NCBI RefSeq assembly: GCF_029392875.1
Contig: NZ_CP113946.1
Coordinates: 744,001-808,000 of the forward strand
DNA: 64,000 bases
Direction: 5' to 3'
DNA from: Lactobacillus sp. ESL0677
Lineage (GTDB): Bacteria; Bacillota; Bacilli; Lactobacillales; Lactobacillaceae
Shown: in pieces, positions 1 through 64,000 of the stretch
Layout of the letters: each line of letters begins with the position of its first letter
Position numbering within the stretch: position 1 is the first letter of the stretch
Position numbers and translations under genes: made by a program
The notes under the pieces: generated by a model
Databases searched by the model: none
The model's input: the letters and a program-made list of their open reading frames with translations, nothing else
Told to the model about the DNA's origin: nothing

Positions 1-1
1 A

Positions 2-193
2 TATGCCATTCGATTATTTAATTCAACTTATCATGATGTTTTAGAACAAATCAAATTTAAGAAACAACTTAAAGTTGTGCAATTAGTTAATTTAAAAGAA
101 GAAAAAATTACAGATTTAGAAGTAAAAGAATGTAGGGCACGATTACCTAAAATAGGACATTCTAAGTTTTTAACAGTTTACTTTGAATTATAG
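2..193 (+). CDS. C-terminal end of an unidentified protein (cut by window edge)
   Basis: An open frame enters from the left edge and ends at TAG 191-193, giving the last 63 residues of a protein (visible end KFLTVYFEL). It is basic and has no motif I can assign. It ends 9 bases before the alpha-mannosidase, whose SD (ggaga) follows the stop directly, so the two are probably cotranscribed. A GntR/UTRA-type regulator is a common neighbour of such glycosidases and the tail is loosely compatible with one, but this is only a guess. Confidence 0.5.
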   Translation, partial: YAIRLFNSTYHDVLEQIKFKKQLKVVQLVNLKEEKITDLEVKECRARLPKIGHSKFLTVYFEL

Positions 194-202
194 GAGATAA
201 TT

Positions 203-2824
203 ATGGTTAAAGCATATTTTGTAAATCATACTCATTGGGATCGAGAATGGTATTTTACTACTCAAGATGCTCAAGTATTAAGTGATCAATTATTTACGCA
301 GGTTTTGGATGAACTAGAAGATCATCCTGAAGCTAATTTTACTTTGGATGGGCAGATGTCAATTGTAGATGATTACGTTGAAATACATCCCGAAGCCAAA
401 GAGAGAATCCATCGACTAGTTAATCGTAAGCAACTGTTTATTGGTCCATGGTATACACAAACTGATGCAATGACACCGAGCGCAGAGTCAATACTTCGAA
501 ATATTATTATTGGTATTCTAGATGCTAGAGAAAATTTTGGTGAGCCAATGATGCTTGGTTATTTGCCGGATACTTTTGGATTTAATGCTAATTTACCAAT
601 GTTACTTAATCAAGTAGGAATTCATGATTTTTTGTCTTGGCGTGGTACTAATTTCAAGCGACAAACAAAATCAGTTTATTTTAAATGGAAAGCTTTAGGA
701 GGTAAAGCAGTATTTGCTGCTAACTTCCCTTTGGGCTACTATACAGGTCAAATTGATCTAAAATCTAAACAAAATTTGAAAGAATTTGTAAAGAATCGCT
801 TGGACAAGGGAATTGAATTTGAGGCTAATCATGGAGATAATCAAGAGGTTTTAATTCCTTCTGGGATTGACCAAATGAATATTATTCATGATATTTCTAA
901 AACTTTAAATAAGGTAAATGAGTATTCTGATAATGATGTTGTAATTAGTAATTATCCTGAATTTATGGCTACATTAAGAAATAAAAAATTGCCTGAATAT
1001 CAAGGTGAGTTACGTTATCCAACTTATTCTAGAATTCATCGTACAATTACTTCAGTACGTTCACGCAATAAACGCAAGAACTTCCAACTTGAACAAATGG
1101 TTACTAAACGATTAGAACCTTTAATGGTGATTGCTAAGTATGCGCAAATTCCTATTTCTAATGGAATTGTAGTAAAGCTCTGGAAATTGTTATTTGACTT
1201 GCAGCCACATGACACAATGGGTGGTAGTGTTACTGATAATGTTGCAGTTGATATTAATCAACGTTTTAAGCAAGCCTTTGAGATTGCTGAAGGCGTGGAG
1301 AATTACATTAAGAAGCGGCTAGCACAAAGAATTGGTCTGACAGATCACGATGTAATCGTATTTAATACTGATCCGTATAAATTTAGTGGTCGTAAGATTG
1401 TAGAAATTATTAGTCGAACAGACCAAATCAAGTTTCCTAACAAATATCATGCAGTAATTATTAAAAAAGAAAAAGTACCAACAAGACCTCATATTATGCA
1501 GCTAACACCAAATGGCTTTGAGTTTAAAGATGAGCCAGGTTACTTTAAATTACAGATTAGTTTGCAAATGGATATGCAAGGACTAGGTTATCAAGTAGTT
1601 CATTTTGAGGATAGTACGAGTATATTATCAACGTTAGAAAATAACACTGGCAACACGATTACAAATAAAGATGTAAGTTTGTCATTTATAGACGGAAAGT
1701 TTACATTAACGGCTAATGGTAATTCTTTTGATGATGTAATTAGTATCTATGATCAAGCAAATGATGGGGATACTTATGATTATTCACCATTAGCAGGTGA
1801 TGAAGAAAAGAGATTACCTTGGAATGGCACTGTTCAAAAATTTAATTGTGATGATATTGAACAGTTACAACTTATTGGAGTTTGGCAAGTACCATATTCA
1901 CTTGATGATCGAAAATCGGGTTCAAATCAAAAATTAGTGTCAGTTAACTACAATTTGATTCTTTCTTTGACTAACAACACAGATGTTGTTTCAGCCAAGC
2001 TGAAGATTGATAACCAGGCATTGTCACATCGCTTAAGACTTAGAATTAAAACGGGAATCACTAGTGATTATGCGCATGCACAAATTCAAGGTGGCTTTAG
2101 GAAAACTAAGAATGAAGCAATTTCTGATAATTGGAACGATGAGTTTGTTGAAAAACCAGTAAATATTTATATCTTTGACCGTTTAGTAGGGCTTAGAGAT
2201 AAGGAAAAAGGATTATATTTCCTTGGTACTGGACAGAAAGAATACGAAAAAGTTGATGATTGTTTATTTATTACATTGATAGCGACAACAGGCCAATTAG
2301 GGAAGCCTAATCTTTTATGGCGACCAGGAAGAGCATCTGGTGATACCACTTCTGTGGGTCATATTATGATGCCAACTCCAATGGCTCAAGAATTAGGCGA
2401 AAACGAATTTAATTTTGGTATTTACGCGCCTAGTAAAAAAGATACTAGTGAGGAAAGATTAACAGAAATCATAAGAAAATGGTATTCAACAGCTGTTAGT
2501 TATCAAAAGCAGGAATACAACTTATTTGTTAATCGTTTAGATAATAAGCTGTGGGATATAGAGTTTGATAAGAATCTTTCAAAGCTAAAACTGAATGAAT
2601 CTTGGCTAAATATTAAAGATAATCTAGAAGTTTCTGCTTTATATGCATCGTATACGGCTAAGGATAATCTGGTTTTACGATTGTCTAATTTAACTAATCA
2701 AACAGTTGATGTTTCTTATTTGAAGGAACAAGGCTTTAGAGTGGTTAATGGTCTAGAAGAAGCAATTAAGCAGGATTTTTCAGTACCGCCTTATGATATG
2801 TTGACAATTATGAAACATATTTAA
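203..2824 (+). CDS. mngB: GH38 alpha-mannosidase, MngB-like
   Basis: This is a glycoside hydrolase family 38 enzyme predicted to cleave alpha-mannosides, probably phosphorylated ones arriving through a PTS, in the cytoplasm. The N-terminus has the metal site HTHWDREW (residues 9-16). GPWYTQTDAM (81-90) and YLPDTFGFN (about 120-128, with the predicted nucleophile Asp) follow, and LQPHDTMGG near residue 336 supplies a further metal ligand. Length (873 aa) and order of motifs resemble E. coli MngB, the 2-O-(6-phosphomannosyl)-glycerate hydrolase. No signal peptide is present. SD ggaga lies just before the ATG. It is followed by a PTS-type regulator and a sugar kinase, and lies in the same island as a mannose-family PTS. 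The exact substrate is not determinable from sequence. Confidence 0.88.
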   Translation: MVKAYFVNHTHWDREWYFTTQDAQVLSDQLFTQVLDELEDHPEANFTLDGQMSIVDDYVEIHPEAKERIHRLVNRKQLFIGPWYTQTDAMTPSAESILRNIIIGILDARENFGEPMMLGYLPDTFGFNANLPMLLNQVGIHDFLSWRGTNFKRQTKSVYFKWKALGGKAVFAANFPLGYYTGQIDLKSKQNLKEFVKNRLDKGIEFEANHGDNQEVLIPSGIDQMNIIHDISKTLNKVNEYSDNDVVISNYPEFMATLRNKKLPEYQGELRYPTYSRIHRTITSVRSRNKRKNFQLEQMVTKRLEPLMVIAKYAQIPISNGIVVKLWKLLFDLQPHDTMGGSVTDNVAVDINQRFKQAFEIAEGVENYIKKRLAQRIGLTDHDVIVFNTDPYKFSGRKIVEIISRTDQIKFPNKYHAVIIKKEKVPTRPHIMQLTPNGFEFKDEPGYFKLQISLQMDMQGLGYQVVHFEDSTSILSTLENNTGNTITNKDVSLSFIDGKFTLTANGNSFDDVISIYDQANDGDTYDYSPLAGDEEKRLPWNGTVQKFNCDDIEQLQLIGVWQVPYSLDDRKSGSNQKLVSVNYNLILSLTNNTDVVSAKLKIDNQALSHRLRLRIKTGITSDYAHAQIQGGFRKTKNEAISDNWNDEFVEKPVNIYIFDRLVGLRDKEKGLYFLGTGQKEYEKVDDCLFITLIATTGQLGKPNLLWRPGRASGDTTSVGHIMMPTPMAQELGENEFNFGIYAPSKKDTSEERLTEIIRKWYSTAVSYQKQEYNLFVNRLDNKLWDIEFDKNLSKLKLNESWLNIKDNLEVSALYASYTAKDNLVLRLSNLTNQTVDVSYLKEQGFRVVNGLEEAIKQDFSVPPYDMLTIMKHI

Positions 2825-2865
2825 AGCAATAGTAAAGTTTTATGGGACAAGGTAAGTGTGTATGC

Positions 2866-4791
2866 ATGAAATTATCTTATAAACGTCTCAGCGATATTCT
2901 TAGTGTTTTACTTAGGAATACTACCAATAAATATCTTTCAGCATCTTATATTGCTAAAAAATTTAATGTTAGTACAAGAACAATTAGATCAGATATTAAC
3001 GAACTAAATAAGGAATTAGTTGACTTTGACGTGGAAATCAAAAATAAACGTGGAGCTGGTTTTTATATTAAAAATCTAGATTCTGAAAAACGTTCAAAGC
3101 TATTAGATATTGTTCATAATAATGTACCGGCTACTAATTTTGTTGAAAGAATTAATGAAGTAGAACAATTTTTGTTAGTTAACAATCGTTCTAACTTACT
3201 AGATTTAACTACTAACTTATTTATTAGCGATAATACTTTTTTTGCCTATCTTGTAACGATAAAGAAAGATTTTGAGGACTTTAATTTAAAGATAAGTAGG
3301 AAGGGCGATGTCTTTAGTGTTATTGGTACAGAAGCTGCAAAACGTAATTTTATTATTTCAAAATTAGTTAATAAGAAATCAAATTCATATATCATTGATT
3401 TTACAAAACAAGAAAGAGCAATTTTTAAGAATGTAGACTTAGAAAAACTTAAAAACCTGATACATGGTTTTTTACGGCATTATAGTTATCGTATTCCAGA
3501 TATGAATACCAAAAATATTATTTTACATACTGCATTGACTATCTCTAGGGATAAAATGGGATTTCATTTAGAGGCAGCAGCAAAAGTTAAAGTTAAAAAA
3601 GTTGTCTTGTTGACTTTACAGAAATTAATTTCACAAATTGAAGCAAGTTTTTCTGTGTCTTTTAATGAATACGAAAAGAAAGATTTAATTTATCATTTTG
3701 CAATGAATTACCCTGAATGTATGGAGATAGATGAAAATACTCAGAAGGGAATAAAAGATAGCGTTGATACCTTTTTACTTAATATAAAAAAAGAATTCGC
3801 TGTTGATTTAACAAAAGATACTGAATTACATATAAATCTAATACAGCATTTAAGTAATTTGGTTAAAATCAAGGATTCTAATGGTAGTCGTAAAAATCCT
3901 TTACTAAGTGTGATTTTGTCAACTTTTCCGTATGCTTATGAGATTACGGCTTATGCAACACCAATTTTAGAACGTCAGCTGGATTTAAAGCTAAATGATG
4001 ATGAAATATCATTTATCACACTTCATATTGGTGCGGCAATTGAGCGACAAGATAAAATTTCAACGAAAAAAAGAGTTGCTTTGATTTGCGGTACTGGTGT
4101 CTCTACAGCGGCATTGGTTAGAGCAAAACTACAAGCTCAATTTTCATCATTTTTGGAAATTACAGGTACTTATACTTACGATGAGTACTTAGAAGGTAAT
4201 GCTTTAGGAAATGACTTTTTGATTTCAACAATACCAATTAATGATTCAAAAATTCCAGTAGTTCAAATCGACCTGACTAACTTTCATAATGATATTATCC
4301 AATTATCTGATTATTTAAAGTCACTAATTAATCCGTATCGAGCTATTGATAAGTTGTTTGATGAGGAAAATATTTATCTTATTGATCATGTAGTGACCAA
4401 AGAGCAGTTGCTTAATATGCTAATCAAGCAATTGGAAAGTAAAAAGATAGTAACAAAAGATTATCTTTCTAAAGTGTATGAGAGAGAAAAGATGTATTCA
4501 ACTGCTATTGGTGGAAAAATTGCAGTTCCACATTCATTAGGATATGCTACTAATATTTCGAAGGTATCTTTTGCCAGATTGAGTAAACCGATTAAGTGGG
4601 ATGATAAGAATGAAGTTAAGTATGTGTTTCTACTTGCAATAGCTCGAAAAGATTATCTAAGTGTACAGAAATTATTTGATTTTATTGTAGATTTACAAAC
4701 TAATTCTACGTTTCGGCAAATAATAGATAAAAGTAATAAATCACAAGATATTAAAGAAGCGTTTAGTTCTTTAATAAAGTCAAGCTATTAA
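2866..4791 (+). CDS. PRD-containing transcriptional activator/antiterminator with EIIB and EIIA domains (BglG/MtlR type)
   Basis: This is a PTS-controlled regulator. The N-terminal helix-turn-helix (residues about 5-60, with STRTIRSDINELN) is followed by PRD-like regions to about 395. A GatB-like EIIB domain carries its Cys in CGTGVSTAAL near residue 408, and a C-terminal fructose-type EIIA domain carries its phosphorylatable His in IAVPHS near residue 556. The frame opens at ATG 2842, but that ATG has no SD; ATG 2866 has agg upstream, though at long spacing, and begins MKLSYKRLSDIL, the usual N-terminus, so I chose it. It probably responds to sugar flux and controls the mannosidase-kinase genes. 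All expected phosphorylation residues are present, unlike the second regulator at 11895. Confidence 0.85.
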   Translation: MKLSYKRLSDILSVLLRNTTNKYLSASYIAKKFNVSTRTIRSDINELNKELVDFDVEIKNKRGAGFYIKNLDSEKRSKLLDIVHNNVPATNFVERINEVEQFLLVNNRSNLLDLTTNLFISDNTFFAYLVTIKKDFEDFNLKISRKGDVFSVIGTEAAKRNFIISKLVNKKSNSYIIDFTKQERAIFKNVDLEKLKNLIHGFLRHYSYRIPDMNTKNIILHTALTISRDKMGFHLEAAAKVKVKKVVLLTLQKLISQIEASFSVSFNEYEKKDLIYHFAMNYPECMEIDENTQKGIKDSVDTFLLNIKKEFAVDLTKDTELHINLIQHLSNLVKIKDSNGSRKNPLLSVILSTFPYAYEITAYATPILERQLDLKLNDDEISFITLHIGAAIERQDKISTKKRVALICGTGVSTAALVRAKLQAQFSSFLEITGTYTYDEYLEGNALGNDFLISTIPINDSKIPVVQIDLTNFHNDIIQLSDYLKSLINPYRAIDKLFDEENIYLIDHVVTKEQLLNMLIKQLESKKIVTKDYLSKVYEREKMYSTAIGGKIAVPHSLGYATNISKVSFARLSKPIKWDDKNEVKYVFLLAIARKDYLSVQKLFDFIVDLQTNSTFRQIIDKSNKSQDIKEAFSSLIKSSY

Positions 4792-4806
4792 TAAAAAGAG
4801 GGAAAA

Positions 4807-5766
4807 ATATTATTTGGTTCAATTGAAGCAGGCGGTACTAAATTTGTTTGTGCTGTTGGCAATGAAAATTATCAGGTTAAAGATTCAATTACGATACCGA
4901 CTACTGGTCCACAAGAGACGCTAAATAATGTAAAAGACTATTTTAGTCAATTTAATCTTGACGCATTAAGTATTGCCTCATTTGGTCCAATTGAAATTAG
5001 GAAAAATGCAGTTAATTATGACTATATCACAACCACTCCTAAAAAAGGTTGGGAAAACACTAATATTGTTGGGAGTCTTAGTGAAAAAATAAAAGTTCCA
5101 ACTTTCTTTACTACTGACGTTAATGGCTCGGCTTATGGTGAATATGTTATGTCTAAATTATTCAATGAGGACATTGATTCTTTGGTATATTACACAATAG
5201 GTACTGGAGTCGGTGGTGGAGCAATTATTAATGGAAATATTGTTGGAACATTGGGACATCCGGAAATGGGTCATGTATTAGTTAAACGACATCCAGACGA
5301 TTTAGATTTTGCAGGTATTTGTCCATATCATAAAGATTGTTTAGAAGGATTAGTTTCAGGACCAACCTTTGAAGCTAGGCTAGGTAAAAAAGGAGCAGAT
5401 GTGCCACTAACTGAACCCATTTGGAATATTATTAGTTACTACATAGCTCAAGCTACTTTACAAGCTACATTAATTTTAAGACCAGATAAAATTGTTTTTG
5501 GCGGCGGTGTAACTAGCGAAGAATTATTGAAAAAAGTTAGACTAGATTTTGAAGAAATGTTGAATGATTATGTTAAAGTTCCACCTCTGAAACATTATAT
5601 TACAGTGCCTGAAGTGACGGGCAACGGTTCAGCTACAGTAGGTAATTTTGCCTTAGCAAGAAAGTTATTACTAAGTGAAATTTATTTCTATCAAAAGAAC
5701 GATGTATTTCTCAACATCGTTCTTTTTTATTGTTTACTTTTTAGATATTTTTTAATTTTATTGTAA
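4807..5766 (+). CDS. ROK-family fructokinase-like sugar kinase with lost ATG start and extended C-terminus (possibly decaying)
   Basis: This is a ROK-family sugar kinase (fructo/mannokinase type). Homology starts at LFGSIEAGGTKFVCAVG, the family N-terminus with the ATP phosphate loop, directly after an ATA codon at 4807 where ATG is expected; gaggg at 4798-4802 is the SD. The first in-frame ATG is at 5149 and would delete the ATP site. GTGVGGGAI, HPEMGHVLVKRH and the zinc motif CPYHKDC are intact. The reading frame then runs through the terminator at 5693-5726 and about 40 bases into the convergent lysR gene, so the natural stop also seems lost; both other frames close just after LARKLLL. No internal stop exists, so it may still be made weakly or may be an early pseudogene. 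Confidence 0.75.
   Translation: MLFGSIEAGGTKFVCAVGNENYQVKDSITIPTTGPQETLNNVKDYFSQFNLDALSIASFGPIEIRKNAVNYDYITTTPKKGWENTNIVGSLSEKIKVPTFFTTDVNGSAYGEYVMSKLFNEDIDSLVYYTIGTGVGGGAIINGNIVGTLGHPEMGHVLVKRHPDDLDFAGICPYHKDCLEGLVSGPTFEARLGKKGADVPLTEPIWNIISYYIAQATLQATLILRPDKIVFGGGVTSEELLKKVRLDFEEMLNDYVKVPPLKHYITVPEVTGNGSATVGNFALARKLLLSEIYFYQKNDVFLNIVLFYCLLFRYFLILL
5693..5732. terminator. Rho-independent terminator between the ROK kinase and lysR
   Basis: A perfect 13-bp stem (5693-5705 with 5714-5726) with an 8-base loop and T-rich flanks on both strands. It can stop transcripts from both convergent genes. It lies inside the 3' extension of the kinase frame. Confidence 0.85.
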
Positions 5767-6572
5767 AGTGATGAATTTTCTCTACGAATATAAAAACCAT
5801 AGCTAGCTTTCATTGGCCAGTCAATATTTTTCTTAATGTAAGGTGCACATAGATCAGCAATTGATTTAGGTACTAATAAATAATAATTATTAAATTGACA
5901 TTTATTGATTTGTGCTCGATCTAAAATCATGTAGGTTTTTAAGGAAATATCATATTTAGACTGCATTATTAGATTTTTGAATAATTGCATGTCATTGGTT
6001 ACATTTGAAGCGGGAATTGCAACAGTTTTATGATTTAAGTCTTTAAGGGTGATTACTTCGTTAGACTTTAATGAATCTTGAGCAGGAATAGTTAGTACAT
6101 AAGGTACTGATGTAACTTTTAAAAAGGAAAATCCTTGCTTTTCAATCGGTTCTTTACTATAGAGCATTTCAAGTAAATCAATATTATTAGGTATGTGATT
6201 ATAATCTAGAACTTCTTTGAAAACTAATTTTGTGTCTGAAGAAAAAATAGTATTGCTAATTGCTTTTAAAAGCTTTTGCTTATTCAGATATCCTGAGCCT
6301 ACTACTATTTGGAGATGAAAAGCTGCTAATTTTTTCTCAATACTAGTACACAGCTGAACAATTTTGTGAGCTTCGGCTAAAAATACTTTGCCTGCTTCAG
6401 TTAAACGAACACCATGAGAAGTTCTGCTAAACAATTTTAAGCCAAGCCTGTTTTCAAGATTATTAATTTGTTGTGCAACAGCAGCTTTTGAGATATATAA
6501 GTTTTTGGCAGCTTGTGAAAAACTACTGGTTTGGGCGACTTCAATAAAAGTATCTATTTCGTGATTATACAT
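5727..6572 (-). CDS. LysR-family transcriptional regulator
   Basis: This is a LysR-type regulator of about 281 aa. The N-terminal winged helix-turn-helix (about residues 1-60, with SSFSQAAKNLYISKAAVAQ) is typical, and the rest is a diverged effector-binding domain. The frame extends upstream to 6626, but MYNHEIDTFIEVAQ at 6572 matches the family start and has an SD (agaag). It is transcribed divergently from the flavoprotein at 6690, and such pairs usually mean the LysR protein controls its neighbour. A CGTG-N8-CACG inverted repeat at 6662-6677 in the intergenic region is a candidate site. The inducer is unknown. Confidence 0.85.
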   Translation of the reverse strand: MYNHEIDTFIEVAQTSSFSQAAKNLYISKAAVAQQINNLENRLGLKLFSRTSHGVRLTEAGKVFLAEAHKIVQLCTSIEKKLAAFHLQIVVGSGYLNKQKLLKAISNTIFSSDTKLVFKEVLDYNHIPNNIDLLEMLYSKEPIEKQGFSFLKVTSVPYVLTIPAQDSLKSNEVITLKDLNHKTVAIPASNVTNDMQLFKNLIMQSKYDISLKTYMILDRAQINKCQFNNYYLLVPKSIADLCAPYIKKNIDWPMKASYGFYIRRENSSLYNKIKKYLKSKQ

Positions 6573-6689
6573 ACAAAAATCTTCTTTGCGTAAAGTATAA
6601 CCTATTCGCTGTAGGTACTCAATCAATTCTTCAGTAATAAATAAAGCGCATAAAATAAATACGTGAATAAAAACACGAGGAGGATAATT

Positions 6690-8156
6690 ATGGATTTTGA
6701 TATTGTTGTAGTTGGTGCAGGTGCCTCAGGGATTAGTAGTGCTTTAAGTGCTGCTCAAAGCGGTGCTAAGGTTGCTTTACTAGAAAAGGGTGAAAAATAT
6801 GGTGGTGCTGGAATGTTTGGAGCACAAGGCCTATTTGCAGTTGGTAGTAAGGAACAGCTTAAACGCGGTGAGGAATATACTATTAAAGATGCATATAATG
6901 AAATCATGAATTATACGCACCATTCATCTAATGCTCGTATGGTTAAAGCAATTTTAAGAGAATCAGCATCTACGATTGACTGGATGAAAGAAAATGGCCT
7001 TGATAGTGAGTTAGTTACGAATACTCAGGAAGTGCATCAAGAACATCCTAGAACTTACCATCAATTTATTGACAAGTTTAATGGCTTTAAGAGGATTATT
7101 GACAATTTCATCAAGTCTGGTGGCATTCTCATGACAAATACTAGTGGGCAAGAATTGATTCAGCAAGATGGCAGGATTATTGGAATTAAAATTGTTAAGA
7201 ATAATAAAGAAGAAATTTTAAATACTAAAGCAGTTATTTTGGCTGACGGCGGTTTTGTTGGTAATGATGCCGAAGTTAAGCAATATGCTAAGATTGATAG
7301 TCAAAAAATGTATTCAATGGGCGAGCGTAAGGCTGTTGGCGATGGTTTACGCATGCTTAAGGAAGTTGGTGGTGTTAATAATTATAAGAGAATTTTTGAA
7401 AACCATGCAGCTACTGTATATTCAGAGAATAATCCTAAGTGGCATAACAATACGATCTTTACATTGACAAATTTACCTAGTTTATGGATTGATGCCGAAG
7501 GCAAGAGATTTACTAATGAGGACATTGTTTATGACTTTGCTCTTTGGGGTGATACAGTTTATCAAGCAGGCGGTTGTTATTACTTTTTACTTGATCAGAA
7601 GTTAGTTGACTATTTAAAGTTGCATTCACTCGATTGGACTGATTCATTTGAAAGAACATTTAGACTACTTGATGGTCAGAAAATGACGTATCAAGTTGGT
7701 CCATTCCCACAAATTGACAGTGATTTGCAGGAAGCTATTACTGAAGGAGTAGGGGTTAAGGCGTCAGATCTTGTTGAGTTAGCCAAAAAGATTGATGTTG
7801 AGCCAGCTACTCTGAAAAATAGTGTAACTAGATATAATCAATTAGTTAAAAAGGGTGAAGATACTGATTTTTATAAAGACAGTAAATTTATGGATGTTGC
7901 TGTTGAACAAGGCCCATTTTATGCAATTCGTTCTAATTCTACGACACTCGGTACTGTTGGTGGCGCCTTGGTCAATGAAAGCTTCCAAGCATTGACTAGT
8001 AATAGAAAAGTTATTCCAGGCGTATATGTAGTTGGAAACAATGCAGGTGGTCTTTTTGATTCTTCTTATCCAACAATAGAAGGATTAAGTAATGCATTTG
8101 CGTGGAATTCAGGAAGAATTGCTGGTCTTGTTGCAGCCCAGTCTATTAAGAAATAA
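6690..8156 (+). CDS. FAD-dependent oxidoreductase, fumarate reductase/flavocytochrome c family
   Basis: This is a soluble FAD-binding protein of the fumarate reductase/urocanate reductase/ketosteroid dehydrogenase superfamily, 488 aa. The Rossmann motif VVVGAGASG starts near residue 6, EKGEKYGGAG follows, and the C-terminal FAD-closing region GVYVVGNNAGGL...GLSNAFAWNSGRIAG is intact. The ORF opens at GTG 6663, but ATG 6690 preceded by gaggagga is clearly the start. It has no signal peptide, heme motif or FMN-attachment domain, so the electron donor is not visible. The adjacent divergent LysR gene probably regulates it. In lactobacilli such enzymes reduce fumarate or other enoates; the substrate here is unknown. 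Confidence 0.85.
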   Translation: MDFDIVVVGAGASGISSALSAAQSGAKVALLEKGEKYGGAGMFGAQGLFAVGSKEQLKRGEEYTIKDAYNEIMNYTHHSSNARMVKAILRESASTIDWMKENGLDSELVTNTQEVHQEHPRTYHQFIDKFNGFKRIIDNFIKSGGILMTNTSGQELIQQDGRIIGIKIVKNNKEEILNTKAVILADGGFVGNDAEVKQYAKIDSQKMYSMGERKAVGDGLRMLKEVGGVNNYKRIFENHAATVYSENNPKWHNNTIFTLTNLPSLWIDAEGKRFTNEDIVYDFALWGDTVYQAGGCYYFLLDQKLVDYLKLHSLDWTDSFERTFRLLDGQKMTYQVGPFPQIDSDLQEAITEGVGVKASDLVELAKKIDVEPATLKNSVTRYNQLVKKGEDTDFYKDSKFMDVAVEQGPFYAIRSNSTTLGTVGGALVNESFQALTSNRKVIPGVYVVGNNAGGLFDSSYPTIEGLSNAFAWNSGRIAGLVAAQSIKK

Positions 8157-8178
8157 TTGATTAATTAGGATAATAAAG

Positions 8179-8209
8179 TAGGTAGAGTAAATAGCTCTAT
8201 CTATTTTTA
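8179..8209 (+). terminator. Terminator of the flavoprotein gene
   Basis: A 9-bp stem (8179-8187 with 8195-8203, one G-U pair) and a 7-base loop, followed by a short T tract. Confidence 0.65.
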
Positions 8210-8269
8210 TTTATAATATTTTTAATATTATATAGCTTTAATGCACTATTAATGGTGCAAAAGTAATGG

Positions 8270-8293
8270 TAGAAAGCGCTTGCTAGATATAAT
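8270..8293 (+). promoter_or_regulatory. Catabolite-response-like site overlapping the PTS promoter
   Basis: Bases 8270-8284 (tagaaagcgcttgct) match the CcpA operator consensus WTGWAARCGYTWWCW at 13 of 15 positions. A perfect TATAAT -10 box follows at 8288-8293 with no good -35, so bound CcpA would cover the promoter. This predicts catabolite repression of the mannose-family PTS operon. Confidence 0.6.
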
Positions 8294-8346
8294 AAACTGA
8301 TTTCTAAGCAAATGCTTAATTTAATATTTATTTTTAAAGGAAGATG

Positions 8347-8784
8347 ATGCGAATGGAAAAGCAAGTTGCACTATTCATTATGACACATGGTAACTTTGGT
8401 AAAGCTGCATTAGAAAGTGCGGAGTTAATAGTAGGAAAGCAGACAAATTGTGCTGAGCAGAGCGTTTTTTTAGTTGATAATGTTGATGAACTAAAAAAAC
8501 AAGTATTGGAAAAGATTAAAACCTTGGATACTGATAAAGGACTGCTTATTTTAACTGATATTGTTGGTGGCACACCAACTAATCTAGCGAGTACATTACT
8601 AACAGATGATAATGTTCTGTTAGCATCAGGTTTAAATTTACCAGTTTTATTAGAAGTTTTAATGAACAGAGATAAAGATTTGCAATCATTAAAAGCAATA
8701 ATTTTAAAAACTTATTCTAACGGGATGACCATTAGAACTTATCAAGATTTACAGGAGGATGATGAAGATGAGTATAGTCTTTAG
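8347..8784 (+). CDS. Mannose/fructose/sorbose-family PTS, EIIA component
   Basis: This is the EIIA domain protein of a mannose-class PTS, about 145 aa. The phosphorylatable His is in FIMTHGNFGKAA near residue 14, and LTDIVGGTPTNLA (about 75-88) is the other family signature. aaagga at 8336-8341 serves ATGs at 8347 or 8353. It begins an operon EIIA-EIIB-EIIC-EIID with overlapping genes and overlaps EIIB by 17 bases. EIIA takes phosphate from HPr and passes it to EIIB. Mannose-class PTS can carry mannose, glucose, N-acetylglucosamine, sorbose or disaccharides; specificity cannot be read here. Confidence 0.9.
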   Translation: MRMEKQVALFIMTHGNFGKAALESAELIVGKQTNCAEQSVFLVDNVDELKKQVLEKIKTLDTDKGLLILTDIVGGTPTNLASTLLTDDNVLLASGLNLPVLLEVLMNRDKDLQSLKAIILKTYSNGMTIRTYQDLQEDDEDEYSL

Positions 8785-9241
8785 TCGAATTGATGATCGT
8801 TTAATTCATGGTCAGGTAGTGACAACTTGGTCAAATACATACAATATAGAACAAATAATTGTTTTAAATGATAAAGTTGCTAATGATCAAACGCAAAAAA
8901 ATATTTTAAAGATGGCAGCACCAGCTGGAATTAAGGTACAAACATTTCCAATTAAAAAATTTGGCCAGATTATTAAAACAAATAAAATTACTAGACGAAC
9001 TATGTTGATCTTTACTACTAGTGAAGATGTACTTACTGCTGTTGATGCTGGAATACCAGTTAAAGAATTAAATGTTGGTGGCATGCGTTATCAGCCAGGG
9101 AGAGAAAAGATAACTAAAGCAGTCGCAGTAACGCCAGACGAAAAGGAAGCTTTTAAGCAATTAATTGCTAAAGGAGTAAAGATTACAATTCAAATGGTTC
9201 CAAATGACGAAAAGATTGATTTAGAGGAGGTTATCAAATGA
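8768..9241 (+). CDS. Mannose/fructose/sorbose-family PTS, EIIB component
   Basis: This is a mannose-class EIIB of 157 aa. The active-site His lies in RIDDRLIHGQVV (about residue 14), and the domain runs to the end (KITIQMVPNDEK). The frame opens at 8759, but that ATG touches the SD aggagg (8753-8758); ATG 8768 has correct spacing and gives the standard N-terminus MSIVFSRIDDR. It passes phosphate from EIIA to the sugar entering through EIIC/EIID and overlaps both neighbours, so the four proteins are translationally coupled. Confidence 0.9.
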   Translation: MSIVFSRIDDRLIHGQVVTTWSNTYNIEQIIVLNDKVANDQTQKNILKMAAPAGIKVQTFPIKKFGQIIKTNKITRRTMLIFTTSEDVLTAVDAGIPVKELNVGGMRYQPGREKITKAVAVTPDEKEAFKQLIAKGVKITIQMVPNDEKIDLEEVIK

Positions 9242-10014
9242 TTCAAGCACTTTTAGTTGCGTTATGGGCAGGAATTTGTGCTGTTGATGATGAGACAACC
9301 CAAATGTTACGCCGCCCGCTGATGGTTGCACCAATGGTGGGAATAATTATGGGTGATTTAAGAACATCTTTATTAATAGGTTCAACTCTAGAAGTTATGT
9401 GGATGGGTGTAGGTAATGTCGGTGCTTACGCCGCTCCAGATATGATTTCAGGAACAGCTATTGGGACTGCATTAGGAATTATGTCGGGTGGAACGGCCAC
9501 AGCAGTTGCTTTAGCAATTCCAACTTCATTATTAGCACAACAGTTATTGGTTCTTTATCGTTCCGCAATGGTTGCAATTAATCCTTATGCTGACAGGATA
9601 GCTGAATCTGGGGACTTTTCAAGAGTATCTCATTTGCAATACATTCCTATGATCTGTTTGTTTTTGGTTCGTGCAATTCCAACTTTCATTGCTATTTATG
9701 CAGGTGCAGGTGCGATTACAAAGATTGTTGCGGCTCTTCCTAAACCAATAATGACCGGATTAACAGTTGCAGGTTCAATTATACCTGCAGTTGGAATCGG
9801 CTTATTGATGCTAATGATGGTTAAAAAAGACAACTTATGGGCTTTCTTAATTGCTGGCTTTGCTCTTGCTGTTTATTTAAAACTTTCAATTTTAGCAATC
9901 ACATTAATTTCTTTACCAATTGCTGTTTTGTTTGATATGGCTTCTCAAAAAGAAGAATCCAATCAAAAAGCAACTACAGAATCAGATTCAGAAGAAGAGG
10001 AGTATGACCTATGA
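9238..10014 (+). CDS. Mannose/fructose/sorbose-family PTS, EIIC component
   Basis: This is the EIIC membrane subunit of a mannose-class PTS, 258 aa with several hydrophobic helices. The N-terminal part has the family features DDETTQML and GSTLEVMWMGVGNVGAYAAPD. The C-terminal tail is acidic (EEEEYDL). It overlaps EIIB by 4 bases (ATGA) and EIID by 4. Together with EIID it forms the sugar channel. Residues 20-110 are the most conserved-looking part. Confidence 0.9.
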   Translation: MIQALLVALWAGICAVDDETTQMLRRPLMVAPMVGIIMGDLRTSLLIGSTLEVMWMGVGNVGAYAAPDMISGTAIGTALGIMSGGTATAVALAIPTSLLAQQLLVLYRSAMVAINPYADRIAESGDFSRVSHLQYIPMICLFLVRAIPTFIAIYAGAGAITKIVAALPKPIMTGLTVAGSIIPAVGIGLLMLMMVKKDNLWAFLIAGFALAVYLKLSILAITLISLPIAVLFDMASQKEESNQKATTESDSEEEEYDL

Positions 10015-10826
10015 GTGACGAACACAAAATTACTAAAAAAGACCTAAATAAAGTATTTTGGCATGTTCAAACTTTAAATATCACTGCCAACTATCAATCA
10101 ATGCAAGCCCCAGGCTTCTTATACTGTATGGTTCCTATACTAAAGAAACTTTACGGTGATAAACCAAAAGAATTACGGGTTAAAGCAATGAAACGTCACC
10201 TGGAATTTTTTAATAGCCATGTTAATTCCGATGCACTAATTTTAGGGATTACAGCTGCTGTTGAAGAAACAACAAGTGAAGATGAAAAAGAAACAGTAAC
10301 TAGTATTAAAACAGGATTAATGGGACCGTTAGCTGGTTTGGGAGACAGTATTCTTAAGTTTACCTGGTTACCAATTTGTGGAAGTATTGGTGCTTCACTT
10401 GGTCTAACCGGAAATATTCTGGGCCCAATCTTAATGTTTTTACTTTATAACATTGTAAACATAACAACTAAGTATTATGGAATCCAATGGGGTTATTCAA
10501 AGGGAATGGATTTAATCAATGGTTCCCAAGGAAATGTATTGCAACGTGTAGCTAATATGGCAAATGTTGTTGGTTTGATGGTAGTTGGTGCATTAATTGC
10601 GACAGTCGTTAAAGTAAAAGTTGTTGCTAAAATTACAGCTGGTAAAGACGTGATATCTTTGCAAAGTATGTTTGATAAAATACTTCCAGGTTTATTTAGT
10701 TTGTTAGTAACTATTGGTGTTTACTTTATTTTAAAGAAAACAAATGGTAAGCATGCACCTTTGATTATCATTTCAATTATGGTAATTTCGGTTATCTTAT
10801 CTGTTTTAGGAATTATTGGTGCTTAA
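10011..10826 (+). CDS. Mannose/fructose/sorbose-family PTS, EIID component
   Basis: This is the EIID membrane subunit of a mannose-class PTS, 271 aa. Family signatures seen include MQAPGFLYCMVPILKKLY, KRHLEFFNSHV and IKTGLMGPLAGLGDS, followed by C-terminal membrane helices. It is translationally coupled to EIIC. EIIC and EIID of this class are also common bacteriocin and phage receptors, which is general knowledge and not shown here. Confidence 0.9.
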   Translation: MSDEHKITKKDLNKVFWHVQTLNITANYQSMQAPGFLYCMVPILKKLYGDKPKELRVKAMKRHLEFFNSHVNSDALILGITAAVEETTSEDEKETVTSIKTGLMGPLAGLGDSILKFTWLPICGSIGASLGLTGNILGPILMFLLYNIVNITTKYYGIQWGYSKGMDLINGSQGNVLQRVANMANVVGLMVVGALIATVVKVKVVAKITAGKDVISLQSMFDKILPGLFSLLVTIGVYFILKKTNGKHAPLIIISIMVISVILSVLGIIGA

Positions 10827-10831
10827 ATATA

Positions 10832-11881
10832 ATGAATAATAAAAAGTATACTGTCGTTCAAAAACAAAAAGGTCATTTCCACTTTAAAAATTTAACAGCT
10901 ACTTCTAAAGAACAGGTTACAGTTTTCTTATTAGAAACTCCAGATGATAATAATCCTAAAATACTTGGAACACAAAATGGGCCTGAATTTGAAATTAAGC
11001 TTGATCTAGAAAATAAGCGACCATATTTTAGAGTTGATACTATAAATCAAAGTTATATTATTGCTGAAAGGACACTTCCAGTAGATGGAATGAATAATTT
11101 TCGTGATTTAGGTGGTTATTTGACTAATGACGGCAGATCTGTCAAATGGGGAAGACTTTACCGTTCTGATCAAATTTATAATGCAACTTCAGAGGGCTTA
11201 GAATATTTACGTCAGTTGAATATTGGAACAATTATCGATTACCGTAGCAATAGTGAAGTTAGAAAATATCCTAATAAAAGTATAACTTCTCAAGTTAAGA
11301 CATATCAGTTAGATCCTTCTTCTGATGCGGCAGAATTATCTGCTCAAATGCAATCGTCAAAAGAAAATGAAGATATTAATTTAATTAATGAAATTATTCA
11401 GCAAAGAAAAAAAGGAACCCTGACTGACCATAGTAAGGTGGTTGTGGACGAGTATCGTGCATTTGTAACTAATCCTAAAGCGCAACAGTCCTATGGTACA
11501 ATGCTTAAAGTAATCGCTAATTCTACCTATGCAGCAATTGATCAACATTGTCGAGGTGGTAAAGATAGGACTGGTTATGGTGTCATGCTAGTTCTAGGCG
11601 TTTTAGGTGTGGATACTGAAGATATTTTAGAAGACTATTTAATTACTGGTCAGAATCGTCAGGAACGTAATCGCATAAAAATGGTAGGTTATCGTAAATT
11701 AACAAGTGATCCTTTTGTTTTAGATTATTTATACTCATTTATTGATACACAATCTAAATTTCTAGAGGCATCGATTAATGAAATTCTTACGAAGTATGAT
11801 TCTATTGCAGATTATGCTTTGAATGAATTGCATATTTCACGAGATGAGATTCAAAAAATGCGAGATACGTATTTAGAATAA
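10832..11881 (+). CDS. Tyrosine-phosphatase-like protein (Y_phosphatase3 type) with N-terminal beta domain
   Basis: This is a 349-aa protein of the bacterial tyrosine-phosphatase group. The P-loop HCRGGKDRTGYG contains the predicted nucleophile Cys240. NNFRDLGGYLTNDGRSVKWGR (about 90-110) and IDYRSNSEV are typical of the family. Residues 1-85 look like a separate beta-rich domain. The gene starts 5 bases after EIID and runs into the next regulator, so it belongs to the PTS operon. It could dephosphorylate a sugar phosphate made by this PTS, an inositol phosphate or a phosphoprotein; the operon context favours the sugar pathway but does not prove it. Confidence 0.82.
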   Translation: MNNKKYTVVQKQKGHFHFKNLTATSKEQVTVFLLETPDDNNPKILGTQNGPEFEIKLDLENKRPYFRVDTINQSYIIAERTLPVDGMNNFRDLGGYLTNDGRSVKWGRLYRSDQIYNATSEGLEYLRQLNIGTIIDYRSNSEVRKYPNKSITSQVKTYQLDPSSDAAELSAQMQSSKENEDINLINEIIQQRKKGTLTDHSKVVVDEYRAFVTNPKAQQSYGTMLKVIANSTYAAIDQHCRGGKDRTGYGVMLVLGVLGVDTEDILEDYLITGQNRQERNRIKMVGYRKLTSDPFVLDYLYSFIDTQSKFLEASINEILTKYDSIADYALNELHISRDEIQKMRDTYLE

Positions 11882-11894
11882 TTAAAGAAAAACT

Positions 11895-13799
11895 ATGAAA
11901 CTAACAACAAAACTATCATTTTTAAATGCAAATTCACGCTTAACAAGCTTATTTTTATTATTATTTCGAACAGAAAATTATGTTACTAGTAATGAAATTA
12001 GTAAGATGTTAGCAATCTCGGTCAGAACAGTTAAACATGATATTAAATTGTTGCGTCAAGAACTAGCAGGCACAGAAATAGAGCTGATTTCTAAGCCTTC
12101 ACGTGGTTATAGATTGATGTTTGATCAGCCAGACGATCGCTTGGCTATTAAAGAATATTTGGAAATCCATCCAACTAATTATGTAGAAACTTATTTTGAT
12201 AGACGTGTAAATTATATTTTGCGACGCTTATTATCAACTGAGAACTACATTACAATTTCTCAATTGAAGCAAGAACTTGCAGTATCGCTTAATATTTCTA
12301 AAGAAATTAAGCGGGTTAAAGAAATTCTAAATAAGTATAATCTAAAATTAAATTCGCGTTCTCATTATGGAATGAAAATTATTGGTGCTAATTTTCGAAA
12401 GATTATGCTAACTGTTAGAATGTATCGATATTTTGATAAAAATGTTGCAATTAACTTTGGTATCAAATCTTATAATAATTGCTTTTTATGTTCAGTAACA
12501 GAAAAGAGGCAGATAAGATTAACGCTTTTTCGAACGATAAAAAATTATCGTGTTGTCTTTTCTGATATTGATGCAGAACGTTTTATAATTTACTTGTTGT
12601 ACTTTCGTAATACTCAAAGTAATTCTTTAAATTTACCTAATTTGAAGTTTTGTTATCGTCAAACTGAGGAATATCAAGTGGTTTTTGAATTAGTAGATAA
12701 GTTAAAAAGTAAATTCAACGGCTTTGATTTTTCTCCAGAAATCATTGAATTTCTAACTTATATTGCAATTTTAAGCACTGACTTATATCGAATGGCTGAC
12801 TGTACAAAAGAAAATTATGGGTGCTTGGTAGATATTGCAGAAAGAAATCGTAATTACATTTTGACTGAAATATCTGAATACTTGTGCATTAATGTTTTTG
12901 ATGATTATGATAATTTGCGAGACTTGTTAAAAATAATGATTCCAATTAGCTTGAAAATATTATTAGAGGTATCTGATGGGATAGACTTGCGATATCAAGA
13001 CTTAAATAATAATCAGAATTATCAAGTTTTACGTTTCTTTTTGCAAAAAATATTTGTTGATTTTTACGAAAAATATCATTACGAATTTTCTTCCAAAGAA
13101 CAAGAATTAATTTTGGAAGTATTTGTAATGATGATAGAGAGAATTTCATTAGATCCACAAAAGTTGCGAATAGCCATTATTGCTATTGATGGTCGCCTAG
13201 CTACGCAACATCTAAAAATAACACTTCTCTCTCATTTTTCTAATCATATAGAGAAAATAACGACAAAAATGTTATATGAGTTAGATTCAACCAATAACTC
13301 ACAATATGATTTGTATTTGTGCTCGCAATATGGGAAAAATTTAGCAATTCCTAATACACCTTCACCGCTATATTATATTGATGAAACTTTAGATGAAGTT
13401 AACTATCTTAATTCACTTAATAAAATTTTTATTGAGGATTTTCAGTATAGTAAGAAATTACCAAATATTTCTCTAAAATCACTTACAAATAACGAATATG
13501 AAATTTTGAATGAACCAGAGTTATTGCAAAATCATTTTAAAATATATTTGCGCAATAATTTGTGTTTGTATTTAAATTTCAAGTCTACTAAAGAAAATAT
13601 TACGGTTTATAAGGTCTGTAATAAAACTAAAAGTAAAAATATTGATTTTACAGTTGCAATTTCATTAGCGATTAATGGTGATTTTCAAAAGTTAAAAATG
13701 ATTTTTAATGTGATTAATAATTTGAAGATTAATGTAGACAGTTTGTCTACTTTAGAAGATGGGATTATTAGTTATAGTAGTTTGTTCTTTCAACGTTAA
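11895..13799 (+). CDS. Mga/BglG-type helix-turn-helix regulator with degenerate PTS domains
   Basis: This is a 634-aa protein with the domain layout of PTS-linked activators. An N-terminal HTH (about 20-75, with SNEISKMLAISVRTVKHDI) is followed by a second HTH-like segment (about 110-165) and a long PRD-like helical middle. The C-terminal third occupies the place of EIIB and EIIA domains, but neither the Cys loop nor a PH motif is present. It is AT-rich and Asn/Lys/Ile-rich. It lies between the phosphatase and the deacetylase in the PTS operon and is probably its autogenous regulator, acting without direct PTS phosphorylation. Confidence 0.72.
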   Translation: MKLTTKLSFLNANSRLTSLFLLLFRTENYVTSNEISKMLAISVRTVKHDIKLLRQELAGTEIELISKPSRGYRLMFDQPDDRLAIKEYLEIHPTNYVETYFDRRVNYILRRLLSTENYITISQLKQELAVSLNISKEIKRVKEILNKYNLKLNSRSHYGMKIIGANFRKIMLTVRMYRYFDKNVAINFGIKSYNNCFLCSVTEKRQIRLTLFRTIKNYRVVFSDIDAERFIIYLLYFRNTQSNSLNLPNLKFCYRQTEEYQVVFELVDKLKSKFNGFDFSPEIIEFLTYIAILSTDLYRMADCTKENYGCLVDIAERNRNYILTEISEYLCINVFDDYDNLRDLLKIMIPISLKILLEVSDGIDLRYQDLNNNQNYQVLRFFLQKIFVDFYEKYHYEFSSKEQELILEVFVMMIERISLDPQKLRIAIIAIDGRLATQHLKITLLSHFSNHIEKITTKMLYELDSTNNSQYDLYLCSQYGKNLAIPNTPSPLYYIDETLDEVNYLNSLNKIFIEDFQYSKKLPNISLKSLTNNEYEILNEPELLQNHFKIYLRNNLCLYLNFKSTKENITVYKVCNKTKSKNIDFTVAISLAINGDFQKLKMIFNVINNLKINVDSLSTLEDGIISYSSLFFQR

Positions 13800-13819
13800 A
13801 TAAAGAAAAAGGTGATTTT

Positions 13820-14617
13820 ATGGTAAAAAAAGTTATTATCAATGCTGATGATTTTGGTATGTCGGAGGCTTTTAACTATGGTGCAATTAAGGCATACAAT
13901 GAAGGAATTGTTTCTTCAACTTCAATAATGATTAATCAGGAAGCTGTGCCACACGCCGTGTCATTACTAAAACAAGCTCCAGGTCTTTATGTTGGTCTTC
14001 ATGTAAATTTGACTACAGGTTCACCGGTTTCAGATCCAGCAGAAATTCCTAATTTGGTTAATCCTGATGGTAGTTTTATTGGCTCAGCAAAATTTAAAAC
14101 ACATGAAGCAATTTTTTCCTATAAGGATGTTTATACCGAAACTGAAGCTCAAATACAAAAGTTTCGGCAAGTATTTGGCTTTTATCCTTCCCATATTGAA
14201 CCTCATTCGGCAATGGATGATAATTCAATTGGAGCATTGATAGCATTGGCAAATAAGTATCAGCTGCATTATGGCGAAGTTCCATATCAAGGTCACTTTG
14301 TTCAATCTAGTTCTGAAAAATATTGGCAAGTAGAGTCTGTTTTAAGATTGGATCCTGATTATATGAATTTGTTAAATCGGGGAGTAGGAGTTTCGGACTT
14401 TATTTCAGATCGCTTTGGAGTGATTAAAAACCATGATAATGGCTTAATAACAGAATTTCATTTTCATCCTGGATATGTTGACCAATATGTACTGCAACAT
14501 TCTGGACTTACATTGGCACGAACTAAAGATTTAGCAACTTTATGCTCTAATACCCTTAAGGGATGGATTCAGGATAATGATATTCAATTAGTTAGTTTTG
14601 GTGATTTAAAAAAGTAG
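13820..14617 (+). CDS. ChbG/YdjC-family carbohydrate deacetylase
   Basis: This is a YdjC/ChbG-like hydrolase, 265 aa. NADDFGMSEAFNYGA near residue 8 supplies the metal-binding Asp pair, GLHVNLTTGSPV and HIEPHSAMDD supply the His ligands, and EFHFHPGY is near the C-terminus. Family members deacetylate N-acetylated sugars such as chitobiose 6-phosphate. SD aaaggtg precedes the ATG. Its place in the mannose-class PTS operon suggests that the imported sugar is N-acetylated, for example an N-acetylglucosamine-containing oligosaccharide. A terminator follows. Confidence 0.85.
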   Translation: MVKKVIINADDFGMSEAFNYGAIKAYNEGIVSSTSIMINQEAVPHAVSLLKQAPGLYVGLHVNLTTGSPVSDPAEIPNLVNPDGSFIGSAKFKTHEAIFSYKDVYTETEAQIQKFRQVFGFYPSHIEPHSAMDDNSIGALIALANKYQLHYGEVPYQGHFVQSSSEKYWQVESVLRLDPDYMNLLNRGVGVSDFISDRFGVIKNHDNGLITEFHFHPGYVDQYVLQHSGLTLARTKDLATLCSNTLKGWIQDNDIQLVSFGDLKK

Positions 14618-14671
14618 CTACTTATGATTGTTAGTAATCAATATTAGAATAAAGCAAAGATTTAATCATGT

Positions 14672-14712
14672 AAAAACGGTATTTAATGTAGTAGTTAAGT
14701 GCCGTTTTTTGA
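14672..14712 (+). terminator. Terminator of the PTS operon
   Basis: An 8-bp stem (14672-14679 with 14702-14709), long loop, and T tract 14704-14710. The long loop lowers certainty. Confidence 0.6.
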
Positions 14713-14867
14713 TTGAATTTCCGCTATAAACTATATGCTATAATTATTAAATGTAGCTGAAATTATTCAAACTATTTAAATTAATAATTTAATTTAAAAG
14801 CAATAAAAACAAGGCTTTATATTTGCTCAACCTATATATCCTAGTTAAAAGTTTCAAAGATCAAAAA

Positions 14868-16075
14868 ATGAAAAAATATAAGAACATCTATTAATTAATA
14901 AATATTTTATACAATAGTGGGGTTCCGATTTGGAGTGGCACCATCTATTTGTTCATGCATCAGGTTGGCTATTCATATGGCCAAATTAATTTGTATTTGG
15001 CACTCTTTTGGATAATAACTTTTGTTGCAGAAATCCCATCAGGTTATACGGCAGATCATTTTGGCTATTTGCATACAATTCAATTTAGTGCAATTATCAG
15101 AGCAATTGGTTTAATTATACTGACTGTGCCGTTTTCAAATATTACAATCCTTGTTGCCAGTGGGATTTTAACAGCCTTAGGTGATTCTCTGCAATCTGGG
15201 ACGATGACATCGTGGATTGCAAATAAGGCTAAAAAGGAAAATAAAGCGGCTGAACTTGGCGATATCTATTCAAATTATCGAATATTAGCAACGCCAATAA
15301 GTATGATAGTTGGCTTTATAGGTGCCAATTGGTTAGGCAACGTTAATTAGCATATCCATTAGTTGCTGGTCCTTTGCTTCTGATAATGACAGCCCTGATA
15401 CTAACTTTCATACTTAAATATGATAATAAAAATATTACTGAAACTAGCGCAGACCTGAAAAGACTTAATTTGATAACAGATGTTAAAAGTGTGGTAAAAA
15501 ATGAAGCGGACACCTTTAAACTGATTTTGCTATTTTTGCCAATAGATTTTATTACTTATAGTCCCTATACCCAGTGGCAGCTATATTTTCAGCGTGGGCA
15601 CAAAATCAATACCGGCTTTATACTGGTGGCAATCAATCTAGTTGGTATCTTGGCATCTTTTGTTTATAAAAAATTAAATAAAAGAAAAATCAGTCAATTT
15701 ACAATAATTATCTTTGTTGCTTTTTTGGCAGCGGTGATGATTATTTTATCAATTACATTGACCAGCTTATACTATCTTTCCATTCTGTTTTTCCTGTTAC
15801 ATATTGCATTTTATGATATTAGGTTAATTGCTCAAGATACTATTTTGCAATTAAAAATTAGCACAGAGACAAGCAGGGCAACAATTATTTCGGTTAATAA
15901 TGCACTAGAAGCTGCGGTTTATGTAGTTATTTTAGCCATCAATGGTTATATTTTTGATCACTTTGATATTGGAGTTGCATGGGGCGTGTTAGCTATCACT
16001 GGGACGGTTCTATTTTTAATAGCACTAATTATCTATCATCAAGGCTGCAAGCAAAACTATAATAATTTAAAGTAA
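14868..16075 (+). pseudogene. MFS transporter pseudogene (early stop plus frameshift)
   Basis: One MFS permease of about 400 aa can be pieced together. It starts MKKYKNIY at ATG 14868, meets TAA at 14892-14894 in place of a Leu-type codon, and continues in the same frame through LINILYNSGVPIWSG to GNVN. At 15344-15350 the frame stops (AATTAG) and continues in another frame as LAYPLVAGP. Restoring one T (aat tta gca) joins the halves perfectly. The second half runs to 16075. The helices look normal, including the region with EIPSGYTADHFGY between helices 2 and 3. With two independent lesions the gene is almost certainly dead. Confidence 0.82.
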
Positions 16076-16096
16076 CAAAATCATTTCCATTTGTTG

Positions 16097-16125
16097 TTGA
16101 CTTATTTTAAAAAACATCTTATAAT
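16097..16125 (+). promoter_or_regulatory. Strong sigma-A promoter of the ABC uptake operon
   Basis: TTGACT (16097-16102), a 17-base spacer and a perfect TATAAT (16120-16125). Transcription would start near 16132, about 23 bases before the leader-peptide ATG. Confidence 0.8.
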
Positions 16126-16154
16126 TTTTTCATTGAGAGTTGGAGGTAATTCTG

Positions 16155-16220
16155 ATGATTAGTAGAAATTGTCTAAAATTACATTTGAATACTCGTAGCT
16201 ACTTTAGCTTCTTTAGATAG
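16155..16220 (+). CDS. Leader peptide, 21 codons, ending in Tyr/Phe-rich RSYFSFFR
   Basis: An ATG at 16155 sits 8 bases after a near-perfect SD (ggagg, 16142-16146) and opens a 21-codon frame ending at TAG 16218-16220. The last eight residues, RSYFSFFR, hold one Tyr and three Phe codons. It is followed by stem-loops and a terminator and precedes an amino-acid-type ABC transporter, which is the layout of transcription attenuation by a leader peptide. It has no Trp codon. A ribosome stalled at the Tyr/Phe codons would cover 16200-16215. That this is a regulatory leader is inference from layout and SD quality. Confidence 0.65.
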   Translation: MISRNCLKLHLNTRSYFSFFR

Positions 16221-16356
16221 CGTTTGGATTCATCTAGTTGGATTCAAGCGGAACGCAAGTTTGAATCTATCTATGATGGCTAAAGCAGTTTGATTGCAAT
16301 TAGTCACATGATTTCTAAGTGGCTAATTGCAACATTAAATTTAAAATGAATTTTTT
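16221..16356 (+). promoter_or_regulatory. Attenuator: competing RNA structures between leader peptide and terminator
   Basis: Two copies of ggattca (16226-16232 and 16240-16246) can each pair with the tgaatc segment at 16262-16267. CTTTAGC inside the leader frame (16202-16208) is complementary to GCTAAAG at 16279-16285. A 14-bp stem joins 16294-16307 with 16319-16332. Its 3' side with the loop edge (CTAAGTGG, 16315-16322) is exactly complementary to CCACTTAG (16363-16370), the 5' arm of the terminator. The 14-bp stem would thus hold the antiterminator sequence and let the terminator form. No T-box sequence or known riboswitch core was seen. Confidence 0.65.
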
Positions 16357-16392
16357 AAATACCCACTTAGGAATTAAGTGGGTATTTTTTAT
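16357..16392 (+). terminator. Attenuator terminator ahead of the ABC uptake operon
   Basis: A 13-bp perfect stem (16357-16369 with 16375-16387), 5-base loop, and T run 16384-16390. It lies between the leader peptide and the first structural gene and so can switch the operon. Confidence 0.88.
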
Positions 16393-16425
16393 TAAAATAT
16401 TTTTAAATATTATGGAGGAAAAATA

Positions 16426-17394
16426 ATGCATATTAAAAAAATAATTGCTGGAATTAGTTTGGTAAGTTTATTACTTTTAGGTGGTTGCAGCAGTAATAAG
16501 ACTGGTAAAAGCGCAACAGTTAAACATGTTGGCGTTTTACAAGTTGTTCAACACCCATCACTTGATGAAGCATACAAGGGCTTTAAGGAAGGCCTAAAGG
16601 ACGGCGGTTACGTTGAAGGTAAAAATTTAAAAATTGATTATCAAAACGCGCAAAATAGTCAAGATAATTTAAAGAGTATGAGTGACAAATTGGTTAATGA
16701 AAAATCTGATCTCGTACTGGGAATTGCCACACCAGCTGCCCAAAGCTTAGCTAATACAACGCAAAATATACCAATTGTTGTTACGGCTGTAACTGACTTA
16801 AAAGCTGCTAAGTTAGTCAATTCAAATGAAAAACCTGGTAAAAATGTCACGGGGACTACCGATATGGTTTCAATTGATAAGCAAATCAAATTATTATTGT
16901 CAATTGTTCCTAAAGCAAAGACAATCGGTATTATGTACAATGCTGGCGAGGCCAATTCAAAAATCCAAGCCGATTTAGCAATTGCCGCATTAAAGAAGGC
17001 TGGGGTCAAGGTCATAGTTAAAACAGCTAATACAACTAACGATGTGCAACAAGTAACAGAAACTTTAGCTGATAAAGTTCAAGGAATATATGTTCCAACT
17101 GATAATACTTTTGCTTCTGCAGCTTCACTGATTGGTAAAGTCGTGAAGGAAAAGAAAATCCCGTTAGTAGCTGGTGCAACTGAGCAGGTTAAAAATGGTG
17201 GTCTTGCCTCAATCGGAATCGATTATGAATCATTAGGAAGACAAACGGGTAAAATGGCTGCTAAAATTTTGTCGGGTAAGGCAAAACCTCAAGATATGCC
17301 TGTTGAAAAGGCTACTAATTTAAAGTTAGTGGTCAATAAGAAGATGGCTAAGGCTTTAGGAATTGATCCAAAATCGATTAAGGCACCTAAATAG
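16426..17394 (+). CDS. trpX: ABC transporter substrate-binding lipoprotein, TrpX-like
   Basis: This is a lipoprotein receptor of the ABC_sub_bind family (TrpX/YcjN-like, BMP-related fold), 322 aa. A signal peptide ends in the lipobox LLLGGC (Cys21), followed by a Ser/Lys linker and a two-lobed binding domain: VGVLQVVQHPSLDEAYKGF, ATPAAQSLA, PIVVTAVTDL, IGIMYNAGEANS and YVPTDNTFASA. Relatives carry tryptophan or related aromatic compounds in streptococci. SD ggagg precedes the ATG. The leader upstream has Tyr/Phe rather than Trp codons, so the ligand may be another aromatic amino acid. Confidence 0.85.
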   Translation: MHIKKIIAGISLVSLLLLGGCSSNKTGKSATVKHVGVLQVVQHPSLDEAYKGFKEGLKDGGYVEGKNLKIDYQNAQNSQDNLKSMSDKLVNEKSDLVLGIATPAAQSLANTTQNIPIVVTAVTDLKAAKLVNSNEKPGKNVTGTTDMVSIDKQIKLLLSIVPKAKTIGIMYNAGEANSKIQADLAIAALKKAGVKVIVKTANTTNDVQQVTETLADKVQGIYVPTDNTFASAASLIGKVVKEKKIPLVAGATEQVKNGGLASIGIDYESLGRQTGKMAAKILSGKAKPQDMPVEKATNLKLVVNKKMAKALGIDPKSIKAPK

Positions 17395-17421
17395 TATAGA
17401 AAGGCAAGTGGATAAGTAAAT

Positions 17422-18339
17422 ATGATGAATACTTTTTGGGATTTATTTCTTTCGGCAACTTCGCAAGGATTGCTTTGGTCCTTGATGGCAATTGGGGTTT
17501 ACCTGACCTTCAGGATTCTTGACTTAGCAGATATGACTGCTGAAGGCAGTTTTCCTTTAGGTGGTGCAATTACCACAATGTGCTTAATTAACGGTGTTAA
17601 CCCAATTTTAGCAACACTTGCTGCTTTTGGCGGTGGCATGGTTGCTGGTCTAGTCACCGGCATTTTAAATACCAAGCTAAAGATTCCGGCTCTTTTAGCA
17701 GGGATTGTCACGATGACTGGTCTATACTCGATAACTTCACGAGTAATGCTCAACGCTGCCAATGTTTCGCTTCTGGGCAAGGCAACTATTTTCACTATGG
17801 CACAAAACTTGGGCCTGTCTCACAACAACGCTGTCATTGTTACGGGGCTAATTATTTCGTTATTAGTAATTGGACTGCTAGTAATATTTTTTAGAACTGA
17901 AATCGGCTTGGCGATGCGGGCAACTGGCGATAATCCCGAAATGAGTGCTGCTAACGGCATTAAGACACAAAATATGAAAATCTGGGGTTACATGATTTCT
18001 AATGGCTGCATTGCTCTTTCAGGCGCACTGTTAGCCCAAAACAATGGCTTTGCTGACCTTAATTCTGGAGTTGGTACACTTGTTGTTGGACTAGCTTCGA
18101 TTATTATTGCTGAAGTATTAATTCGTAATTTAGCAATTGGTGGGAGAATGCTGACATTGGTCATTGGTGCAATCGTTTATCGCTTAATTTTAGCCTTGGT
18201 TTTCCAAATGAACGTTGAACCTTCGGATGCTAAACTCGCTTCAGCTTTAGTATTAATTGTGTGTTTGGCACTGCCTAATTTTAAATTATCGCGCAAAAAT
18301 AAAGGGGAGAATAAAAATGTCTCAAGTACTGAAAATTAA
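17422..18339 (+). CDS. trpY: ABC transporter permease, TrpY-like
   Basis: This is a branched-chain-type (BPD_transp_2) permease of 305 aa, hydrophobic with about eight to nine helices. Features include AIGVYLTFRILDLADMTAEG near the N-terminus and GLAMRATGDNPEMSAANGI, the cytoplasmic loop that contacts the ATPase. It ends 23 bases inside the ATPase gene. It is the membrane channel of the uptake system with the flanking lipoprotein and ATPase. Confidence 0.87.
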   Translation: MMNTFWDLFLSATSQGLLWSLMAIGVYLTFRILDLADMTAEGSFPLGGAITTMCLINGVNPILATLAAFGGGMVAGLVTGILNTKLKIPALLAGIVTMTGLYSITSRVMLNAANVSLLGKATIFTMAQNLGLSHNNAVIVTGLIISLLVIGLLVIFFRTEIGLAMRATGDNPEMSAANGIKTQNMKIWGYMISNGCIALSGALLAQNNGFADLNSGVGTLVVGLASIIIAEVLIRNLAIGGRMLTLVIGAIVYRLILALVFQMNVEPSDAKLASALVLIVCLALPNFKLSRKNKGENKNVSSTEN

Positions 18340-19120
18340 AAATTTACATCAAACCTTTGAACGAGGAACAGTCAATGAAAATCGCGTGTTGCGTGGAGTT
18401 AACCTTGAATTAGAAGCCGGCGATTTTGTAACAATTATCGGCAGCAATGGCGCGGGAAAATCAACGTTACTCAATTGCATTGCGGGAACTTTACCCATTC
18501 AAGAAGGGCAAATTATTTTAAATGGTACCGATATTAGTAAGTTACCCGTTACTAAGCGTGCCAAAAACATTAGTCGCGTCTTTCAGGATCCTAAGATGGG
18601 AACAGCTGTCAGATTAACAGTTGAAGAAAATCTGGCTTTAGCAATGAAGCGCGGGCAACATCGCGGCTTTCGTGCAGGTGTTAAAAGACAGGATCGGCAG
18701 TTTTTCAAGCAGCAACTTTCCCAACTTGATTTAAATTTAGAAAACCGCTTAGATGCCGAAATCGGGTTACTGTCTGGTGGTCAAAGGCAAGCAATTACGC
18801 TATTAATGGCAACTTTGCAACGACCAGATTTAATTTTACTTGATGAACATACGGCTGCTCTTGATCCGCGAACCTCGATTACGGTAATGCAATTAACTGA
18901 AAAATTAATCAGTAAGCAAAAGTTAACGGCATTCATGGTTACGCATAATATGGAAGATGCTATTCGCTATGGCAATCGGCTTATCATGCTTCATCAGGGT
19001 CGCGTGGCATTAAATCTTGCTGGAGAAGAAAAGAAAAAGATGACAGTGCCCAAGCTGATGGAACTATTCCAAAAGCACGTTGGTTCAGAGTTAAAAGATG
19101 ATGCAATCCTGCTTGCTTAA
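18317..19120 (+). CDS. trpZ: ABC transporter ATP-binding protein, TrpZ-like
   Basis: This is the ATPase of the uptake system, 267 aa. Walker A GSNGAGKST is near residue 42, the signature is LSGGQRQAI, and Walker B is LILLDEHTAALDP with the downstream H-loop VTHNMEDAI. The frame extends upstream to 18257 but ATG 18317, with aggggaga before it, gives the normal start MSQVLKIKNL. It overlaps the permease end, which implies coupling. Confidence 0.9.
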   Translation: MSQVLKIKNLHQTFERGTVNENRVLRGVNLELEAGDFVTIIGSNGAGKSTLLNCIAGTLPIQEGQIILNGTDISKLPVTKRAKNISRVFQDPKMGTAVRLTVEENLALAMKRGQHRGFRAGVKRQDRQFFKQQLSQLDLNLENRLDAEIGLLSGGQRQAITLLMATLQRPDLILLDEHTAALDPRTSITVMQLTEKLISKQKLTAFMVTHNMEDAIRYGNRLIMLHQGRVALNLAGEEKKKMTVPKLMELFQKHVGSELKDDAILLA

Positions 19121-19160
19121 TTAGTTGTCAATAAAAGTATTCATAAAATTTGCTTAATTA

Positions 19161-19216
19161 AAAAAAGGCCTTTGCTAATTGCTGTGCAACACAGCTTTTA
19201 GTCAAAGACCTTTTTT
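19161..19216. terminator. Terminator downstream of the ABC uptake operon
   Basis: A long imperfect stem in which aaaaaaggcctttg on the left pairs with caaagaccttttttt-like sequence on the right, followed by a T run. 19217-19352 holds no gene that I can see. Confidence 0.75.
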
Positions 19217-19352
19217 GATTATTGGATTTGCCTAGTTTCAGGCATTATTATCATTTTATGCGAGAAAAGGATTCTTGATAATTTTTTCTAGCATAAAAAT
19301 CAATCCTTATTTGTTTTATACCTTTAGCGCATATTTAAATGGCAGACTATTT

Positions 19353-19799
19353 TCAATTGAGCTTACTTGGTAATTTTTTTGAAAAGCGTTTTTGGGTTTT
19401 ATCAAATGAATAACCGATTTTAGCATAAAATTGATGTGCGCTAGTTCGACTAGTACTTGAGTTTAAGCGAATTGCTGTAATTTGCTTTTCTTTGGCATAT
19501 TCTTCAATTGTGGTCATTAGTGCGGTGCCGATGCCGCGGTGCTGTGCAGCACTATTTACGGCTAACGCCATAATGTTGAGCATGGGGTCAAGGTAAGTTT
19601 CTTGATAAAGTTCCGCGTGAACATAGCCTGTGATTTTACCTGTGTGAGCATCTTCTGCCACCAAAATTAAATGGTGGGGATCAGCGAGCAAGTGTTGCAT
19701 GTTGGTTTTCGTCTTAATTAGCGGATAGTTATATCCAAGCTGGTCGCAATTTATTTTCTGAATAGCTGCACTGTCTGTTATTTTTGCATGTCGAATCAT
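19353..19799 (-). CDS. GNAT-family N-acetyltransferase
   Basis: This is a 148-aa acetyltransferase of the GCN5 superfamily. The acetyl-CoA loop AQHRGIGTALMTTIEEYAK is near residues 87-105, and the C-terminal part has RLNSSTSRTSAHQFYAKIGY, as in the drug/peptide acetylating group. The acceptor is not predictable. It lies 2 bases after the ABC-2 permease gene on the same strand and so is the last gene of that operon. Confidence 0.85.
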   Translation of the reverse strand: MIRHAKITDSAAIQKINCDQLGYNYPLIKTKTNMQHLLADPHHLILVAEDAHTGKITGYVHAELYQETYLDPMLNIMALAVNSAAQHRGIGTALMTTIEEYAKEKQITAIRLNSSTSRTSAHQFYAKIGYSFDKTQKRFSKKLPSKLN

Positions 19800-19801
19800 T
19801 G

Positions 19802-20521
19802 TTAGTACCGGTGTCCTTTAGTTTGCCGAATTTGTTTAAGCTGAATGAGATAGGCAATTAAGCCGATAAACAACCAAATAATAATTGTGAAATAACTTGC
19901 TGTGAGGTTACCTTGACCAGTTTTAATTAAGTTAACTGGCCCGTAAAAGGGAAATAGCACAGCAATTTTCGCAAGCCAAGCTGGGTAAGCTGTAATAATT
20001 ACCAAAATGCCGGAGACAAGCTCAATTAAGGAACTAAACAGATTTTGAGCAAAATATGGGTCATTCATCTGCCACGAAATTGTCCAAGCAGTAAAGCCTA
20101 AAATAATGCCATTAGTGCAAAGCAATGGTAATAGTGTTAAGGCACGAGCGATAATCGTTAACGGTGCACCAAAGCAGAAGGCAAGAAAGAGGTTAATTAT
20201 TGCTAGTAAATAGCCAACGATCAAGGCTACGATTGCTTTACTGAGCCAATAGCGCGGACTAAAGGGACGTTTAGTAATCATTTCAAAATCGATGCACAAA
20301 TTTGCATCTTTAACCAGTAGCTCATTCATTGTTTGCAAGGATAGTCGTGCAGCATCTATTGCAATCGATGCAATGCCAACACTCCAATTAAACCTTCCCG
20401 TATATTGCGTTGTAATTAAGACTAGCAATAAGAGGTCGATTAACGGCGTTAAGAAAAAGTAAACTAATTTTGTACGCCAGTTATTTAAGAAAGATAGTGA
20501 AGAAAATTGGGTAGCAATCAT
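19802..20521 (-). CDS. ABC-2 type exporter permease subunit
   Basis: A 239-aa membrane protein with about six hydrophobic segments, consistent with an ABC-2-type permease. No catalytic motif is expected. It overlaps the 5' neighbouring permease by one base (ATGA-type junction at 20521) and is followed by the GNAT gene. With the second permease and the ATPase it would form a heterodimeric exporter. The substrate is unknown; such systems export peptides, drugs or lipids. Confidence 0.75.
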   Translation of the reverse strand: MIATQFSSLSFLNNWRTKLVYFFLTPLIDLLLLVLITTQYTGRFNWSVGIASIAIDAARLSLQTMNELLVKDANLCIDFEMITKRPFSPRYWLSKAIVALIVGYLLAIINLFLAFCFGAPLTIIARALTLLPLLCTNGIILGFTAWTISWQMNDPYFAQNLFSSLIELVSGILVIITAYPAWLAKIAVLFPFYGPVNLIKTGQGNLTASYFTIIIWLFIGLIAYLIQLKQIRQTKGHRY

Positions 20522-21252
20522 TAGAGAATCTTCAGAGCTCCTTTCTTTCTAGCCAAAAAGTTGACTTTTCTGACAACAACATTAATTAAAAGCAGCCATA
20601 GACCTAGACTAACGCCGTACGACAACCAGTTGAAAGTAACTTGTCTAGTCAATGTTGCAATTGGTGCGGTAATTGGAATTAGCCATTGTGAAAAATTAGT
20701 TATGGGTTCTAGAATTTTGCTATTGCCAAATAAGCCGGCTAACAGAAGGATTGGTGTTCCGATTAATGTTTCGTAGACCATTGCATCGGCTGTTAGTGTT
20801 AAAAATGAAGCAATTAGCATTCCCATGATAGCCGCGCCAAGCCATAATAGAAAAATAATCAAGATTAGTTGCAAATTAACATTGCCGGTAGCAACGCCAA
20901 GTATTTTGGCTAATAAAAAGCTGAGTGGAAAGGCACACAGACCGTAGGCAGAAGCGGGTAATAGGAGTGTGATTAGGGATGCACGCTCATCGAATTGATT
21001 ATTCAATAAATAAGGTAGTGTTCCCTTATATTTTTCAAAACTGATGCAGCCAGCGACTGTTGTACATGATGACCACATTCCAAAAATACCACTTTGCAAC
21101 CATAACATGGAATTATCCAAGTTGTGATTGGCGTAGGCAATGGTGTACTGCATTAAAAAAATCGCGGTAGTACTGGTAATTGTCAACCAAACAAAGTATT
21201 GGTCAGACAGATAATCTTTAGCGTGAAAGAGGAATAAACGAATAAAACGCAT
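20521..21252 (-). CDS. ABC-2 type exporter permease subunit
   Basis: A 243-aa membrane protein with about six helices, the partner of the downstream permease. It starts one base after the ATPase stop, with an SD (gaggaag) inside the ATPase gene end. The sequence is poorly conserved, and the assignment rests on topology and operon position. Confidence 0.75.
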   Translation of the reverse strand: MRFIRLFLFHAKDYLSDQYFVWLTITSTTAIFLMQYTIAYANHNLDNSMLWLQSGIFGMWSSCTTVAGCISFEKYKGTLPYLLNNQFDERASLITLLLPASAYGLCAFPLSFLLAKILGVATGNVNLQLILIIFLLWLGAAIMGMLIASFLTLTADAMVYETLIGTPILLLAGLFGNSKILEPITNFSQWLIPITAPIATLTRQVTFNWLSYGVSLGLWLLLINVVVRKVNFLARKKGALKIL

Positions 21253-21253
21253 G

Positions 21254-22018
21254 TTACTTCCTCCTTAACTGTGGTGCTAAGGCTAAGTAAGATTCCTCTA
21301 GTGTTGCTGGTCTGTCAATGTGACTGACTTTTGACAAGTTAACAATATCGTTAACACTGCCAGTGGCAAAGACTTTACCACCGCCAAGTAAAACAATGTG
21401 GTCAGCCAAGGTCTCAACCTCGCTCATTGTATGGCTAGTTAGTAAAATACTAATCCCGCTATTTGCCAAATATTTAATTGTGTCACGAATGCTCTTAGCA
21501 ATTTCAACATCAAGCCCACTTGTTGGTTCATCAAGTAAGAGTAAATTAGGTTGACCTAAAAGTGCTCGGGCGATATGTAATCTCTGGGTCATCCCTTTTG
21601 AAAATGTTCCTGCCTTTTTGTCAGCCACATTCGCTAAGTCTACAATTTCTAGAACGCGTTTAATTTCATCTTTTTGCTGGCGATAGGAGATCTTGGCTAA
21701 ATCGGCAAAGAAAGCCAGGTTTTGTCTAGCAGTTGCGTTGCGATAAAAGCCCAATTCGCCACCAAAAGAAACGCCCATTCGTGGTCGTCTTTTTGCAGTA
21801 GTAATTTCTTGGCCATTAATAAATATCTGCCCAGAAGTAGGAATTAAATAGCCGCCAATAATTGATACGGTGGTGGTTTTGCCAGCACCATTAGGTCCTA
21901 AGAGCGAAACAATTTCGCCTTTAGCAATTGTGAAAGAAACGTCAACAAGTGCGTCAAACGACTGTTGTCCGTTTTGATAAATCTTTTTTAAGTGTTTAAC
22001 TGATAATATATTTTCCAA
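21254..22018 (-). CDS. ABC exporter ATP-binding protein (ABC-2 type)
   Basis: This is an ATPase of the CcmA/drug-exporter type, about 254 aa. Walker A is GPNGAGKTT, the signature region is TFSKGMTQRLHIARAL, and Walker B is LLLLDEPTSGLD, followed by LTSHTMSEV. The frame opens at TTG 22036, but a second TTG at 22018 has ggaga at good spacing and gives MENILSVKHLKKIY, which fits the family. It powers the two downstream permeases. Confidence 0.87.
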   Translation of the reverse strand: MENILSVKHLKKIYQNGQQSFDALVDVSFTIAKGEIVSLLGPNGAGKTTTVSIIGGYLIPTSGQIFINGQEITTAKRRPRMGVSFGGELGFYRNATARQNLAFFADLAKISYRQQKDEIKRVLEIVDLANVADKKAGTFSKGMTQRLHIARALLGQPNLLLLDEPTSGLDVEIAKSIRDTIKYLANSGISILLTSHTMSEVETLADHIVLLGGGKVFATGSVNDIVNLSKVSHIDRPATLEESYLALAPQLRRK

Positions 22019-22200
22019 AAAATTATTCTCCGTCAATTAAGTTGTAATTTGATCAATCACTAAAAAGGAAGGTGTGATTATTGATCGGATGATTACAGGT
22101 TAATTTGAAGAACAAATTGATGTAACATTAAGTCTATGAGAAAAATTATAACATAGATTTATTTTTGTGCTAGATCTTTTTAATAAATAAGGAGAATATC

Positions 22201-22323
22201 ATGACCTCATTTAAGTATTTACAGCACGTAACGATTGGCAAAGTGAAAACAAATCAGCCAATTAAAAAAAGAAGGATTTCTTATTTCAGAAATCCTTCTT
22301 TTAGTTTAATCAACAGACTTTAG
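22201..22323 (+). pseudogene. Truncated 5' gene remnant with intact SD and ATG
   Basis: ATG 22201 has a perfect SD (aaggag, 22190-22195), and the first 18 codons (FKYLQHVTIGKVKT region) look like the start of an NADH:flavin oxidoreductase/Old Yellow Enzyme. The frame then runs straight into the terminator of the convergent gene and stops at 22321-22323, 40 aa in all. It is probably the leftover of a deleted gene. The enzyme assignment is weak. The rest of 22037-22305 holds no other gene. Confidence 0.4.
22267..22302. terminator. Terminator of the FtsX-type exporter operon
   Basis: A perfect 15-bp stem (22267-22281 with 22288-22302) with a 6-base loop and A/T-rich flanks, just after the minus-strand permease stop. 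Confidence 0.88.
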
Positions 22324-25086
22324 AGCTGCCAGCATGTCAAGATTTTTCAATTTATGATTAACAATAAAACCGAGTGCAATCGTAATTACCCCAACTACGC
22401 CTAACGGCCAAAGAAAGCTATCGACAGACAGGGCAGGATTGAACATGACATTAGCTGGCGGTACAACATAGAGGATGTATTGGTAAAGTAGGTCGCCTGT
22501 CAAGTAGCCGACCAAAATTCCGATACAAGTCAGCAATATTGTCTCGCGATAGATGTACATTGTAACTTCATTATCATAAAAGCCAAGGACTTTAATAGTG
22601 GAAAGTTCACGAATCCGTTCAGCAATATTAATATTAGTTAAATTATACAAAATTACGATTGCGAGCAATCCCGCTACAATTATCAAGACAAGCATAATCA
22701 TATTGAGCGATTGAACGACGACATCAAGTTCCTGACTGATTGCAGTGTTTTGAACGACGCCACTCACACCATTTAATTTCATAAACTTAGCGGCCATGTT
22801 GCGAGTATTTTGACGTGAGCCATTTTTGAGAATAACAAGGTTGGCATTGGACTTAAACTGCCTGCCAAAGATATTTTGATAAACCGTCGGCGTCATTAAT
22901 GCAAAGTGCCCCATATACATTTCTGTAATTGCGGCGACTTTCATTGTGCGCTGGTGATTATCTTGGTCGGTCAAGGTAATATGCTCGCCAGGTTTGACTC
23001 CTAATAAGCTAGCAAGTCGCTCTGAAATCACAATCCCTTGATTAGTTAATGAGATTGGCCGTTTAGTTCGGCGCTGGTCTAAATGCAAATACTGGTGAAA
23101 TTGTTTTTTATCTTGCGGCACAATCATTGTGATGTCTTGTGTGTCACCGTTTTTGCCAGCAATTTTAGTCAAGGACTGATAGTAGATTGGCATTTCTTGT
23201 CTAACGCTGTCAGTTTTGAGCTGGTGATTTAACGCTGTTTTTTCACTAGCGGAAATCGGCGATTGTTGAGCAACAATCAAGTTGTAGTGGATGAGGTCAT
23301 TAAATTGGCGATCATTCATGTTGCTGATTGAGTTTTTAACGGCAAAACCAGTAAAGAGTAGAGTAGCAGAGCCACAAACACCGAAGATAGTCATGAGCAT
23401 GCGCTTTTTATACCGAAAAATGTTGCGTGCAGTGACTTTATGGGTGAAATTGAGATGCTGCCAAATAAACGGGATTTTTTCTAATAAAATTTTAGAGCCG
23501 GCAACAGGTGGTTTAGGCAACAAGAGCGCTGCTGGCTTTTCCTTGAATTCAGTTCTAGCAGTTAAGTATGCTGGCAAAACCGAACTGATCCAGGCAAGCA
23601 GAAGCGCGATTAGACTGATTTGCCAGTAAAAGTGCTCTTCAATCGGCGGTAAAGTTAGTGACTGGTAATAAGCATGGTAAACAATTTGCGGCATTAATGT
23701 ATGTCCCAAATAGACACCAGCAATTGTCCCGAGCGTTCCTGCAAGAAAACCATACAGAATAAATTTGTTAATAATGACGTAATCGTCATAGCCAAGAGCC
23801 TTCATGGTACCAGAGTTGATTCGTTCCTCGTCAATGAACCGATTCATCGTTGTGAAGGTAACTAGTGCGGCAACAAAATACAAGAAAATAGGAAAGACTT
23901 TGGCAAGGTCTTCAACCACTTGTGCTACTGTGCTGTAGACAAGGTCGCCTTCGCCGCCAGGGATTTCGCGCCGATTATAAACGTGGTAGGTAGGTGCTGG
24001 TAATTTATCGAGCAATTTTTGCGATTGCTTAATTTGACGCTCACCAGCTGCTAGTTTGCTTTTGGCTTGGGCAGCAGCGTGAGCTAACTGCTGCTCTTTT
24101 TTCCGTAATAGTTGTGCCTTAGTAGTTGATTCTTGTTTAGCTGCAGCTAATTGTGCTTGCTGAGCAGGCGTAGGGGCGCTAATTTGGCTAGCTTGAGCTG
24201 TAAGTTGTGCTTGCCGCAATTGTAGTTCATTTTTAGCAGTAATTAAATTTTGTCTTCCAGTTTGAATTTTGGCCTTAGCAGCCGTGATTTTAGCAGTTTG
24301 CGCCTTTAATTTTTGTTGAGCTGCAGTAACAATTCTTCGCTTGCGTTTAGGAGCTTCAGTCTTTAGCGTGTGTTCAAGTGTGCGCTTATGGTCGTTAAGA
24401 CGAGTGGCATAAAGCTTACCATAGGAGTCAAGTCCGCGCAGGTTGCGATAAGTTAAATTAGCCGTTGTGTAGATGCTTTGGTCAAAATCAGCGGGCAAAA
24501 TAACAGCGTATCCCTTTAACTCACCAGTACCGCTATTGCTTTGACCAAGATTGACATTAGATAATATTTGGCTAGAGCGAACGAACCCAACAATCTTAAA
24601 TTGGTGCCGCCGTAACATTTTTGTACCTAAGAGACTCTTTTTTTCGGTAAAAGCAATTGTCTGACCCAATTTGTACCGTTTTTGAAAATGAGCGGCAACG
24701 GCAATTTCATTGTTAGCTCGTGGCAAACGACCAGAGCGCAGTTCGTAGCGACCAACCTTTTGCGGCTTTGAAAAAATACGCCAGCTTTCGTGGCTATTTT
24801 TCAACACAGCGTCCGTCATGTAGCCGAATTCGACAGTTTGGCTGCCAGCAGCATGCCGGATTTTCTGAGTATCTTGTTTGTCTAAGCCATAATTGCTGAT
24901 AACTGTTAAGTCCGGTGTCTTTAGCGTTTGGGCATAATGATTCCCTGTGTCGCGCATGTCAGGTCCTGTAACCATCAAGCCTACAAGGGCAAAAGCGCCA
25001 ATCATCATTAAGCCAAAAATTGATAAAAATTGTCCTTTAGTATGCTTAATTGACTGCCAAAAATCTTGCCAAACAACTTTGTTCAT
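22306..25086 (-). CDS. FtsX/MacB-type ABC exporter permease with large coiled-coil extracellular domain
   Basis: This is a 926-aa permease with one N-terminal helix (about 17-40), an extracytoplasmic domain to about 390, three helices, a second extracytoplasmic domain (about 590-750) and three C-terminal helices. These are two FtsX repeats. Residues about 260-360 are an Ala/Gln/Lys-rich coiled coil (heptad-like runs of LRQAQLTAQASQ). Such long permeases export lipids, peptides or antimicrobials and are often paired with the LolD-type ATPase, as here. It ends at a strong terminator. Confidence 0.82.
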   Translation of the reverse strand: MNKVVWQDFWQSIKHTKGQFLSIFGLMMIGAFALVGLMVTGPDMRDTGNHYAQTLKTPDLTVISNYGLDKQDTQKIRHAAGSQTVEFGYMTDAVLKNSHESWRIFSKPQKVGRYELRSGRLPRANNEIAVAAHFQKRYKLGQTIAFTEKKSLLGTKMLRRHQFKIVGFVRSSQILSNVNLGQSNSGTGELKGYAVILPADFDQSIYTTANLTYRNLRGLDSYGKLYATRLNDHKRTLEHTLKTEAPKRKRRIVTAAQQKLKAQTAKITAAKAKIQTGRQNLITAKNELQLRQAQLTAQASQISAPTPAQQAQLAAAKQESTTKAQLLRKKEQQLAHAAAQAKSKLAAGERQIKQSQKLLDKLPAPTYHVYNRREIPGGEGDLVYSTVAQVVEDLAKVFPIFLYFVAALVTFTTMNRFIDEERINSGTMKALGYDDYVIINKFILYGFLAGTLGTIAGVYLGHTLMPQIVYHAYYQSLTLPPIEEHFYWQISLIALLLAWISSVLPAYLTARTEFKEKPAALLLPKPPVAGSKILLEKIPFIWQHLNFTHKVTARNIFRYKKRMLMTIFGVCGSATLLFTGFAVKNSISNMNDRQFNDLIHYNLIVAQQSPISASEKTALNHQLKTDSVRQEMPIYYQSLTKIAGKNGDTQDITMIVPQDKKQFHQYLHLDQRRTKRPISLTNQGIVISERLASLLGVKPGEHITLTDQDNHQRTMKVAAITEMYMGHFALMTPTVYQNIFGRQFKSNANLVILKNGSRQNTRNMAAKFMKLNGVSGVVQNTAISQELDVVVQSLNMIMLVLIIVAGLLAIVILYNLTNINIAERIRELSTIKVLGFYDNEVTMYIYRETILLTCIGILVGYLTGDLLYQYILYVVPPANVMFNPALSVDSFLWPLGVVGVITIALGFIVNHKLKNLDMLAALKSVD

Positions 25087-25101
25087 CGTGATGCGCCTTC
25101 T

Positions 25102-25803
25102 TTACCATTTAACATTGGCGATTGCTTCAGGATGGGGATTTTGCTCAATTTGTGTGACTTGACCATCATGAAAGTGAATCACACGGTCAGCAATTGGCGC
25201 AATGGTGCTGTTATGTGTGACAATGATTACCGTAGCACCTTTTTCCCGGCTCATATTGGCGATGATTTGTAAGACACTCTTTCCAGTTTCATAATCTAGG
25301 GCACCAGTTGGCTCGTCGCAGAGCAAAATCTTGGGGTTCTTAGCGATTGCGCGGGCAATTGCGACTCGTTGCTGCTCTCCGCCCGACAGTTCAGCCGGAA
25401 AATTATTAATGCGCTTTTGCAAACCAACATCAATTAGTGTCTGTACCGGATCTAATGCGTCCTTAACAATTTCTGAAGCAAGTTCCACATTTTCTTTGGC
25501 TGTCAAATTTTGAATCAGATTATAAAATTGAAAAACAAAGCCAATATCGTTTCTGCGGTAAGTGGTTAATTGCCGTTTGTTATACTTAGCGATATCTTGA
25601 CCATCAATGATGACGTCGCCGCTAGTGTTGGTATCCATCCCACCCAAAATATTAAGAATGGTCGACTTACCGGCACCAGATGCCCCTAAAATAATCGCGA
25701 GTTCACCTTGTTCAACAGAAAAACTAACATCATTATTGGCCAATACTTCTGTGTCACCAGTTTGATATTTTTTAAAATTATGTCTTACCTCAATGTAGCT
25801 CAT
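25102..25803 (-). CDS. ABC transporter ATP-binding protein, LolD/MacB type
   Basis: A 233-aa ATPase with Walker [10 protein letters not shown], a Q-loop in [12 protein letters not shown], the signature [14 protein letters not shown] and Walker [13 protein letters not shown]. It lies 15 bases upstream of the permease on the same strand, so the two form one exporter. Regulation is unknown; no two-component genes lie next to it. Confidence 0.9.
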
Positions 25804-25831
25804 GTAAATTTACTCCTTGAAAGAACAAAAT

Positions 25832-26644
25832 TTATTTTAAATATTCTTCTAAAACCTGCAGTACACCCATATCATTATTGCTTGGAGCTTCGTACTTGGC
25901 AATTTTCTTTAGCTTGGGATTGCCATTTTTCATTGCGTAACCAAAGCCGGCGAGTTCAATCATCTCCTTGTCATTCATGCCATCACCGAAGGCAATTAGT
26001 TCCTCTGGTTTAACGTTGAAATAACGCAGAAAATATTTGATGCCTTGTCCTTTGTTAACGCGATTAGGCATCACGTCAATATTATCAAAGCCACTTGTTG
26101 TGCAGTGGATTCGCTCGCTGCTGTTTTGGTTAAATCTGGCTTCAAGTTCACTGGCTAAGTTTGCATCGCAATTAAGGGTAAGTTTAGTCAGATTGTCGCT
26201 AGTTGGCAAGTCTGTTAAGTCCGCAACTTCAATGACATTTGGATAGAAAAAATGCATTGAACTTTTGAATTTTGCGGAAGCCTGCTTGCTAAGATAAGAA
26301 CGTTCAAGTCCGCTAGCGGTAATTTCGGTTGCTGGGTAATTTTGTTGGATAAAACTGATTAATTTAATACCTGCTTGATAAGTAAAAACGTGCCGTAAAA
26401 TAATATTGTTATCCTGTGTCAAAATGGAGCCATTGTCAGCAACAATATCAATTCGGTCTAAAAAGCCATAAAAGTCTTTTTGCAAGCGAGATAATGGTCG
26501 CCCGCTGGAAGCGATGAAGTGGATATGATGCTTGCGCAATTCGGTTAGGATTTTATCAAAACGTTGGTGGTCAAACGTCTTTTCGTCATTTACAAAGGTA
26601 CCGTCCATGTCAACGGCAACGGCCTTAAAAGGAATCTCTTTCAT
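25832..26644 (-). CDS. HAD-superfamily Cof-type sugar-phosphatase-like hydrolase
   Basis: A 270-aa Cof/YidA-type HAD phosphatase. Motif I is AVDMDGTFVND (nucleophile Asp near residue 12), motif II lies in FIASSGRPLSR, and motifs III/IV are NRVNKGQGIK and AFGDGMNDKEM. These enzymes dephosphorylate sugar phosphates or flavin and other phosphates in the cytoplasm. It sits upstream of the ABC ATPase on the same strand but 28 bases away, and may be separately controlled. Confidence 0.88.
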   Translation of the reverse strand: MKEIPFKAVAVDMDGTFVNDEKTFDHQRFDKILTELRKHHIHFIASSGRPLSRLQKDFYGFLDRIDIVADNGSILTQDNNIILRHVFTYQAGIKLISFIQQNYPATEITASGLERSYLSKQASAKFKSSMHFFYPNVIEVADLTDLPTSDNLTKLTLNCDANLASELEARFNQNSSERIHCTTSGFDNIDVMPNRVNKGQGIKYFLRYFNVKPEELIAFGDGMNDKEMIELAGFGYAMKNGNPKLKKIAKYEAPSNNDMGVLQVLEEYLK

Positions 26645-26732
26645 GTTCTTCTCCTTAATTATGTCTTAAAGTTATTATATAGTAGTTACGATAATATTTT
26701 AATTGATATTGACCATTCTTTTGTAAATAAAA

Positions 26733-26765
26733 ACAGCCCCACGTTTATTGTGAGGCTATTTTTAA
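26733..26765. terminator. Terminator downstream of the APC permease
   Basis: An 8-bp stem with one mismatch (26735-26742 with 26750-26757), flanked by A- and T-runs on the two sides. It can serve the minus-strand permease. Confidence 0.65.
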
Positions 26766-26774
26766 AATATTTAA

Positions 26775-28424
26775 TTAATCTTGGACATTATTTGGTTTTT
26801 TTCTGCCAACTAACCAGCAAAGTAGAACTGCTAAGATGGCTTCAATCACAATAATGATAATGTTTAAGCCTAATTTTAATTGACCCAAATTCATCATGCC
26901 AATGTTGTGACCGCCAAGGTAGAGATCAAGAATGATTGAGCCGATAATCAGGACAAACATTGTAATCCATTGATTGCGGCTGAAGGCAATGCCATATTCT
27001 TCTTCGCGACGTCTAATACTTGGCAAAATTACGCCTAGCCCGATTAAGACAACAATTGCGACAATATTAATGATTAATTCATACCACCAATAACTGCTGA
27101 ACTGTTTAACGTCTAGCGGGGCAATTCCTAAAACAGTTGCAACAGCTGTAACTATTAATAGGAAGAATCCTGCAAGATAAGCTAGTTTATCATTTTTGAT
27201 AAAGACATAGTCAGACGAAAATTTCTTAGAGTTCTTTCTAATTCGCATGAAGGAATAGAAAATCCAGCAGGTAACACCTGGTGAGATGATACCGTTGAGG
27301 TTTAATAACCAATTAAAAATGTCATTCATGTTAGGTAAGAAAATACCAAGTAACATGATGAAAGCTGACAAGGCAACAGTTAAGATATAGCCGTTGATTG
27401 GCAAACCGTTTTTGTTCTTTTTGCGTAAGAACTTCGGCATGTACTTGTCACCGGTATCAGAAATCAACATTCTGGTCATGGCGTCTAGTAAAACGGCTAA
27501 AAGAGCAGCGTTATAAAAGACAGATGTCCAAGACCACAAGTAGAGTAGACCTTTGCCAAGACCATATTGTCTACCAACCATGTCGAAGACGTAGTATTCA
27601 CCGTTCATCTTCAGGTCATTTGGAATATGATTGGCATTGAAGTAAATACCAAGAGCAAATGAACCAAAGACAGTTAAGAAGATGGTCATAATTGCTAGAG
27701 CAATCATTGCTTTAGGAAAGTCAGATTTTGGCTTCTTCATTTTAGTAACGTATGGCGCAACTAATTCACAACCGTTGAGGGCATAGATTAACATGGCAAT
27801 GGTAGTCCAGTAATGCATGTCAAACTTAGGAATAAGTGAGTGCCAAGTGAAGTTGGTGGTTGCCATGTGACCGCCAGATTTGCTTAGTCCAACAAAGGCT
27901 AAAAAGACAAACATGAAGGTCATAATTAACATCATGCCACCGCCAATTGTTGATAATACTTCCATTGATCTTGAGAAGTAGTGTTCAACAATAATGAAGA
28001 TAATGAACATGGCAAAAGTCATCAGAGCAAAGTTCTTGTTTGAAATTTGGTCCTGAAACTTGCCGGAGCCAGTGACGGCCCAGCCAATGTCGACGATAAT
28101 TGTGTTAGCTGAATCAACCGCATATGGAATTGAGGCTGCCCAGTATGTCCAAGCGGTAAAGTAGCCCAAAAATTCGCCGTCTGTTCCGCGGACCCATGAT
28201 GATAGTCCCCCACCTTCCTTATTAAAGACTGATCCTAACTGACCAACCATTAAAGAATATGGAATCACGTAAAAAATACACATGATAATCCATGAAGTGA
28301 CAACAGGCATTCCCTGATTTTGGAAGTTGTACATGATGTCGTCTAAGCCGATAACAGTACAAAAAGCCATCAGAGTTAATACCGGCCACGAAATATATTT
28401 CTTGTTTGAACCTATTTCATCCAC
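26775..28424 (-). CDS. APC-superfamily amino-acid permease (glutamate/GABA antiporter-like, YjeM type)
   Basis: A 549-aa membrane transporter with about 12-14 helices and a hydrophilic KKPNNVQD tail. Typical APC features are ISWPVLTLMAFCTVIGL at helix 1 and the loop with FNKEGGGLSSWVRGT. Length and helix pattern resemble the YjeM/GadC-like amino-acid antiporters. The substrate is not determinable. A 36-base spacer and a terminator separate it from the HAD gene, which implies its own transcription unit. Confidence 0.82.
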   Translation of the reverse strand: MDEIGSNKKYISWPVLTLMAFCTVIGLDDIMYNFQNQGMPVVTSWIIMCIFYVIPYSLMVGQLGSVFNKEGGGLSSWVRGTDGEFLGYFTAWTYWAASIPYAVDSANTIIVDIGWAVTGSGKFQDQISNKNFALMTFAMFIIFIIVEHYFSRSMEVLSTIGGGMMLIMTFMFVFLAFVGLSKSGGHMATTNFTWHSLIPKFDMHYWTTIAMLIYALNGCELVAPYVTKMKKPKSDFPKAMIALAIMTIFLTVFGSFALGIYFNANHIPNDLKMNGEYYVFDMVGRQYGLGKGLLYLWSWTSVFYNAALLAVLLDAMTRMLISDTGDKYMPKFLRKKNKNGLPINGYILTVALSAFIMLLGIFLPNMNDIFNWLLNLNGIISPGVTCWIFYSFMRIRKNSKKFSSDYVFIKNDKLAYLAGFFLLIVTAVATVLGIAPLDVKQFSSYWWYELIINIVAIVVLIGLGVILPSIRRREEEYGIAFSRNQWITMFVLIIGSIILDLYLGGHNIGMMNLGQLKLGLNIIIIVIEAILAVLLCWLVGRKKPNNVQD

Positions 28425-28651
28425 TGAGATTATCTCCTTTAAAAATAATTAACGTGTTCTATTTTACCATTATTACGATGTCTGACTAGTCCCAAAATAA
28501 AGATATTTAGTTAGAATAATCTTAAAATAATTTAATTTGAGAATAATTTTGGTAAAAAGTTAGCTGAAATTGCTGCTAGTATTGAATTTTGTGCTGCTGT
28601 GAGTTAAGATTATTATCGTTAATAACTACAAATAAAGAAAGAAGGATTCTT

Positions 28652-29380
28652 ATGTCAGGACATTCAAAATGGCACAATATTCAAGGCCGCAAGAATGCGC
28701 AAGACGCTAAGAGAGGTAAAATTTTCCAAAAACTATCTCGTGAGATATATATGGCTGCAAAGAATGGTGGTCCTGACCCCTCAGGGAATCCTAACTTGCG
28801 GATGGTAATGGATAAAGCTCGTGCTAACAACATGCCTAAGACTAACATTGACCGTGCACTCAAAAAGGCTGAAGGAAATTCAGACGAGCACTACGATGAG
28901 ATTACTTATGAAGGCTATGCACCTGGCGGTGTTGCTGTTTTTGTTGAAGCTTTGACTGATAACAAGAACCGGACAGCTTCTTCAGTTCGTGTTGCTTTTA
29001 CGCGTAATGGTGGTTCACTTGGTGCTACTGGTTCAGTTGCTTATATGTTTGACCGTAAGGGTTACATTGCAATTGACCGGACAACAACTGATGCTGATGA
29101 AGACCAAATGTTACTTGACGTAATGGATGCTGGTGGCGATGACTTGCAAACTAGCGATGAAGTTTACGAGATTTACACTGATCCTAAGCAGTTAGCACAA
29201 GTTCGTGACGCTTTAGAAAAGGCTGGCTATAAGCTTGCTAACGCTGAGTTAACGATGATTCCTGAGAATACTACACCAGTACCAGAAGACAAGAAGGAAC
29301 AATTTGCTAACCTTGTTGACGCCTTAGAAGACGATGACGATGTGCAAAATGTTTACACTGCCGCTGCTGATGAAGATTAG
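28652..29380 (+). CDS. YebC/PmpR-family transcriptional regulator or translation factor
   Basis: A 242-aa YebC-family protein. It starts at ATG 28652 with aagaaagaagga as SD; the longer frame from 28589 is not supported. Typical features are [15 protein letters not shown] at the N-terminus, [15 protein letters not shown] and [17 protein letters not shown]. The family has DNA-binding members and members that relieve ribosome stalling at proline runs. It lies directly upstream of comGA but is separated from it by a terminator. Confidence 0.92.
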
Positions 29381-29401
29381 GTTTAATATAAAATAACGAT
29401 T

Positions 29402-29429
29402 AATCACTCAATTTTTTGAGTGATTTTTT
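29402..29429 (+). terminator. Terminator of yebC
   Basis: A 10-bp stem (29402-29411 with 29416-29425) with a 4-T loop, followed by T residues. It isolates comG transcription from yebC. Confidence 0.8.
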
Positions 29430-29495
29430 ATTTATAAAAAATTTTTCACCTCTTTTGCGTATGTACTTGTAGAGCACAGGCAAAGGAGGCTTTTT

Positions 29496-30470
29496 ATGCG
29501 GATTAAGGAAACGGTTAACTCGTTAATTGAAGAAGCAATTGCTGAACACGCTAGCGACATATTCTTCTTGGTACATGATGAGCAAATGGTGGTTAACTTA
29601 CGGACAATTACTGGGATTAGTCAAAGAGCGGTATTTACGTTAAATGAAGGAAAAGAAATTATCAACTTTCTCAAATATGGCGCGCAAATGGATATTGCTG
29701 AACATCGTAGGCCGCAGGTTGGGGCATTGACATATGATTACCATCAAGAAAAGTATTATCTGCGTTTATCGAGCATTGGCGATTTTACCGGTTGTGAAAC
29801 GCTTGTGTTACGGATTATTTATCAAGTGCAGTCGGGCCAGTATTTTTTGCCTAAGCAAATTGAAAAATTAACGCAGTTAGCTAAACGGCGCGGCTTAATT
29901 GTCACAAGTGGACCCACTGGCTCTGGTAAAACCACGACGATGTATAAGTTGGCGCAAGCTGTTGGGCAGGAAAAAATGGTGATGACAATTGAGGATCCAG
30001 TTGAAATCCACCAAGCATCATTTTTACAAACTCAGGTTAATGATGAAGCTGAAATTAGTTATGCGCGATTACTAGAAGCAGCTTTGCGTCATCGTCCGGA
30101 TATATTAATTATTGGTGAAATTCGAAATGCCCAAACGGCACGGTTAGCAGTTGATGCTGCGCTAAGCGGACACCTCGTGCTAGCGACTGTCCATGCTAAG
30201 AGTACACTGCAAACAATTTCACGATTAGAGAGCTTGCAAATTAATCAAAATGAGCTAAGTAACTGTTTAACAGCCGTTTCTTACCAACGACTCTTGCCAA
30301 CAGCAAACGGCTTTTCATGCTTACTCGATATTGCCAGTGGACAAGACTTGCAGGATAGTATTGAGCAAACTCAACGAGGAAATTTTGTTAAGTGGACGGA
30401 TAATTTAGCAGAACTGAAACAGCGAGGTGAAATTAGTGCGCCAATCTATGAACAATTTCAAGAAGGGTAA
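29496..30470 (+). CDS. comGA: Competence pseudopilus assembly ATPase ComGA
   Basis: This is the traffic ATPase of the type IV pilus-like DNA-uptake machine, 324 aa. Walker A GPTGSGKTTT is near residue 140, the Asp/His boxes lie around TIEDPVEIHQ and LRHRPDILIIGEIR, and HLVLATVHAKS follows. It has no zinc C-box. aaaggagg at 29483-29490 is the SD. The upstream segment ttgcgtatg (29455-29463) weakly resembles a competence sigma (ComX/SigH) site; this is only suggestive. It is the first gene of comGA-GG. Confidence 0.92.
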   Translation: MRIKETVNSLIEEAIAEHASDIFFLVHDEQMVVNLRTITGISQRAVFTLNEGKEIINFLKYGAQMDIAEHRRPQVGALTYDYHQEKYYLRLSSIGDFTGCETLVLRIIYQVQSGQYFLPKQIEKLTQLAKRRGLIVTSGPTGSGKTTTMYKLAQAVGQEKMVMTIEDPVEIHQASFLQTQVNDEAEISYARLLEAALRHRPDILIIGEIRNAQTARLAVDAALSGHLVLATVHAKSTLQTISRLESLQINQNELSNCLTAVSYQRLLPTANGFSCLLDIASGQDLQDSIEQTQRGNFVKWTDNLAELKQRGEISAPIYEQFQEG

Positions 30471-31440
30471 GTTGACGGGCCAAGAGCAGCTAGCCTTTCT
30501 TGATTATTTACAAAATAGCCTGGCCAATGGCTTTTCTCTTAGCACCAGTTTGGAATTAATGCCGATATTATGGTCAAAACGTAAGAAAATGCTAACAGGG
30601 TTAAGCAAAAGAATGACTTTGGGCGCCAATTTAGGTCAGGAAATGTGGCAACTGGGTTTTAGTAAAACAGTTGCTACACAAGTTGAATTAGCAATGCAGC
30701 AAGGAAATTTGCTTGATTGCTTATCACAGCTAGCTACGCTGAATCGCTTGAAAAATGAACAAGTTAAGAAGCTGAAAACGGAAATGTCATATCCAGTGGT
30801 GTTAGTCGTAATGATGGTTGCATTGCTTGTTTTTATGCAGACCTTTGTATCAAGTCAGTTTTCGTCTTCTAACGAGCATACAGGTGACGTCTTGCTGGTA
30901 GGCATACTGGGGTTAGGTCTGCTATTTCTCTACTATTTCACGCAAGTCCTAACTCTTTTACGTAAGCAAGATTACCATTCACTAAAAAAACTAGCGCATT
31001 ACCCAATTATTGGTGCAACAGTCAAAGTGTATGTCAAATATCTTTTAGTTTATGATATTGGCTTATTGGTTGCGAGTGGATTTTCCTTGCAAAAGATGTG
31101 TCAGTATGCAGCTAATCAGGAAAAAGGGTCACTGCAGCAGTATCTTGGTGCTAAGGTAAACCGAAAGTTAGCCAAGGGCAAGAGTTTGCAGGAGATTATT
31201 AAGCAGGAATTATTTTTGCCAGATGAATTAGTAATTTTGCTTGAGACGGGATCAACTAAGGGCGATTTAGGTAATCGCTGTTTACTACTCGGACAAACAT
31301 TATTTACAGATTTAACTAGTAAAATTGAAAAATTAATCGTTAATGTTCAACCAGTTTGCTTTATTTTGATTGGATTGTGCATTATCGGGATGTATTTAAA
31401 GTTGTTGCTGCCAATGTATGCCATGATGCAGCAGATTTAA
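30436..31440 (+). CDS. comGB: Competence pseudopilus membrane platform protein ComGB
   Basis: This is the inner-membrane platform protein of the type II secretion F family, about 334 aa, with three hydrophobic segments (about 120-140, 155-175 and 305-330). It overlaps the end of comGA. The frame opens at GTG 30427; GTG 30436 has gaggtg at normal spacing and is preferred. ComGB couples the ComGA ATPase to pseudopilus growth. Confidence 0.88.
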   Translation: MRQSMNNFKKGKLTGQEQLAFLDYLQNSLANGFSLSTSLELMPILWSKRKKMLTGLSKRMTLGANLGQEMWQLGFSKTVATQVELAMQQGNLLDCLSQLATLNRLKNEQVKKLKTEMSYPVVLVVMMVALLVFMQTFVSSQFSSSNEHTGDVLLVGILGLGLLFLYYFTQVLTLLRKQDYHSLKKLAHYPIIGATVKVYVKYLLVYDIGLLVASGFSLQKMCQYAANQEKGSLQQYLGAKVNRKLAKGKSLQEIIKQELFLPDELVILLETGSTKGDLGNRCLLLGQTLFTDLTSKIEKLIVNVQPVCFILIGLCIIGMYLKLLLPMYAMMQQI

Positions 31441-31447
31441 GGAGATT

Positions 31448-31798
31448 ATGATGAAGAAAAAGTTTAAACAATATTTATTAAAGATTTTAGCTAAAAGTCG
31501 GAAGGCACAAGGCTTTACATTGATTGAAATGGTCGTGGTTATTGCCATTATTGTATTGCTGCTCTTGATTATTGCACCTAACTTGACCAAGCAAAAACAG
31601 AGTGCGGCTGATCGTACCGAAGACGCCTTTAAGACAACCTTGCAAACGCAGGCCGATCTTTATGAAGAGGACAAGGACCGTAAGGGTAAAGATATTACTT
31701 TCCAAAATATGTTTGAAGATGGTTATTTGACCAAAAATCAACTTGATAAGTCCAAAAATTATACGGTAAATAATGGTGTGGTTGAAAAAGGCAATTAA
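31448..31798 (+). CDS. comGC: Major pseudopilin ComGC
   Basis: This is the main competence pseudopilin, 116 aa. It has the prepilin cleavage and helix motif QGFTLIEMVVVIAII near residue 22, with the Glu at +5 after the G/F cut. Prepilin peptidase (ComC) would cleave between Gly and Phe. SD aaggag lies just before ATG 31448/31451. The gene overlaps comGD. Confidence 0.9.
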   Translation: MMKKKFKQYLLKILAKSRKAQGFTLIEMVVVIAIIVLLLLIIAPNLTKQKQSAADRTEDAFKTTLQTQADLYEEDKDRKGKDITFQNMFEDGYLTKNQLDKSKNYTVNNGVVEKGN

Positions 31799-32210
31799 AG
31801 TTAAATTTTCTGGCTTTACATTAGTAGAAATGATTGTGTGCTTAGTGATTGCACTCAGCTTAGTGATGCTTGGAACTGTCGAAATTTCCGCATATCGCCA
31901 GCAGCTAGTTCTCAATAATACTACTAAAGAAATTAAAAGTTCTATTGAGCAAGCGGCGCGGTTCAGTACGATTAAACATGAGTCAGTTACAATAATATAT
32001 CAGCCGGATACAAAGATACTTACTTTTAAAGGGCGTGGCTTTTCTCAAAATATCCAAATCGCTTCAACAATTACTATCTATGGTCTTAAGAGTACAATGC
32101 TGATTACAAACGATGGAATACTAGCACCCAAAACTATTACTATTGATGATGGTCAACATTCACAAAAAATAAAGTTACAAATGCTTTGGGGGCGAGCAAT
32201 TGAAGAATAA
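31773..32210 (+). CDS. comGD: Minor pseudopilin ComGD
   Basis: A 145-aa minor pseudopilin with SGFTLVEMIVCLVIAL near residue 13, a prepilin cleavage site and hydrophobic helix like those of ComGC. It overlaps comGC by 26 bases and comGE by 11. Confidence 0.85.
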   Translation: MVWLKKAIKVKFSGFTLVEMIVCLVIALSLVMLGTVEISAYRQQLVLNNTTKEIKSSIEQAARFSTIKHESVTIIYQPDTKILTFKGRGFSQNIQIASTITIYGLKSTMLITNDGILAPKTITIDDGQHSQKIKLQMLWGRAIEE

Positions 32211-32478
32211 ATTTCGATTAAAGGGCTTTTTACTGGCAGAAAGTGTGGTGGCACTTGTTTTAGCAGTAATGGGTGTTACTCTAATTGCGTTAATCGTTAG
32301 CAGCAGTATGGTAAATGAGCACCAAATCGAGTTAAAGACAGACCGAACTTATGCTTGGCATGTGCTGAAAGAAAGCAATTTAGATAAGATTACTGTTCAT
32401 GATCGTGTTTATCAACCTCTAGGAGCAAAAAGCGTCTATGATACAACAGACAAGAAAACTTATGAAATTAAGAACTAA
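32200..32478 (+). CDS. comGE: Minor pseudopilin ComGE
   Basis: A 92-aa minor pseudopilin starting at TTG 32200. The N-terminus is basic (KNKFRLKGF) followed by LLAESVVALVLAVMGV, the hydrophobic helix after a Gly-Phe site. It overlaps comGD and comGF. Confidence 0.78.
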   Translation: MKNKFRLKGFLLAESVVALVLAVMGVTLIALIVSSSMVNEHQIELKTDRTYAWHVLKESNLDKITVHDRVYQPLGAKSVYDTTDKKTYEIKN

Positions 32479-32965
32479 GGGCTTTATGTTGGCCGAAGCT
32501 ATGTTTGCCGTTTTTATAACTTTATTGGTTGTTTTAATGTTGCAAAATTTGTTAAAAAGCATGACTTTAGCCAACAAAGTTGAGCATCATACCGACGATG
32601 TAGTTTTTTCTTATGTGCAATTCAACCGCTTTTTACATGATAGTCATACTAAATTGGCCTATGTTGATGTCGCTGCTTCCACGACAAAAAAGGCAAAAAT
32701 TGTAAAAGTAGACCAAGATAATAATGAAAATATTTATTGGTTAACTTTTTATAAAAATATGATTCGGGCAACAACTATCGAAGGTGGACATATGCCACTT
32801 TTATTGAATATTAGTAATGCGAAGTTTGTGACCCACTCACAGCAGCTGAAGATTATGGTGACAGAAGATGATGGCCGCCAGTCTGAATTATATTTTAAAT
32901 TAGCCAAGCAGCCGGAAAAGAAGGCAAAAAATGAACAAGCTAAAAAAGCAAAAAGTAAAAGCTAG
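32462..32965 (+). CDS. comGF: Minor pseudopilin ComGF
   Basis: About 167 aa, beginning MKLRTKGFMLAEAMFAVF with a prepilin-like Gly-Phe site and a hydrophobic helix, then a beta-rich soluble part and a Lys-rich tail. The frame opens at 32438, and either ATG (32438 or 32462) could be used. It overlaps comGE. Confidence 0.78.
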   Translation: MKLRTKGFMLAEAMFAVFITLLVVLMLQNLLKSMTLANKVEHHTDDVVFSYVQFNRFLHDSHTKLAYVDVAASTTKKAKIVKVDQDNNENIYWLTFYKNMIRATTIEGGHMPLLLNISNAKFVTHSQQLKIMVTEDDGRQSELYFKLAKQPEKKAKNEQAKKAKSKS

Positions 32966-33089
32966 TGCGTTACTTAGCAGTGTTTTGGTATTAATTACCT
33001 GTCTATTGTTCCTGCAATTTTATCAGGAAGTTTACCGTTTCAGTATGGAAAGCGACTTGCTATTAATTGAATATCTAGTCAACAATTGA
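32931..33089 (+). CDS. comGG: Short ComGG-like protein (52 aa)
   Basis: A 52-aa frame overlaps the comGF end. It has a basic start (MNKLKKQKVKASALL), a single hydrophobic helix (about 15-35), and an acidic tail ending LLLIEYLVNN. Position after comGF and the single N-terminal helix fit ComGG, the last gene of the competence operon, which is shorter here than in Bacillus. It lacks the Gly-Phe site. Confidence 0.65.
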   Translation: MNKLKKQKVKASALLSSVLVLITCLLFLQFYQEVYRFSMESDLLLIEYLVNN

Positions 33090-33150
33090 TTTGCTTGCAC
33101 CGATAACCTGCTTTCTATTAAAATGGTAAGGAAGATAAGGGGAATTAAGC

Positions 33151-34155
33151 ATGGATAAAATTGAAGAACTTTTTAATAAATTTTTGGACTGTGTTAAGTG
33201 TCTGCAGGATAGCTTAAATGTTACTTTTGGTGAGGCTTTAACCGAAACTTTTGATAATCTTGAAACAGGTAAGATTAAGGTTGAAATGGGTGCCCCAGAT
33301 AAGGATACGGTTGCTAAGTTAAGTCAAAAATATGCTGCACTGGATTATGATCATTTAGCGCAGAAGGATAAGGTACAAATTTTTACTTACCTAGTCCTTA
33401 AAGCAATCAATGAAGACGAATTAGACGTCAATCAAATGCCGACACCACCAGCTATTGCCACAATTATTGCAATGTTGATGAAGAAGTTGCTGCCGGCAGA
33501 CAAGGACTTGACAATTGTTGATCCAGCAGTTGGTACTGGTAGTTTGCTTTATGAAGTCGTTAACCAACTGAAAATGGCTAACCATTCTAAGCTAAATTAT
33601 AAGCTAGCTGGAATTGATAACGACGAGGAAGTGCTGAACTTCGCTGATGTTGGCGCTCATTTAAATGGGATTAAGATTGACTTGTATTGCCAGGATGCTC
33701 TTAGTCCTTGGCTACTTGAAAGTCCAGAAGCAGTAGTTAGTGATTTGCCAATTGGTTATTATCCAATTGATGATAATGCAGCTAATTTTGCAACAAAGGC
33801 TGAAAAAGGACATTCATTTGCACATCTTTTGTTTATTGAGCAAATTATTAAAAATCTGCAGCCTGGAGGCTATGCCTTTTTGGTTGTACCCAAATCAATA
33901 CTTTCTGGTAAAGTTGGGGCTGACTTTATGCCGTGGCTAGCTGAAAAGGTCTTCTTGCGGGCGATTGTTGAGCTACCGGACAACATGTTTCAGAATAAAT
34001 TTAACCAAAAATCAGTTTTGGTATTTCAAAATCACGGCACTGGTATTAGTAGCAGTGAGGTTTTGCTCACAAAGTTAGACTCAATTAAGAAGCAAGAGGA
34101 GCTAATTAAGCTTAATGTTAAGCTAAATGAGTGGTATACTAATAACATTCATTAA
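33151..34155 (+). CDS. Class I SAM-dependent N6-adenine methyltransferase, YtxK-like
   Basis: A 334-aa predicted methyltransferase. Motif I DPAVGTGSLLYE is near residue 125, and SDLPIGYYP (about 198) occupies the place of the catalytic NPPY motif, as in the YtxK family found after comG in many lactobacilli and bacilli. The N-terminal 100 aa are helical, like the HsdM N-terminal part. Its target may be DNA or protein; the unusual motif IV leaves that open. SD aaggggaa precedes the ATG. Confidence 0.85.
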   Translation: MDKIEELFNKFLDCVKCLQDSLNVTFGEALTETFDNLETGKIKVEMGAPDKDTVAKLSQKYAALDYDHLAQKDKVQIFTYLVLKAINEDELDVNQMPTPPAIATIIAMLMKKLLPADKDLTIVDPAVGTGSLLYEVVNQLKMANHSKLNYKLAGIDNDEEVLNFADVGAHLNGIKIDLYCQDALSPWLLESPEAVVSDLPIGYYPIDDNAANFATKAEKGHSFAHLLFIEQIIKNLQPGGYAFLVVPKSILSGKVGADFMPWLAEKVFLRAIVELPDNMFQNKFNQKSVLVFQNHGTGISSSEVLLTKLDSIKKQEELIKLNVKLNEWYTNNIH

Positions 34156-34197
34156 TTTGTGAAAATACAAAGTTACATGTATGGAGGAATTTTATTT

Positions 34198-35382
34198 ATG
34201 AAAAAAGTTTTAGCAATCAACTCAGGTAGCTCTTCTTTTAAGTATAAGTTATTTGCTTTACCAGAAGAAAAGGTATTAGCAGAAGGCCTTGCTGACCGTG
34301 TTGGGATTGATGGCTCATCATTTGAAATCAAATTAGCCAACGGTGAAAAACACAAGGAAGAAGTAGCTATTCCCGATCAAGAAACAGCCGTTAACCTGTT
34401 GCTTAAAGCATTGGAAGATTACAAAGTTATCTCTGATTTAAGTGAAATTGCTGGTGTTGGTCACCGTGTTGTTGCTGGTGGGGAAGAATTCTCAGATTCA
34501 GTAATCGTTGACAAGGACAAATTACAAGCAATTTATGACTTAAAAGAATATGCACCATTGCATAATCCAGCTGAAGGTAAGGGAATTGAAGCATTTATGA
34601 AATTGCTTCCGGAAGTACCAGAAGTTGCTGTTTTTGATACTTCATTCCACCAAACTTTGGATCCAGTACACTACATGTACTCGATTCCTTATAAGTATTA
34701 TCAAGAATACGGTGTACGTAAGTACGGTGCTCACGGTACTTCAGTTCGTTATATTGTTGGTCGTGCTGCTGAAATGCTTGGCAGAGATGCCAAAGATTTG
34801 AAGATGGTAGTTTGCCACCTAGGTTCAGGTGCATCAATTACTGCTGTTAAGAACGGCAAGTCTTACGACACTTCAATGGGCTTCACACCACTTGCAGGTA
34901 TCACAATGGGTACACGTTCAGGTGATGTTGATCCTTCAGTTTTGCAATACATTATGAACAAAGACAACATTGATATTAACCAAATGATTAGTATTTTGAA
35001 TGACAAGTCAGGATTACTTGGTATTTCTGAAATTTCTTCAGATATGCGTGACTTGGAAGACAATGCTGACAAGAAGGCTAACTTAGCTCGTGAAATCTTT
35101 GTTGACCGTGTAATTCAATACGTTGGTTCATACGTTGCTGAAATGGGTGGCGTTGATGCGATTGTCTTCACTGCTGGTGTTGGTGAACACGACAGCAGCG
35201 TTCGTGAAAATGTTATGAAGGCTTTTGAATTTATCGGTTTGGACCCAGACTTTGAAGCTAACAAGTCTAATGGTGAGAAGTTTATTTCTAAAGACGGCTC
35301 AAAGGTTAAGGCAATGATTATCCCAACTGACGAAGAATTGATGATTGAACGTGATGTTGTTCGTTTAGCTCATTTGAACTAA
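34198..35382 (+). CDS. ackA: Acetate kinase
   Basis: This is acetate kinase, 394 aa. Features seen are the phosphate loop NSGSSSFKYK near residue 7, VCHLGSGASITAV, GFTPLAGITMGTRSGDVDPS and FTAGVGEHD with its active-site residues. It converts acetyl phosphate and ADP to acetate and ATP. The start is ATG 34198 with ggagg upstream; the longer frame from 34159 is not supported. A 7-base spacer plus a SAM-like run of codons separates it from the methylase, the usual comG-ytxK-ackA order. Confidence 0.95.
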   Translation: MKKVLAINSGSSSFKYKLFALPEEKVLAEGLADRVGIDGSSFEIKLANGEKHKEEVAIPDQETAVNLLLKALEDYKVISDLSEIAGVGHRVVAGGEEFSDSVIVDKDKLQAIYDLKEYAPLHNPAEGKGIEAFMKLLPEVPEVAVFDTSFHQTLDPVHYMYSIPYKYYQEYGVRKYGAHGTSVRYIVGRAAEMLGRDAKDLKMVVCHLGSGASITAVKNGKSYDTSMGFTPLAGITMGTRSGDVDPSVLQYIMNKDNIDINQMISILNDKSGLLGISEISSDMRDLEDNADKKANLAREIFVDRVIQYVGSYVAEMGGVDAIVFTAGVGEHDSSVRENVMKAFEFIGLDPDFEANKSNGEKFISKDGSKVKAMIIPTDEELMIERDVVRLAHLN

Positions 35383-35419
35383 TTAATTGAACTTTTTAAT
35401 CGTTTGTTGATGTGAATTA

Positions 35420-35428
35420 TGCTATAAT
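35420..35428 (+). promoter_or_regulatory. Extended -10 promoter of ssrA
   Basis: TGCTATAAT at 35420-35428 is an extended -10 element about 14 bases before the tmRNA 5' end; no good -35 is seen. Confidence 0.65.
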
Positions 35429-35441
35429 TAGAGAGTCTCAA

Positions 35442-35806
35442 GGGGATGTTTTGGGATTCGACAGGCGTAGATTCGCATTGACTGCGATTTGTAGGTCACG
35501 TCTACATTAAAACGTCACAGAACTTTAACTGCAAATAAAGAAAATTCTTACGCATTAGCTGCTTAATTTAGCACTTATGCCTTGCCTAACATTGGATTAC
35601 TCACGTCTAGTAGTAGGTATCAAATTAGTGAGTTACGTTTAACTACCTCATCTGAATAGTTAAAAAGAGTCCTAAACAGGTTAGCTAGTCCATCCTAGCT
35701 CTGTTATATGGCGTTTTGGACTAGTGAAGTTCAAGTAATATAACTATGATCGTAGAGGTCAGTGACGGAATGCGTTTGGACAGGGGTTCAATTCCCCTCA
35801 TCTCCA
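35442..35806 (+). ncRNA. ssrA: Transfer-messenger RNA (ssrA)
   Basis: One-piece tmRNA of about 365 nt. The 5' GGGGATG (35442-35448) pairs with 3' CATCTCC (35799-35805) as the acceptor stem, and GGTTCAATTCCCC is the T-arm. The tag reading frame begins at GCA 35531 and encodes ANKENSYALAA before TAA 35564-35566. The CCA end is not encoded. It rescues stalled ribosomes with SmpB. A terminator follows, and an integrase remnant lies just beyond it. Confidence 0.95.
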
Positions 35807-35816
35807 CTGTATAGAT

Positions 35817-35846
35817 AAGAAGCCTTGATTTATCAAGGCTTCTTTT
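35817..35846 (+). terminator. Terminator of ssrA
   Basis: A 12-bp perfect stem (35817-35828 with 35833-35844) with a 4-base loop, then T residues. Confidence 0.9.
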
Positions 35847-35870
35847 AGTTTTGATGGTAATTTTACATGA

Positions 35871-35997
35871 TTAAATATTTGAAGTCCTGATTGAACTAAT
35901 GGTTTCTTTTCTGTTGGAGTTGTTAATGTGGCCGTAAATGTCCGTTGTCATTTCAATTGTTTCGTGTCCCATTAACATCTGAACTGTTTTTGGCTTA
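35871..35997 (-). pseudogene. Tyrosine integrase C-terminal remnant next to ssrA
   Basis: On the minus strand, after an in-frame TAA at the upstream end, 42 codons read PKTVQMLMGH, ETIEMTTDIYGH and the following tail. This is the C-terminal catalytic end of a phage-type tyrosine recombinase, with the conserved His of the LGH box and the nucleophile Tyr. The N-terminal part and the Arg-containing boxes are gone. It is on the opposite strand to ssrA and directly behind its terminator, where integrases of ssrA-integrated elements usually lie. No function is expected. Confidence 0.75.
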
Positions 35998-36136
35998 ACT
36001 TAATGATATTGGTTAATTTGGATGGTGTTTTACATTTACACATGAAAATCTATATAATAAGTCACATAATAAAGATTTAATAAAAATATTCCTTTTTTAT
36101 CCGATAAAAGTTTAAACTAAACATGAGGTGATTAGA

Positions 36137-37105
36137 GTGGAACCAATATTTTTAACACCGTATTTCAGACCGAAAATCTGGGGTGGGAGAAAACTACAGA
36201 CAATTTTTAATTATGATATTCCAGCTGGCAAGGTAGGCGAAGCATGGATTATTTCTGGATATAAAGATGATGCGTCGCTGGTTAGTCAAGGCCCATTGAA
36301 GGGGCAAACTTTGCGGCAAGTATATCATGAACATCCGGACTTATTTGGCAATCCTAAGGAAAAAGAGTTTCCATTATTAGTTAAATTTTTAGATGCTAAT
36401 GATAACTTGTCAGTGCAAGTTCATCCTGATGATGAATATGCTAGAAAAGTGGAGAATGACAGTGGCAAGACCGAGAGCTGGTACGTTTTACAAGCTGATC
36501 CAGATTCATATTTAATTTATGGTCATACTGCTAAGACGCGTGATGAATTAGCCGATATGATTCATCAGGGGCAATGGGACAGGCTCTTACGTAAGGTGCC
36601 GGTCAAGGCTGGCGACTTTTTCTATGTTCCAGCGGGAACAATTCACGCTTTAACTAAAGGAATTATGGTAATTGAAACCCAGCAATCTAGCGATGTTACT
36701 TACCGGCTGTATGATTATGACCGAGTTGATGAAAAGACGGGCAAGCAACGTGAGCTGCACACACAGAAGTCGATTGATGTTACCACAGTGCCACATGTTG
36801 ATCCAAAAATTGACGTTAAAGTAACTAGCGAGCAGGGAGCTACTATTAAAACTTTAGTTGAGCCGCCATTATCGCCACATTTTTATTTATGGCAAATTGA
36901 TTTAGATGGTCAGTGGCAAACTAGCTTGAACGGTCACCCTTACCTGTTAGTTTCGGTTATTAAAGGAGCGGGACAACTGCAAGTTGGCGCTCAGGCTTAT
37001 ACGCTAAAGGTTGGTACTAATTTCATTATTCCTAATCAGATGAAAGACTTCTCGTTCATTGGTAAAATGAAAATGGTAATGTCTGCTCCTGCTAAGCAGA
37101 ATTAA
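36137..37105 (+). CDS. manA: Mannose-6-phosphate isomerase, class I
   Basis: A 322-aa type I phosphomannose isomerase. MEPIFLTPYFRPKIWGG is the N-terminus, VHPDDEYAR is near residue 100 (metal ligands), and GDFFYVPAGTIHALTKG is the cupin zinc motif. It interconverts mannose 6-phosphate and fructose 6-phosphate, so it feeds products of the mannosidase/PTS island into glycolysis. Start: GTG 36137 with gaggtg 6 bases before it; GTG 36128 overlaps the SD. Confidence 0.92.
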   Translation: MEPIFLTPYFRPKIWGGRKLQTIFNYDIPAGKVGEAWIISGYKDDASLVSQGPLKGQTLRQVYHEHPDLFGNPKEKEFPLLVKFLDANDNLSVQVHPDDEYARKVENDSGKTESWYVLQADPDSYLIYGHTAKTRDELADMIHQGQWDRLLRKVPVKAGDFFYVPAGTIHALTKGIMVIETQQSSDVTYRLYDYDRVDEKTGKQRELHTQKSIDVTTVPHVDPKIDVKVTSEQGATIKTLVEPPLSPHFYLWQIDLDGQWQTSLNGHPYLLVSVIKGAGQLQVGAQAYTLKVGTNFIIPNQMKDFSFIGKMKMVMSAPAKQN

Positions 37106-37132
37106 AATTCATTAAAAAGGAAAATAAGAAGT

Positions 37133-37528
37133 ATGATTTATATTGCTTGCGGTGCAATTTTACTTGTCGTCGGACTTATCTGGTTAATTAAACCAGCCAA
37201 AAAGGCTAATCCATTATATGGTTATTTGTCATACTTAGCGCACGTCAATCGAAGTAGCTTTGCTTTTGCTCAGAAAAAGGCGAGTGGATATTTTGCCTTT
37301 TTTGGCTCGCTGCAACTACTAATTGGAATTGGCATTCACCTGTTAAAGTGGGATCGGTATTTTTTAATCTGGCTATTGACATTTTACTTCTTTATTTTGT
37401 TTCCAATTGTTGCGACCGAAAAAAGTTTGAAACGGTTTTTAATTAAACGCAATGAGTTGCCACCAGATTATATTGATCCAGATAAAGTCAAGCACGAAAG
37501 AACTAAAGGATTTAGGGATCGAAAATGA
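37133..37528 (+). CDS. Small membrane protein of unknown function
   Basis: A 131-aa protein with three hydrophobic segments (about 2-18, 47-66 and 72-95) and a basic tail. I do not recognise it. It overlaps the response regulator start by 4 bases and so belongs to the two-component operon; it could be an accessory sensor protein, but nothing in the sequence shows that. Confidence 0.6.
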   Translation: MIYIACGAILLVVGLIWLIKPAKKANPLYGYLSYLAHVNRSSFAFAQKKASGYFAFFGSLQLLIGIGIHLLKWDRYFLIWLLTFYFFILFPIVATEKSLKRFLIKRNELPPDYIDPDKVKHERTKGFRDRK

Positions 37529-38256
37529 AATTAAAAATTTTGATGGTTGAAGATGATAGTTCTGTCGCTGAAATGATGGGAATGTTTTTTGCTAAAGAAG
37601 GCTGGACAGAAGATGTTGCTGTTGATGGTGTGCAGGCTGTTGAAATGTTTAAAGAACACGCTGATGAATACGACTTGATTACTTTGGATCTCAATTTGCC
37701 TAAAAAGGATGGTATTCAGGTTGCTAAGGAGATACGTGCGCTTTCGCCAATAGTGCCGATGATTATGTTAACGGCTCGTGATAGTGAGGCTGATCAGATT
37801 TTGGGATTGGGTGTCGGTGCCGATGATTATGTGTCTAAACCCTTTAGTCCGCTGGCATTAATTGCGCGGATTAAGGCATTGCACCGTCGAATTATGATTG
37901 AAGATAATCAAAGTCATCCTAAATTAGCTAAGCGAACGAGCGATTATGATGTTAATACCAAACATATCAAAATTTCCAAGGCACGTCGCGAGGTTTTATT
38001 TGATGATAAAAAGGTGGTCAATATTACGCCCAAGGAATTTGACTTGCTTTATACAATGGCACAAAAACCCAAGCAAGTTTTTTCACGGGGACAGTTGCTT
38101 GAAGCTGTCTGGGGCTATGACTATTTTGGCGAAGAACGAACTGTCGATGCTCATATTAAGAAATTGCGGCAAAAATTGGAAAAGGTTGGTGCTGATGTAA
38201 TTCAAACTGTGTGGGGTGTTGGCTATAAGTTTGATGATGAGCAGGTTAAGAAATGA
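37525..38256 (+). CDS. OmpR-family response regulator
   Basis: A 243-aa two-component regulator. The receiver domain has MVEDDSSV at the start, the phosphoacceptor Asp in LDLNLPKKDG near residue 52, and Lys in SKPFS near 103. The C-terminal winged helix has PKEFDLLYTMAQKPKQVFSR and RTVDAHIKKLRQKL. It pairs with the kinase 4 bases downstream. Confidence 0.93.
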   Translation: MKLKILMVEDDSSVAEMMGMFFAKEGWTEDVAVDGVQAVEMFKEHADEYDLITLDLNLPKKDGIQVAKEIRALSPIVPMIMLTARDSEADQILGLGVGADDYVSKPFSPLALIARIKALHRRIMIEDNQSHPKLAKRTSDYDVNTKHIKISKARREVLFDDKKVVNITPKEFDLLYTMAQKPKQVFSRGQLLEAVWGYDYFGEERTVDAHIKKLRQKLEKVGADVIQTVWGVGYKFDDEQVKK

Positions 38257-39704
38257 AGCTAATCTATCAACACTTACTTAGTTTTTTGCTAATTATTGTG
38301 ACGACGGTATCAATCATTGGCTATGCCGAGATTAAATCGGTAACAGCCCAATCCTATGAGCAGAATTATCGGCGCATGGATGATTACGCTTCATCACTGG
38401 GGGAATTAGTTGCTAATGACCAAAAGAATGGCACCATCATGCTCAACTCGGAATTTTTGGATCAATTGCAGTTTGTATTACGCGGTGATGATCTCCACCT
38501 ACATATTTTTAACAGTCAGGGGATGCAAATTTACCCTAAAAGTCGACGTTTGCTCCGCTTAAAAGGAAATGTTTTTGCCGCGTTAAGCCACGGTGAAGAA
38601 ATTCACATTAGAAATAATAATGAAGAAAAATCGTATTTGTGTCATACGAAAAATTCGTATACGGGTGTGATTGTTCCGTGGATGAGAGGGCATAAGATTG
38701 TTGGCGCAATTTGGTTGGGTTCGCTTGTCAAAGATGTTGAGCGGCCAATTGACACAGCCAAGCGTAATTTAATTAATGCTTTAATTATCGCCTTATTTGT
38801 CGGGCTAATCATGAGCGCCATCCTGAGTTATTATTCAACTAATAAGATTAACCGTCTTTCACGCGCTATCAAAAAAGTGCGCTCTGGTAATTTTGACGTG
38901 CAGATTAAGCAGAAGGGCAATGATGAGATTGATCAGTTAGCTGCTAGCTTTAATAAGATGGTGCGGGCGTTAAAAGAATATAATCAAGAAGTCAAGTCAC
39001 AGGAAAAGCGCCGCGACCAATTTATGGCTGATGCAGCTCATGAAATGCGCACGCCGTTGACAACAATCAATGGCATTCTTGAAGGATTACAGTATGATGC
39101 CATCCCAGAAGAGTCTAAACCCAAGTCAATTGACTTAATGCGTCGGGAAACTAAGCGTCTAATTCGCTTAGTTAATGAAAATTTGGATTACGAAAAGATT
39201 CGCAATAATCAAATTAATTTAAGTAAAACGCAATTTAATGCTAGCAAGGTTTTAGAAGATGTCATCATTCAATTAAAGCAAAATGCCGATAAGGCTAACG
39301 ATCAGCTCAAGATAGAGGTACCATCTGAACTGCCGATTTATGCCGATCGTGACCGGTTAACCCAAATTGTTGTTAATTTGGTACAAAATGCAATTCAGTT
39401 TACTACCAATGGTCACATTTTGCTTAGTGGTCGCAGAATTACTCACGGAACGAAAATCACGGTCAAGGATGACGGGATTGGGATGAACAAGGAGCAAATG
39501 AAGTATATCTTTGAGCGCTTCTTTAAAGCTGATCCGTCACGTGCTCGGTTGGGAACGGGTGAGTCAGGGTTAGGACTAGCAATTGTTTCTTCTCTTGTTA
39601 AGCAGCATGGCGGCAAGGTTTCAGTAACTTCCGAAATGGGTCAGGGAGCGCAATTTACGATTACAATTTATGATCAAGGTTATGAACAATATTTAACTAA
39701 ATAA
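38253..39704 (+). CDS. Two-component sensor histidine kinase
   Basis: A 483-aa membrane sensor kinase with TM1 (about 7-27), an extracytoplasmic sensor to about 168, TM2 (about 172-192), HAMP (about 193-245), HisKA with phosphoacceptor His263 in DAAHEMRTPLT, and an ATPase domain with NLVQNAIQF and the G-box GESGLGLAIV. It overlaps the response regulator by 4 bases. The signal is unknown; the architecture resembles cell-envelope stress kinases. Confidence 0.92.
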   Translation: MKLIYQHLLSFLLIIVTTVSIIGYAEIKSVTAQSYEQNYRRMDDYASSLGELVANDQKNGTIMLNSEFLDQLQFVLRGDDLHLHIFNSQGMQIYPKSRRLLRLKGNVFAALSHGEEIHIRNNNEEKSYLCHTKNSYTGVIVPWMRGHKIVGAIWLGSLVKDVERPIDTAKRNLINALIIALFVGLIMSAILSYYSTNKINRLSRAIKKVRSGNFDVQIKQKGNDEIDQLAASFNKMVRALKEYNQEVKSQEKRRDQFMADAAHEMRTPLTTINGILEGLQYDAIPEESKPKSIDLMRRETKRLIRLVNENLDYEKIRNNQINLSKTQFNASKVLEDVIIQLKQNADKANDQLKIEVPSELPIYADRDRLTQIVVNLVQNAIQFTTNGHILLSGRRITHGTKITVKDDGIGMNKEQMKYIFERFFKADPSRARLGTGESGLGLAIVSSLVKQHGGKVSVTSEMGQGAQFTITIYDQGYEQYLTK

Positions 39705-39712
39705 TAGATTAA

Positions 39713-39743
39713 AAAAGAGAACTTCAAAATGAAGTTCTCTTTT
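39713..39743. terminator. Bidirectional terminator after the two-component system
   Basis: A perfect 14-bp stem (39713-39726 with 39730-39743) with a 3-base loop. It serves both the kinase operon and the convergent SPFH gene. Confidence 0.9.
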
Positions 39744-39751
39744 TGTCATAG

Positions 39752-40612
39752 TTACTTTTCTTCGGCTTGATGCCAAACTTTAGCAGCAGCTGGTAAATTA
39801 CCCAAATTGGTTATTTCATCCTTGTTGACAACAATTAAATTATCAGGACCAGCAGCCAACTTATTGAAGCTGTCTAGACTTTGATTTCTAAAGTAGCCTT
39901 CGCTAGCGTCTGCCAAACTAGCTTGCAGTTGGTTAATTCGATATGCTTCAGCGTCAGCCTTAGTTTTAATTGCTTGGGCATTAGCCTTAGCCGTTGCAAT
40001 TAGAGCATCGTTTTTAGCTTTAGTTGTCAGTTCAATATTTTTGGCTTCACCTTCAGCCTTTTCAATTGCGGCAATCTTTTCACGGTCAGCCGTTAGTTGC
40101 TTGTCCATGGCTTTTTGAATTTCAGGACTTGGCAGTAGTTCATCAATATTGACCCGGACAACGCGAATACCATAAATATCCGTTAAATCGCCAATGGCTT
40201 CTGCTAATTGAGTATTAATTTTACTTGTTGAACCTAGGGCCTCGTTTAAGTCCATCCGTCCAATAATGTCACGCAAATGCCCACGAATTAATTCAACCAT
40301 AGATTTAACTGAATCGGTGTTGTTATAGAAGTACTTGTAAGAATCAGTTACCAGATAGTTTAAGGTTAGGCTAGTTGTAATTTCGGCATTATCTTTAGTA
40401 ATGATCGAATATTTGGAAATTTCGGCGGGGAACATCGCCAAAGAAACGCGCCGCATCTTTTGAATAAAGGGAATAATGAAAACAAACCCTGCTTTAACGG
40501 TTTTAGAATACTTGCCTAAAGTTTCAATTAAACCCTCGTTATTTTGCGGAACAACGCGGCAGCCTGCAATAAAAAACACAATTAGTAAGATAATAATAAT
40601 TATCAATTTCAT
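39752..40612 (-). CDS. SPFH/band-7 domain membrane protein (stomatin/prohibitin-like)
   Basis: A 286-aa protein with one N-terminal hydrophobic helix (about 2-20), then the band-7 domain (about 22-190, starting VPQNNEGLIETLGKY) and an Ala/Lys-rich coiled coil (about 175-245, with EKAEGEAKNIE), and it ends KVWHQAEEK. The segment IAGCRV resembles a lipobox but the charge pattern fits a membrane anchor. These proteins form membrane microdomain scaffolds or assemble with proteases. It is a separate unit from the neighbouring LtaS-like gene. Confidence 0.87.
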   Translation of the reverse strand: MKLIIIIILLIVFFIAGCRVVPQNNEGLIETLGKYSKTVKAGFVFIIPFIQKMRRVSLAMFPAEISKYSIITKDNAEITTSLTLNYLVTDSYKYFYNNTDSVKSMVELIRGHLRDIIGRMDLNEALGSTSKINTQLAEAIGDLTDIYGIRVVRVNIDELLPSPEIQKAMDKQLTADREKIAAIEKAEGEAKNIELTTKAKNDALIATAKANAQAIKTKADAEAYRINQLQASLADASEGYFRNQSLDSFNKLAAGPDNLIVVNKDEITNLGNLPAAAKVWHQAEEK

Positions 40613-40650
40613 TTTGAATTTTTCCTTTCTTAACTGAATAGCGATAATTA

Positions 40651-42843
40651 TTAATTATATGCTTTTTTCTTATTTTTACTAGATTTGGTTTTCTTTTCGG
40701 TAAGGTGGTTGCCGCGAACAGATTCAGGAATGGTAGTGATTTCGTCTTCGTGCCCTTTGAGTTCTGGGGCATCAGTTTTGTAAAGTTTAGTTGTTGAGCC
40801 GTGGTGTAAATTAATCAGAGCCGTCGACTTTTTCTTTAACTTATTTTCGATTTTTTCCATTTGTTGAAAATTGGTCAGGTAATCAAATTGATTAGGGTTA
40901 ACTGGCTTAAAGCCTTGCGGAGTATAGAACCGCAATAAATTATGGTTATTTAACAAGTCAGAATATTTTAGAGATTGTTTAGCCTTTTTGGCAAGTCTGG
41001 CAATTTCGACTTTTTCTTGCTTGGTAAAGTTGATGATTTGCTTGCCGGTTTTGCGGTCATAAACAAGGCCCTTTTTACCCTTGGCGCCAATAATCACGTA
41101 TTTTTTACTAATAATCGTACCATTACGAAAGACAATCCAAGGCTTGTAATGTCGAGATAAAAGGTCGCTGCCGAATTGTACGTAGTGCTTGTTGCTGATC
41201 CCTAGGAGGTGCATTAATGTCGGCAAAACGTCGATTTCACCAGCAACTTCGTGGTTAATTTTACCTTTTAAATTAGGAGCATGAATCATAAAGGGAACAC
41301 GCTGCATTTGGGCATCATTGTAACTGCTCCAAGTATCAGAACTTTCGCCGACAATGGGTGCTAGAGTTTGGTTTTCGGAGTTAGTTAAGCCATAATGGTC
41401 GCCATAAATAACTACCATTGTGTTCTTAGCTAAGCCAGATTTTTTCAGATAGGCAAAAAATTCTCGTACCGATTCATCTAAGTAATGAGCCGTTTCAAAG
41501 TAATTGTTGATAGTCTTATCGCTGGTGTCAGTTGTTTGAAAATTGGGATCGAGGTCCTGCTCATCCATTGAAAACGGCGTGTGGTTGGTTACAGTGATGA
41601 ACTTGGTGTAGAAAGGCTGTTGCATCCGCTCTAAATATTTGATACTTTCAGCAAAAAGCAGCTTATCTTTAACACCGTATTCTTTTTTATCATCCTTATT
41701 ACTACTGAAATAATTCTGGTCGAAGAAATAATTATAGCCTAGGTTCTTATAGACGTCATCACGATTCCAAAAAGTACCGACATTACCGTGAAAGACGGCA
41801 GAAGTATAGTTGCCGTGCTTGCGCAAAATTTGCGGTGCAGCCTGAAAGGTGTTTGAACCGCCAAGGGCCGTAAAAAGCGACCCGTCAGAAATCCCATACG
41901 TACCAGTTTCCAGCATATTTTCTGCATCACTAGTGCGACCAATACCCACTTGATGGTAAAAATTGTCAAAGCTGATGGTGTGCTTGTTATGGTAAATTGA
42001 ATTAAGAAACGGGGTGACTTCCTTACCGTTGACCTTTAACCCAATTAAAAACTGTTGGAAGCTTTCCAAGTGAATTACGATGACGTTTTTACCTTTTTCT
42101 TTACCAAAATAGTTGGCATTAGCTGGTATCTTATTTTGCTTGGTAAAATTAAGGATTTTATTTAAATCGGCAGCGTTGGCATTACGGTTGACCTGCTCTG
42201 TTTGTTCATTTTTAATGCCGTCATAAATGGTGTAGGTGTCAAGCCCCAGATATTTCACAACGTAGGCACGATCAAAGGTATTTCTTAAGAGGCGCGGCCT
42301 AGATGATTCGGCCAGAAAAATATTTAATGTCAAAACAAAAAAGCCGAATGAGGTAATGGTAAACGGCGTTAGGAGCCCATAAGACTTTTGATCGATTTTT
42401 AATTTATGTGTTATTAAAAGTGCAATGACCAGAATTAAATCCAGCCACAATAGAATATCCGTCGGCTGCAATAATGAAACGGCACTTTTGCCCAAGCCGG
42501 GCGCTACTTTACCGGCATTAGTAATAGTTTTAACCGTAATAAAATCAGAAAATTCTCGATAATAGAGGATATTAGCAAATAGTAGACTGGTATTAGCAAA
42601 ATCCATGAGCAGCATGACACAATAGGAAACAATCGGTTGGGGAAAATAAAAACCGATACTCAAGAGCAAAATCGCCGTGCCTAGAGGACTAAGCCACATG
42701 ATGATGTGCTGGTATGGGTCAGATATTCCCAGATTGAAGTCATGATATGCCGCAAAGATGTACTTTAGGACAAATAGCAAGATGAGCAGAACAAAAAAGT
42801 CTGTCCGGGATTGCATGAAGTTTGCTAGATTCTTTTTTTTCAA
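40651..42843 (-). CDS. LtaS-like sulfatase-family glycerol-phosphate transferase
   Basis: A 730-aa membrane enzyme of the LTA synthase/sulfatase group, with five N-terminal helices (to about 200) and an extracellular catalytic domain. Catalytic landmarks are VIHLESFQQF with the metal Glu, VGIGRTSDAENM with the nucleophile Thr, and IYGDHYG with Asp/His ligands. It transfers glycerol-phosphate units from phosphatidylglycerol to a lipid anchor or a related polymer. Length exceeds typical LtaS (about 650), with a Lys-rich C-terminal extension. It starts right at the TATA-type region of the divergent VanZ gene. Confidence 0.85.
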   Translation of the reverse strand: MKKKNLANFMQSRTDFFVLLILLFVLKYIFAAYHDFNLGISDPYQHIIMWLSPLGTAILLLSIGFYFPQPIVSYCVMLLMDFANTSLLFANILYYREFSDFITVKTITNAGKVAPGLGKSAVSLLQPTDILLWLDLILVIALLITHKLKIDQKSYGLLTPFTITSFGFFVLTLNIFLAESSRPRLLRNTFDRAYVVKYLGLDTYTIYDGIKNEQTEQVNRNANAADLNKILNFTKQNKIPANANYFGKEKGKNVIVIHLESFQQFLIGLKVNGKEVTPFLNSIYHNKHTISFDNFYHQVGIGRTSDAENMLETGTYGISDGSLFTALGGSNTFQAAPQILRKHGNYTSAVFHGNVGTFWNRDDVYKNLGYNYFFDQNYFSSNKDDKKEYGVKDKLLFAESIKYLERMQQPFYTKFITVTNHTPFSMDEQDLDPNFQTTDTSDKTINNYFETAHYLDESVREFFAYLKKSGLAKNTMVVIYGDHYGLTNSENQTLAPIVGESSDTWSSYNDAQMQRVPFMIHAPNLKGKINHEVAGEIDVLPTLMHLLGISNKHYVQFGSDLLSRHYKPWIVFRNGTIISKKYVIIGAKGKKGLVYDRKTGKQIINFTKQEKVEIARLAKKAKQSLKYSDLLNNHNLLRFYTPQGFKPVNPNQFDYLTNFQQMEKIENKLKKKSTALINLHHGSTTKLYKTDAPELKGHEDEITTIPESVRGNHLTEKKTKSSKNKKKAYN

Positions 42844-42985
42844 AACGAACGCTCCTTTAACAATGATTTTAAAGGATTAATAAGCGTGAGACAATCTTTT
42901 AGCGATTATTAGTCTTTTTTTAAGATTTGTATACGTAAAAATGAGTATAATTTAGATAAACTATATTTTTAGGAATTGATTAAGC

Positions 42986-43609
42986 ATGATTTTTTTAGGA
43001 CCGCTATATAACATAATTGCGCAAAACTTCGCTACCAAAATTAACCATTTTGCGTTAATTAAGCTGACGATGTTGGCAATTGATAAAACTATTTTATATT
43101 TTTTATTATTTGTCGTTATCCGCTTATTTTGGTTAATGGTAATTAGGCGCAGGCGCTCAATCAAGTCCGAGGCTAGTGTGTGGATGTTTGCATTTTATCT
43201 GATTTTAGTATTGATGCTCACAACTTTTCGCAACACGTATTTTCCGTGGCAGCTAACCTTTTATTTTAACCGACCATTAACCGAAATCAACCTGGTATTT
43301 TTAAAGGAAACATGGAAATTATTGTATGCTCAGAGTCGGCTCGACTTTTTCTATAATTCATTTGGTAATGTGTTGTGTTTTGTGCCTTTTGGCTTTTTAA
43401 CGCCGCTTGTTTTTTCAAAAAAGCAAACTTTTAAAAGAGTGCTTGTAGCTGGGATGCTTTTTTCAATTCTAATTGAAGGAATGCAATTTTTGCTTGAAAC
43501 TGGTGTTAGTGATATTGACGACGTCTTTTTTAATAGTTGTGGTGCTGCCACTGGATATTTACTTTACTGGATGTTCGAGTCTGTGCGTAATAAGTTGCCA
43601 AAACATTAA
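42986..43609 (+). CDS. VanZ-family membrane protein
   Basis: A 207-aa protein with about five helices. The VanZ signature region is FYNSFGNVLCFVPFGFLTPL, with EGMQFLLETGVSDIDDVFFNSCG near the C-terminus. VanZ relatives modulate glycopeptide susceptibility, but the general function is unclear. It is divergent from the LtaS-like gene, with 142 bases between the two ATGs. Confidence 0.85.
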   Translation: MIFLGPLYNIIAQNFATKINHFALIKLTMLAIDKTILYFLLFVVIRLFWLMVIRRRRSIKSEASVWMFAFYLILVLMLTTFRNTYFPWQLTFYFNRPLTEINLVFLKETWKLLYAQSRLDFFYNSFGNVLCFVPFGFLTPLVFSKKQTFKRVLVAGMLFSILIEGMQFLLETGVSDIDDVFFNSCGAATGYLLYWMFESVRNKLPKH

Positions 43610-43691
43610 AGAAATCACTGGAATTTACAAAATAAGATTGATAGAATATTCTTGTGAAATAAATATTTTGTTTAGTTAAGGAAGCGTACCT

Positions 43692-45035
43692 ATGAGTTTA
43701 ATTAAATTTGACAGCACTAAATTGACGCCATTTGTTCATGAAAATGAACTTAGTGAGATGCAAGCATTGGTTAATGCTGCTGCTCAGGAATTAAAGGATG
43801 GCACCGGTGCAGGAAATGATTTCTTGGGCTGGATTGATTTGCCTGTTGATTATGATAAAGATGAATTTAGCCGGATTAAGAAGGCGGCTAAGAAAATCCA
43901 AGGCGATTCTGATGTTTTGATTTGTATTGGAATTGGTGGCTCCTATCTTGGTGCTCAAGCTGCTGTTGAGTTCTTAAACGGCGCATTTTACGGCAAGGGT
44001 AAAGATAAGTATCCAACCATTGTTTTTTGCGGTAATTCACTTTCAGGATCATATTTACATGATTTAATGATTTGGCTTGGTGACAAGGACTTTAGTGTTA
44101 ACGTTATTTCTAAATCAGGAACAACCACTGAGGCTGCAGTTGCCTTTAGAATTTTTAAAGATAAATTAATTAAGAAGTACGGTAAAGAAGAAGCCCAGAA
44201 CCGGATTTATGCCACAACTGATCGCGCTAAGGGTGCATTAAAGACTGAGGCTGACGCAGAAGGTTATGAAGAATTTGTTGTACCTGATGATATTGGTGGC
44301 CGTTACAGCGTCTTGTCAGCCGTTGGTTTATTGCCAATTGCTGCTTCAGGTGCCGATATTGACCAATTGATGCAAGGTGCAGCTGATGCTCGCAGAGATT
44401 ACCAAGATACTGATGTAACTAAAGCTACACCATATCAATATGCTGCTTTACGCAATATTTTGTACAGAAAAGGTTACACTACTGAAATTGTTGAAAACTA
44501 TGAACCAACTCTGAGAATGTTTGGTGAGTGGTGTAAACAATTAATGGGTGAATCTGAAGGTAAGGACAATAAGGGAATTTGGCCATCAAGCGCTAACTTC
44601 TCAACTGACTTGCACTCGCTTGGACAATACATTCAAGAAGGTTTGCGTAATTTGTTTGAAACAGTTATTCGCGTTGAAAACCCAACTAATGATGTTGAAA
44701 TTCCTACTGATGACCGTAACTTGGACCAACTTAACTTTTTAGCTGGCAAGAGTTTGAATTATGTTAACGAACGCGCATATGAGGGTGTAGTCTTGGCTCA
44801 TACTGATGGAGGTGTGCCGGTAATGACAGTTAACATTCCTGATCAAACGGAACATACACTTGGTTATTTAATTTACTTCTTTGAACTTGCAATTGCGCTT
44901 TCTGGTTATCTAAATGGAATTAATCCGTTTAACCAACCAGGAGTTGAGGAATACAAACGCAATATGTTTGGTTTGCTTAACAAGCCGGGCTATGAAGAAT
45001 TGCATGATGACTTGACTGCACGCTTCAATAAATAA
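43692..45035 (+). CDS. pgi: Glucose-6-phosphate isomerase
   Basis: A 447-aa bacterial-type phosphoglucose isomerase. Features seen are [33 protein letters not shown], the catalytic Glu region around [12 protein letters not shown], and [17 protein letters not shown] with the active Lys. It interconverts glucose 6-phosphate and fructose 6-phosphate. SD aaggaagcg precedes the ATG. Confidence 0.95.
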
Positions 45036-45143
45036 ATTAAAGAGACTTTACTTTTAACTATAATTGGCTTTTAATTAAACAAACATTAAAATGCTTAATC
45101 ATTTTTTTAATAATGAATTATAATTGTTTTGGAGTATTTAATT

Positions 45144-45674
45144 ATGGCAGATAATAGTAAAAGTAAATTAACACTTGGGCAATTGGTCTTTTTGGCATTG
45201 TTGACTGCCCTGAACGTTGTTTTAAGCCGAATATTAATTATTCCAATTCCAGCAACTCATGGTAATATCAATTTTTGCGATGCCGGAATTTTCTTGGCAG
45301 CAATCGCGCTAGGACCAGCTGCAGGATTATTAGTTGGTGGTTTATCCGGTTTTTTACTTGATTTACTTTCAGGATATGCACAGTTCATGCTCTTTTCATT
45401 CGTTATTCACGGGCTAGAGGGACTGCTTGTGGGTCTGTTAGTAAGAAAAGTAGCACAAGATAGTCGCAAGTGCTTCCGATATATTTTGGTACTTGTGGTT
45501 GGCGTGGTTGTGATGGTTGGAGGATATTATTTGACCAACTGGATTTTGTATTCGACAGCAGCCGGAGTTTTAGGACTCTTGACTGATACCATTCAAGGAA
45601 TAGCAGGTGCTATTGTTGCTCTTATCTTGTTACCAACTTTACAAAAAGTTTTACTAAGATATTGGCGATTGTAG
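45144..45674 (+). CDS. ECF transporter S component
   Basis: A 176-aa membrane protein with six helices, typical of the vitamin-binding S subunit of an energy-coupling-factor transporter. LTLGQLVFLALLTALNVVLSR is helix 1, and NINFCDAGIFLAAIALGPAAGLL has the S-component AxxxA region. The ligand is not deducible (a pyridoxine or hydroxymethylpyrimidine type is possible). SD ggag precedes ATG 45144; the frame from 45129 is not used. The shared ECF ATPases are elsewhere. Confidence 0.8.
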   Translation: MADNSKSKLTLGQLVFLALLTALNVVLSRILIIPIPATHGNINFCDAGIFLAAIALGPAAGLLVGGLSGFLLDLLSGYAQFMLFSFVIHGLEGLLVGLLVRKVAQDSRKCFRYILVLVVGVVVMVGGYYLTNWILYSTAAGVLGLLTDTIQGIAGAIVALILLPTLQKVLLRYWRL

Positions 45675-45721
45675 TTTAATAATCTGGTTATTTAATCTAA
45701 TTGCTTTTTAAGTAGTTAGAG

Positions 45722-45758
45722 AAAGGGCAAAAGCATGGAGATGCTTTTGCCCTTTTTA
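45722..45758 (+). terminator. Terminator of the ECF S component gene
   Basis: A perfect 15-bp stem (45722-45736 with 45741-45755) with a 4-base loop and T run, just before the MFS gene. Confidence 0.9.
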
Positions 45759-45776
45759 TAATAAGGAGATGTTTTA

Positions 45777-47168
45777 ATGGAGAGAAATATAGTAACACCA
45801 AAGCATGTTGGGGCGATTATTAGTTGTGCATTAATGGCCTTTGTTTCAATTTTGACAGAAACGAGTTTAAACGTAACTTTTCCAACGATGATGAAGCAAT
45901 TTCATATTGGTCTAGGTTTAGTGCAGTGGACTACTACTGGCTACTTGTTAGCGATTGCGATCATTATGGTTTCAAGTTCGTATTTAAATGACCGTTTTTC
46001 AGCTAAACAGCTATTTTTAACGGCAGCGATTAGCTTTATTGTAGGGTCGTTTGTTGCAGGGGCAGCCACTAACTTTTGGGTGCTGCTTGCTGGACGCTTG
46101 ATTTCATCACTTGGCGCAGGACTGTCAATACCATTGATGTTTAATTTAGTAGTTGAACTAATTCCGCAAAATAAGTGGGGCTTTTATATGGGGATTACTG
46201 GTCTTGTAGTTATTTTAGCCCCGTCTCTTGGACCAACCTTTGGTGGAACTATCGTTTATTTCTATGGTTGGCCGTTAATCTTTGTGATTGCAGCAATAAT
46301 CGGCTTAATAATTTTTATTTTAGGCTTGTTTGTGGTTGAACAATATCATGAGAAAAAGCAACCGCAATTTGATTGGCGCAGTTATATTATTATTGCTGCA
46401 GCGATGATTATGTTTAGTTTGACTTTTAATCAAATTGGTCAAGGATTGACTAATATTTGGTTTTGGCTTGGAATGCTGTTAGTTGCTGTTCTAGTTTGGC
46501 TGTTTGTAAAGTCAGTTAAGAATAGTCAAAAGCGACTGCTTAATCTAGCAGTTTTTAAAAACAAGGCATTTATTTGTGCATTAATTTCATATTTATTATT
46601 ACAGTTTATTAATATTGGTACTAGCTTTGCACTACCAAATTATGTTCAGATTGTTAATCATTCGAGTTCATTAATTGGTGGCCTGATTTTACTGCCGGGA
46701 TGTATCTTGAGTGGTGTGCTCAATCCTTGGTTTGGTCATATTTATGACCAAAAAGGAGCTAAACTACCGCTTTTAACTGGAGCTATCTTGTGCATGATAG
46801 CCTGTGTTTTGTTTGCAATGTTTAGTTTGAAAATTTCGACAATGATGATTGTTATTTTCTACGGCATAATGATTATTGGTCGGCAGTTAGCTTTTAATAA
46901 TACGATGGCAGAAGCTTCTAAATTGCAACCGGACGAGCTGCACACTGATGCAACTGCAGTCTGTCAGACAGGTCAACAGTATGCTGGATCACTCGGGACA
47001 ACTGTCATGGCAACGATTATCTCTGCTTGGCAAAAGAAACCGGGTAATTATGCACTAATGACGGCAAAGGGTAGTCAAATTGCATTTATTGTATTGATTA
47101 TTGCAAGTATTATTATTCTATGTAGCTATCTAAGAATGTTTAAGCTAGAACAGCAAAATATTAATTAA
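45777..47168 (+). CDS. MFS drug:proton antiporter (DHA2/EmrB-QacA type)
   Basis: A 463-aa transporter with about 14 helices. Helix 1 begins MAFVSILTETSLNVTFPTMM, motif A-like DRFSAKQ follows helix 2, and motif C-like GLVVILAPSLGPTFGG lies in helix 5. These export drugs, quaternary amines or bile salts. SD aaggag at 45763-45768 follows the upstream terminator, so it has its own promoter or relies on readthrough. Confidence 0.87.
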   Translation: MERNIVTPKHVGAIISCALMAFVSILTETSLNVTFPTMMKQFHIGLGLVQWTTTGYLLAIAIIMVSSSYLNDRFSAKQLFLTAAISFIVGSFVAGAATNFWVLLAGRLISSLGAGLSIPLMFNLVVELIPQNKWGFYMGITGLVVILAPSLGPTFGGTIVYFYGWPLIFVIAAIIGLIIFILGLFVVEQYHEKKQPQFDWRSYIIIAAAMIMFSLTFNQIGQGLTNIWFWLGMLLVAVLVWLFVKSVKNSQKRLLNLAVFKNKAFICALISYLLLQFINIGTSFALPNYVQIVNHSSSLIGGLILLPGCILSGVLNPWFGHIYDQKGAKLPLLTGAILCMIACVLFAMFSLKISTMMIVIFYGIMIIGRQLAFNNTMAEASKLQPDELHTDATAVCQTGQQYAGSLGTTVMATIISAWQKKPGNYALMTAKGSQIAFIVLIIASIIILCSYLRMFKLEQQNIN

Positions 47169-47392
47169 ATAACAATTAATAGAAATTGATAATTTCATAT
47201 TAATAATTTTAGGGGGAAATAAAATATTTTAGTGTATGCTTACAGCTGTAAACATTTGATAACAATAATGATTATCGGCGCAAAATTATATTTAATTATC
47301 AAATCATAATTAAAAAACAAGAAAATCGCTTTCAATTACGGCGAAAATGGGTATAATTGAACTGGTTGGTTAAGTAAAAGGAGTTTTTTAAC

Positions 47393-47578
47393 ATGATGTG
47401 TGATAATCTAGTTATCAAAATTATTAACGTAATCGTATTTGGGCTTGCAGCATACTATACCTTTACCCCAAATGGGATGATGTGGGCAATGTACTGGATG
47501 GCCGGTGGCATGCTGTTTGATGCTGTTGTTGACCTGATTTGGCACTTTATTCCTAATAAAAAAGATTGTTCAAAATAA
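47393..47578 (+). CDS. Small two-helix membrane protein of unknown function
   Basis: A 61-aa hydrophobic protein (helices about 7-24 and 30-50, with MMWAMYWMAGGMLFDAVVDLIWHF) with a strong SD (aaggag) and TATAAT (47352-47357) about 40 bases upstream. It is flanked by a terminator. I do not recognise the family. Confidence 0.65.
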   Translation: MMCDNLVIKIINVIVFGLAAYYTFTPNGMMWAMYWMAGGMLFDAVVDLIWHFIPNKKDCSK

Positions 47579-47588
47579 TTAATAATAT

Positions 47589-47627
47589 AAAACAAGGCTA
47601 CCTGATTATGACGGGTAGCCTTGTTTT
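47589..47627. terminator. Bidirectional terminator between the small membrane protein and serine hydrolase genes
   Basis: A 14-bp perfect stem (47589-47602 with 47614-47627) with an 11-base loop. It slightly overlaps the end of the convergent gene. Confidence 0.88.
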
Positions 47628-48636
47628 ATTTATCATTTTCAATTAAAAAACTGCGAATTATTTTTTCTCGCATTGTTAGAAAAATTTGATTGTGACCAGA
47701 CGGATGAACGCGATTAGTTAGCAAAATTAAGCCAGATTTTTTAACTCGGTCAAGTAAGATTAAGGTTCCAGTGTAACCAGTATGAAGAATTAGAGGGTAG
47801 TGATTTTCAGGATCAAATCGCAAGTCCCAGCCCCAAGATCGCGGTTTTAATCCTGCTGGGTTTTTATTTTCAAAAAGTTGGCTGACAACATCTTGGTCGA
47901 AAGGTAAAATATTGGGGTCAAGGCCAAGGTAGCCTTTACTAATTTTAATCAAGTCTGCCATTGAAGAAAACAATCCAGCAGAGCCACAGTCACTGCCTAA
48001 CTGTCGTGCTTTGGGGTCGTGAGGGACGCCTTGAAGGACTTTTCCATTAAGTAGGGCAGTTGGAACGCAATCAGCGATAACGGGCTTAAAAGTCGTTTCT
48101 GTAAGCCCAGCGGGCGCAAAAACTTCTGTAGTAGCAACTTCTTGGACAGGTTTACCATAAATTTGCTTAATTACCAGCCCTAATAAAATGAAGTTGGTGT
48201 CTGCATAGCGCATCTTATGCTCAAATTCATCGGTGACAGGTAAATGGATAATTGCATCAAGTAGTTCATCGTGATTTAGCTCATCACGATGATCAATCCA
48301 GCCGCGAATGCCGCTAGTATGGGTGAGAAGATGAAATAGACGCACACGCCGGTCACTAAACTCGGGGATAAACTCGTGTAACGGTTCAGAAAAGTTAAGT
48401 TTGCCTTCAGCGTATAATTTTAGTAAAATGTTTTCAGTAGCAAGAACTTTGGTCAAACTGGCCAAGTCATACTCCGCGAACGGACTAAGCTGACTAACTT
48501 GAGGATAGATCGTGGCAAAGCCCACTGTTGAGGTGAAAGTTTGTTTATTTTTAATTAAGACGTAATTAACGCCCGGCACGATCCGTTCGGAAACCATTGA
48601 TTCTATAAGGTTTTGGGTAGTTGAGTAATCAATCAT
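47626..48636 (-). CDS. Serine beta-lactamase-like hydrolase (class C/penicillin-binding protein family)
   Basis: A 336-aa serine hydrolase. The SxxK nucleophile motif is in DLASLTKV near residue 58, the YxN-like motif appears as YADTN near 145, and an HTG triad (replacing KTG) occurs in LHTGYTGT near 284. This family includes esterases and D-amino-acid peptidases; it has no signal peptide, so it is probably cytoplasmic. SD is weak. It is not a drug-resistance beta-lactamase by these features. Confidence 0.83.
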   Translation of the reverse strand: MIDYSTTQNLIESMVSERIVPGVNYVLIKNKQTFTSTVGFATIYPQVSQLSPFAEYDLASLTKVLATENILLKLYAEGKLNFSEPLHEFIPEFSDRRVRLFHLLTHTSGIRGWIDHRDELNHDELLDAIIHLPVTDEFEHKMRYADTNFILLGLVIKQIYGKPVQEVATTEVFAPAGLTETTFKPVIADCVPTALLNGKVLQGVPHDPKARQLGSDCGSAGLFSSMADLIKISKGYLGLDPNILPFDQDVVSQLFENKNPAGLKPRSWGWDLRFDPENHYPLILHTGYTGTLILLDRVKKSGLILLTNRVHPSGHNQIFLTMREKIIRSFLIENDK

Positions 48637-48735
48637 GAATGTCTATCCTTTTAAAAAATTTATCTTATTAATTATTATAACTAAAAATCTCTTGACAAGA
48701 ACAACTTTTACAAGCATAATAATTAATGTTGATTT

Positions 48736-48807
48736 TGCCCGTTGGTCAAATGGTTAAGACGCCACTCTCTCAAGGTGGAGTTACGAGTTCAATTCTCGTA
48801 CGGGTGA
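48736..48807 (+). tRNA. tRNA-Glu (anticodon CUC)
   Basis: A 72-nt cloverleaf. Acceptor TGCCCGT pairs with ACGGGTG (ending T-G), D-arm GTC/GAC, anticodon stem CCACT/GGTGG with loop CTCTCAA (anticodon CTC), variable loop agtt, T-arm ACGAG-TTCAATT-CTCGT. The Glu anticodon with C at position 34 reads only GAG. No encoded CCA. Confidence 0.82.
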
Positions 48808-48816
48808 TTTTATCAA

Positions 48817-48888
48817 TGGGATATAGCCAAATGGTAAGGCACAGGTTTCTGGTTCCTGCATGTTTCGGTTCGAGCCCGGATATCCCAA
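48817..48888 (+). tRNA. tRNA-Gln (anticodon CUG)
   Basis: A 72-nt cloverleaf starting TGGGATA and ending TATCCCA plus discriminator A. D-arm GCC/GGC; anticodon stem CAGGT/TCCTG with a T-T mismatch next to the loop TTCTGGT (anticodon CTG); T-arm TTCGG-TTCGAGC-CCGGA. It reads only CAG. It is the likely prophage attachment locus, since the integrase gene starts its 3' flank. No encoded CCA. Confidence 0.82.
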
Positions 48889-48933
48889 TAAGAATGGCTT
48901 AACAGCAAGGCTTTCAGAGGTCGAAAAGCTGAT

Positions 48934-48954
48934 TTGCCCATCACTTGCCCATCA
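48934..48954 (+). repeat. Tandem 10-bp repeat TTGCCCATCA between tRNA-Gln and the integrase
   Basis: Two copies (48934-48943 and 48945-48954), 11 bases apart and so on the same helix face. They lie near the presumed left attachment site and could be arm-type integrase sites. Confidence 0.55.
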
Positions 48955-48968
48955 GGCAATTGGAAAAA

Positions 48969-49004
48969 TAAAAAGCTAGATGAATAAATCATCTAGCTTT
49001 TTTT
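48969..49004. terminator. Terminator at the integrase 3' end
   Basis: A 13-bp hairpin (about 48970-48983 with 48989-49002) overlapping the last codons of the integrase; A/T runs on both sides allow bidirectional use. Confidence 0.8.
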
Positions 49005-50070
49005 CTATTTCTTTGTCACTTTTTCTTTTATCTTCATCAATGTAATAGGCGTAAACATTTAAAGTCATTGATAAATTTTTGTGGCCTAATCTTTTTGAGA
49101 TAGCCATCCAATCTACATTTTTATGATGCAGAATGGCAACATGAACGTGGCGCAAACTATGGATTGTAAAATCTTTTTTAGTTAGATTAGCATGCTTCAT
49201 AATTACTTGCAATTTGCTATTGATCGTTCGATTGGCAGGAGGTAAGCCAGTATCTTTTTCTTTAAAAATATAGTCGTCTTGATTATCTGTTTTGATTTCC
49301 TGCAATAATTCAATCAATTTGGAATTAATTCTGACTGTGCGGTACGAAGAAGTATTTTTAGTAGGTCCCAATTCTTTGATGTCACTATTATAAGAATGAT
49401 GAATTGCGATAGTGTGTTTTTTGGCGTCTAAATTATGCCATTTAAGACCGCTGATCTCGCCAACACGTGCACCAGTTAGAATAATTGCAATGATAATGTA
49501 AGTGGAAGGAACAGCAGGGTCTCTGTCATCCAGAGCAGTCTTTAATAATTTTTGCGCTTCGGCATAGGACAAAAAGACTGGTTTGCGCGTATTCGCGTCA
49601 TTTCCGTTGATATTGACGCCTTGAGTAAAGTCTAGTGTAATTATGCCATCGGCAATTGCATTCTTCACACAGGCTCTAAATTGGCGATTGAGTAGCCTTA
49701 CCGTTGTAGTCGAATGTGTCTTACAAACATCATTGATAAATTGTTGCCAGTGAATTCGCTTGATTTTTTTAATTTTGGTGTCTTTAAAATATTCGTGAAT
49801 AATTTTATCGTTGGTTACATAGCGTTTTTGCGTTTCATGTCTAATATGCGGCTTTTTAAAAGTGGTCCACCACTCATGAAAGTAATCAGCAAAAGCAGGG
49901 TCGTTTTCAATGTCCACACCTTGCGTATGAAGGTATTGCTGTTTAATGGAATATTGCTCAGCTTCAACCTTAGTTTTGAAGCCGCCTTTTTCTGTTTGAT
50001 GAAGTTTACCGTTGGCATCGCGCCAGCTAATTCTAGCTGACCATGATTTGCCACGTTTTCTTACTGCCAT
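48976..50070 (-). CDS. int: Prophage tyrosine integrase
   Basis: A 364-aa site-specific recombinase of the Tn916/phage type. The N-terminal AP2-like arm domain has KRGKSWSARISWRD, the core-binding domain is about 70-170, and the catalytic residues are Arg in LTGARVGEISGLKW, HSLRHVHV (His and Arg), LGHKNLSMT (His) and Tyr in NVYAYY near the end. The ORF opens at 50115, but MAVRKRGKSW at 50070 has ggaggtg 8 bases before it. It reads toward the tRNA-Gln gene. Confidence 0.9.
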   Translation of the reverse strand: MAVRKRGKSWSARISWRDANGKLHQTEKGGFKTKVEAEQYSIKQQYLHTQGVDIENDPAFADYFHEWWTTFKKPHIRHETQKRYVTNDKIIHEYFKDTKIKKIKRIHWQQFINDVCKTHSTTTVRLLNRQFRACVKNAIADGIITLDFTQGVNINGNDANTRKPVFLSYAEAQKLLKTALDDRDPAVPSTYIIIAIILTGARVGEISGLKWHNLDAKKHTIAIHHSYNSDIKELGPTKNTSSYRTVRINSKLIELLQEIKTDNQDDYIFKEKDTGLPPANRTINSKLQVIMKHANLTKKDFTIHSLRHVHVAILHHKNVDWMAISKRLGHKNLSMTLNVYAYYIDEDKRKSDKEIEKKLDDLFI

Positions 50071-50087
50071 TTTAAAAGCACCTCCAA

Positions 50088-50117
50088 TTGTGCTAGAATA
50101 TTTTTGAGCGCACAAAT
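50088..50117. repeat. Inverted repeat upstream of the integrase
   Basis: TTGTGC at 50088-50093 is repeated inverted as GCACAA near 50112-50117. It lies in the integrase upstream region and may be a regulatory or arm-type site. The rest of 50118-50197 has no gene. Confidence 0.35.
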
Positions 50118-50197
50118 AGCGTAATATTCGATTAATCCTTAAAGAATAAAGTTTGGCGATGGAATTCTTTAGGGATTTTTAAATTGGACAATTATTA

Positions 50198-50226
50198 TTG
50201 ACAACTAATATTTTTTCATCAATAAT
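50198..50226 (+). promoter_or_regulatory. Sigma-A promoter for the small plus-strand ORF
   Basis: Perfect -35 TTGACA (50198-50203), 17-base spacer, -10 AATAAT (50221-50226). Confidence 0.7.
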
Positions 50227-50258
50227 TCTCTTAGAATTAATTAGAAAGGAGAAAAAAT

Positions 50259-50483
50259 ATGAAAACTTTTCAAAAAGTTTGGGGTTATATAGTATTAGCC
50301 TCTTTCGTTAAATTAGTTTCTGCATTATTCGAACTGATTTTTAATGCTAAAACTAATGTTATTTTTCTGATCCTTTTTCTTCTTTCTTTACTTCTTGTTC
50401 GGATACATCCTCTGAAGGGATCAAATTATCCTTTTGGCTTTCAAATTGAATTGAAACTCCCGGATTTTCATTTGAAAGTTTAA
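50259..50483 (+). CDS. Small membrane protein, antisense to the end of the 450-aa gene
   Basis: A 74-aa frame with a strong SD (aaaggag) and a good promoter. Residues about 10-50 form one or two hydrophobic helices, and the rest reads antisense through the 3' end of the convergent minus-strand gene (125-base overlap). The tail PFGFQIELKL is probably just the reverse of that gene and may be a by-product. It could be a prophage small membrane protein or only a leader for an antisense RNA. Confidence 0.45.
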   Translation: MKTFQKVWGYIVLASFVKLVSALFELIFNAKTNVIFLILFLLSLLLVRIHPLKGSNYPFGFQIELKLPDFHLKV

Positions 50484-51711
50484 AATCTTTTTGTAATTTG
50501 TTTTTATCAACATTCTGAGCATCTTCAGAAATGTTGATATTTTTCTTTTCGACCTTATTTGTAAATCTCTTATTTATTTTTTTAGTTTTTTCATCTTTAT
50601 CCATTGAATTACTAATTGACTTAATAATTTTATCTTTAAGCTTAATGGATTCTTCACTGTTTGAATTAAGCTTGTTTACCGAATCAGCATTCATATTGTT
50701 GATTCTTGCCTGTTTTTCTTCAAGATCAAGCTTTCTTTCTCGTTTTCCGTCTTTAGAAAAATATTTAAATAGTCCTTGGAATCTTCCTTCAAATCCCATG
50801 TTAGAATACTTAACATCACCAAACAAGCAACTCCAAATTATAGGAATTAACCACCAATGCTGTTCAACGAATAATATTATTTGTCCTGGTGATTGAACAT
50901 ATTGTTTTTGAAAGACTTTATCTAAATCGTCTCCCAAAATTTCTTTAAGGGTTAATTGATATTCTAGCCATGAACTTGAACTAATCTTATCTTTTGTGTT
51001 TACTCCAATTCTTGCATAAGTTTTTTCTTTATAGCGATATATAGGTGCTATATATGGATTTAATTCATTTCCGTACTTAGTAATGTTGAAAATACTTTGA
51101 TGAGCACTTTCTATCCATGATAATTTATCAGGAAATTTATTTTTAGGTAATTCTTTTATCCATAAAACTCTGCGTTTTAATTTAAAAGGTGATATAGCAT
51201 AGTTTGATTCACCATTTTCATCTAAATCTTCAATATGATCTATTTCGTTTTCAAAACAATTAGATACTATAGTACCTATTAAAAATTTTTTAGCTCGATT
51301 ATAGGGAACAACTATAAAATCTCCAATATTCATGTCTTCTACAAAGTGGTAAACTATACCAGATCTATATGCACTCCGTTTTAATTCGGAAGCTTGCTCT
51401 TTTTTTCGAGTTTTATCTGACATTTTTTCAGATTGAATGCGTTTGTTAAATCGTTCTAAAGCATTTTCTTGAAAAAGCTGTTTGTATCGATCTCTTAAAG
51501 CATCATTCGAACTACGTAATGTTTGTGGAATATCTAATAAAGTACTTAGCAATATTGAATTTGCATCAACTGCAATATAATTGTTTAATTTAAAATCATC
51601 ATAATACTCAGCTCTACTATTAGCTCTAACAAACCAATACTTAGTATCACTAGGTATATCTAATATGTCATACTCATAATTAATTTTTCCATTTTTATCC
51701 TTTGAAACCAT
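50359..51711 (-). CDS. Prophage accessory protein with EVE/PUA-like N-terminal domain and transmembrane segment (450 aa)
   Basis: Not a recognised named protein. The N-terminal region begins YWFVRANSRAEYYDDFKLNN, with IGDFIVVPYNRAKKFLIGTI near 130 and RRVLWIKELPKNKF near 180. This is the pattern of PUA/EVE-like domains found at the N-termini of restriction-related sensors. A hydrophobic segment (about 275-295, ILFVEQHWWLIPIIWSCLFG) looks like one membrane helix. The rest (about 320-450) is charged, Lys/Asn/Glu-rich and likely disordered or coiled. Context is the lysogenic accessory region beside the integrase, which suggests host or phage defence. Function is not shown. Confidence 0.5.
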   Translation of the reverse strand: MVSKDKNGKINYEYDILDIPSDTKYWFVRANSRAEYYDDFKLNNYIAVDANSILLSTLLDIPQTLRSSNDALRDRYKQLFQENALERFNKRIQSEKMSDKTRKKEQASELKRSAYRSGIVYHFVEDMNIGDFIVVPYNRAKKFLIGTIVSNCFENEIDHIEDLDENGESNYAISPFKLKRRVLWIKELPKNKFPDKLSWIESAHQSIFNITKYGNELNPYIAPIYRYKEKTYARIGVNTKDKISSSSWLEYQLTLKEILGDDLDKVFQKQYVQSPGQIILFVEQHWWLIPIIWSCLFGDVKYSNMGFEGRFQGLFKYFSKDGKRERKLDLEEKQARINNMNADSVNKLNSNSEESIKLKDKIIKSISNSMDKDEKTKKINKRFTNKVEKKNINISEDAQNVDKNKLQKDFKLSNENPGVSIQFESQKDNLIPSEDVSEQEVKKEEKGSEK

Positions 51712-51783
51712 TTATGTTTTCTCTTCCATGTAAATCATAAAATCTTCTAATCCCTTGATATAAAAGCAATTTTTCTCTTCCAT
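51712..51783 (-). CDS. Possible upstream ORF of the 450-aa gene (23 codons)
   Basis: A 23-codon frame from ATG 51783 ends at TAA 51714-51712, directly next to the next ATG at 51711-51709, with zero spacing. It starts and ends in a duplicated YMEEK-type peptide because a 21-bp DNA repeat encodes both ends. No SD is visible, so translation is doubtful; the repeat may matter instead. Confidence 0.25.
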   Translation of the reverse strand: MEEKNCFYIKGLEDFMIYMEEKT

Positions 51784-51791
51784 GTAAATCA
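51717..51791. repeat. 21-bp direct repeat pair upstream of the 450-aa gene
   Basis: Identical 21-bp copies lie at 51717-51737 and 51771-51791, 54 bases apart start to start. On the minus strand they contain the ggaag that acts as SD for the downstream gene. They may be operators or a duplicated ribosome-binding segment. 51792-51856 holds nothing else. Confidence 0.6.
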
Positions 51792-51856
51792 CGATTAGTA
51801 ATATTTATAAAATATATTTACTTTTGATAATAATTATTTATTCAATGTTACTTTTC

Positions 51857-51904
51857 AATCGATTAATAGTTATGTTTTCCAGACGGACTATTAATCGATT
51901 TTTT
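51857..51904 (+). terminator. Strong hairpin with T run on the plus strand
   Basis: A 13-bp perfect stem (51857-51869 with 51888-51900), an 18-base loop and a T run 51899-51904. The T run is on the plus strand only, although all nearby genes are on the minus strand, so it may end a plus-strand antisense transcript. It could also serve minus-strand genes as a pause. Confidence 0.6.
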
Positions 51905-51912
51905 GTTTGTAA

Positions 51913-52212
51913 TTATTTATTTTTCAACAGTTTAATTATTTCTTCGTTTTGCTTTCTCAATTGATCATTTTGCTTAATTAAAAGCCAATTTTGCTCAACC
52001 ATGCCTGTTAATAAAACATATATATTTCTAGGAACATCCGCATTTGAACTAAATGCAGGCAATCCGTACATATTGCTTAATTGACGTTTGATTCGTTTTA
52101 ATTGAGGCAAATTATCTGTTTCAATATCTTCAAGGCTAAGCGTATTTAACCAGTCTTGCAATTTTTGCTCTTTTTGCTTATCTTTTTCTTCTTTCGATTT
52201 GAACAATCCCAT
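51913..52212 (-). CDS. Prophage hypothetical protein with coiled-coil end (99 aa)
   Basis: A 99-aa protein with a Lys/Glu-rich start, a middle domain and a C-terminal coiled coil (QNDQLRKQNEEIIKLLK). No family recognised. It is in the minus-strand accessory operon and starts 13 bases after the next upstream gene's stop. Confidence 0.55.
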   Translation of the reverse strand: MGLFKSKEEKDKQKEQKLQDWLNTLSLEDIETDNLPQLKRIKRQLSNMYGLPAFSSNADVPRNIYVLLTGMVEQNWLLIKQNDQLRKQNEEIIKLLKNK

Positions 52213-52225
52213 AATTTTCTCCTAC

Positions 52226-52921
52226 TTAATCGAAGTTGTACCACTTATATTTGTGGCTGTTCCATAACTTTGAATGGCCAACGGCTCTTTTTCCAAAATA
52301 GAAAAATAAACCTGCACCTTGGTTCTGCTCTTCTTGAGTGTAATCATCTTTAACAGTTGCAAGTGTAGCTCCTATAACACCTTGTACCTTTTCAGCGACA
52401 GCACTTTTACTTTCATTATCTAGTTCAATGAAGTCAGTATTCACTTGGACATTAGCCCTGTCTGAGTTGTCTTGCCCAGTATATTTAATTGAGTTAATAA
52501 AAGGTGAGTAGTTATATCGCTTATCACCTTTGGCAAAGAAATTTTGATCTTCTCTAAGGCTCTTTTTAAGGTATTTATTAACTTTAGCATTAAATTTTTT
52601 CTGTTTATCGGCAGCTTTATTTTCTTTCTGCTGTTGCTCGGCTTGTTCCTTTTCAATATTATCTGAATTATCTTTTGTTTTTGTTTCTTCAGTTTGATTA
52701 TTTGAAGATGTATCAGATGGACTGATAAGATCGTAAATTCCTGCTATTGGTCCAAATAAAAATGCAATTCCAAAATAACCACAAACTATTATTCTAAGCC
52801 AGCTATAATGGCGTGGTATTCCCTCTTCATGTTTCTTCCAAGTATCGAATGCCGGATATAGCAGGTACGCAGCGATTCCCCAAAATATAACAAGCATAAA
52901 TATACGTATTATTATTTTCAT
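52226..52921 (-). CDS. Prophage two-helix membrane protein (231 aa)
   Basis: Two N-terminal helices (about 5-25 and 45-66), a low-complexity Gln/Lys/Glu linker (about 70-110) and a folded C-terminal domain (about 115-231) ending YKWYNFD. No family recognised. Candidate for surface exclusion or sensing by topology and position only. Confidence 0.55.
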   Translation of the reverse strand: MKIIIRIFMLVIFWGIAAYLLYPAFDTWKKHEEGIPRHYSWLRIIVCGYFGIAFLFGPIAGIYDLISPSDTSSNNQTEETKTKDNSDNIEKEQAEQQQKENKAADKQKKFNAKVNKYLKKSLREDQNFFAKGDKRYNYSPFINSIKYTGQDNSDRANVQVNTDFIELDNESKSAVAEKVQGVIGATLATVKDDYTQEEQNQGAGLFFYFGKRAVGHSKLWNSHKYKWYNFD

Positions 52922-52956
52922 ATTTTCTCCTCCTAAAATAAAATTCCTTTAATATT

Positions 52957-53607
52957 TTAGTTTTTGATTAATTTTATTTTAGGAACATCACTGGTTATAA
53001 TTTCGCCTTTAGTTAATTCAGCGGACAATTTAGAAACTTGCCCATATGATTTTTGGGGATGCTTAGCCAAAATTTCATTAATGTCATCGTCTGCATTGTC
53101 AGAAAATATATTACCTGTACCACGTGTTGCTTTGATAATGTAGTCACCAGGCTCAATATCTTTACCAACCGTCCAGCTTCCAGCTGTTAATGTAGTTCTA
53201 AATGTTCTTTGATCTGAAGTAGGTGTTAATTTAGTAGATTCAATACCATCGAGTTTTATTTTTTCACCCTTAATTAAGTCAGTTGTGTAAGAGGGTAATC
53301 TCATCCATGTATCATCTTCGGTTGTACCTAATATAACGTTAATATCACGGTCATTAGGGCTATGTGATGAAAACAAGTTGCCATTACCTGACATGGCTTT
53401 AATTATGTAACGTCCAGGTTTGATTTCTTTCCCTACTTTGTGACTGCCAGCTGTGAGGGTTACTGCTTTTGCAGTATTTTTTTCAACAACCGTTTTTTTA
53501 GCTGTTTGAGTACTACTAGATTTACTATTTTCATTACTTGAACAGCCAGCTAAAGTCATTACTGCTAGTCCTGTAATTGCGATTGATATTAATTTTTTAT
53601 TGTTCAT
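52957..53607 (-). CDS. Prophage lipoprotein with duplicated beta domain
   Basis: A 216-aa lipoprotein with the lipobox LAGC near residue 20-22, a Ser/Lys-rich linker, then two related modules. Module 1 (about 50-118) has VGKEIKPGRYIIKAMSGNGN, and module 2 (about 135-210) has VGKDIEPGDYIIKATRGTGN. Both look beta-rich. Surface lipoproteins in this position of lactic-acid-bacteria prophages are known to exclude superinfecting phages by blocking DNA entry; that role is inferred here. SD ggaggaa lies before the ATG. Confidence 0.65.
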   Translation of the reverse strand: MNNKKLISIAITGLAVMTLAGCSSNENSKSSSTQTAKKTVVEKNTAKAVTLTAGSHKVGKEIKPGRYIIKAMSGNGNLFSSHSPNDRDINVILGTTEDDTWMRLPSYTTDLIKGEKIKLDGIESTKLTPTSDQRTFRTTLTAGSWTVGKDIEPGDYIIKATRGTGNIFSDNADDDINEILAKHPQKSYGQVSKLSAELTKGEIITSDVPKIKLIKN

Positions 53608-53695
53608 AGTGGTTTCCTCCTAAAATTATAAAAATACACAATACAAATATAATTTTAGCAAAAATTAATTATTAATAATACCGCTTACTTTGAAA

Positions 53696-54103
53696 TTAAA
53701 ATAATAAATCATCATTGTTTTTAAATAATTCAATAACATCACCGTACATTCTTGTTGGAATACCATAAGCTTGCATAAATTGACCTGGTTCTTGGTAACA
53801 ATCATATTGCTTAGTCGCATAATCAAAGATTAAATTAAGTGAGTAAAGATCGGCGTGTCGTTCTTTGGACGTAAGCGTGGTACCACAATAACTGGAAATA
53901 CCTAGGTCACCGTCCACTAAATGACCGATTTCATGACCAATAATGAAAGGCAGTTCAGTTTTATTTCTCCAATTTGTATTAATGATAATCAGCTGTTTAG
54001 ATTTATCAGCTAAAGACCTATAGTCCTCGTCTTCACAGAGTTGAGCGACGCCGAAGCCTTGATCAAGGGCAAAATTTAGTAAATATTGTATTAAATCATT
54101 CAC
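53696..54103 (-). CDS. ImmA/IrrE-family metallopeptidase
   Basis: A 135-aa zinc protease with the motif PFIIGHEIGHLVDG near residue 50. ImmA-type proteases cleave phage or ICE repressors when the SOS or a signal is received. It follows the CI-like repressor by 4 bases, the usual repressor-protease pairing. It would be required for induction. Confidence 0.82.
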   Translation of the reverse strand: MNDLIQYLLNFALDQGFGVAQLCEDEDYRSLADKSKQLIIINTNWRNKTELPFIIGHEIGHLVDGDLGISSYCGTTLTSKERHADLYSLNLIFDYATKQYDCYQEPGQFMQAYGIPTRMYGDVIELFKNNDDLLF

Positions 54104-54107
54104 TTAT

Positions 54108-54449
54108 CTACCTCTTTCTGCCATGTTGAATATCAGAATCCATTAAATTTTTTATGATGTCTAGATAATCTTCTGGAATAGGGCGACCACGATATGATAG
54201 TAATTCATCATTTTCAATGTCCACAGCATGGTGATCCTTCGAAACAGGCGAGGGGTCATCCGTATTGCCTAGCAGGTAATCTGTAGATGTATGGAGAACT
54301 TTGGCAACAGCAGCAAGGCTATCTGTAGTTGGTGTTTGATCTTTCCATCTATAAATTGCGTTAATGCCTAATCCTGCCTTTTGAGAAACTGTTTGCAGGT
54401 TCCAACCATATTTTTTAGAAAGTTTTTTAATCCGCTCAACAAGCGTCAT
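54108..54449 (-). CDS. XRE-family CI-like phage repressor
   Basis: A 113-aa repressor. The HTH (about 8-62) has GWNLQTVSQKAGLGINAIYRW and IDSLAAVAKVLHTSTDYLLG-like pattern. The rest is a short tail without a peptidase domain, so it depends on the partner protease. Operators lie to its right (54495-54510 and 54643-54660). Confidence 0.82.
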   Translation of the reverse strand: MTLVERIKKLSKKYGWNLQTVSQKAGLGINAIYRWKDQTPTTDSLAAVAKVLHTSTDYLLGNTDDPSPVSKDHHAVDIENDELLSYRGRPIPEDYLDIIKNLMDSDIQHGRKR

Positions 54450-54494
54450 AATAGAATTTCCTCCAATTTAAGCAGATAAATTTAATCATAAACC

Positions 54495-54660
54495 GTAAAA
54501 ATATCTTTACATTTTTATCGAGTAGGGTTATATTTATCTCATCAAGTAATTGAGCAAGAAAAAACTAGCCTATCAATTCAGTAACTTTGGCGAGTGAAGA
54601 TTGATATAGCACTGTTTCTTTGCTTATTTGTTATGACTACATATTACGGCAAACCGTAAT
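54495..54660. promoter_or_regulatory. Candidate repressor operators
   Basis: A palindrome GTAAA-N6-TTTAC (54495-54510) lies near the repressor start, and a stronger one ATTACGG-CAAA-CCGTAAT (54643-54660) lies before the plus-strand gene. Both share the CCGTAA/TTAC core, as repressor sites often do. The region 54450-54718 holds no gene. Confidence 0.5.
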
Positions 54661-54718
54661 TTTAGTCAAGAACTTGATTAATTTTATACCGTTTATTTTG
54701 CATAAAGGAGGTGAGAAA

Positions 54719-54898
54719 TTGAATGAAATAGCACAGGAATGTGGATTTGTAACTTATACAATTGTACTAATTATAACAATTTTGAACTTGTGTAATTTTA
54801 GACACACTAAAATTAGTAAGTATTTATTATGTGTAAATATTGTTTTATGTACATTCTTTATAGTTATAACAGGATTGATATTGTTGCACTATTTATAG
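54719..54898 (+). CDS. Small two-helix prophage membrane protein (59 aa)
   Basis: The longer frame opens at 54620, but a TTG at 54719 preceded by aaggaggtg gives a 59-aa protein starting MNEIAQECGF with two hydrophobic helices. The function is unknown. It lies between the repressor and Cro and converges with the next gene, overlapping it by 35 bases. Confidence 0.55.
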   Translation: MNEIAQECGFVTYTIVLIITILNLCNFRHTKISKYLLCVNIVLCTFFIVITGLILLHYL

Positions 54899-55292
54899 CA
54901 TTGATGATTTTTTGAGTTTCATCATTCGTTAACCAACTTGTTGTATTTACTTTTTGGATTGTAGACATAAGATCTGTAACAATTTTGACTTTGTCATGGC
55001 TTAGAACTGATAAAACTTTGCCACAATCTGATAAAGCCTGAGCTTGATTTTTACCATTCATTGAACCTGCGAAAATATTAATTGAACTTAAAAAATTTGA
55101 TATTAATTTTTGCTTTTGATCTTGAAGATTTTGTTCACGTTTGAGTTCTTCGTTTTCACGAGCAAAATCTTCTTTAGATAATTCAATTTCTTTAATTGTC
55201 TGGTTGTCACGTTTGTTATTAGTAATTGCTGAATAAGCGGAAATTATTGCAACGGCATAACTAATAAATTGTCCGATTAATATCCAATTCAT
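54864..55292 (-). CDS. Prophage membrane-anchored coiled-coil protein (142 aa)
   Basis: One N-terminal helix (about 4-22) followed by a coiled coil (about 35-75, with KEDFARENEELKREQN) and a helical domain. ATG 55292 with gaggggg before it is preferred to the frame start at 55301. No family recognised. It interrupts the usual CI/Cro arrangement, being on the minus strand between them. Confidence 0.55.
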   Translation of the reverse strand: MNWILIGQFISYAVAIISAYSAITNNKRDNQTIKEIELSKEDFARENEELKREQNLQDQKQKLISNFLSSINIFAGSMNGKNQAQALSDCGKVLSVLSHDKVKIVTDLMSTIQKVNTTSWLTNDETQKIINAINSATISILL

Positions 55293-55312
55293 ACTAGTCA
55301 CCCCCTCTCTGC

Positions 55313-55329
55313 TAATGATTATCTCATTA
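55313..55329. promoter_or_regulatory. Candidate operator between the coiled-coil gene and cro
   Basis: TAATGA-N5-TCATTA palindrome in the short divergent gap between 55292 and the Cro start. Confidence 0.4.
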
Positions 55330-55374
55330 ATAGAAAGGAGCTATATATAAATTTTTAGAAAGGAAGTGAAAATT

Positions 55375-55578
55375 ATGGTCGAAGAAGAACTAGAAAGAGC
55401 TACTGAAAATTTAGAAATCAAATTCAAAATAGCTCTGATTAAGCGTCACATGACACACAAGGAATTAAGTGAATTGATTGGTACTAGTCAAGCACAGGTT
55501 TCTCGTGCATTGAAAGGTGATAACATGCCTAGCTCTAAGAAAATTAGAACCAAGGCTGCCAAAATCTTAGGAATTTAG
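55375..55578 (+). CDS. Cro-like XRE-family regulator
   Basis: A 67-aa HTH protein with HMTHKELSELIGTSQAQVSRALKG. ATG 55375 with aaagga upstream is preferred to GTG 55366. It begins the plus-strand lytic operon and is likely the Cro protein. Confidence 0.75.
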   Translation: MVEEELERATENLEIKFKIALIKRHMTHKELSELIGTSQAQVSRALKGDNMPSSKKIRTKAAKILGI

Positions 55579-55593
55579 AAAGAAGGAAATGCA

Positions 55594-56319
55594 ATGCAGG
55601 AATTAATAAAAGTGCAGGTTGAAGGTGACCAACAATTAGTTAGTGCTAGAGATTTGCACAAAGGATTAGAAATTAAGAAAAGGTTTAGCGCTTGGGTTGA
55701 ACAAAACTTTAAAGACTTCGAAGAATATGTTGATTTTACAAGCGTACCTACAAGTACGGTTGTTGGAAACGGCGCCGTTAAGCCACTTGTTGATTATGCC
55801 TTAACAATCGATATGGCAAAACAGCTTTGTTTATTAAGTCGAACAGAAAAGGGCAAGCAGTACCGCAAATATCTGATTGAAGTTGAGAAGAAGTGGAATG
55901 ATCCTGATGCAGTAATTGCTCGTGGATATAAAGCAGCACTAGAAAAGACGAAAACTTTAGAACTCGAAAATAAGCAGATGAAACCTAAGGCACTTTTCGC
56001 TGATGCAGTATCTACTAGCAAATCAACAATCGATGTTGGGCAAATGGCTAAAATACTTCGTGGAAGTGGCTTGAATATTGGCAGAGATCGTTTCTACGCT
56101 TGGCTTCGTGACAATGGCTTTGTTATTAAAACTAAAGGTAGGTCATGGAATTCACCAACGCAAAAAGCCCTAGATATGAATGTGCTACGGCTTAGCGAGA
56201 AGATTTCTGATAATCCAGACGGCAGTGTAACTATCAATACAAAAACGGTTGTTACTGGTAGAGGACAGATTTATTTCGTAAATAAATTAGTAAATAACGA
56301 GCAGCTGGAGCTGGTGTAA
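55594..56319 (+). CDS. Phage antirepressor (AntA/AntB N-terminal and KilAC C-terminal domains)
   Basis: A 241-aa antirepressor. The N-terminal AntA part has VSARDLHKGLEIKKRFSAWV, and the C-terminal KilAC part has SGLNIGRDRFYAWLRDNGFV near residues 158-177. It would inactivate CI-type repressors or regulate lytic genes. SD agaaggaaa lies before the ATG, 15 bases after Cro. Confidence 0.87.
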   Translation: MQELIKVQVEGDQQLVSARDLHKGLEIKKRFSAWVEQNFKDFEEYVDFTSVPTSTVVGNGAVKPLVDYALTIDMAKQLCLLSRTEKGKQYRKYLIEVEKKWNDPDAVIARGYKAALEKTKTLELENKQMKPKALFADAVSTSKSTIDVGQMAKILRGSGLNIGRDRFYAWLRDNGFVIKTKGRSWNSPTQKALDMNVLRLSEKISDNPDGSVTINTKTVVTGRGQIYFVNKLVNNEQLELV

Positions 56320-56322
56320 AAA

Positions 56323-56466
56323 ATGAGTAAGTGCTTAGGCGAAGTTTTAACAGATGGAACATTGAACAAAATGACTGAGTCAGAGCGTAAAGAGTTTTGG
56401 ACTTCATACAATGATTTAGTTGGTTTTGCCAATAGATTTGTTAAAGAAAGGAAACAGCTAAAATGA
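56323..56466 (+). CDS. Small prophage protein (47 aa)
   Basis: A 47-aa Lys/Glu-rich frame begins 3 bases after the antirepressor stop and overlaps the next gene at ATGA 56463. No family recognised. Support is the tight early-operon packing. Confidence 0.4.
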   Translation: MSKCLGEVLTDGTLNKMTESERKEFWTSYNDLVGFANRFVKERKQLK

Positions 56467-56606
56467 GTGAACATAAATTTACTGAAAGAATAAGTATTGA
56501 TGCTGACGATGCTTTCATCATTCTTGATGAATTAATCAGCAAGTTAAAAGAAGCAAATGAAGAGATTTCGAAATTAAAATCTAATTTAAGTGATTTGAAA
56601 AGTTAG
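56463..56606 (+). CDS. Small prophage protein with coiled coil (47 aa)
   Basis: A 47-aa frame overlapping the previous one at ATGA. It has a short start and a coiled-coil end (ELISKLKEANEEISKLK). SD lies in aaaggaaacagc. Function unknown. Confidence 0.4.
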   Translation: MSEHKFTERISIDADDAFIILDELISKLKEANEEISKLKSNLSDLKS

Positions 56607-56621
56607 GAGGTAGTGATAGTA

Positions 56622-56921
56622 ATGCAAATCCCAATTACTAAAGAAGAACGTAAAGCTGAATTTAAGGAATTCGCTCAAGAATTCCATTTAGTTCCAGAAA
56701 ATTCATTGACGGGAAGAACAATAAGTATTGAAAACTTTGCTAAAAAATATTGCAACCCGCACGGTAAAGATTGGGTTAAAACGAATATTTTGTACAAATT
56801 CGAGCCTGAGTGGTGTCCAGATATTCATCCGGGAGTGGGTCATGGCTTTACTATTTTTGAAAAGCCAGCTGCTGAATGGATGGAGGAGCATAGAAAGGAA
56901 ATAAATTGGAACACGAGGTGA
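56622..56921 (+). CDS. Phage DUF771-like protein
   Basis: A 99-aa phage protein resembling the DUF771 group: NFAKKYCNPHGKDWVKTNIL, then GFTIFEKPAAEWMEEHRKEINW. The group is a small, perhaps excisionase-related family in Gram-positive phages. ggagg lies before ATG 56622; the frame from 56613 is not used. Assignment is from resemblance only. Confidence 0.6.
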   Translation: MQIPITKEERKAEFKEFAQEFHLVPENSLTGRTISIENFAKKYCNPHGKDWVKTNILYKFEPEWCPDIHPGVGHGFTIFEKPAAEWMEEHRKEINWNTR

Positions 56922-56927
56922 AAGGAG

Positions 56928-57086
56928 ATGAAACGATGGAACGAATTAGTAAATCGATTTTTGGGAACCGATTTAAGCGTAAGGCAAACAAACTGGTGGA
57001 CTATTCTGTTAGTCCCTGCATTAGCAGCATTAGTGACTTATCTGGCAACTTGTCCGAGCGTTTACGTAAAAGAGATTGGCATGTAA
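56928..57086 (+). CDS. Small prophage membrane protein (52 aa)
   Basis: A 52-aa frame starting KRWNELVNRF with one good helix (TNWWTILLVPALAALVTYLA). SD gaggtg is at normal spacing. An overlapping frame (56906 or 56936 to 57154, 82 aa at most) is less likely because it reads through the following hairpin. Confidence 0.5.
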   Translation: MKRWNELVNRFLGTDLSVRQTNWWTILLVPALAALVTYLATCPSVYVKEIGM

Positions 57087-57092
57087 ACAAAA

Positions 57093-57123
57093 AGTCCGCA
57101 GTCACTGGTACTGACTGTGGACT
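57093..57123 (+). repeat. 12-bp hairpin downstream of the small membrane protein
   Basis: AGTCCGCAGTCA (57093-57104) pairs with TGACTGTGGACT (57112-57123), one G-U pair, 7-base loop. No T run follows, so it is not a typical terminator; it may affect RNA stability. Confidence 0.55.
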
Positions 57124-57157
57124 CAGAAATATTAACTATTCAGGAGAATTATAGCAC

Positions 57158-57511
57158 ATGGAAGTAAAAGATGCAGCAGGTCAGCGATTAGCAGCAAGAT
57201 GGCTGCGAGAAGAAAGATATTTCGAAGATAGTCGTGGCGAGGATTGTTGGACTGCAGAGGACTGGTCAGGTGAAAACTGTAAGATTGGTGAAGGCTGTGA
57301 TTACGAAACTTTTCAAGAGTTTGTAATTGCCCAGCTTTACGTTGCAATGAATACCAATACGACTAAGGAGTTTATGGAAAAATCGGGTTATGAAAATGAC
57401 CCTAAAGAGATGTTATCAGACCTGCTTTGCGAAGATGATGATGACGACTGGTATCAAGATAAAGCAGAAGAAATATCTGATTCAGGATTGACGTATATGG
57501 GGGATTTATAA
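57158..57511 (+). CDS. Prophage hypothetical protein (117 aa)
   Basis: An acidic 117-aa protein (EDDDDDWY near 95) with an early Trp-rich segment (CWTAEDWSGENCK). SD caggaga precedes the ATG. No family recognised. Confidence 0.55.
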   Translation: MEVKDAAGQRLAARWLREERYFEDSRGEDCWTAEDWSGENCKIGEGCDYETFQEFVIAQLYVAMNTNTTKEFMEKSGYENDPKEMLSDLLCEDDDDDWYQDKAEEISDSGLTYMGDL

Positions 57512-57512
57512 A

Positions 57513-57743
57513 ATGGAAGAAAAGCGAATTTTAAAAGCATCTAATGGTAAGTCGATTAACTTTGTTGAAAATACAATTTATTTTGATGGAGGTAATGCAG
57601 AGCCTTTTACTAAGACGGAATTATTTAAAAAGCGATTATCCTGTGCTGATTTTAATGCTGTTAATTACTTTTTTAGTGCAAATGAAATAAAACAAAAGAT
57701 TTGGGACATGGCAAATCCTGTGGAGGATACGAACAATGAATGA
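57513..57743 (+). CDS. Prophage hypothetical protein (76 aa)
   Basis: A 76-aa frame directly after the previous stop and overlapping the next gene by 8 bases. No family recognised. Confidence 0.5.
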   Translation: MEEKRILKASNGKSINFVENTIYFDGGNAEPFTKTELFKKRLSCADFNAVNYFFSANEIKQKIWDMANPVEDTNNE

Positions 57744-57993
57744 TTTTAAGAATTGGCTAGACACTACTGAAACGGCAATCAGCGTTTGGCCAGATGAGTT
57801 AGTGGCTGCTGCTTTAAAAGAAAATAAAACCTATGCCTCAGCTAAAAGATGGCTGGAAAAACAGAAGCCAAGTCTTGATGGCAATTTCACGGCATCACCT
57901 AGTGAAGCATTCAGACAGAATGTCGTGAAGGCAATGTTTGAGCAAGCAATTAAGAATGTTACCCAGTTAGCTATGGGGCAGGAGGTAAGTTAA
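57736..57993 (+). CDS. Prophage hypothetical protein (85 aa)
   Basis: An 85-aa helical protein overlapping its upstream neighbour; no family recognised. It sits just before the ATPase gene and may be part of the replication module. Confidence 0.5.
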   Translation: MNDFKNWLDTTETAISVWPDELVAAALKENKTYASAKRWLEKQKPSLDGNFTASPSEAFRQNVVKAMFEQAIKNVTQLAMGQEVS

Positions 57994-57994
57994 G

Positions 57995-58657
57995 ATGCCG
58001 GCGATTAATTGGGAGAAACAGAAGACGAAGAAATATCGGTATCTGGTTTATGGCATACCAGGAGTTGGTAAAACGACTCTCAGTAGCTTCATGAAGGGCA
58101 AGACTTACATGCTGTCGCTGGACCAATCATTTTATCGCATCAAATTTTGGCAAGGTAAGAAAGATATTTGGGTCATTGACCCAGACAAACCGATTGAAGA
58201 TTTGCAGGATTTCGTTAGTGAGTTCGATCCGAGTAAATACGACAACCTGATTATTGATAACATGAGCAATTTTCAAAAATTATGGTTTGCCGAGAAAGCT
58301 AGGGAAACCAAGAATGGGCTAGACAATAAAATGTCTGACTACGGCGAGATTAATAATTACACCATCAGATTTATTTCTAAGGTATTCACTTGGGACTTAA
58401 ATATCTTGGTTACAGCTTGGGAAAAGCGTGACAAAGTAACTGATACTAACGGTCAAGAATTCGAGCAATATGCGCCTGATTTTAGACCTGGTCCCAGAGA
58501 TTTTTTAATGGGTAACTGTGATGTGGTTGCTAGAATGACGCAGAAACCAAAAACAGGTGAGCGAGGTTTGATTATGCAGTCAGATCCTGGCACCTATGCC
58601 AAGAACCGTTTGGACAATCGCCCCGGTTGTAAGGCAGAAGAATTCTTCAATGTTTAA
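57995..58657 (+). CDS. Phage AAA/RecA-like ATPase, Sak4-type
   Basis: A 220-aa phage ATPase. Walker A YGIPGVGKTTL is near residue 20, and Walker B DNLIIDNMSNF is near 85. The family (AAA_24/Sak4) acts with single-strand annealing or replication proteins. It starts 2 bases after the previous stop and overlaps the helicase. Confidence 0.85.
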   Translation: MPAINWEKQKTKKYRYLVYGIPGVGKTTLSSFMKGKTYMLSLDQSFYRIKFWQGKKDIWVIDPDKPIEDLQDFVSEFDPSKYDNLIIDNMSNFQKLWFAEKARETKNGLDNKMSDYGEINNYTIRFISKVFTWDLNILVTAWEKRDKVTDTNGQEFEQYAPDFRPGPRDFLMGNCDVVARMTQKPKTGERGLIMQSDPGTYAKNRLDNRPGCKAEEFFNV

Positions 58658-59996
58658 GCTATTTGATTATCAACAGAATTTAGTTAATCAGGCTCGTAAC
58701 TCACTGGCAAAGGGCAATAATGGCGTACTGATTGTTTCGCCGCCTGGTTCTGGTAAATCTATCGTAATTGCAGAAATCGCCAGGCTGACCGTTAAAAAAG
58801 GCGGACAGGTATTATTCTTCGTTCACCGAAAAGAGTTAGCCCAGCAGATTAAGCAAACATTCATCAAGCAGGGTGTTGATATATCACATTGCACGATTGA
58901 TACAGTTATGCGGGTCAAGAACCGTTTAAAAATACTGCCGAGACCGACGCTGATTATCGTTGACGAGGGACATCATAGTCGGGCTAAGAGTTATCAAGCA
59001 ATCTTTGATTACTTCTCTAAGGTACCAAGATTGGGCTTCACGGCAACGCCGTGGCGATTATCTGGTCAAGGTTTCGATGATATTTATTCAGATATGGTTG
59101 AAGGGCCAACAGTTGACTGGCTGATTAAGCATAAACATTTAGCACCGTACGTGATGTATGGCAAGCCGTTAGGAAATCTAAACAAATTAAAGGTCGGTTC
59201 AACTGGTGACTACACCAGTAAATCGGTTGAGGAATTTGAAAAGTCAGTCATTCATGGTGACATTGTTAAATCCTGGCAAAAATTTGCCCAAGATGGAAAA
59301 ACAATTGTTTACAGTTTTAGCATTAATTTTTCAAAACAAGTGGCTGAAGAATTTAACAAGGCTGGTATTTCAGCAATTCACGTTGATTCTAAGACACCCA
59401 CAATTAAGAGAGAGAAGATCATGGCTGACTTTAAGACTGGAAAAATCAAGGTGTTATGCAATGTTGATTTAGTTTCTGAAGGTTTTGACGTTCCAGATTG
59501 CAGCTGTGTAGTGATGCTGAGGCCGACAAAATCGCTGGTGTTGTATTTGCAGCAATCAATGCGAGCGATGCGGTATCAGCCGAATAAAAAGGCTGTAATT
59601 ATTGACCAAGTAAGCAATTTTGCTGAGTTTGGTTTACCCGATGATGACCGAGAATGGAATTTGCAAGGCCATAGCAACCGGCAGACGCAAGAAAATACGG
59701 TCATGATTAAGGAATGTCCGCAGTGTTATGCAGTAATTAAGGCTGGTTCAGTCAGATGTCCGTACTGCGATTATGATTTTTCTGAAGAAATCGAGCGGGC
59801 GAGAAAGATTGAAGTTGAGAAGCAGGAAAAATTAGAGCGAATTAAGCGAAATAACGAGTTTGAAGTTAACTATATTCTGACTAAGAAAGTTAGTGAGCTT
59901 AACACGTTGGAAGAATTGAAAGAATATCGCAAAGCTAAGGGCTATAAGGCAGGTTGGCTCTGGCACATAGCAAAGCAAAAAGGATTATTAAATTAA
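58650..59996 (+). CDS. Phage DEAD/DEAH-box helicase with zinc-ribbon C-terminus
   Basis: A 448-aa SF2 helicase. Motif I SPPGSGKS is near residue 27, motif II VDEGHHS near 105, motif III TATPWR near 125, and motif VI LQQSMRAMRYQ. CPQCYAVIKAGSVRCPYC near 350 is a zinc ribbon. ATG 58650 matches the usual start; the frame from 58596 is inside the ATPase. Likely unwinds the phage origin region. Confidence 0.88.
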   Translation: MFKLFDYQQNLVNQARNSLAKGNNGVLIVSPPGSGKSIVIAEIARLTVKKGGQVLFFVHRKELAQQIKQTFIKQGVDISHCTIDTVMRVKNRLKILPRPTLIIVDEGHHSRAKSYQAIFDYFSKVPRLGFTATPWRLSGQGFDDIYSDMVEGPTVDWLIKHKHLAPYVMYGKPLGNLNKLKVGSTGDYTSKSVEEFEKSVIHGDIVKSWQKFAQDGKTIVYSFSINFSKQVAEEFNKAGISAIHVDSKTPTIKREKIMADFKTGKIKVLCNVDLVSEGFDVPDCSCVVMLRPTKSLVLYLQQSMRAMRYQPNKKAVIIDQVSNFAEFGLPDDDREWNLQGHSNRQTQENTVMIKECPQCYAVIKAGSVRCPYCDYDFSEEIERARKIEVEKQEKLERIKRNNEFEVNYILTKKVSELNTLEELKEYRKAKGYKAGWLWHIAKQKGLLN

Positions 59997-60007
59997 GGAG
60001 ATTAACG

Positions 60008-60541
60008 ATGGGATTTTTTAGTGTTGATTATTCAAAAGCAGGAGAAGAAAAGCAATTACTTCCAGAAGGTGACTACGAAATGGGAACTCATAGTGTGACG
60101 ATGGATGCTTCAAAAAGTGGTCATCAATGTATGAAATTTGAATTTATTGTTCGCAAAGATTTGGACAAAGTTAAGGAGTTAGCTAAGACCAATGCAAAAT
60201 GTCATGGTCGGCATTACTGGGCCAATGTCTGGACTGAAAAAGATGAAAATGGTGAGCCTACAGGGCACTTTAAAGATGAAGATTTAAACAGTATTGCTAA
60301 AGCCTATGGCATTCCAGAAGGTACTGAAATTAAATCAGAAGATCAGTTTATGGAGATGTTAATTGGTAAGCCGGTTAGAATTCATGTCATTGTTGGTCAA
60401 AATAAGTTTCAAGGAAAAGTAACTGATCAAAATAGTACATTTACCAATTCATGGAAGCCAACAAAATATCCGTTGCAAAAAGACCCGTTCGCAGGTACAG
60501 GCGACACGATTGACGTTAACGATGATAACTTACCGTTTTAG
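60008..60541 (+). CDS. Phage DUF669 protein (replication-associated, SSB-like)
   Basis: A 177-aa protein starting MGFFSVDYSKAGEEKQLLPEGDYE, typical of DUF669, with a beta-rich fold and an acidic C-terminus (DTIDVNDDNLPF) as in single-strand binding proteins. aaggag lies before ATG 60008; the frame from 59954 is not used. Works with the neighbouring helicase and primase. Confidence 0.82.
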   Translation: MGFFSVDYSKAGEEKQLLPEGDYEMGTHSVTMDASKSGHQCMKFEFIVRKDLDKVKELAKTNAKCHGRHYWANVWTEKDENGEPTGHFKDEDLNSIAKAYGIPEGTEIKSEDQFMEMLIGKPVRIHVIVGQNKFQGKVTDQNSTFTNSWKPTKYPLQKDPFAGTGDTIDVNDDNLPF

Positions 60542-60544
60542 CCT

Positions 60545-62902
60545 ATGGAATTTAATTACGCAAATATCCCGAAAGAACTTCGGGACTTAAAACAGTGGGG
60601 CGACTTCGAATTACGTTATGTGGAAGCCCGTCATAAAAATACCAAGATACCGATTAATCCGTTTGATGGCACTAACGGCAAATCAAATGATCCGGCAACC
60701 TGGTCAGATTTTAAAACTGCTTATCAATCGTTATCTAATATTTCCAGAGCAAAAGGTCTAGCATTCTACTTTACTGGTGGCTATGTGGGCTTGGACATTG
60801 ACAATATTGAGGACGATTTAGAAACCTGGTCCCAGGGTAACCGTGACGAAAATAATCTGATTGTTAAGTTTCAAAAATTAACTCACAACACCTATATGGA
60901 AGTAAGTCAATCAGGCAAAGGTATTCATGCCATCTTCAAGGGCAAGATACCTGGCAGACATCGACGCAAAGGTCACTTTGAAATGTATCAATCAGGCAGG
61001 TTCTTTGCTTTAACTGGTAATACGATTGGTAAACCTAACCCAATTATTCAAACGTTATCTGACAAGGATATGCGGGTGCTGTATGAAACAATCTTTGGCC
61101 CCGATAAGGTAAGTCCGCAGCTTACTAATTCCAGCGGCTCAGTCGATTTATCGGTCAGCGAGATTATTTCTAAGGCTGAATCAAATAGCCGTTCTGGTGA
61201 ACGATTTACACTTTTTATGAATGGTGGCTGGGATAAATTTTATCTGTCACATTCCGAAGCTGACATGGCATTTGCCAATGATTTAGCATTCTGGACTGGT
61301 AGAGATTTCAAGAAAATGGATACCATTTTCCGAAACAGCTCATTAATTAGAGATAAATGGGACCGTAAGACAGGTTCAAGTACCTATGGTGCGATTACGC
61401 TGCAAAAGGCGATTGATGATTGCACAAATGTTTACGGTGGCTCTGATTCTGTTGATACTAATGATTCAAGGTTTGCTTGGAATAAAAAATCAGTTAAACC
61501 AAAACAGCAGCGCAGCCTTGACGATATGGGCATGGCCGACCGTTTTATCGATATGTATGGTCACGACCGTTTTCGCTACTTAACCGGTGATAAAAAGTGG
61601 TTCTATTACGATAACAATGTTTGGCGATCAGATGGTTCGGGTATGTTAGGTAAGGCAATTGATGTGGCAGTCGACTCACTGAAAAAGGAACGACCACAGA
61701 TTCCAGCTGGCACTGATGACAAAGTCCAAAAATCAATCTTGCGTGAATGGCAAAAATTCAAACATCATGAACGGCTTAGTAAAGGCCATAGTGATTTAAC
61801 AACCATGCTCAAGCATCGCTTAACTGTTACTCATGAAGACTGGGACCATGATGATTATTATCTGAATACACCGTCAGGTTATGTTGATCTACGGGACGGC
61901 AAATTGCATGACCATCAGCCCGAATTAATGTTCAGCCATATCACCAGTGTTGAGTTTACGGACAACATCGACTGCCCTGAATGGATTGATTTTTTAGACC
62001 AGATATTCCAAGGCGACAAGGCTCTGATGTATTACGTACAAAAAGCCCTGGGGTATTCGTTAATCGGAACTACCAGGGAGCAAATTATGTTCATTCTATT
62101 TGGTAATGGGCGCAACGGTAAATCAGTGTTTCTGAATACAATCCAATACATTTTGGGCAGCTATGTCAAAACGATGGATGTATCAGCAATTATGAGTAAA
62201 CAGATTAATTCAGGTCCAACGCCTGAATTGGCTAGATTACAGACTGCCAGAATGGTTATCACGTCCGAAGCAAATGAGGGTAATCGCTTAAACGAAGGCT
62301 TAGTTAAGCAAATGACTGGTGGCGACACTATTGCAGCTAGATTTAATTACGGTGATGTGTTCGAATTTAAGCCCAAGTTTACACTTCTTATGGCGACTAA
62401 TCATAAACCAATTATTCGTGGTACTGATATGGGTATTTGGCGCAGGTTAGCATTAATTCCATTCAATTATACGGTACCGAAAAATCAAGTTGACCCCAAC
62501 CTTGAAAGTAAGTTGAGAGCAGAGAGTCGGGGAATATTGAACTGGATGGTTGAAGGTACAATTCTTTATTTAGTTGGAGGATTAAAACAACCGCAGGCTG
62601 TAATTGACGCTTCAGCAGAATATCGCAGTGAGATGGATGTCTTAGCCGCATTTATTCAGGAACAATGTGAAACTGGCGATGACTATCATGAAAAATCAAC
62701 AGTATTGTTTGAAGCTTATGTTGAGTGGGCCAAAGGGACGAATAACTACTCAAGAATGTCGAACAATAAATTTGGTCGTGAGATGAGTAACCGATTTAAG
62801 AAAATACGAAATAGGCAAGGAATTGAATATTTAGGCATCAGATTAAAGAAGGATTCAAGATTTTCTTGGAATGAAAAGACAATGCAAGGAACAATTTATT
62901 AA
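60545..62902 (+). CDS. Phage primase-helicase (P4/D5-type)
   Basis: A 785-aa replication protein. The N-terminal prim-pol-like region has GLAFYFTGGYVGLDIDNIED near 75-95, the D5 N-terminal region is in the middle, and the SF3 helicase Walker A FGNGRNGKSVFL is near residue 520, with sensor-like LLMATNHKP near 615. It starts 3 bases after the DUF669 stop. It should prime and unwind at the adjacent iteron region. Confidence 0.85.
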   Translation: MEFNYANIPKELRDLKQWGDFELRYVEARHKNTKIPINPFDGTNGKSNDPATWSDFKTAYQSLSNISRAKGLAFYFTGGYVGLDIDNIEDDLETWSQGNRDENNLIVKFQKLTHNTYMEVSQSGKGIHAIFKGKIPGRHRRKGHFEMYQSGRFFALTGNTIGKPNPIIQTLSDKDMRVLYETIFGPDKVSPQLTNSSGSVDLSVSEIISKAESNSRSGERFTLFMNGGWDKFYLSHSEADMAFANDLAFWTGRDFKKMDTIFRNSSLIRDKWDRKTGSSTYGAITLQKAIDDCTNVYGGSDSVDTNDSRFAWNKKSVKPKQQRSLDDMGMADRFIDMYGHDRFRYLTGDKKWFYYDNNVWRSDGSGMLGKAIDVAVDSLKKERPQIPAGTDDKVQKSILREWQKFKHHERLSKGHSDLTTMLKHRLTVTHEDWDHDDYYLNTPSGYVDLRDGKLHDHQPELMFSHITSVEFTDNIDCPEWIDFLDQIFQGDKALMYYVQKALGYSLIGTTREQIMFILFGNGRNGKSVFLNTIQYILGSYVKTMDVSAIMSKQINSGPTPELARLQTARMVITSEANEGNRLNEGLVKQMTGGDTIAARFNYGDVFEFKPKFTLLMATNHKPIIRGTDMGIWRRLALIPFNYTVPKNQVDPNLESKLRAESRGILNWMVEGTILYLVGGLKQPQAVIDASAEYRSEMDVLAAFIQEQCETGDDYHEKSTVLFEAYVEWAKGTNNYSRMSNNKFGREMSNRFKKIRNRQGIEYLGIRLKKDSRFSWNEKTMQGTIY

Positions 62903-62904
62903 TG

Positions 62905-63166
62905 TGTGTAGGATTGGTGCATGATTTGTGTATGATTTTCAAGTAATCATACATCAATAAAAGTCAGCAGTAGCAAGGGCTTGCAGATTAGTGTGTAGGA
63001 TATGTATATTTTTTCTTCTAAAGAATAAAAATAAAAAAGAAATAAAAATATATATAAAAGTAAGGGAAAACTACACAAATCCTACACAGAACGTACCGTA
63101 AATCTTTGTGGGAGTAAGTCGTGTAGGACTTTTGAAACCTACACAGATCCTACACAAACCTACACC
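62905..63166. repeat. Iterons (CCTACACA and complements), probable phage replication origin
   Basis: The 8-mer CCTACACA/TGTGTAGG or a one-base variant occurs at 62905, 62992, 63070, 63081, 63120, 63138, 63149 and 63159, plus a weaker copy at 62927. The cluster has starts 11, 11 and 10 bases apart (63070/63081, 63138/63149/63159), close to one helical turn. An A/T-rich stretch at 63005-63060 is a candidate melting region. It follows the primase-helicase directly. Confidence 0.7.
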
Positions 63167-63172
63167 CAATTC

Positions 63173-63257
63173 TTAAATCAAAAAACAGACGATTTTTAAA
63201 TTAAGACAGTTAAAATCGCTTTGTTAAATCAAAAAAACAGCATTTTTTAAATTAAGG
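63173..63257 (+). repeat. Imperfect 34-bp direct repeat before the 53-aa gene
   Basis: Two imperfect copies (63173-63206 and 63224-63257), each TTAAATC, an A run, CAG, a T run and AAATTAAG. The second runs into the SD of the next gene. It may be regulatory or a duplication. Confidence 0.55.
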
Positions 63258-63265
63258 AGATAAAT

Positions 63266-63427
63266 ATGGCATTAGATAATCGTTTACAAGCAGCTAAACA
63301 ACAAATTCAAACAATTAATGATTTAGCAGATAAACAGAAATTGAGGTTGGATAAGATAGTTGCTCAGCAAACCGCTGATGATACTTCACTTAAATTAACA
63401 ATTTCAATCGGATATAGAAAGGATTAA
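63266..63427 (+). CDS. Small prophage protein (53 aa)
   Basis: A 53-aa frame with an SD (aaggag) and a helical, Gln/Lys-rich sequence ending SIGYRKD. No family recognised. It is short but tightly packed before the next gene. Confidence 0.5.
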   Translation: MALDNRLQAAKQQIQTINDLADKQKLRLDKIVAQQTADDTSLKLTISIGYRKD

Positions 63428-63431
63428 TCAC

Positions 63432-63692
63432 ATGAACGGCAAAACTTTAGAATTTAATGGCGATATTAAGGATTTCAAAACTAAGGACGGAACAGTAACG
63501 ATTTCGCTTACTGCTTCGGCTGAAAATATTTCATTAGATGAACTAAATGAAATAGCGCAAGGTGTAGGCTTGAAAGTCAACCTTGAAGCTAGACAGCAGG
63601 AACTAATCAATGATTCCGAAGATGAAGAAGCCGATGGACAGACTAAGTTAGAAATAGTTAGTGATGAGGATGATAGCGATGAACAGGATTAG
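63432..63692 (+). CDS. Prophage hypothetical protein with acidic tail (86 aa)
   Basis: An 86-aa protein with a beta-type start (LEFNGDIKDFKTKDGTVTIS) and an Asp/Glu-rich tail. It overlaps the next gene by 14 bases. No family recognised. Confidence 0.5.
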   Translation: MNGKTLEFNGDIKDFKTKDGTVTISLTASAENISLDELNEIAQGVGLKVNLEARQQELINDSEDEEADGQTKLEIVSDEDDSDEQD

Positions 63693-64000
63693 AGAACTGC
63701 GCTTAAAGCGCAAGCTGACACTAGATGATGTTGAGAAAATGACAGGTATAAACTGTGGGACATTTAATAATTATGAGAGTGAAAAAACACATCCAAAAGA
63801 AACTGTTTGGCTTAAATTAGCTCAATTTTTCAGAGTGTCTGTGCCGTATATCAAAGGTAAAGACCGAGAAGCTGTTGAAACTTTAAAGGAATTAAACATG
63901 AAAGAAGCTACTAATAAGAAAACTTATCGAAAAACCAATGGTGAGTATCTTGAAATTGTGCCGCTTTATGTCGACACAGAATTGTTTTATGGAATTTTAA
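63679..64000 (+). CDS. XRE-family HTH protein (cut by window edge)
   Basis: The first 107 codons of an HTH protein: IRELRLKRKLTLDDVEKMTG, NYESEKTHPKE, then KLAQFFRVSVPYIKG. The end lies beyond the window. Regulator of late or replication genes, by position. Confidence 0.7.
   Translation, partial: MNRIRELRLKRKLTLDDVEKMTGINCGTFNNYESEKTHPKETVWLKLAQFFRVSVPYIKGKDREAVETLKELNMKEATNKKTYRKTNGEYLEIVPLYVDTELFYGIL

Follow-up and report, generated by a model that had tools for sequence, protein, structure and literature searches.

A putative ribosome-mediated Tyr/Phe attenuator upstream of a TrpX-like transporter operon in Lactobacillus, and its apparent class in Lactobacillales

The transporter operon and its leader region

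The window analysed here is a stretch of 64,000 nucleotides from Lactobacillus sp. ESL0677 (contig NZ_CP113946.1, positions 744,001 to 808,000), and all coordinates refer to its forward strand. It carries genes for a TrpX-family substrate-binding protein (PF04392; 16426..17394), a transporter permease (PF02653; 17422..18339) and a transporter ATPase (PF00005; 18317..19120, start codon picked by eye), the latter two named by domain match. The binding protein reaches 340 bits against the TrpX equivalog NF041285, below its cut-off of 390. Directly upstream lies an MFS-like gene split over two forward-strand ORFs, 14949-15350 and 15374-16075, which do not share a frame; it is perhaps a frameshifted gene. 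Elsewhere, the window holds a tmRNA gene (35442-35807) and genes for tRNA-Glu and tRNA-Gln (48735-48888).

The element that precedes the operon (16097-16392) opens with a promoter match at 16097..16125 (−35 TTGACT, −10 TATAAT, 17-nt spacer) that agrees with the consensus at 11 of 12 positions; since the whole stretch has 3 promoter-like sites and 2.7 are expected by chance, the match alone is no proof. A Shine-Dalgarno sequence, TGGAGGT (16141..16147), with similar ones found 5' of the leader in relatives, is followed by a leader-peptide ORF of 21 codons at 16155..16220 (MISRNCLKLHLNTRSYFSFFR, ending RSYFSFFR before the stop), whose C-terminus is conserved across relatives. Position-specific codon counts mark Tyr-Phe-(Ser)-Phe-Phe (16200..16214) as its specifier codons.

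The end of this ORF and the RNA beyond it form six segments with alternative pairings. Segment 1 (16202..16220) comprises CTTTAGCT at 16202-16209 and TAGATAG at 16214-16220 and, if free of the ribosome, can pair with segment 2 (CTATCTATGATGGCTAAAG, 16267..16285): CTTTAGCT matches GGCTAAAG at 16278-16285, and TAGATAG matches CTATCTA at 16267-16273. Segment 2 can also pair with segment 3 (approximately 16272-16283 with 16300-16310, one A bulged). Segment 3 (16294..16307) is in turn the 5' arm of a 14-bp stem, 16294-16307:16319-16332, and segment 4 (16315..16332) contains the 3' arm of that stem (16319-16332) plus a flank with CTAAGTGG. This sequence, at 16315-16322, is the exact 8-base complement of CCACTTAG at 16363-16370. 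Segment 5 (16357..16369) and segment 6 (16375..16392, i.e. the 3' arm 16375-16387 and the U run) form a 13-bp terminator, 16357-16369:16375-16387, with one such terminator found where chance gives 0.0 (sd 0.2). Pairing and alignment also place an internal hairpin, A:B, at 16221..16250, with 16221-16232 opposite 16239-16250.

A preliminary description of this DNA had reported the promoter, Shine-Dalgarno sequence, 21-codon leader, 14-bp stem, 8-base complement and 13-bp terminator, as well as the pairing of the leader codons CTTTAGC with GCTAAAG downstream; we find all of them where it placed them. Hairpin A:B, the second leader pairing (TAGATAG with CTATCTA) and the competing duplex between segment 2 and the 5' arm of the 14-bp stem are additions to it. 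The leader RNA has a folding energy of −84.9 kcal/mol (z −8.24), which none of 200 shuffles equals. As in an attenuator, a terminator is paired with a mutually exclusive antiterminator, leader codons lie within the pairing chain, and the leader is translatable and rich in codons of the amino acids presumably regulated, Tyr and Phe being the putative transporter substrates.

Conservation, covariation and spread of the leader

A search with the binding protein yields 108 loci, 78 from named genomes and 30 from a genus search, in which 88 elements are picked up through an anchor placed in segment 2; the leader is read automatically in 84 of these. Its N-terminus is variable and its C-terminus constant, ending in QLNNRYYFSYFR and variants of it in Lactobacillus, Enterococcus and Vagococcus (e.g. 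YYLSYYR, YYYSYYR, KAYFSYFR, SFYFSYFR, and NFYFSFFR). Several Lactobacillus, which from their strain and species names we take to be of bee origin, have two tandem binding-protein copies with one leader each. The invariance of segment 2 partly reflects how the elements were selected, since the anchor sits there; the covariance-model searches below are anchor-free, with a model built from anchored leaders.

Setting aside one element that contains N leaves 87, and removing redundancy leaves 42 leaders (alignment A1). Across these, the off-state helices 1:2, A:B and 3:4 have 94.3% of cells paired, compared with 30-40% when slid by 1-3 columns, and double-sided changes occur in 13 pairs compared with 5.9 in shuffles. 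Changes in helix 1:2 involve the leader codons themselves, with CTTTAGC/GCTAAAG becoming CTATAGC/GCTATAG or TCTTAGC/GCTAAGG. For the on-state helix 2:3, 91.3% of cells are paired, compared with 16-43% when slid, and there is little covariation because segment 2 scarcely varies. The antiterminator complement 4:5 is complete (8 of 8 bases) in 41 leaders and one base short (7 of 8) in the remaining one, including the compensated variants CTGAGTGG/CCACTCAG, CTAAATGG/CCATTTAG, and CTATGTGG/CCATGTAG; an 8-base match is not rare by itself, as 7.4% of downstream shuffles per leader reach the score when the best of all positions is counted. Terminator pairing 5:6 involves 7 or 8 of 8 bases in 40 of 42 leaders. 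A3, a more diverse set of 64 matches whose alignment was fitted to the model, shows double-sided changes in 38 of 40 pairs, amounting to 329 cells compared with 101 in shuffles. The preliminary description had proposed looking for a conserved leader with covarying stems upstream of homologous trpX genes, and both are present: leader codons and pairings are kept, and helices 1:2, A:B and 3:4 covary.

A further conserved feature is a set of QLN codons (HLN in the window, 16182-16190) 8 to 10 codons before the last leader codon, present in Tyr/Phe leaders and some Trp leaders, with a role that pairing does not explain. Pairing of these codons with segment A is kept in 88% of cells and shows no covariation, so we do not claim it. 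One leader, from Lactobacillus kimbladii (L005:3299-3414), is without the A:B hairpin, apparently through a deletion between two similar stretches, A and C, and offers a natural test of the role of this hairpin.

A covariance model of 155 positions built from the 42 Tyr/Phe leaders (R1) matches, under strict filters, 251 of 395 Lactobacillales genomes in 59 of 80 genera. Under the same filters, only 2 of 249 genomes sampled across the phylum match, i.e. that of the window and one other from Lactobacillales. For 152 R1 matches, the surroundings were collected, with one antisense match (L109) excluded. The source genomes are 64 of the 251, hand-picked to cover a spread of genera as well as additional copies, so the codon and gene counts that follow are not a random sample.

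Leader codons, downstream genes and transporter subfamilies

Leader codons were set against the downstream gene for 143 of the 152 elements, the remainder being eight duplicates, named by hand, and one element (L179:2844) without a gene, which has its own duplicate among those eight; 2 of the 152 have no downstream gene in the locus. The TrpX family follows 93 of the 143, with 90 Tyr/Phe leaders and 3 Trp leaders. This count takes as Tyr/Phe a leader (L220) that reads MHHLTTLLNGFFGFFR before the stop in the frame that closes with the scaffold sequence AGATAG, with a Shine-Dalgarno sequence, and as Trp a leader (L248) with SWQSH. Genes of the aromatic pathway follow 18 elements, all with Tyr/Phe leaders (AroE in 13, and one each of DAHP synthase, chorismate synthase, a dehydroquinate-synthase-like protein, prephenate dehydratase, and an MFS-chorismate mutase fusion). 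Branched-chain genes follow 12 (LivJ-like 8, IlvA 2, IlvB 1, and IlvE 1), and all 12 have Ile/Leu/Val leaders; trpB, which occurs among the RF04312 matches described below, has a Trp leader in 4 of 4 cases. Tyr/Phe leaders also precede all 8 SBP_bac_3 binding proteins, all 4 aminotransferases, and the single DASS/CitMHS protein, D-2-hydroxyacid dehydrogenase and amino acid permease. One POT transporter has a mixed leader, and one of the 143 matches has no leader. At three loci (L206, L219, and L244), the gene downstream encodes a protein of 178-184 aa, and the leader overruns its usual stop, with YYFSFF inside; the one representative of this protein that was scanned has no NCBIfam or Pfam match.

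Family names come from one representative per cluster and from all other AroE, LivJ-like and trpB members. Shikimate dehydrogenase is the best family for all 13 AroE proteins. The best family for all 8 LivJ-like proteins is NF011933 (branched-chain binding), at 149-187 bits compared with a cut-off of 477, and the prephenate dehydratase also lies below its cut-off (188 compared with 219 bits). Two observations count against the fit between codons and genes. For the SBP_bac_3 proteins, the closest families are binding proteins for cystine and basic amino acids, at scores well under the cut-offs, and the permease at L209:2007-3389 is nearest to the branched-chain permease BcaP (577 bits, cut-off 690), yet has a Phe/Tyr leader, which would suggest an aromatic substrate.

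The usual leader layout is two specifier codons, Ser, two specifier codons, Arg, and stop. Ser and Arg are replaced by Gly in some relatives (YYYGYYG and FFAGFFG), and segment 2 changes along with them. Similarly, in Ile leaders segment 2 has TGCTAAT opposite ATTAGCA, or TGCTGAT opposite ATCAGCA. The element apparently belongs to a modular Lactobacillales class in which Tyr/Phe, Ile/Leu/Val or Trp codons are swapped on one scaffold, with a matching segment 2. The comparative evidence points to the kind of element that the preliminary description proposed, i.e. Tyr/Phe leader-peptide attenuation.

The class of the leader also follows the subfamily of the transporter. Among TrpX proteins drawn at random, 10 of 10 with a Trp leader reach the 390-bit equivalog cut-off (436-481 bits), compared with 0 of 10 with a Tyr/Phe leader (297-340 bits). 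In a tree of 126 TrpX proteins, the distribution of the leader labels (42 Trp, 83 Tyr/Phe) requires 2 changes, compared with about 36 in shuffles, and 3 if the single unlabelled row is treated as its own group. This is a quick tree with long branches flagged and near-copies included; it omits open-ended proteins, any whose leader was not read automatically, and proteins from Trp-leader loci that are outside 300-360 aa or not TrpX. Because leader class follows subfamily, the "TrpX" of the window is probably a Tyr/Phe transporter. The genome of the window has two R1 copies, with leaders SYFSFFR and NCYYLSYFR, and a third copy of the gene, 39% identical, has a Trp leader (MIQSTSLNMNKSWQGQQD, read by eye). 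The solved structures nearest to the binding protein of the window are 6hni, which we take to be the tyrosine-binding CD0873 of Clostridioides difficile, then 3lkv and 3lft, the last described as binding tryptophan. A classical Trp leader is rejected for the window, as the preliminary description had argued: the leader has no Trp codon, and Trp leaders belong to another TrpX branch.

Proposed mechanism, competing readings and significance

Going by these sequence comparisons, we consider it very probable that the element is a ribosome-mediated attenuator that senses charged tRNA-Tyr and tRNA-Phe, controls an aromatic amino acid ABC transporter and is a member of the modular Lactobacillales class; the stall, the folding order, the response to starvation and the transporter substrate are what we infer from them. 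The switch would be a relay of six segments, with 1:2, 3:4 and 5:6 paired in the off state and 2:3 and 4:5 in the on state. With ample Tyr and Phe, the ribosome would complete the leader and depart, so that segment 1, with the last leader codons, pairs with 2, then 3 with 4 and 5 with 6, and the terminator stops transcription. A shortage of Tyr or Phe would make the ribosome stall on the Tyr/Phe codons and cover segment 1; segment 2 would then be free to pair with 3, and segment 4, once freed, with 5, which would block the terminator and allow transcription of trpXYZ. The his operon attenuator of enterobacteria is likewise a six-segment leader with the same off and on chains, decided by a stall at leader codons. 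The window class differs from it in occurring in another order, with other sequences and the extra hairpin A:B, and in using a single conserved scaffold for Tyr/Phe, Ile/Leu/Val or Trp codons.

We simulated the ribosome by masking RNA in 41 of the 42 leaders, the other one having no recognised stop, and give the position of the ribosome edge relative to the leader stop. If this edge sits some 15 nt downstream of the first P-site base, stalls at Tyr/Phe codons would place it at −6 to +6. For nascent RNA that ends after segment 3, the mean P(2:3) is 0.05 when unmasked, with 2 of 41 leaders above 0.5, and rises to 0.52-0.64 at edges of −6 to +6, with 25-32 of 41 above 0.5; in the window itself, P(2:3) is 0.01 free and 0.51-0.80 masked. 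The equilibrium fold through segment 5 responds weakly to the same stalls, with a mean P(4:5) of 0.25-0.35 compared with 0.25 free, and P(2:3) of 0.17-0.30 compared with 0.02 free. The effect becomes clear there only once the edge reaches +15 or beyond (P(4:5) 0.39-0.58). In that scan, the window gives 0.2-0.3 at all edges; another calculation for it, with a different 3' end, gives 0.00 at +2 and +6 and 0.62 at +15. With the whole terminator present, equilibrium always gives the terminator in the window (0.94-0.95). Given the weak equilibrium effect, either the relay depends on co-transcriptional folding or the ribosome position that matters lies closer to the stop. Co-transcriptional folding, with 2:3 formed before segment 4 emerges, would reconcile both scans.

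A competing reading is nascent-peptide arrest, i.e. a free ligand that stalls the ribosome near the leader stop, as in TnaC, and so sets the RNA switch. The preference of the equilibrium fold through segment 5 for an edge well past the stop codon agrees with this reading, which the preliminary description had raised as an alternative, and so does the strong conservation of the leader C-terminus, QLN included. Yet Tyr, Phe, Ile, Leu, Val and Trp codons interchange among relatives and track the downstream gene, the distance from QLN to the stop is not fixed (8 to 10 codons), and the conserved Ser and Arg codons sit in paired segments, with Gly in their place in some relatives. Because the codons are exchanged in this way, we regard an arrest peptide as unlikely.

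Two Rfam entries overlap elements of the class, the trpB motif (RF04312) and RF02863. The trpB motif has been described as a strong riboswitch candidate with an amino-acid-related ligand, a classic attenuator not being ruled out, and has been linked to Fusobacteria (PMC11109978). Within Lactobacillales, it matches 159 of 295 genomes, 52 of them over the cut-off. In a phylum sample, it matches 4 of 299 genomes, one of which, from Lactobacillales, is over the cut-off, while the other three are below it and show no leader on reading. We read 50 matches, 30 loci and 20 further ones chosen by hand, listing ORFs that start with ATG and have an SD-like sequence, plus all other ORFs containing W. An ORF with Trp codons lies directly 5' in all 30 of the over-cut-off Lactobacillales loci (ending, e.g. 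SWQNWRR, TWQSWRR or SWQSR before the stop) and in 19 of the further 20, the remaining one being YYYGYFG. By BLAST, 43 of the 50 elements precede a TrpX-family gene and 4 precede trpB, these 4 reaching the TIGR00263 cut-off, and the other three are followed by a different gene or by none within reach. With a loose pattern, a TAGATA-like leader end is seen in 37 of the 50 and a segment-2-like sequence in 45; the TAGATA-like end is lost mainly in Trp leaders of the window's genus and related ones. The Tyr/Phe-built R1 model also finds three Trp elements (L243, L247, and L248), which favours common descent. The window scores 23.7 bits against RF04312 (E 0.37; gathering score 59), and its Trp-leader relatives pass.

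Direct binding of an amino acid or related metabolite by the structured leader, as proposed for the trpB motif, would accord with the published candidacy (PMC11109978) and with the strong fold of the window leader. It is nevertheless very improbable in our judgment, given the Trp-codon ORFs at 49 of the 50 loci read, a segment 2 that varies with the codons, and the lack, by eye, of an invariant pocket outside the pairing segments. The leaders speak for RF04312 in Lactobacillales being an attenuator. The published account shares with the window class an overlapping scaffold, the transporter family and a terminator, and we read Trp-codon leaders in front of the motif; it differs in covering, on our reading, only the Trp branch and in describing a riboswitch candidate, with no leader peptide mentioned in the available part of the text (Narunsky et al. 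2024, PMC11109978).

RF02863, i.e. Enterococcus sRNA 2410, covers segments 1-4 of the window element, which scores 58.7 bits (E 3.2e-9), just under the gathering score of 61; relatives in the class pass it, e.g. at 61.9, 65.6, 76, and 78.6 bits. The family is filed as an sRNA, with neither leader peptide nor target gene given in the accessible portion of its source, and in Enterococcus faecium sRNA_2410 was seen as a separate 195-nt RNA, with two transcripts on Northern blots (PMC5593968). These transcripts are the case for a trans-acting small RNA, a reading to which we give even less weight than to the riboswitch, since a terminated leader would explain the short RNA, and the 195-nt length fits one. 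The position before amino-acid genes, the fit of codons to genes, and the antiterminator argue for a cis leader; a second, trans role of the short RNA may exist.

Least credible of all is a T-box that reads uncharged tRNA: the trpXYZ transporter family is under a Trp T-box in Streptococcus suis, where it shares antitermination on amino acid shortage with the window class and differs in that the RNA reads the tRNA directly, as described without a leader peptide (PMC9382623), but the T-box model RF00230 finds nothing in the window when held to its gathering score and nothing within 16080-16440 at E up to 5, so this identity is rejected, in line with the preliminary description. The leu-phe leader RF01743, a lactic-acid-bacterial leader RNA also named for two amino acids and, in the source as available, listed for Lactococcus lactis only (Weinberg et al. 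2010, PMC2864571), is likewise rejected at the level of the covariance model. It has no match in the window element (E up to 5) or in the genome of the window, and 0 of 118 Lactobacillales genomes are over the cut-off, with one weak match and a positive L. lactis control.

Leader-peptide control of branched-chain genes has been described elsewhere in Firmicutes, for the ilv leaders of S. aureus and Listeria (PMC5794164, PMC5864092). The logic of the attenuator considered here is known, being of the his type, and the modular class has apparently gone unrecognised as one; among openly licensed full texts, we found no description of it as a single attenuator. Taking the parts together, we think it likely that one ancestral Lactobacillales attenuator has been repeatedly copied and re-specified through its codons and segment 2, as T-boxes have been, that the codons can serve to label the substrates of unassigned transporters and enzymes, that RF04312 and RF02863 are branches of the class, and that the window TrpX is a Tyr/Phe transporter.

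If so, an orphan riboswitch candidate and an orphan sRNA family would gain a mechanism, and leader-peptide attenuation would be a widespread form of amino-acid control in an order noted for its T-boxes. The leader codons would then serve as a code that predicts the substrates of transporters and enzymes. Because codons and segment 2 must change together, the class would also provide a natural series on how an RNA switch changes its specificity.
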